From: an uncultured Allosphingosinicella sp.
Lineage (GTDB): Bacteria; Pseudomonadota; Alphaproteobacteria; Sphingomonadales; Sphingomonadaceae
Reading direction: 5' to 3'
Length of the DNA: 17,104 nucleotides
Assembly (NCBI GenBank): GCA_934539295.1
Contig: CAKTCN010000050.1
Span: 1-17,104, forward strand
Shown: positions 1-17,104 of the stretch, one piece after another
How the letters are laid out: each line of letters begins with the position of its first letter
Numbering within the stretch: the first letter of the stretch is position 1
Translations under genes and position numbers: made by a program
Notes under the pieces: model-generated
The model's database searches: none
What the model was told of the DNA's origin: nothing
What the model saw: only the letters and a program-made list of their open reading frames with translations

Positions 1-490
1 CAGCACGCGCGATCAGGCGGGTCAGCGCCGCCGACAGGCCGGTCTCGTTGACGCTGCCGACCAGCTTGCCGGTGACGACAAGGCCCCAGGTCGCCGCATT
101 GACGAACAGCGAACGGCCGTCGCCGACATGGCTCTTCCAGTCGCCCCCGGCGATCTTGTCGCGGATCAGCGCGTCGCGCGTGGCGGTGTCGGGGATGCGC
201 AGCAACGCCTCGGCCAGGCACATCAGCGCCACGCCCTCCTGGCTGGACAGCGCATATTCCTGCACCAGTCCCTCGACCCCGCCGCCCCGATGCTTGCCGC
301 GCACAGCCGACACCAATTGCCACGCCGTTGCCCGCGCGGCCGCGCGGACGTCGTCGGGAAGGCGCGCCTGTTCGAGCAGCGGCGCCAGGCATTCCGGCTC
401 CGGCCGTCGATAGGCGGCGGTGATGGCGCGGCGCAGCGCCGATTGTTCACGAACGGGTGGGGCGAAATCTGCGAAAGGCGCGCGGGTCAT
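1..490 (-). CDS. putA: PutA, bifunctional proline dehydrogenase / P5C dehydrogenase (N-terminal part, cut by window edge)
   Basis: PutA oxidises proline to glutamate in two steps at the membrane, using FAD and then NAD. Only the first 163 codons are present; the gene continues past base 1. The frame reads MTRAPFADFAPPVREQ and then a stretch typical of PutA N-termini (AITAAYRRPEPECL, LSSQEGVALMCLAEALLRIP, SLFVNAATWGLVVTGKL). These belong to the arm and dimerisation region before the proline dehydrogenase barrel. The start ATG at 488-490 is preceded by AAGGA with 6 bases between. There is no ribbon-helix-helix DNA-binding region ahead of the arm domain, so this PutA should not repress itself. 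That fits the separate divergent Lrp-type regulator next door. FAD-binding and aldehyde dehydrogenase parts lie outside the window. Confidence 0.93.
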   Translation of the reverse strand, partial: MTRAPFADFAPPVREQSALRRAITAAYRRPEPECLAPLLEQARLPDDVRAAARATAWQLVSAVRGKHRGGGVEGLVQEYALSSQEGVALMCLAEALLRIPDTATRDALIRDKIAGGDWKSHVGDGRSLFVNAATWGLVVTGKLVGSVNETGLSAALTRLIARA

Positions 491-601
491 GGTCGTTCCT
501 TGAAGGTGCCACTCCCCTAGACGAACGAGACGTGGCATTCAGACCAAAGTCGGCCGCTTCAACGAACAAGCCGACCATAGTTGCGAGGTTTGACGATACT
601 T
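491..601. promoter_or_regulatory. putA-putR divergent promoter region with spaced dyads
   Basis: This 111-bp gap separates the divergent starts of putA and putR and must hold both promoters. Two inverted repeats are visible: TGCCAC (507-512) with GTGGCA (532-537), and GTCGGC (549-554) with GCCGAC (570-575). Their centre-to-centre spacings of 25 and 21 bp are compatible with Lrp-type regulators, which often bind several spaced sites on one face of DNA. No confident -35/-10 pair could be chosen. Assigning these dyads to PutR is inference. Confidence 0.4.
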
Positions 602-1075
602 ATGGCCGAGAAACTGCCTGCAGCTGGTGAAATCGACCAGTTCGATCGGCGCATCATCGCCGCTCTCAGGGAAGACGGGCGCATGTCGGTGACGGACCTC
701 GCCGCCAAGGTGGGTCTGTCCAAGACGCCTGCGCAGGTGCGCCTGCGCCGCCTGATCGATCGCGGCTACATCCTGGGGTTTCGCGCCATCATCGATCCGG
801 TCAGGCTCGGCCTCGACCATATCGCCTTCACCGAGGTGAAGCTGTCCGACACCCGCGAGAATGCCCTGCGCGAGTTCAACGCCGCGGTGCTGCGCGTTCC
901 CGAGATCGAGGAATGTCACATGCTGGCCAGTCACTTCGACTATCTGCTGAAGGTGCGCACCGCCGATATCCGCCGTTATCGCGAGGTGCTGGCCGAGAAG
1001 ATCTCCACCCTGCCCCACGTGTCGAGCACGTCGACCTATGTGGCGATGGAGACGGTGCGCGAGACGGCACCATGA
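602..1075 (+). CDS. putR: PutR, Lrp/AsnC-family regulator of proline catabolism
   Basis: This 157-aa protein has the Lrp/AsnC layout: an N-terminal helix-turn-helix (about residues 29-57, SVTDLAAKVGLSKTPAQVRL, then LIDRGYILGF) and a C-terminal RAM ligand-binding/oligomerisation domain (about 65-150, with EIEECHMLASHFDYLLKV). It sits head-to-head with putA. This is the arrangement of PutR, the proline-responsive activator of putA in alphaproteobacteria whose PutA lacks its own DNA-binding domain. The ATG at 602 was chosen over the in-frame TTG at 581 because the family fold needs nothing before it; the ribosome-binding site is weak (GAGG at 585-588). The symbol rests on the divergent context as well as the family. 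Confidence 0.85.
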   Translation: MAEKLPAAGEIDQFDRRIIAALREDGRMSVTDLAAKVGLSKTPAQVRLRRLIDRGYILGFRAIIDPVRLGLDHIAFTEVKLSDTRENALREFNAAVLRVPEIEECHMLASHFDYLLKVRTADIRRYREVLAEKISTLPHVSSTSTYVAMETVRETAP

Positions 1076-1085
1076 TCGTGCGGGG

Positions 1086-1115
1086 TTGACATCCACCCGC
1101 GCACGAGCGCAATTG
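1086..1115 (+). promoter_or_regulatory. Possible promoter of the phhA leader transcript
   Basis: A perfect consensus -35 hexamer TTGACA lies at 1086-1091, in the gap just after putR. The -10 is poor: CAATTG at 1110-1115 (18-bp spacer) or TTGTAT at 1113-1118 (21-bp spacer). If the first is right, transcription would start at about 1122, on the A of the leader ATG. The call depends mainly on the -35 match and on the position just ahead of the leader peptide. Confidence 0.35.
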
Positions 1116-1121
1116 TATCCC

Positions 1122-1226
1122 ATGTCGAACACGGCCCTTCTTGGACAAGACGCTGCAGCCCTTGGCTGGCGTGGGCCGTTTTATGGCTATTCCTATTATT
1201 TTACCGCCCGGGCGGAGACGGACTGA
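1122..1226 (+). CDS. Phe/Tyr-rich leader peptide of the phhA attenuator
   Basis: This 34-codon ORF (ATG 1122, TGA 1224-1226) lies between putR and phhA. Residues 20-27 read FYGYSYYF: four Tyr and two Phe in eight codons (1179-1202). This cluster resembles the regulatory codon runs in the PheA and TrpE leader peptides. A strong intrinsic terminator begins 30 bases after the stop codon and precedes phhA, whose substrate is Phe and product is Tyr. Two features support a real leader: the codon cluster falls just before a segment (1208-1215) able to pair with the terminator's 5' arm, and the stop codon is placed so that a terminating ribosome would cover that segment. There is no clear Shine-Dalgarno upstream, so initiation may be weak or leaderless. 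The role is inferred from sequence alone. Confidence 0.72.
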   Translation: MSNTALLGQDAAALGWRGPFYGYSYYFTARAETD

Positions 1227-1265
1227 CGCGCTGATCACATCGCGACCAATCCCGACCCCGCCCGG
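1208..1265 (+). promoter_or_regulatory. Putative antiterminator pairing of the phhA leader RNA
   Basis: CCGGGCGG (1208-1215) is perfectly complementary over 8 bases to CCGCCCGG (1258-1265). The second segment includes most of the 5' arm of the terminator (1256-1262), so the two structures exclude each other. A ribosome paused at the early Tyr codons (1182-1190) would leave 1208-1215 free and favour this pairing. A ribosome reaching the stop codon would cover it and favour termination. Segment 1204-1215 is itself a 12-base palindrome and could fold on its own into a 4-bp hairpin. No folding energies were computed. Confidence 0.5.
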
Positions 1266-1286
1266 ACCTTCCAGGCGGGGTTTTTT
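1256..1286 (+). terminator. Rho-independent terminator/attenuator ahead of phhA
   Basis: A 7-bp GC stem pairs CCCCGCC (1256-1262) with GGCGGGG (1274-1280). It can be extended after one mismatch by an inner GGA/TCC stem (1264-1266 with 1270-1272), and six T residues follow (1281-1286). It ends about 25 bases before the phhA start and follows the leader peptide rather than putR directly, which makes attenuation more likely than simple termination of putR. Confidence 0.85.
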
Positions 1287-1311
1287 GCATTTCACGACAA
1301 GGATCATCGAA

Positions 1312-2166
1312 GTGGCACAGGATGCAGAGACCATGAAGGCGGCGAACGAGACCGCTCCTACGCCGCCGCCGGGCGCTGCGGCCGACTGGACGGTGCCGCA
1401 GCGCTGGGACGAGCTGACAGCCGAGGACCATTGGGTGTGGGATACCTTGTTCGCGCGCCAGCAGACCCTGCTCCATGGCCGCGCGGTGGAAGCATTCGAG
1501 CGGTCGCTCGATGTGCTGCACCTCTCACGTCCCGGCGTGCCGAACTTCGACGAATTGTCGGACAAGCTTCATGCCCGCACCGGTTGGAGCGTGGTGGCCG
1601 TACCCGGCCTCGTGCCCGACGACGTCTTCTTCAAGCATCTGAGCCAGCGGCGGTTTCCCGCCGGCAACTTCATCCGTACGGCGGGACAGCTCGACTATCT
1701 GGAGGAGCCGGACGTCTTCCACGATGTGTTCGGCCACGTGCCGCTGCTCGCCCAGCCCGAGATCGCCGACTTCATGCAGGCGATGGGCGAACTGGGCTTG
1801 GAAGCCTTGCGCGCCGGCCAGCTTCATCGCCTCGCCCGCCTCTACTGGCACACGGTCGAGTTCGGGCTTGCGCGCGAGGATGGCAACCTGCGCATCTATG
1901 GCGCGGGCATCCTGTCGAGCTTCGGCGAGGCGCATTACTCATTGGACAGCGCCAAGCCGCACCGGATTGCGTTCGACCTGCCGCGCGTGCTGCGCACCAA
2001 CTATCGCACCGACAGCTTCCAGGCGAACTACTTCGTGATCGATCGGTTCGAGGATGTGCTGAAGCTGCTCCAGGAGAATGACTTCGCCGCCCTGTGCCGC
2101 GATCTCGATGCCCTGCCCGACATCAATCCCGGCACGTTCGGCGACGAGGACCGGCTCGCCGCCTGA
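1312..2166 (+). CDS. phhA: Phenylalanine 4-monooxygenase (phenylalanine hydroxylase)
   Basis: PhhA hydroxylates phenylalanine to tyrosine with tetrahydropterin and oxygen at a mononuclear iron. The 284-aa product has the bacterial single-domain aromatic amino acid hydroxylase form, without the regulatory ACT domain of animal enzymes. The iron ligands are visible: His137 and His142 in FHDVFGHVPLL and Glu183 in WHTVEFGL, nearly the same numbering as the Chromobacterium enzyme. GTG 1312 was chosen because AAGGA (1299-1303) lies 8 bases upstream. ATG 1333 (277 aa) is a fair alternative, with AGGA 10 bases ahead. The in-frame ATG 1183 is unlikely because the terminator would then lie inside the gene. 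The Phe/Tyr leader upstream suggests expression rises when charged Tyr or Phe tRNA is scarce, so PhhA may serve tyrosine supply here as much as phenylalanine breakdown. Confidence 0.95.
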   Translation: MAQDAETMKAANETAPTPPPGAAADWTVPQRWDELTAEDHWVWDTLFARQQTLLHGRAVEAFERSLDVLHLSRPGVPNFDELSDKLHARTGWSVVAVPGLVPDDVFFKHLSQRRFPAGNFIRTAGQLDYLEEPDVFHDVFGHVPLLAQPEIADFMQAMGELGLEALRAGQLHRLARLYWHTVEFGLAREDGNLRIYGAGILSSFGEAHYSLDSAKPHRIAFDLPRVLRTNYRTDSFQANYFVIDRFEDVLKLLQENDFAALCRDLDALPDINPGTFGDEDRLAA

Positions 2167-2195
2167 GCGATTGGGATCCCAACAGTGGACGCGAA

Positions 2196-2226
2196 GCCCC
2201 TGCGCGCCTATGTGGTGCGCAGGGGC
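2196..2226 (+). terminator. Perfect 10-bp hairpin between phhA and the GntR gene
   Basis: GCCCCTGCGC (2196-2205) and GCGCAGGGGC (2217-2226) form a perfect 10-bp stem with an 11-base loop, 30 bases after the phhA stop. No T-run follows, so it may be a weak terminator, an mRNA-stabilising structure, or a block separating phhA from the downstream regulator. Confidence 0.5.
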
Positions 2227-2263
2227 CGCTGCCGTTCGTGCAGCACGGCAAGAGAGAGAAAAT

Positions 2264-2932
2264 TTGGAAAGCCCGGTCGCTCAGCGCATCCGTGAACTCA
2301 TTTTGGACGGCACATTCGCGCCCGGCACACGTGTCGCGGAGGCCGCATTGGCCGAGCGGCTGGGCGTGTCGCGCACGCCGGTGCGCAACGCCTTGCCCGC
2401 GCTCGCCTCCGAAGGCTTGCTCGAGCCCGCGGGCAAGCGCGGCTATGCGGTGCGCGGCTTCAATGTCGAGGACAGTTTCCGCGGCACCGAGATGCGCTGC
2501 GTGCTGGAAGGCTATGCCGCGCGCGAGATCGCGTCGCGCGGACCCAGCAAGGAGTTGATCGCCGACCTGCGTGCCTGCCTGGCTGAGGGCGACGAGATCT
2601 TCGCCAAGGGCTATCTCGTCAAGGAGGACGAGGCCGCCTATGCCCGCATGAACCGCCGCTTCCATGACCTGATCGTCGAGGGTGCGGGCAATGGGTTGCT
2701 GTCGGACCTCATCAGCCGCGTCTATGCCGTGCCGTTCGTGGCGCCCGGCATCGTCGCCTTCAACCGCGTGCCGATCGAGGAGGCATTCCCGATCCTCGTT
2801 TCCGGCCACCACCAGCATCACGCGATCGTGGATGCGCTGGAAGCGCGGCAGGCGGACGTGGCCGAGATGCTGATGCGCGGCCATTCGACGCCGGCGCGGC
2901 ATAGCCTGGGGCTGACCGACAGGCAGCAATAG
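2264..2932 (+). CDS. GntR-family transcriptional regulator, FadR/FCD subfamily
   Basis: A 222-aa regulator with an N-terminal winged helix (about residues 3-65, with AERLGVSRTPVRNALPALAS and RGYAVRGF) and a C-terminal all-helical FCD ligand-binding domain. Likely FCD metal-ligand histidines are His134 (RFHDLI), His185/186 (QHHAIVDAL) and His207 (MRGH). The start is probably TTG 2264, a few bases after a purine-rich GAGAGAG (2252-2258). The in-frame ATG 2210 lies in the loop of the preceding hairpin and would add 18 residues not typical of the family. Its target is unknown. FCD regulators usually sense small carboxylates or amino acid breakdown products, and the place after phhA makes an aromatic amino acid link possible but unproven. 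Confidence 0.85.
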   Translation: MESPVAQRIRELILDGTFAPGTRVAEAALAERLGVSRTPVRNALPALASEGLLEPAGKRGYAVRGFNVEDSFRGTEMRCVLEGYAAREIASRGPSKELIADLRACLAEGDEIFAKGYLVKEDEAAYARMNRRFHDLIVEGAGNGLLSDLISRVYAVPFVAPGIVAFNRVPIEEAFPILVSGHHQHHAIVDALEARQADVAEMLMRGHSTPARHSLGLTDRQQ

Positions 2933-2941
2933 GCAAGGCTT

Positions 2942-3056
2942 CGTTCGTCCCGAGCCCTTCGACTTCGCTCAGGATAAACTCGGCCGAACGGCCGAAGTCG
3001 CCGGGCGCACACGAGGAGTCATCACGAGCGCCCCTCGACTTCGCTCGGGACGAACG
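2942..3056. repeat. Paired REP-like element (GAGCGAAGTCGA core) with 14-bp terminal inverted repeats
   Basis: The ends CGTTCGTCCCGAGC (2942-2955) and GCTCGGGACGAACG (3043-3056) are perfect inverted repeats. Inside, TCGACTTCGCTC occurs twice in direct orientation (2959-2970 and 3035-3046), and CGGCC/GGCCG makes a small hairpin at 2981-2994. The core resembles the short interspersed palindromes common in sphingomonad intergenic regions. It lies between two convergent genes and is not part of either. Confidence 0.7.
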
Positions 3057-3078
3057 CAAGCTGGTGATCAACCTACTT

Positions 3079-3161
3079 CGTCATTGCGAGGAGCGTGGCG
3101 ACGAAGCAATCCAGACTGCATGAGTGCCGCACTGGATTGCTTCGCTCCGCTCGCAATGACG
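3079..3161. repeat. Long palindromic intergenic repeat (CGTCATTGCGAG type)
   Basis: The left arm (3079-3114) starts CGTCATTGCGAG and ends GAAGCAATCCAG. The right arm (3132-3161) starts CTGGATTGCTTCG and ends CTCGCAATGACG. The arms are inverted copies, the left one about 6 bases longer, around a 17-base loop. It is a widely seen type of bacterial intergenic palindrome. It follows directly on the previous repeat and ends 18 bases before the cysI stop, so it could also act as a bidirectional transcription stop. Confidence 0.75.
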
Positions 3162-3178
3162 AGTGGGGGAGATCGGGT

Positions 3179-4891
3179 TCAGAGCGAAGCCAGATACCCG
3201 GCCCGATGCACGAAGTCGCCGAAATGCTCGCCGGCTTCCCGCTCCCGCCCATAGCGGCCGAGCATCTCGCCGAGGATCTCCAGGATCGCCGCCTCGCCGA
3301 TATTTTCGCGATACAGCGTGTTCAGCCGCTCGCCATGGAAGCCGCCGCCGACCCACAGGTTGTACTTGCCGGGCGCGCGGCCGGTCAGTGCGATCTCGGC
3401 CACATAGGGGCGCGAGCAGCCATTGGGGCAGCCGCTGATCCGGACGGTGATCGGCTCGTCGATCAGGCCGTTGGCCGCCAGTATCTCTTCAATCCGCGTG
3501 GCGAAGTCGGGCATGTACCGCTCGGCCTCGGCCATCGCGAGCACGCAGGTCGGCAGCGCGACGCAGGCGATCGAGCTTTGCCGCATTGCGCTCAGCCGCT
3601 CGCTGTCGCCAAGGCCATGGTCGGCGAGCAAGGTCTCGATCTGCGCCCGGCTCTCCGGCGGGATGTCGGCGATGATGAGGTTCTGGTTGGGCGTCAGCCG
3701 GAACGCCCCCTTATGGACCTGCGCGATCGCACGCAGGCCATCCATGAAGCGCTGGCGTTCGAAGTTCGACACGCGGCCGCTCGGGATGAACACCGTGTAG
3801 TTGAACCGGCCATTGTCATTCTCGCGCCAGCCGTAGAGGTCGCCGTTGGAGGTGAACTCGAAGTTGCGCACGGGATCGAAGTCGAAGCCCATGCGGCGCT
3901 CGATCTCGCCCTTCACCCAATCCACACCCTTGTCGTGCACGGTGTACTTGAATCGCGCGCGCGGCCGGTGCTTGCGGTTGCCGAAGTCGCGTTGCGTCCC
4001 CATCACCGCGTCGGCGGCGATGTTGAGCTTGTCCTTGGGCACGAAGCCGACCACGTCGGCGAGGCGCGCAAAGGTCTCCGGATCGCTGTCGTTGCGGCCC
4101 ATGCCGCCGCCGATCGAGACGTTGAAGCCTTCCAGGCTCCCGTCCGCCCCCGTCACCGCGATGAAGCCCAGATCCTGCGTGTAGATGTCGATGTCGTTCG
4201 ACGGCGGCACCGCGAAGCCGATCTTGAACTTACGCGGCAGATATTGCTTCCCGTAGAAGGGCTCTTCCTCCTGGCTCGTCGCCACGCGCTCTTCGCCATA
4301 CCATATCTCGTGATAGGCATGGGTCTTGGGGATCACATGGTCGCTGAGCGTCTTGGAGAGCGCCGCGACCTCGGCATGGAGCGCGGAATCGCGCGGATCG
4401 GCCGTCGCCATCACGCCGCGCGCATCGTCGCCGCAGGCCGCGATCGTGTCGAGCAGCACGTCGTGCAGCCCCTGAATGATCGGGCGGACATCCTCCTTCA
4501 CCACCCAGTGGAACTGGAAGGTCTGGCGCGTGGTCAGGCGGATGGTGTTGCCGCCATGCTGGCGCGCAAGCTCGTCGATGCGCAGCCACTGTTCGGGCGT
4601 GCACACGCCGCCAGGCAGTCGCACGCGGATCATGAAGGTATAGGCCGGCTCCAGCTTCTGCCGGCGGCGCTCGTCGCGGATGTCGCGGTCGTCCTGCTGA
4701 TAGATTCCGTGGAACTTCATCAGCTTGTTGTCTTCGAACGTGACGCTGCCCGTGATGCGGTTGAGCAGGCTCTCGTTGATCGTGCCGCGCAGGTAATCGC
4801 TCTTCACCTTGAGCGTTTCGTCGGGCCCGAGATTCTCCAGCGGCTGCGAGATGTCCGCGCTGCGGTCGACGGTGGTGGTGGTGTCAGTCAT
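3179..4891 (-). CDS. cysI: Sulfite reductase (NADPH) hemoprotein, beta subunit
   Basis: CysI reduces sulfite to sulfide with six electrons, using siroheme coupled to a [4Fe-4S] cluster and electrons from CysJ. At 570 aa it matches the usual family length. The four cluster/siroheme cysteines are visible as C443 and C449 (CVALPTC) and C488 and C492 (SGCPNGCSRPY). The substrate-binding basic region includes TIRLTTRQTFQFHW and KHRPRARFKYTV. The ATG at 4891 is preceded by AGAGGG about 8 bases upstream. It is the last gene of the cys operon and is separated from cysJ by 112 bp carrying a palindromic repeat, so it may be partly uncoupled from cysJ in expression. Confidence 0.97.
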   Translation of the reverse strand: MTDTTTTVDRSADISQPLENLGPDETLKVKSDYLRGTINESLLNRITGSVTFEDNKLMKFHGIYQQDDRDIRDERRRQKLEPAYTFMIRVRLPGGVCTPEQWLRIDELARQHGGNTIRLTTRQTFQFHWVVKEDVRPIIQGLHDVLLDTIAACGDDARGVMATADPRDSALHAEVAALSKTLSDHVIPKTHAYHEIWYGEERVATSQEEEPFYGKQYLPRKFKIGFAVPPSNDIDIYTQDLGFIAVTGADGSLEGFNVSIGGGMGRNDSDPETFARLADVVGFVPKDKLNIAADAVMGTQRDFGNRKHRPRARFKYTVHDKGVDWVKGEIERRMGFDFDPVRNFEFTSNGDLYGWRENDNGRFNYTVFIPSGRVSNFERQRFMDGLRAIAQVHKGAFRLTPNQNLIIADIPPESRAQIETLLADHGLGDSERLSAMRQSSIACVALPTCVLAMAEAERYMPDFATRIEEILAANGLIDEPITVRISGCPNGCSRPYVAEIALTGRAPGKYNLWVGGGFHGERLNTLYRENIGEAAILEILGEMLGRYGREREAGEHFGDFVHRAGYLASL

Positions 4892-4907
4892 CGTTCTATC
4901 CCTCTGC

Positions 4908-4992
4908 CGTCACCCCGGACTTGATCCGGGGTCCCGCTTCTTGCCTCTCGTCCGAAGAAGAAGCGGGATGCCGGATCAAGTCCGGCATGACG
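4908..4992. repeat. REP-type palindrome inside the cysJ-cysI gap
   Basis: The left arm (4908-4942, starting CGTCACCCCGGACTTGATCC) and the right arm (4958-4992, ending GGATCAAGTCCGGCATGACG) are imperfect inverted copies of about 35 bases around a 15-base loop. The sequence type (CCGGACTTGATCCGG followed by CCCGCTTCTT) is a familiar dispersed palindrome of sphingomonads. It fills most of the intergenic gap, just upstream of the cysI ribosome-binding site. Confidence 0.8.
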
Positions 4993-5003
4993 TTGTAAAA
5001 ACA

Positions 5004-6803
5004 TCAATACACATCCCGCTGGTAGCGGTGGTCGGTCTGGAGGTTGCGGACGTAGGTTTCCGCGCCCTCGCGGCTGAGGCCGCCTTCGTTTTCCACGACC
5101 GAGATCAGCGCCTCGTGCACGTCCGGCGCCATGTTGTTGGCATCGCCGCACACGTAGAAATGCGCACCGGATTCGAGCCAGGCGAACAGCTCCGCCGCCC
5201 GCTCACGCATGCGGTCCTGAACATAGATCTTGCCCCCATGGTCGCGCGAGAAGGCGACGTCCATGCGGGTGAGGACGCCGTCGTCCATCAGCTGCTGCCA
5301 CTCGGTCTGGTAGAGGAAGTCGCTGCGGAAGTTTCGGTCGCCGAAGAAGATCCAGTTTTGGCCCCTCGCCTCGCGTGCCTCGCGCTCCTGCATGAAGGCG
5401 CGGTAGGGCGCGATGCCGGTGCCGGCGCCGACCATGATCACCGGCACGTCGTCGCCGGGCAGGCGGAAATGCTCGTTGCTCTGGATATAGACCGGCAGGG
5501 TCGATCCGACTTCCATCCGGTCGGCGAGCAGGCAGGAGGCGACGCCGTGACGCCGCTCGCCATGCAGGTCGTAGCGGACCGGCGAGACGGTGATATGCGC
5601 CTCCCCCGGCACCGACGCCATGCTCGAAGCGATCGAGTAGAGGCGCGGCTGGAGCGGGCGCAGGCCTTGGAGAAAGGTCTCGGGATCGATGCCCTTCAGG
5701 GGGAATTGGCGGAGCACGTCCACCAGATGGTGGTTGTAGAGGAAGGCGGTCCGCTCGGCTCGGCGGTCCTCCTGGCTGAGCGCGTTGAGTTCGGCGGCGC
5801 CGGTCAGCTTGCCCCAATGTTCGAGCAGGCGCGGGGTCGAGACGGTGATCTCATACTTGGACGCCAGCGCCTCGCCGAGCGTGGTACTTGCGCCCTTCAC
5901 CGTCACTGGCGCGTCGGCGGAGAGGCCTGCCGCGTCCAGCACCGACGCGACCACCGCCGGGTCGTTGCTGCACTCGATGCCGATCGCGTCGCCCGGCTGG
6001 TAGGTGATGCCGGAGCCCGACAGGTCGATCTCCACATGCCGCGTCTCCTTGGTCGAGTGGCGGCCGACGATGGTCTGGTTCTCGATAATCGTCGCGGAGA
6101 ACGGGTTCTTCTTGTCGTAGGCCGACGCGGTCGCGGGCGCAGCGAAGGCTGCGGCCTTGGCTACGGCCGGCACGTCTGAGGCGAGCTTGTCGAGCAGGGC
6201 GGTGCTCCAGGCGGCCGCGGGCTCGTCATAGTCGATGTCGCAATCGACACGGTCGGCGATCCGCTCGGCGCCAAGCTCGGCCAGGCGCTTGTCGACGCGC
6301 TTGCCGGCCTCGCAATAATATTCGTAGGTGGAGTCGCCGAGTGCGAGCACGGAGAAGCGCACGCCGTCGAGCTTGGGCGCGCGCGCGCCCTCCAGGAACT
6401 CGAAGAAGCCGACCGACGGCTGGGGCGGATCGCCCTCGCCATAAGTGCTGACGATCACCAGCAGGTCCTGCTCGTCCTTCAACCGGCGCGTCTTGTAGTT
6501 CGCCATGTCGAACAGTTCGGCCTGAAGACCCTTGGCCTGTGCGTCGGCGGCGAGTGCCTTGGCGAGCGCGGTGCTGTTGCCCGTCTCGGTCCCGTAAAGG
6601 ATGGTCAGCGTGCGGCCCGCCGATGCCTGGGGCGCGGACGGAAGCGCTGCCGCCTGCCCGCCGGACAGGCCCGCGCCGAGCCCGGCGAAATAGCCGCTAA
6701 GCCAATTGGCCTGTGCCGCATTGAGGCCGCTCTGGATCGCGTGGACATGCTGCCACTGCTCCAGCGTGAGCGAGCCTTCCGGAAAGTTCGTCGGTGCCGT
6801 CAT
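5004..6803 (-). CDS. cysJ: Sulfite reductase (NADPH) flavoprotein, alpha subunit
   Basis: CysJ carries electrons from NADPH through FAD and FMN to CysI. The 599-aa product has the normal order: an N-terminal extension, an FMN flavodoxin domain (about 66-205, with LYGTETGNSTALA and STYGEGDPP), an Ala-rich linker (about 210-232), an FAD domain (RLYSIASS at 388-395) and an NADPH domain (VGAGTGIAPYRAFMQER about 458-474, YVCGD 550-554). It ends in RDVY, the aromatic terminus usual in this reductase family. The ATG at 6803 lies 31 bp after the cysN stop with a G-rich stretch (GGGGGAACGAG) upstream. It belongs to the same transcription unit as cysN and cysI. Confidence 0.97.
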   Translation of the reverse strand: MTAPTNFPEGSLTLEQWQHVHAIQSGLNAAQANWLSGYFAGLGAGLSGGQAAALPSAPQASAGRTLTILYGTETGNSTALAKALAADAQAKGLQAELFDMANYKTRRLKDEQDLLVIVSTYGEGDPPQPSVGFFEFLEGARAPKLDGVRFSVLALGDSTYEYYCEAGKRVDKRLAELGAERIADRVDCDIDYDEPAAAWSTALLDKLASDVPAVAKAAAFAAPATASAYDKKNPFSATIIENQTIVGRHSTKETRHVEIDLSGSGITYQPGDAIGIECSNDPAVVASVLDAAGLSADAPVTVKGASTTLGEALASKYEITVSTPRLLEHWGKLTGAAELNALSQEDRRAERTAFLYNHHLVDVLRQFPLKGIDPETFLQGLRPLQPRLYSIASSMASVPGEAHITVSPVRYDLHGERRHGVASCLLADRMEVGSTLPVYIQSNEHFRLPGDDVPVIMVGAGTGIAPYRAFMQEREAREARGQNWIFFGDRNFRSDFLYQTEWQQLMDDGVLTRMDVAFSRDHGGKIYVQDRMRERAAELFAWLESGAHFYVCGDANNMAPDVHEALISVVENEGGLSREGAETYVRNLQTDHRYQRDVY

Positions 6804-6834
6804 TGTTACGCTCGTTCCCCCAGATGGGCGCCGT

Positions 6835-8502
6835 TCAGATCACCCATTCGTCTGTTCCTTCGTCGCTGTCATGGCCGGCGTCGATGCGGCGGCCCGGATG
6901 CGCTTCTTGCTTGTCCACGTCGAGCGTGATCAGCACATGACCGCCCGCCCCCGCCGCCAGCTTCGCGACCTCACGCGCGCGCCGCGCCAGTTCGGGCGTG
7001 TCGCCTTCAGCCACGTCGCTGGCAATGCCTTCGCGCAGCGCCGCTTCGTCCAGCACCAGCACGGTGCGGCCGAGCGCCCTAAGCTGCTGCTCGTGCTTGC
7101 CGGCAAGACCGGCGCGCTCCGCCTTGGTCGCACCCGCAACCCAGGTGATGCGGCTGGCATCATCCACCGGCTCGACGCTCTCGGCGGCGTGGAGGAAGTC
7201 GGTGACCATGCCGGCGGCAACGGTGGCGTGGCTGATCTTGTCGATCAGGATGAAGCCGCCAAGCTCCCGGCTCTCGGCATAAGCGATGGCCGGCACCGCG
7301 CGGTCGAGCCGGAGCTCGGCCAGGCCGATATCGTTGAGCGCCAGCGGGCGGCCATCCTGCCGCGCCATGCTGTTGACGTCCACGACGTGGCGCACGGCAT
7401 CGACGCTGGCCGACAATGTCTGCGCGCCCATCTTGAGCCAGTAGGAACGGCCGGGCACCAGAGCCTCGTCCGACATCCAGACGAGATTGGCGCTGAGCCC
7501 ACCGACGGGCGTTGAAGGCGCGGTCGCGATCGTATCGCCGCGCGAGCAGTCGACCTCGTCGGTGAAGGTGAGCGTCACCGACTGGCCGGCAATCGCCTCG
7601 TCCAGGTCGCCGTTCATGGTGGCGATCCGCTCGACGCGCGACTGGTGGCCCGACGGTAGGACGGTGATGCGGTCGCCCACCTTGATGCCGCCGCTGGCGA
7701 TGCGGCCGGCATAGCCGCGGAAGCTGCTGTTCGGGCGATTGACCCATTGCACCGCCATGCGGAACGGCGCCAGTTCCTCACCGGCACCCACCGGTACAGT
7801 TTCGAGATGCTCGATCAGCGAAGGGCCGTCATGCCAGGGCATGGCGTCGCTGCGGCTGCTGACATTGTCACCGGCAAGGCCCGACAGCGGGATGGCCGTG
7901 AAATCCGCGATCCCGACCTCGGCCGCGAAGGCGCGGTAGTCGGCGACGATCTCATCGAACCGTGCCTGATCGTAGCCGACCAGATCCATCTTGTTGACCG
8001 CCAGCACGATGCTGCGGATGCCGAGCAGGTGGACGAGGTAGCTATGCCGCCGCGTCTGCGTCAGCACGCCCTTGCGCGCATCGATCAGGATCACGGCCAG
8101 GTCGGCGGTGGACGCGCCGGTGACCATGTTGCGGGTGTACTGCTCGTGGCCGGGCGTGTCGGCGACGATGAACTTGCGCTTGTCGGTCGCGAAGAAACGG
8201 TAGGCGACGTCGATGGTGATGCCCTGCTCGCGTTCGGCGCCGAGGCCGTCGACCAGCAGAGCGAAGTCGAGCGCTTCGCCCTGCGTTCCCATCTTGCGGC
8301 TGTCGCTGGCGAGCGCGGCAAGCTGGTCCTCGAACAGCATCTTGCTGTCGTAGAGCAGCCGCCCGATCAGCGTCGATTTGCCGTCATCCACGCTGCCGCA
8401 GGTGATGAAGCGCAGCAGCGACTTGCGCTGGTTCGCCTCCAGATATTGCTCCACCTCCGCCCGCGCAGTGCGGGCGGCCGTGATATCGTAGGCAGCGGCC
8501 AT
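6835..8502 (-). CDS. cysN: Sulfate adenylyltransferase subunit 1 with a degenerate APS kinase-like tail
   Basis: CysN is the GTPase that drives APS formation by CysD. G motifs are intact: GSVDDGKST (36-44), DTPGH (115-119) and NKMD (170-173), followed by EF-Tu-like domains 2 and 3 to about residue 440. The protein has 555 aa, longer than plain CysN (about 475) and shorter than CysN-CysC fusions (about 630). Residues 452-540 still align by eye with APS kinase: WVAG at the strand before the P-loop, RALGRTVLVLDEAALREGI in place of the usual ALG..TYLLDGDNVRHGL, and ARRAREVAKLAAGAG in place of IRRVAEVAKLM. The P-loop GxSGxGKST is replaced by GATKAERAG, and the end is truncated. The tail therefore cannot be an active kinase. 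The start overlaps the cysD stop by one base. Confidence 0.95.
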   Translation of the reverse strand: MAAAYDITAARTARAEVEQYLEANQRKSLLRFITCGSVDDGKSTLIGRLLYDSKMLFEDQLAALASDSRKMGTQGEALDFALLVDGLGAEREQGITIDVAYRFFATDKRKFIVADTPGHEQYTRNMVTGASTADLAVILIDARKGVLTQTRRHSYLVHLLGIRSIVLAVNKMDLVGYDQARFDEIVADYRAFAAEVGIADFTAIPLSGLAGDNVSSRSDAMPWHDGPSLIEHLETVPVGAGEELAPFRMAVQWVNRPNSSFRGYAGRIASGGIKVGDRITVLPSGHQSRVERIATMNGDLDEAIAGQSVTLTFTDEVDCSRGDTIATAPSTPVGGLSANLVWMSDEALVPGRSYWLKMGAQTLSASVDAVRHVVDVNSMARQDGRPLALNDIGLAELRLDRAVPAIAYAESRELGGFILIDKISHATVAAGMVTDFLHAAESVEPVDDASRITWVAGATKAERAGLAGKHEQQLRALGRTVLVLDEAALREGIASDVAEGDTPELARRAREVAKLAAGAGGHVLITLDVDKQEAHPGRRIDAGHDSDEGTDEWVI

Positions 8503-9407
8503 CAGAAATAGCCTTCCTGCTTCTTGCGCTCCATCGACGAGGCGCCTTCCTTGTCGATCACGCGGCCCTGGCGCTCGGAGGTGGTGGCGACCAGCATTTC
8601 CTGGATGACTTCAGCCAGCGTGGAGGCATTGCTCTCGACCGCGCCGGTCAGCGGGTAGCAGCCGAGCGTGCGGAAGCGGATCGAGCGCTCCACCGGCACT
8701 TCGCCGGGTTCCAACGGGAAGCGGTCGTCATCGACCATCAGCAGCGTGCCGTCACGCTCGACGGTCGGGCGCGGCGCGGCGAGGTAGAGCGGCACGATCG
8801 GGATATTCTCGGCATAGATATACTGCCAGATGTCGAGCTCGGTCCAATTGGAGATCGGGAAGACGCGGACGCTCTCGCCTACCGCTTTCCGCGCATTGTA
8901 GAGGCTCCATAATTCCGGCCGCTGGTTCTTGGGGTCCCAGCGATGGCTGGCCGAGCGGAAGGAGAAGATGCGCTCCTTCGCCCTCGACTTCTCCTCGTCG
9001 CGCCGGGCGCCGCCGAAGGCCGCGTCGAAGCCATATTTGTCGAGCGCCTGCTTGAGCCCTTCGGTCTTCCACATATCGGTGTGGAGCGCGCCATGGTCGA
9101 ACGGGTTGATGCCCCGCTCCATCGCCTCGGGATTATGGTAGACGATCAGCTCCATGCCGCTTTCCTTGGCGACGCGGTCGCGCAGCGCATACATGTCCCT
9201 GAACTTCCAGGTCGTATCGACGTGGAGCAAGGGGAAAGGCGGCGGCGCGGGGTAGAAGGCCTTGCGCGCCAGATGCAGCATGACCGCGCTGTCCTTGCCG
9301 ACCGAATAGAGCATCACCGGCCGCTCGGTCTCGGCCACTACCTCGCGCATGATGTGGATGCTCTCGGCCTCGAGCTGCTCGAGATGGGTCAGTTTGCGGG
9401 CGGACAT
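8502..9407 (-). CDS. cysD: Sulfate adenylyltransferase subunit 2
   Basis: CysD is the catalytic subunit that makes adenosine 5'-phosphosulfate from ATP and sulfate, paired with CysN. The 301-aa length is normal. The PP-loop motif appears as [18 protein letters not shown] (from residue 34), and the conserved [20 protein letters not shown] and [15 protein letters not shown] segments are present, as is the C-terminal ERKKQEGYF. The ATG at 9407 follows the cysG stop with no gap (TAGATG), and its own stop overlaps the cysN start, so translation is probably coupled along the operon. Confidence 0.97.
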
Positions 9408-10856
9408 CTATGCGGCACTCTTCAGGAGGTGATCGAGAGCGGCCGGCGCGAGCTGATCGCGCGCGACGCGGCCAAGGATGACGAGGACGGGCACGGAGGG
9501 CGGAAGGTCTTCCGCAAGCTCAGCTATCTGCGACACGGTGCCGGATACATGCTGCTGCCCCGGCAGCGTCGCAGATGCGATTGCCACGGCCGGCATGTCG
9601 GCCGCGAGACCGGCAGCGAGGGCCGCACCGACGAACTGCCGCAGCGTCTTGCGCGGCATGTAGAGGATGGTGGTCGCCACAGGATCGGCCATCGCCTGCC
9701 AGTCGATGTCGGCCGGCAGCTTGCCGTCGGCGCCATGGCCTGTGACGAACTGCACGCGGCGCGCTTCCTCCCGCTCCGTCAGCGAGAAGCCCAAAGCGGC
9801 GGCGGCGCCCTGCGCGGCGGAGATGCCAGGCACGATCGACACGTCGATCCCGGCGGCACGGCACGCCTCGATCTCCTCGGTCGCGCGGCCGAAAATAAGC
9901 GGGTCGCCGCCCTTCAGCCGCACCACCGTCTCGCCCGCCTGCGCGAGCGCGACGATGCGGGTGCAGATGTCCTTCTGGCTGCACGACGGGCCATGCCCCG
10001 CCTTGCCGACCGCGATCCGCTTCGCCTCGCGCCGGGCGAGTTCCAGCACCTCGGGGCCGACGAGATCGTCATAGAGGATAACGGTCGCCGATTGCAGCGC
10101 ACGCACGGCCTTCAGCGTCAGCAGCTCGGGATCGCCCGGCCCTGCGCCGACCAAAGTGACGCTGCCCTGCCGCGCGGCCTGGCGGGCCAGCAGGGTCTCG
10201 AAATCCTGCTCGCCAGGCGCCTCGTCGATCCGGCTCCACGCCGCATCGGTGAAGCGCCGCCAGAAGGCGCGGCGCTCGGCGAAGCTGCCCAGCCGCTGCT
10301 TGACGCGGGGACGCCAGCTCTTTGCCGCCCGCGCCCAGTCGGACAGGCCGAGCGGCAGGATGCTCTCGACGCGCGCACGGATCGACTGCCCCAGCATCGG
10401 CGCAGCGCCATCGGTCGAGATCGCCAGCACCACCGGCGCGCGGTTGACGATGGTGCCGAAGATGACGTCGCACAGCTCGGTGCGGTCGATAATGTTGACC
10501 GGCGCGCCGGCGGCACGCGCTGCGGCGATGAAGGCATCGGCCTCCCCATCATCGGCGATGTCGGCCACGGCCAGCGCCGCATTGTCGAGATCGGCCATCT
10601 CCCAGCGGCGTGCCAGGACGGTGACGGAGCCGGACACCGGCTGCGCGACAAGGCCGGCGAACAGCCGCGCCGCCGCATCGTGGACGGCCAGCACCAGCAC
10701 GTCCGCGCCGGCCGCGCAAAGCAGTTCCGCCTTCCACAATGCGCCTTCCGAACTGCCGGCGACGACGACCTTGCGCCCTTCCAGCCGGTGGAAGAGCGGC
10801 AGGTTCGGCAGCGGTGCAATACGCGCCAGTGTTTCCTGGGGCTCGCGCGCGGTCAC
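9408..10856 (-). CDS. cysG: Siroheme synthase (precorrin-2 dehydrogenase/ferrochelatase + uroporphyrinogen methyltransferase)
   Basis: CysG makes siroheme from uroporphyrinogen III, the cofactor that CysI needs. The GTG at 10856 is taken as start because it overlaps the cysH stop as GTGA and gives 482 aa, close to the usual CysG size; the longer open frame upstream lies inside cysH. Residues 1-200 form the dehydrogenase/chelatase half and about 230-470 the methyltransferase half, with VGAGPGDPELLTLKA (about 236), VRLKGGDPLIFGR (about 312) and VPGISAAQGAAAALG (about 342). The NAD-binding loop reads VVVAGSSEGALWKAELL, which lacks the usual GGG, so cofactor binding in this half may differ. Placement inside the cys operon ties cofactor supply to sulfite reductase. 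Confidence 0.94.
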   Translation of the reverse strand: MTAREPQETLARIAPLPNLPLFHRLEGRKVVVAGSSEGALWKAELLCAAGADVLVLAVHDAAARLFAGLVAQPVSGSVTVLARRWEMADLDNAALAVADIADDGEADAFIAAARAAGAPVNIIDRTELCDVIFGTIVNRAPVVLAISTDGAAPMLGQSIRARVESILPLGLSDWARAAKSWRPRVKQRLGSFAERRAFWRRFTDAAWSRIDEAPGEQDFETLLARQAARQGSVTLVGAGPGDPELLTLKAVRALQSATVILYDDLVGPEVLELARREAKRIAVGKAGHGPSCSQKDICTRIVALAQAGETVVRLKGGDPLIFGRATEEIEACRAAGIDVSIVPGISAAQGAAAALGFSLTEREEARRVQFVTGHGADGKLPADIDWQAMADPVATTILYMPRKTLRQFVGAALAAGLAADMPAVAIASATLPGQQHVSGTVSQIAELAEDLPPSVPVLVILGRVARDQLAPAALDHLLKSAA

Positions 10857-11635
10857 AGCGCTTTCGCCCGGCTGAGCTTGCCGTCTGCGCCGACATGGAG
10901 GCCGCATTCCTTGGCCTCGTCGCTCTCCCACCACCAACGGCCGGCTCGCTCGGGCTCGCCCGGCTGGATGGCACGGGTGCACGGCGCGCAGCCGATCGAG
11001 ACGAAACCCTGTGCGTGCAGTTCGTTCACGGGGATGTTCTCGGCCGCGCAGAAGGCGGAGACCTGATCGCGCGTCCAGTCATGTATCGGTGCGAACTTGA
11101 TCAGATCCTTGTCGGCATCCCAGCTTGCCAGTGCGACGCCGCCGCGCTGCCCCGACTGATCGGCGCGCAGACCCGTCACCCACGCCTCGGCGGCCGCCAG
11201 CGCGCGGCCGAGCGGTTCCACCTTGCGCACGAAGCAGCAGTCGGTCCGCGCTTCCCTGGAATAATAAAAGCCGTTGATACCAGCGTCCGCGACATGGGCG
11301 GCAAGCTTGTCGCCCTGCGGATGGTAGGAATGGATCCGCCGCCCGTAGCGCATCTCGGTGTCGGCCCACACCTTGTAGGTCGACGGGAACAGCCGCCCGG
11401 TGTCGAGCGTCACCACGTCGATGTCGAGGCCCGCTTCGAAAATCAGGTGCGTAATCGCCTGGTCCTCGATGCCGAAGCTGGTGGTGAAGACGATGCGTCC
11501 AGGCACCATCTCACGCAAGGCAACCAGCCGCCCGGCAGGATGATCTACGGACGTGCCCGCGATCGCCGACAGGCTTGCCACGACCGCCTGACCGCGCGTG
11601 CCCGGGTCCTCTTCCAGCTTTTCCATGATGCCCAT
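10853..11635 (-). CDS. cysH: Assimilatory adenylylsulfate (APS) reductase, iron-sulfur type
   Basis: The enzyme reduces activated sulfate to sulfite with thioredoxin. It has the PAPS/APS reductase fold: TTSFGIEDQAITHLIF PP-loop region, LDTGRLFPSTY, and the C-terminal catalytic ECGLH (Cys244). The Cys pair in TDCCFVRKVEPL (133-134) and GCAPCTRA (216, 219) are the four ligands of the [4Fe-4S] cluster that mark APS reductases and the plant-type CysH. Enzymes strictly using PAPS lack them. APS as substrate fits the loss of an active APS kinase in this operon. The start is uncertain among TTG 11644, ATG 11635 and ATG 11626; ATG 11635 gives 260 aa. It is the first gene of the cys operon. Confidence 0.94.
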   Translation of the reverse strand: MGIMEKLEEDPGTRGQAVVASLSAIAGTSVDHPAGRLVALREMVPGRIVFTTSFGIEDQAITHLIFEAGLDIDVVTLDTGRLFPSTYKVWADTEMRYGRRIHSYHPQGDKLAAHVADAGINGFYYSREARTDCCFVRKVEPLGRALAAAEAWVTGLRADQSGQRGGVALASWDADKDLIKFAPIHDWTRDQVSAFCAAENIPVNELHAQGFVSIGCAPCTRAIQPGEPERAGRWWWESDEAKECGLHVGADGKLSRAKAL

Positions 11636-11834
11636 TGCCGCCAATCCGCGAAGAAACCGGAGCGAAAAGGCCCCGTCGAGCGAGCGGAAATATGGCCCGC
11701 GGCGGGGCAGATCAATCGCTTCAGGTTAGTGGGGCAGCAGATTGCAAGCTCCGTGCCGAGCCTTCGATCCTGCGGCAATATCCTTCCAAGGATCGGCGTC
11801 CGGACAGCGGCGATCCCCTCCCGCAACAAGAAGG

Positions 11835-11862
11835 CCCCCTCCCCTGCGAACAGGGGAGAGGG
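11835..11862. repeat. GC-rich hairpin (CTCCCCTG/CAGGGGAG)
   Basis: CTCCCCTG (11839-11846) pairs with CAGGGGAG (11851-11858) around a CGAA loop, and after one mismatch CCC (11835-11837) pairs with GGG (11860-11862). On the minus strand it is followed by GCCTTCTTGTTG, so it could terminate the receptor transcript. The CCCTCTCCCC type is also a common dispersed repeat in such genomes. Confidence 0.55.
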
Positions 11863-11873
11863 TCAGTGCGAGG

Positions 11874-11913
11874 GCCGGCGGGCGCAATTCGGGGGCTACC
11901 TGAAACCGCCGGC
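11874..11913 (-). terminator. Possible 3' hairpin of the TonB receptor gene
   Basis: GCCGGCGG (11874-11881) and CCGCCGGC (11906-11913) are perfect inverted repeats about 28 bases beyond the receptor stop, with a 24-base loop. A second small hairpin, CTCC/GGAG around 11916-11927, lies between it and the gene. No T-run follows, so the terminator call is weak. Confidence 0.35.
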
Positions 11914-11940
11914 TTCTCCCGGGGGAGCTGGGTAAAGGCG

Positions 11941-14412
11941 TCAGAAGCTAAGCGATATCGTGCCTCCGTAGGTGCGGGGGTCGCCGACATTGCCGGCGAT
12001 CAGGCCGGTATTGCCCGGCGTGGTCGCAAGCACGTCGAAATATTCCTCGTCAAAGGCGTTCCGAACCCAACCGAACAGGTTCAGCCCATCCTTGCGGAAG
12101 CCGAGCCGGAAGTTGGCCAGCGCATAGCCCTCAATATCCGTGTAGATCGAGCGCGAGGCGTTGGACGAGAATTTGGAACGGTAATTGGCGTCCGCGCCCA
12201 GATAGACCTCGCCTTCCTCGCCGAACACGGTGGCGGGGATGCTGTACTCGCCGCCCCACGAAAAGGCCCATTTGGAGATGCCGGGCAGCCACTGGCCCGA
12301 AATATCGCAGACCAGCGGACTGACCGCGCCCGGCACGCCCGGCGCACCGGGCGTTGCACCGGCGCTGCCGCCCGAAAGCTCGGGCGGGCATGGCGCGTTG
12401 GTGAACTCGACATATTCATGGTCGGTGAAGGCGCCGTTGACATAAGCGCTGAACTGGTCGGTCGGGCGGACGGAGAAGTCCGCTTCGAGCCCGCGCACCC
12501 GGACCTTGCCCGCATTGGCCAGATAGCCGCGCAGGGTCGAGTTCTGGCCGTCATTGACCAAGGCCTGGTAGTCCTTGATCTCCGTCCAGAAGCCGGTGAG
12601 GTTCAGCGTTGCCTTGCGGTCCCAGAACTGCGTCTTGGCACCCAGTTCGAAATGGTCGACCTTTTCCGGATCGACTTGCGCGAACTGCGTCTGCGCGACG
12701 CCGCCCACCACGGGAACACCGTTCAAGTTCAGGCCGCCCGATTTGAACGTATGCGCATAGGTCGCATAGACCAGCACATCGCGGCTCGGCTTGTACGAGG
12801 CGGTGAAGTCGTAGGACACGTTCCACTCACGATAGGCCTCGTCCACGAACGCCTGCGGGGTCAAGGCCGCGCGCTGTTCCACCTGGCGCGGCGTGCCGCC
12901 GGTTGCGGGAACGAGGTTGCCGGCTGCATCGCGCACGATGCTGACATAGGAACCCACCTTGTCGTCATAGTTCAGGCGTACGCCGGGCGAGAGCGTCACC
13001 CGATCGGTGACTTCCCAGTTGAACTTGCCGAACAGGGCGCCGCTGAAATTCTTCAAGCGGATGTCGTTCTCGGCCGTGAGACCGTTAAGGACCGACGGAT
13101 CGAGGTAGAGGAAGGGCGATCCCGGCGCGGTGGTGTCGCGCACGCTGGGGCTGATCAGCCAGCGGCTGGCCGCCGGGCCCTGGCGCTGCGTGCCCGTGGT
13201 ATGGATGTCCTGGTAGAAGCCGAACGCGCCGATGACATAATCGAAGCCCTCGCCCTCGCCCGCAAAGCGGAACTCCTGCGTGAACTGGGTCTGTTCGGTC
13301 GGGTTCTGGGACAGGGTGGTGATCGGCAGTCCCGTGAAGTCGCGGTCGTTCGCCGGTCCCCAATCCCAGAAGCGCCAGGCGCTGACCGAGGTCAGGGTGC
13401 CCCCACCCAGCTGCAGCTCACCGCGCAGCGACGCGCCGCCGAGCACGTTGAGCGCGTTCAGCTCCGCATCGACGTCGGTCAACCGATCGAAGGGGTTGGT
13501 GCTCGGCACCGCGTAGCCCAGCGCCGCGGTCAGCGCCGGATATTGCCGGTTTGCCGCACGCTGCGTCGGTCCGTAGCGCACGTAGATCTGGGCGCAGCAT
13601 TCGGGATCCTGCCGGTTGTAGTCGCCCGACAGGGTGAGATCGAGGACATCGCTCGCCTTCCACAACAGGGCGCCGCGCACACCGATATTGTCCTGTTCGT
13701 TGACGTTGGTGTTCGACGCCACGTTGAACACGGTGCCGCGGCGGCTCGTCGAAGAGATGCCGATCCGGGCCGCGACAGTGTCGGTCAGCGGGCCGGACAC
13801 TGACGCCTTGGCCTGTTTCAGCGCCAGGTTGCCGACCGTCACCTCGGTGCGGCCCTCAAAATCGAAGCTGGGCGGCTTGGACGTGATATTGATGGCGCCC
13901 GCGACCGTATTCTTGCCGTAGAGCGTGCCTTGCGGCCCGCGCAGCGTCTCGATCTGCTGCACGTCCAGGAAGTCCAGTGTCGCCACCGCGACGCGGCTGA
14001 AATAGACCTGGTCGATATAGACGCCGACACCCTGGTCGATGCCGTCATTGGTAAGGCCGAGCGGCGCGCCCAGTCCACGGATGTTGACGGACGAGTTGCG
14101 CGGGTTGGTGGAGTAGAATTGCAGCGTCGGCTGAATCTGCTGGAGCCGCTGCACGTTGAAGCTGCCGGTATTGTCCAGCTCCCGCACGCCGACGACCGAG
14201 ATCGGGATCGGCACGTCCTGGGCCTGTTCCAGGCGACGCCGCGCGGTGACGACGATTTCCGAAGTCAAGGCGCTACGCTGCACATCCTCTTCGGTGCGTT
14301 CCGGCTCGCCCGGCACATCCTGGGCAGCGGGCTGGGCGGCCTGTGCTGCGGCAGGAAGGAGCAAGGTTGCGGCAGATGCGGCGAGGGCCGCGCGCATGGT
14401 GAAACGAGTCAT
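11941..14412 (-). CDS. TonB-dependent outer membrane receptor
   Basis: An 823-aa receptor for energy-driven uptake across the outer membrane. A signal peptide covers about residues 1-25 (MTRFTMRAALAASAATLLLP then AAAQAA). A TonB box-like EIVVTARR follows at 52-59, then the plug domain (about 60-180, with VNIRGLG, VYIDQVYFSR, VQQIETLRGPQGTLYGKNTV and AGAINITSKPP). The rest is the beta-barrel, ending in the usual aromatic F. The ATG at 14412 has AGGAGA about 8 bases upstream; the frame stays open far upstream but that part is not coding. Its start overlaps the stop of a small ORF. The substrate is not known. The position after yezD and beside the cys operon suggests an organosulfur or related nutrient, as inference. 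Confidence 0.93.
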   Translation of the reverse strand: MTRFTMRAALAASAATLLLPAAAQAAQPAAQDVPGEPERTEEDVQRSALTSEIVVTARRRLEQAQDVPIPISVVGVRELDNTGSFNVQRLQQIQPTLQFYSTNPRNSSVNIRGLGAPLGLTNDGIDQGVGVYIDQVYFSRVAVATLDFLDVQQIETLRGPQGTLYGKNTVAGAINITSKPPSFDFEGRTEVTVGNLALKQAKASVSGPLTDTVAARIGISSTSRRGTVFNVASNTNVNEQDNIGVRGALLWKASDVLDLTLSGDYNRQDPECCAQIYVRYGPTQRAANRQYPALTAALGYAVPSTNPFDRLTDVDAELNALNVLGGASLRGELQLGGGTLTSVSAWRFWDWGPANDRDFTGLPITTLSQNPTEQTQFTQEFRFAGEGEGFDYVIGAFGFYQDIHTTGTQRQGPAASRWLISPSVRDTTAPGSPFLYLDPSVLNGLTAENDIRLKNFSGALFGKFNWEVTDRVTLSPGVRLNYDDKVGSYVSIVRDAAGNLVPATGGTPRQVEQRAALTPQAFVDEAYREWNVSYDFTASYKPSRDVLVYATYAHTFKSGGLNLNGVPVVGGVAQTQFAQVDPEKVDHFELGAKTQFWDRKATLNLTGFWTEIKDYQALVNDGQNSTLRGYLANAGKVRVRGLEADFSVRPTDQFSAYVNGAFTDHEYVEFTNAPCPPELSGGSAGATPGAPGVPGAVSPLVCDISGQWLPGISKWAFSWGGEYSIPATVFGEEGEVYLGADANYRSKFSSNASRSIYTDIEGYALANFRLGFRKDGLNLFGWVRNAFDEEYFDVLATTPGNTGLIAGNVGDPRTYGGTISLSF

Positions 14413-14534
14413 TGGGCAGTCTCCTGTCTGGTCCGGTGCTTGGCGCGGTCGAGGCGCCGACATCGAGGGCAGGCAGAGGCGCCGCCGCGTGCGGCACGCG
14501 GCCGGATTGCGGATTTCGGTTCGCCGATATGCAT
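14409..14534 (-). CDS. Small 41-aa CxxC ORF coupled to the TonB receptor start
   Basis: ATG 14534 has a strong ribosome-binding site (GGGGGG at 14541-14546, 6 bases away). The 41-codon frame ends in a TGA that overlaps the receptor start as ATGA. The basic peptide (MHIGEPKSAIRPRA near the start, ACPRCRRLDRAKHR later) has two cysteines in a CxxC (residues 22 and 25) and no signal peptide or membrane segment. No known family is recognised. The ribosome-binding site and 4-base overlap argue that it is translated. It could be a regulatory upstream ORF setting receptor translation, perhaps sensing cysteine supply, or simply a small protein. Confidence 0.5.
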   Translation of the reverse strand: MHIGEPKSAIRPRAARGGASACPRCRRLDRAKHRTRQETAQ

Positions 14535-14589
14535 GACTTGCCCCCCTGGAAGATGAAGAGCCCATCGGTTGTCCGGTCGGGCGAATGGA

Positions 14590-14611
14590 GGCCCGGGCAC
14601 TTGGCCGGGCC
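14590..14611 (-). promoter_or_regulatory. Hairpin between yezD and the small ORF
   Basis: GGCCCGG (14590-14596) and CCGGGCC (14605-14611) form a 7-bp all-GC stem with an 8-base loop, starting 7 bases after the yezD stop. There is no T-run on the minus strand. It may protect the yezD mRNA end or lower read-through into the receptor gene. Confidence 0.4.
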
Positions 14612-14618
14612 GGGACGC

Positions 14619-14795
14619 TCAGGACTGGAAGCGCTTCTTTTCGCTGATTTCCAGTTGCGTGACCCGCCCTTCGTGCAGCGTCAGGGTGATGGTGCCGAAA
14701 CGGATCGCGCCTGCCTTGTCGCGGATGGCGTCCAGCGCCTCCTCGATCAGCGCGCCCGCGGTCGCATGGGACTGTCGTCTCGCAAGGTCGGTCAT
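14619..14795 (-). CDS. YezD family small protein (DUF2292)
   Basis: A 58-aa ORF with a near-perfect Shine-Dalgarno (AGGAGG, 14805-14810, 9 bases before the ATG at 14795). The sequence shows an N-terminal helix (ALIEEALDAIRDK) followed by IRFGTITLTLHEGRVTQLEI and SEKKRF. That is the YezD/DUF2292 pattern: a basic tail after two short strands. The biochemical function of the family is unknown. In many bacteria such genes lie next to sulfur assimilation or sulfur compound uptake genes, and here it lies between the cys operon with its TonB receptor and a promoter bearing a palindrome. It is the first gene of the receptor operon. Confidence 0.82.
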   Translation of the reverse strand: MTDLARRQSHATAGALIEEALDAIRDKAGAIRFGTITLTLHEGRVTQLEISEKKRFQS

Positions 14796-14867
14796 CACAT
14801 CTGTCCTCCTGCTGGAGCGGTGGGACGGACCGCGTCGATTCGCGATCCGGTGAAGCCATATAGATAC

Positions 14868-14884
14868 TCAACCTATTAAGTTGA
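14868..14884 (-). promoter_or_regulatory. Operator-like palindrome in the yezD promoter
   Basis: TCAACCTATTAAGTTGA is palindromic at 7 of 8 base pairs around a central T. On the minus strand it lies between a -35-like TTGTCA (14882-14887, overlapping its edge) and a -10-like TCTATA (14859-14864) with a 17-bp spacer. This is where a repressor would bind. The regulator is not in the window. An Rrf2- or other helix-turn-helix-type sulfur regulator is one possibility, not shown. Confidence 0.5.
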
Positions 14885-15026
14885 CAAGTGCTCGACCCCC
14901 CGTTCCGACGGAGTAGTTCTAATTCTCCAAAGGAATGAATTGCGGCGCAAAATGACGCCCCGAAAGCGCGTTCGGACGACGCCTTTCTGCTCCGCTGCGA
15001 CAAGCCTCGACCGCGGACGGATCGAT

Positions 15027-15040
15027 TGACAACGTTGTCA
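15027..15040 (+). promoter_or_regulatory. LacI-type operator upstream of zwf
   Basis: TGACAACGTTGTCA is a perfect 14-bp palindrome with the central CG typical of LacI-family operators. It overlaps a -35 consensus TTGACA (15026-15031). It lies about 70 bp before zwf, so a LacI-type sugar regulator probably represses the zwf-edd promoter. No matching -10 element is convincing. Confidence 0.65.
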
Positions 15041-15107
15041 CAGTGCTCGATTGACGCGGTGCGCCGGTTCTTGTTGAAGGCATGGCGCCAAAATGAAGGG
15101 AAGAGCG

Positions 15108-16568
15108 GTGCGTCAAAGTCCGGCCCAATGCCTGCTGTTGTTCGGAGCAACGGGCGATCTTGCGCAGCGCATGCTGCTTCCATCGCTCTACGGCCTTCAT
15201 GTCGACGGGCTGCTGCCGCAGGATTTGCGCATCGTCTGCACGGCGCGCAGCGAGCATGACGACGAAGGCTATCGCGCCGTTGCCCGCGATGCGCTCGGGC
15301 GCTTCATCGATCCTGGCTTCCTGACCGACGAAAGGGTGGACGGCTTTGTCGCCCGCCTCACCTATGTCGCGCTCGACGCGTCCGATCCGTCTCAATTCGC
15401 GCGCCTTGCCGAGGCAGTGGGATCGACCGAGGGCGGCCTTGCCATCTTCCTGTCGACGGCGCCATCGCTGTTCCGTGCCACCATTGCCGGCCTCGCCGCC
15501 TCTGGCCTGTCGCACGGCAATGTGCGCCTCGCGCTCGAAAAGCCGCTCGGCACGGACCTCAAGACCAGTTGCGAGATCAACGATGCGGTGGCGGAGGTCT
15601 TCCCGGAGGACCGCACTTTCCGCATCGACCATTATCTCGGCAAGGAGACTGTGCAGAACCTGCTCGCGCTACGCTTCGGCAATATCCTGCTCGAGCCGCT
15701 GTGGAACGCCAACCATATCGAGCATGTCCAGATCACCGTGTCGGAAACGGTGGGGCTTGAGGGCCGCGTCGGCTTCTACGACGGCACCGGCGCGATCCGC
15801 GACATGGTGCAGAACCACATGCTCCAATTGCTCGCGCTGGTGGCGATGGAGCCGCCCGCCAAGTTCGACGCCACCGATGTGCGCGACGAGAAGGTGAAGG
15901 TGCTCCGCTCGCTCCGCCGCATCGACGAAACCAGCGCGCAGGCGAACAGCGTCATCGGTCAATATGGCGGCGGTGCGATCGGCGGCGGGCCGGTGCCCGG
16001 CTATAGCGAGGAACTGGGCCAGGCGTCCGAAACGGAGACCTTTGTCGCGATCAAGGCGCACGTCGATAACTGGCGCTGGCACGGCGTGCCCTTCTATCTG
16101 CGCACGGGCAAGCGCTTGCCGCAGAGACGGACCGAGATCTTCATCCAGTTCAAGCCGGTGCCGCATTCGATCTTCGCCGTGCGCGGCGCCGCGCTTCAGT
16201 CCAACAAGCTGCTGATCGGCCTCCAGCCGGACGAGAATATCCGCCTGCTGATGATGGCCAAGCAGCCCGGCCTCGACCGCGAGGGCATTCGCCTGCGCGA
16301 AGTGCCGCTCGACATCGGCATGAAGAATGCCTTCGCCGACACTCGCCGCCGCATCGCCTACGAACGGCTGCTGCTTGACCTGATCGAGGGCGACCCCACT
16401 TTGTTCGTGCGCCGCGACGAGGTCGAGGCGCAGTGGGAATGGGTGGATTCGATCCGCCGCGGCTGGGCCGCAGCCGGCATGACGCCCAAGACCTATTCGG
16501 CAGGAAGCTGGGGCCCATCGGCCGCAATCGCGCTGACCGAGCGCGACGGAGTGACATGGAATGAGTGA
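15108..16568 (+). CDS. zwf: Glucose-6-phosphate 1-dehydrogenase
   Basis: Zwf oxidises glucose 6-phosphate to 6-phosphogluconolactone with NAD(P), feeding the Entner-Doudoroff route. The 486-aa protein has the nucleotide-binding LFGATGDLAQRMLLPSLYGL (GATGDLA at 13-19), EKPLGTDL (from 144) and the active-site signature RIDHYLGKETVQNLLALRF (from 172). GTG 15108 was chosen over ATG 15093 because AGGGA (15097-15101) lies 6 bases upstream of it and the family begins close to the Rossmann fold; ATG 15093 would add 5 residues and has its nearest purine-rich site 13 bases away. The stop overlaps the start of edd by 8 bases, so the two are coupled. Confidence 0.96.
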   Translation: MRQSPAQCLLLFGATGDLAQRMLLPSLYGLHVDGLLPQDLRIVCTARSEHDDEGYRAVARDALGRFIDPGFLTDERVDGFVARLTYVALDASDPSQFARLAEAVGSTEGGLAIFLSTAPSLFRATIAGLAASGLSHGNVRLALEKPLGTDLKTSCEINDAVAEVFPEDRTFRIDHYLGKETVQNLLALRFGNILLEPLWNANHIEHVQITVSETVGLEGRVGFYDGTGAIRDMVQNHMLQLLALVAMEPPAKFDATDVRDEKVKVLRSLRRIDETSAQANSVIGQYGGGAIGGGPVPGYSEELGQASETETFVAIKAHVDNWRWHGVPFYLRTGKRLPQRRTEIFIQFKPVPHSIFAVRGAALQSNKLLIGLQPDENIRLLMMAKQPGLDREGIRLREVPLDIGMKNAFADTRRRIAYERLLLDLIEGDPTLFVRRDEVEAQWEWVDSIRRGWAAAGMTPKTYSAGSWGPSAAIALTERDGVTWNE

Positions 16569-17104
16569 ACTCAATGCACAGATCGCGGCCGTCACGGATC
16601 GCGTGATCGAACGGTCGCGGCCGACCCGCACCCGCTATCTCGACCTGATCGAGCGCGAGCGGGACCATGGCATCGGCCGCCCGCGCCTGTCCTGCGGCAA
16701 TTTCGCCCACGGCTTTGCGGCGGCGGAGGAGGACAAGCCCGCGATCCGCGGCGGCAAGGCGCCGAACCTCGGCATCATCACGTCCTATAACGACGTGCTG
16801 TCCGCCCATCAGCCCTACGGCCATTATCCCGAGCAGATGAAGGCCTTCGCGCGCGAGGTCGGCGCGACGGCACAGGTGGCTGGCGGCGTGCCGGCGATGT
16901 GCGACGGCGTGACGCAGGGGCAGCCGGGCATGGAGATGTCCTTGTTCAGCCGCGACACGATCGCCCTGTCCACCGCCATCGGCCTCAGCCACGGCATGTT
17001 CGAGAGCGTCGCCTTGCTCGGCATCTGCGACAAGATCGTGCCTGGCCTCTTGATGGGCGCGCTGCGCTTCGGCCACCTGCCCACCATCCTGATCCCCGCC
17101 GGCC
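16561..17104 (+). CDS. edd: Phosphogluconate dehydratase (N-terminal part, cut by window edge)
   Basis: Edd dehydrates 6-phosphogluconate to 2-keto-3-deoxy-6-phosphogluconate, the committed step of the Entner-Doudoroff pathway, with an iron-sulfur cluster. The first 181 codons are present. They show the IlvD/Edd family marks LSCGNFAHGF, ITSYNDVLSAHQPYGHYPEQ, and AMCDGVTQGQPGMEMSLFSR (Cys114), and LLGICDKIVPGLLMGALR (Cys156), cysteines expected around the cluster. Sugar-acid rather than dihydroxy-acid specificity is inferred from the typical Edd N-terminus and the overlap with zwf. The ATG at 16561 has GGAG about 10 bases upstream, inside the end of zwf. Confidence 0.96.
   Translation, partial: MSELNAQIAAVTDRVIERSRPTRTRYLDLIERERDHGIGRPRLSCGNFAHGFAAAEEDKPAIRGGKAPNLGIITSYNDVLSAHQPYGHYPEQMKAFAREVGATAQVAGGVPAMCDGVTQGQPGMEMSLFSRDTIALSTAIGLSHGMFESVALLGICDKIVPGLLMGALRFGHLPTILIPAG

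Follow-up and report, generated by a model that had tools for sequence, protein, structure and literature searches.

Phenylalanine hydroxylase is an oxygen- and pterin-dependent enzyme that is usually classed as a breakdown enzyme. In the window – the whole 17,104-nucleotide stretch of DNA analyzed here, from an uncultured Allosphingosinicella – the gene for this enzyme, phhA, lies behind a short tyrosine-rich open reading frame and a hairpin with a T run. A first, sequence-only reading took these parts for a Phe/Tyr attenuator in front of a phhA used to make tyrosine. The locus thus raises the questions of whether the parts form an attenuator, which amino acid it would read, and what such a switch would mean for the role of PhhA in this organism and its relatives.

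The leader and phhA in the window

The features of the locus are collected in Table 1. The leader ORF (MSNTALLGQDAAALGWRGPFYGYSYYFTARAETD) has Tyr codons that begin at 1182, 1188, 1194 and 1197 (codons 21, 23, 25 and 26) and Phe at codons 20 and 27, which make up the eight-codon run FYGYSYYF (1179–1202; four Tyr, two Phe). None of 3000 dinucleotide shuffles of 1076–1311 contained an ORF with at least four Tyr per eight codons; the leader is an observation beyond chance. A direct check of the sequence bore out the 34-codon ORF, FYGYSYYF, the six T and the perfect 8-base complement of arm 2 and arm 3 at the coordinates first given for them. The strong stem described downstream of the ORF is present as well, but begins 29 bases past the leader stop, not 30.

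Table 1. Coordinates of the phhA leader features in the window
Feature	Position	Strand	Details
TTGACA, likely -35 box of the leader promoter	1086..1091	+	36 nt 5' of the leader ATG
Leader ORF	1122..1226	+	34 codons; ATG 1122, TGA 1224-1226; Tyr run kept in relatives
Arm 2, putative antiterminator 5' arm inside the leader ORF	1208..1215	+	CCGGGCGG; covariation
Intrinsic terminator	1256..1286	+	stem 1256-1262/1274-1280 plus 1264-1265/1271-1272; six T 1281-1286
Arm 3, putative antiterminator 3' arm, part of the terminator 5' arm	1258..1265	+	CCGCCCGG
phhA, phenylalanine 4-monooxygenase	1312..2166	+	start GTG 1312 or ATG 1333; TIGR01267, PF00351

The name phhA holds, as the gene scores 301.1 bits against a TIGR01267 cut-off of 264.75. 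The gene upstream of the leader had been called putR; it belongs to the Lrp/AsnC family by Pfam and falls below the curated cut-off of all eight NCBIfam models listed, so that the name was a guess. The regulators adjoining the window phhA are one Lrp/AsnC and one GntR protein, and phhB is not directly beside it, as it would be in the Pseudomonas-type catabolic phhABC arrangement. Rfam families include amino acid leaders and the T-box; no family of release 15 reached its gathering score anywhere in the window, and the region 1060–1330 had two matches only, both far below that score. Elsewhere in the window, the minus strand at 3179–11644 carries an apparent sulfate assimilation cluster (a sulfite reductase, a flavoprotein, an EF-Tu-like GTPase, two PAPS reductase-domain proteins and a tetrapyrrole methylase), followed by a TonB receptor and a glucose-6-phosphate dehydrogenase.

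Distribution of the leader

The leader set is found before phhA in 65 loci from 65 genomes, the window counted in, and in at least three genera of Sphingomonadales. The closest phhA genes among the searched genomes (80% identity) were those of G231 and G001, both of one genus. This genus is probably Allosphingosinicella, order Sphingomonadales; two PhhA protein records under that name share 83 and 79% identity with the window PhhA. Within the genus of G231, 23 of 26 genomes have a phhA match, and in 22 of these 23 the Tyr leader and terminator are directly upstream of the gene. The 23rd, G306 (locus L111), has N across the leader and an intact terminator. The same arrangement precedes phhA in G046 and G126, both of a second genus, and in G002 and G199.

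Of 298 genomes, 255 gave some match (E≤0.01) to an RNA model, R1; since eight genomes scored above 60 bits and the next scored 41.5, strong matches alone were counted. The weak matches in G240, G276 and G147 do adjoin phhA, on its upstream side. In a second draw of genomes, 22 of 396 had an R1 match at E≤1e-7. Plasmid records contained phhA-like stretches, but their leader region was matched weakly and briefly only. Among 23 family genomes with phhA but neither tyrA nor a strong R1 match, the phhA upstream regions of three (G276, G240, G079) contained further leaders, with other arm sequences, and no Tyr leader was seen in the other 20. These leaderless loci are L037, L152-L157 and L159-L171, from genomes G008, G012, G020, G021, G053, G130 and others.

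In the genus of G240, to which G002 also belongs, 57 of 61 genomes carry phhA. Forty new loci were added to the set – 29 fetched by protein from this genus, and 10 plus L184 by RNA model, the latter not all from the same genus. At least two Tyr per nine codons followed by a terminator were found in 37 of 39 new loci (L184, where no phhA was found, set aside), and in 27 of the 29 protein-fetched loci. L192 and L196 keep the leader with a single Tyr.

An initial scan for four Phe or Tyr per nine codons missed many true leaders and was replaced. In an objective control test that required two Tyr per nine codons near the stop, then a hairpin and a T run, 60 of 67 leader loci were positive vs 0 of 106 other phhA loci (104 distinct). 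L192 and L196, excluded from the 65 by script, were counted as leader loci in this test and in the PhhA tree. The 65 further exclude L111, whose leader is masked by N; L120 and L121, which are pieces of a second phhA stretch; L184, where no phhA was found; L158 and L173, from the same genomes as L186 and L193; and duplicates of G001, G002 and G188.

Genome G301 has its main phhA copy near 3.02 Mb of contig C1 and the second, fragmentary stretch (L120, L121), with almost the same leader, near the start of that contig; this duplicate may stem from overlapping ends in the assembly of a circular contig. In L001, a SAM-I/IV riboswitch scores above its gathering score downstream of phhA (4391–4498, plus strand).

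Descent of the leader-bearing PhhA

One branch (SH-aLRT 99, one change, by a quick tree method) divides a tree of 170 PhhA proteins into 66 that have the leader and 104 that lack it, so that on this sample the leader was gained or lost once. The midpoint root of the tree does not tell gain from loss. L119, a match of 26 residues, was omitted.

Start of transcription

Among 25 loci of the window type, 24 have a TTGAC box 35–38 nt 5' of an in-frame ATG (for five of these, the nearer ATG was identified by eye); in the remaining locus, L106, an in-frame GTG was likewise identified by eye at 35. From this spacing the transcript probably starts at or next to the ATG. A TTGAC-like box is found in 29 of the 65 loci, nearly all of the window type; loci of the second type are mostly without one, and none was seen in the second genus. 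The promoter claim is therefore limited to window-type loci.

The conserved residue is tyrosine

The last 14 codons of the 65 leaders comprise 187 Tyr and 10 Phe among 910 codons, while five window genes have 71 Tyr in 2516 codons. The ratio of TAT to TAC is 157:30 in the leaders vs 34:37 in the five window genes. The conserved leader residue is Tyr and not Phe, which narrows the Phe/Tyr sensor first proposed to its tyrosine half. With 10 Phe against 187 Tyr, phenylalanine is ruled out as the sensed amino acid, and the two Phe codons of the window, nearly absent in relatives, are incidental.

Terminator and antiterminator

The window leader (1122–1290) folds better than its shuffles, with a z of -2.14 and 4 of 200 shuffles equally good. 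Pair counts for both structures rest on an alignment of 27 leaders. For the terminator, all nine pairs are formed in all 27 sequences, and double changes occur at three pairs, a number matched by none of 500 shuffles. For the antiterminator, at least seven of nine pairs are formed in 24 of 27 sequences (the exceptions, L002, L085 and L118, have 5, 6 and 3), and one pair changes from G-C to A-U in six sequences. Covariation of the antiterminator on this alignment is modest – the percentage paired was reached by 18 and the score by 13 of 500 shuffles, and the number of pairs with double changes by 365 of 500.

Arm swaps across the 65 loci gave a clearer difference. Own arms pair with a mean of -20.98 kcal/mol vs -17.99 when swapped, a gap reached in 0 of 5000 permutations. 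The own partner beats the foreign mean in 54 of the 65 loci and is no better in 11. Arm pairs that interchange include CGAGGTTGG/CCAACCTCG, GGAGGCTGG/CCAGCCTCC, GCGGTGG/CCACCGC and GCGATGG/CCATCGC. Only 17 of 30 loci have an arm duplex that is better than in shuffled leaders at p<0.05. Directly 3' of the leader stop, CGCGC (1227–1231 in the window) is present in 39 of the 65 loci, with both arm types; it is part of neither the terminator nor the 8-bp antiterminator.

The geometry first described, in which a stalled ribosome frees arm 2 and a ribosome at the stop codon covers it, was found in predicted folds of the RNA before the terminator 3' arm is made, but not at equilibrium once that arm is present. 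In the earlier state, with a ribosome on at least one Tyr codon, the 5' arm of the terminator is paired upstream (probability >0.5) in 28 of 30 loci, vs 3 of 30 with the ribosome at the stop codon; the values for the window are 0.74 and 0.16. In equilibrium folds that include the 3' arm the terminator dominates most stalled states; of 29 scored loci (L001 left out), only 5 have a Tyr state with the antiterminator above 0.5. Since equilibrium favors the finished terminator, the switch must work during transcription, where the order of synthesis decides.

TyrA, HmgA and the role of PhhA

TyrA was searched for with PF02153 at its curated cut-off. Of 298 genomes sampled from the family to which G002 belongs, 263 have a match above it. 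In a control on 14 genomes, this 298-genome search missed TyrA in one and the other TyrA search in none. Of 30 leader genomes searched, 25 had no PF02153 match above cut-off, a count to which incomplete assemblies may contribute: 17 of the 22 that belong with G231 in one genus, plus G002, G046, G126, G199, G276, G240, G079 and G147. Five leader genomes keep tyrA (G300, G302, G304, G313 and G318). The match in G314 is below cut-off, as is, we infer from the tally, that in G147 (E 5.1e-4); G199, G240 and G276 were counted among the genomes without any match.

In the 298-genome draw, TyrA is missing in all eight genomes with R1 matches above 60 bits vs 27 of the 290 others (Fisher p 1.7e-8, uncorrected for kinship). 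These eight genomes are rows of the alignment of R1 itself, picked by leader and not by tyrA. A wider comparison, in which tyrA is missing from 12 of 12 leader genomes vs 23 of 286, was set aside as biased because G276, G240 and G079 had been found by way of the phhA upstream regions of tyrA-less genomes.

All but one of the 26 genomes in the genus of G231 have the tyrosine breakdown gene hmgA. It was not found in the leader genomes G046, G126, G199 and G276, where tyrA was not found either. From this pattern, PhhA is probably biosynthetic in all leader genomes and may also feed breakdown in most. A phhB family member is present in 31 of 33 related genomes searched and in 29 of 30 genomes with a leader (G306, with its masked leader, included); in G079, G240, G276 and G199 it lies 0.3–2.2 kb from phhA. 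Neither phhA nor tyrA is found in G055 and G131, and G310 has tyrA but not phhA, a pattern that reflects either incomplete assemblies or tyrosine auxotrophs.

In some leader genomes, neighbors of phhA belong to aromatic biosynthesis; these were chosen by eye from 30 loci, and the chosen ones alone were searched. Above curated NCBIfam cut-offs are aroB (G231) and DAHP synthase (G300), and above Pfam cut-offs are prephenate dehydratase (G001) and chorismate mutase with a class II DAHP synthase (G317). Shikimate dehydrogenase-like neighbors in G316, G313 and G318 score below the NCBIfam cut-offs, the one in G316 having its Pfam domain above cut-off.

Proposed mechanism

The locus has a leader Tyr run, an intrinsic terminator, and a mutually exclusive antiterminator that shares the 5' arm of the terminator. 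The element is very probably a ribosome-mediated transcription attenuator through which tyrosyl-tRNA is sensed and phhA is regulated as a gene of tyrosine synthesis. From the parts, their conservation and co-variation, and the frequent absence of tyrA, all read from sequence, we infer translation of the leader, stalling, a response to tyrosine and this physiological role.

As the promoter box suggests, the transcript would begin with the leader ATG or immediately beside it. With tyrosine plentiful, the ribosome would reach the stop codon and cover arm 2, and arm 3 would pair with arm 4 to form the terminator ahead of phhA. Under a shortage of charged tRNA-Tyr, the ribosome would stall within the Tyr run and leave arm 2 free to pair with arm 3 once the latter is made; RNA polymerase would then continue into phhA, whose product would make tyrosine from phenylalanine. 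The sequence-only reading had proposed an attenuator with phhA as tyrosine maker, and had named conservation in relatives and a missing tyrA as checks. All three elements – Tyr run, terminator and alternative pairing – are kept in relatives, and tyrA is absent above cut-off from 25 of the 30 leader genomes, which supports that proposal.

Alternative explanations

The hairpin could be the plain terminator of the upstream regulator, preceded by a chance Tyr-rich ORF, with the phhA promoter past the terminator. The terminator is indeed the most constant part, and equilibrium folds favor it in most states. Yet the upstream genes vary among relatives, some of them running in the opposite direction, and the leader is kept nonetheless. 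The Tyr run and the arm complementarity are conserved together, along with the promoter box in loci of the window's type, and the set occurs in none of the 106 other phhA loci and none of the 3000 shuffles. This makes a plain terminator very unlikely. Nor is it much easier to see the ORF, or the terminated leader RNA, as kept for an action in trans, as a small protein or sRNA in the manner of peTrpL and rnTrpL of Sinorhizobium. The part of PMC7298713 cited here describes rnTrpL as starting with its ATG and having trans functions, and the leader in this study seems to start at its ATG likewise, but the length of the peptide (<20 to 41 residues) and its N-terminal part are unconserved, and the conserved peptide tail coincides with an RNA arm. 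As the main reason for conservation, trans action is thus hardly to be expected; a trans function is compatible with attenuation and may add to it.

A different objection accepts the attenuator but holds that phhA serves mainly to break down phenylalanine, the switch merely trimming its expression when tyrosine is plentiful. It would fit that 25 of the 26 genomes in the G231 genus retain hmgA and that five leader genomes retain tyrA. An attenuator that opens when tyrosine is scarce has the wrong sign for breakdown, though, and the 25 of 30 leader genomes without tyrA above cut-off, the four with neither tyrA nor hmgA, and the aromatic biosynthesis genes adjoining phhA in some genomes also speak against a mainly catabolic role, which is unlikely. 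A tyrosine-sensing attenuator of a biosynthetic phhA is the preferred explanation.

Relation to known systems

The mechanism is a known one, that of classical attenuators; as far as the literature was searched, the target gene and its amino acid are new. The sequence-only reading knew of no described case for phhA, and none came to light here: the literature matches listed, from a search that covered few subscription journals, included no paper describing a leader or attenuator of phhA. The trp, his and pheA attenuators of enteric bacteria are ribosome-mediated, and in the cited part of PMC1183508 the trp and his models depend on the order of synthesis. The phhA leader resembles them in its ORF with a run of regulatory codons, its exclusive antiterminator and terminator, and its stalled- and finished-ribosome geometry. 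It differs in its Tyr codons, in its target, phhA, which is usually regarded as catabolic, and in having no Rfam match. The trpLE(G) attenuator of Sinorhizobium meliloti is likewise alphaproteobacterial, and its rnTrpL transcript is stated to start at the leader ATG (PMC7298713, in part), as the phhA transcript probably does; it has Trp codons before trpE, where the present leader has Tyr codons before phhA.

Putative attenuators before tyrA operons, taken from Merino's site, are given in Table 7 of PMC1173090. They too would attenuate a tyrosine-forming step, but their target is the TyrA dehydrogenase operon, and no phhA attenuator is named in that part of the paper. For Dyella japonica, tyrosine synthesis by phenylalanine hydroxylase has been proposed where TyrA is missing (GapMind, PMC7311316). 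PhhA is there, as here, the proposed tyrosine-making enzyme in the absence of TyrA; the lineage is another one, the basis is mutant fitness, and the portion of PMC7311316 cited mentions no leader or attenuator. Regulation of phhA is also known from gammaproteobacteria, where, according to the cited part of PMC5343134, PhhR/TyrR activates phhAB for phenylalanine breakdown; unlike the leader, it is a DNA-binding activator.

Conclusions

In a clade of Sphingomonadales of at least three genera, tyrosine synthesis has likely moved from TyrA to PhhA, together with an inherited Tyr-sensing attenuator and with tyrA mostly lost. A Tyr-reading attenuator that was inherited with one PhhA lineage, in genomes mostly without TyrA, is regulatory evidence for biosynthesis. 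By means of the leader, a biosynthetic role of PhhA can be called from the DNA, and an apparent gap in tyrosine synthesis would be filled for whole genera. If this is true, the tyrosine supply of these genera would depend on oxygen, since tyrA is lost in most members of the clade.
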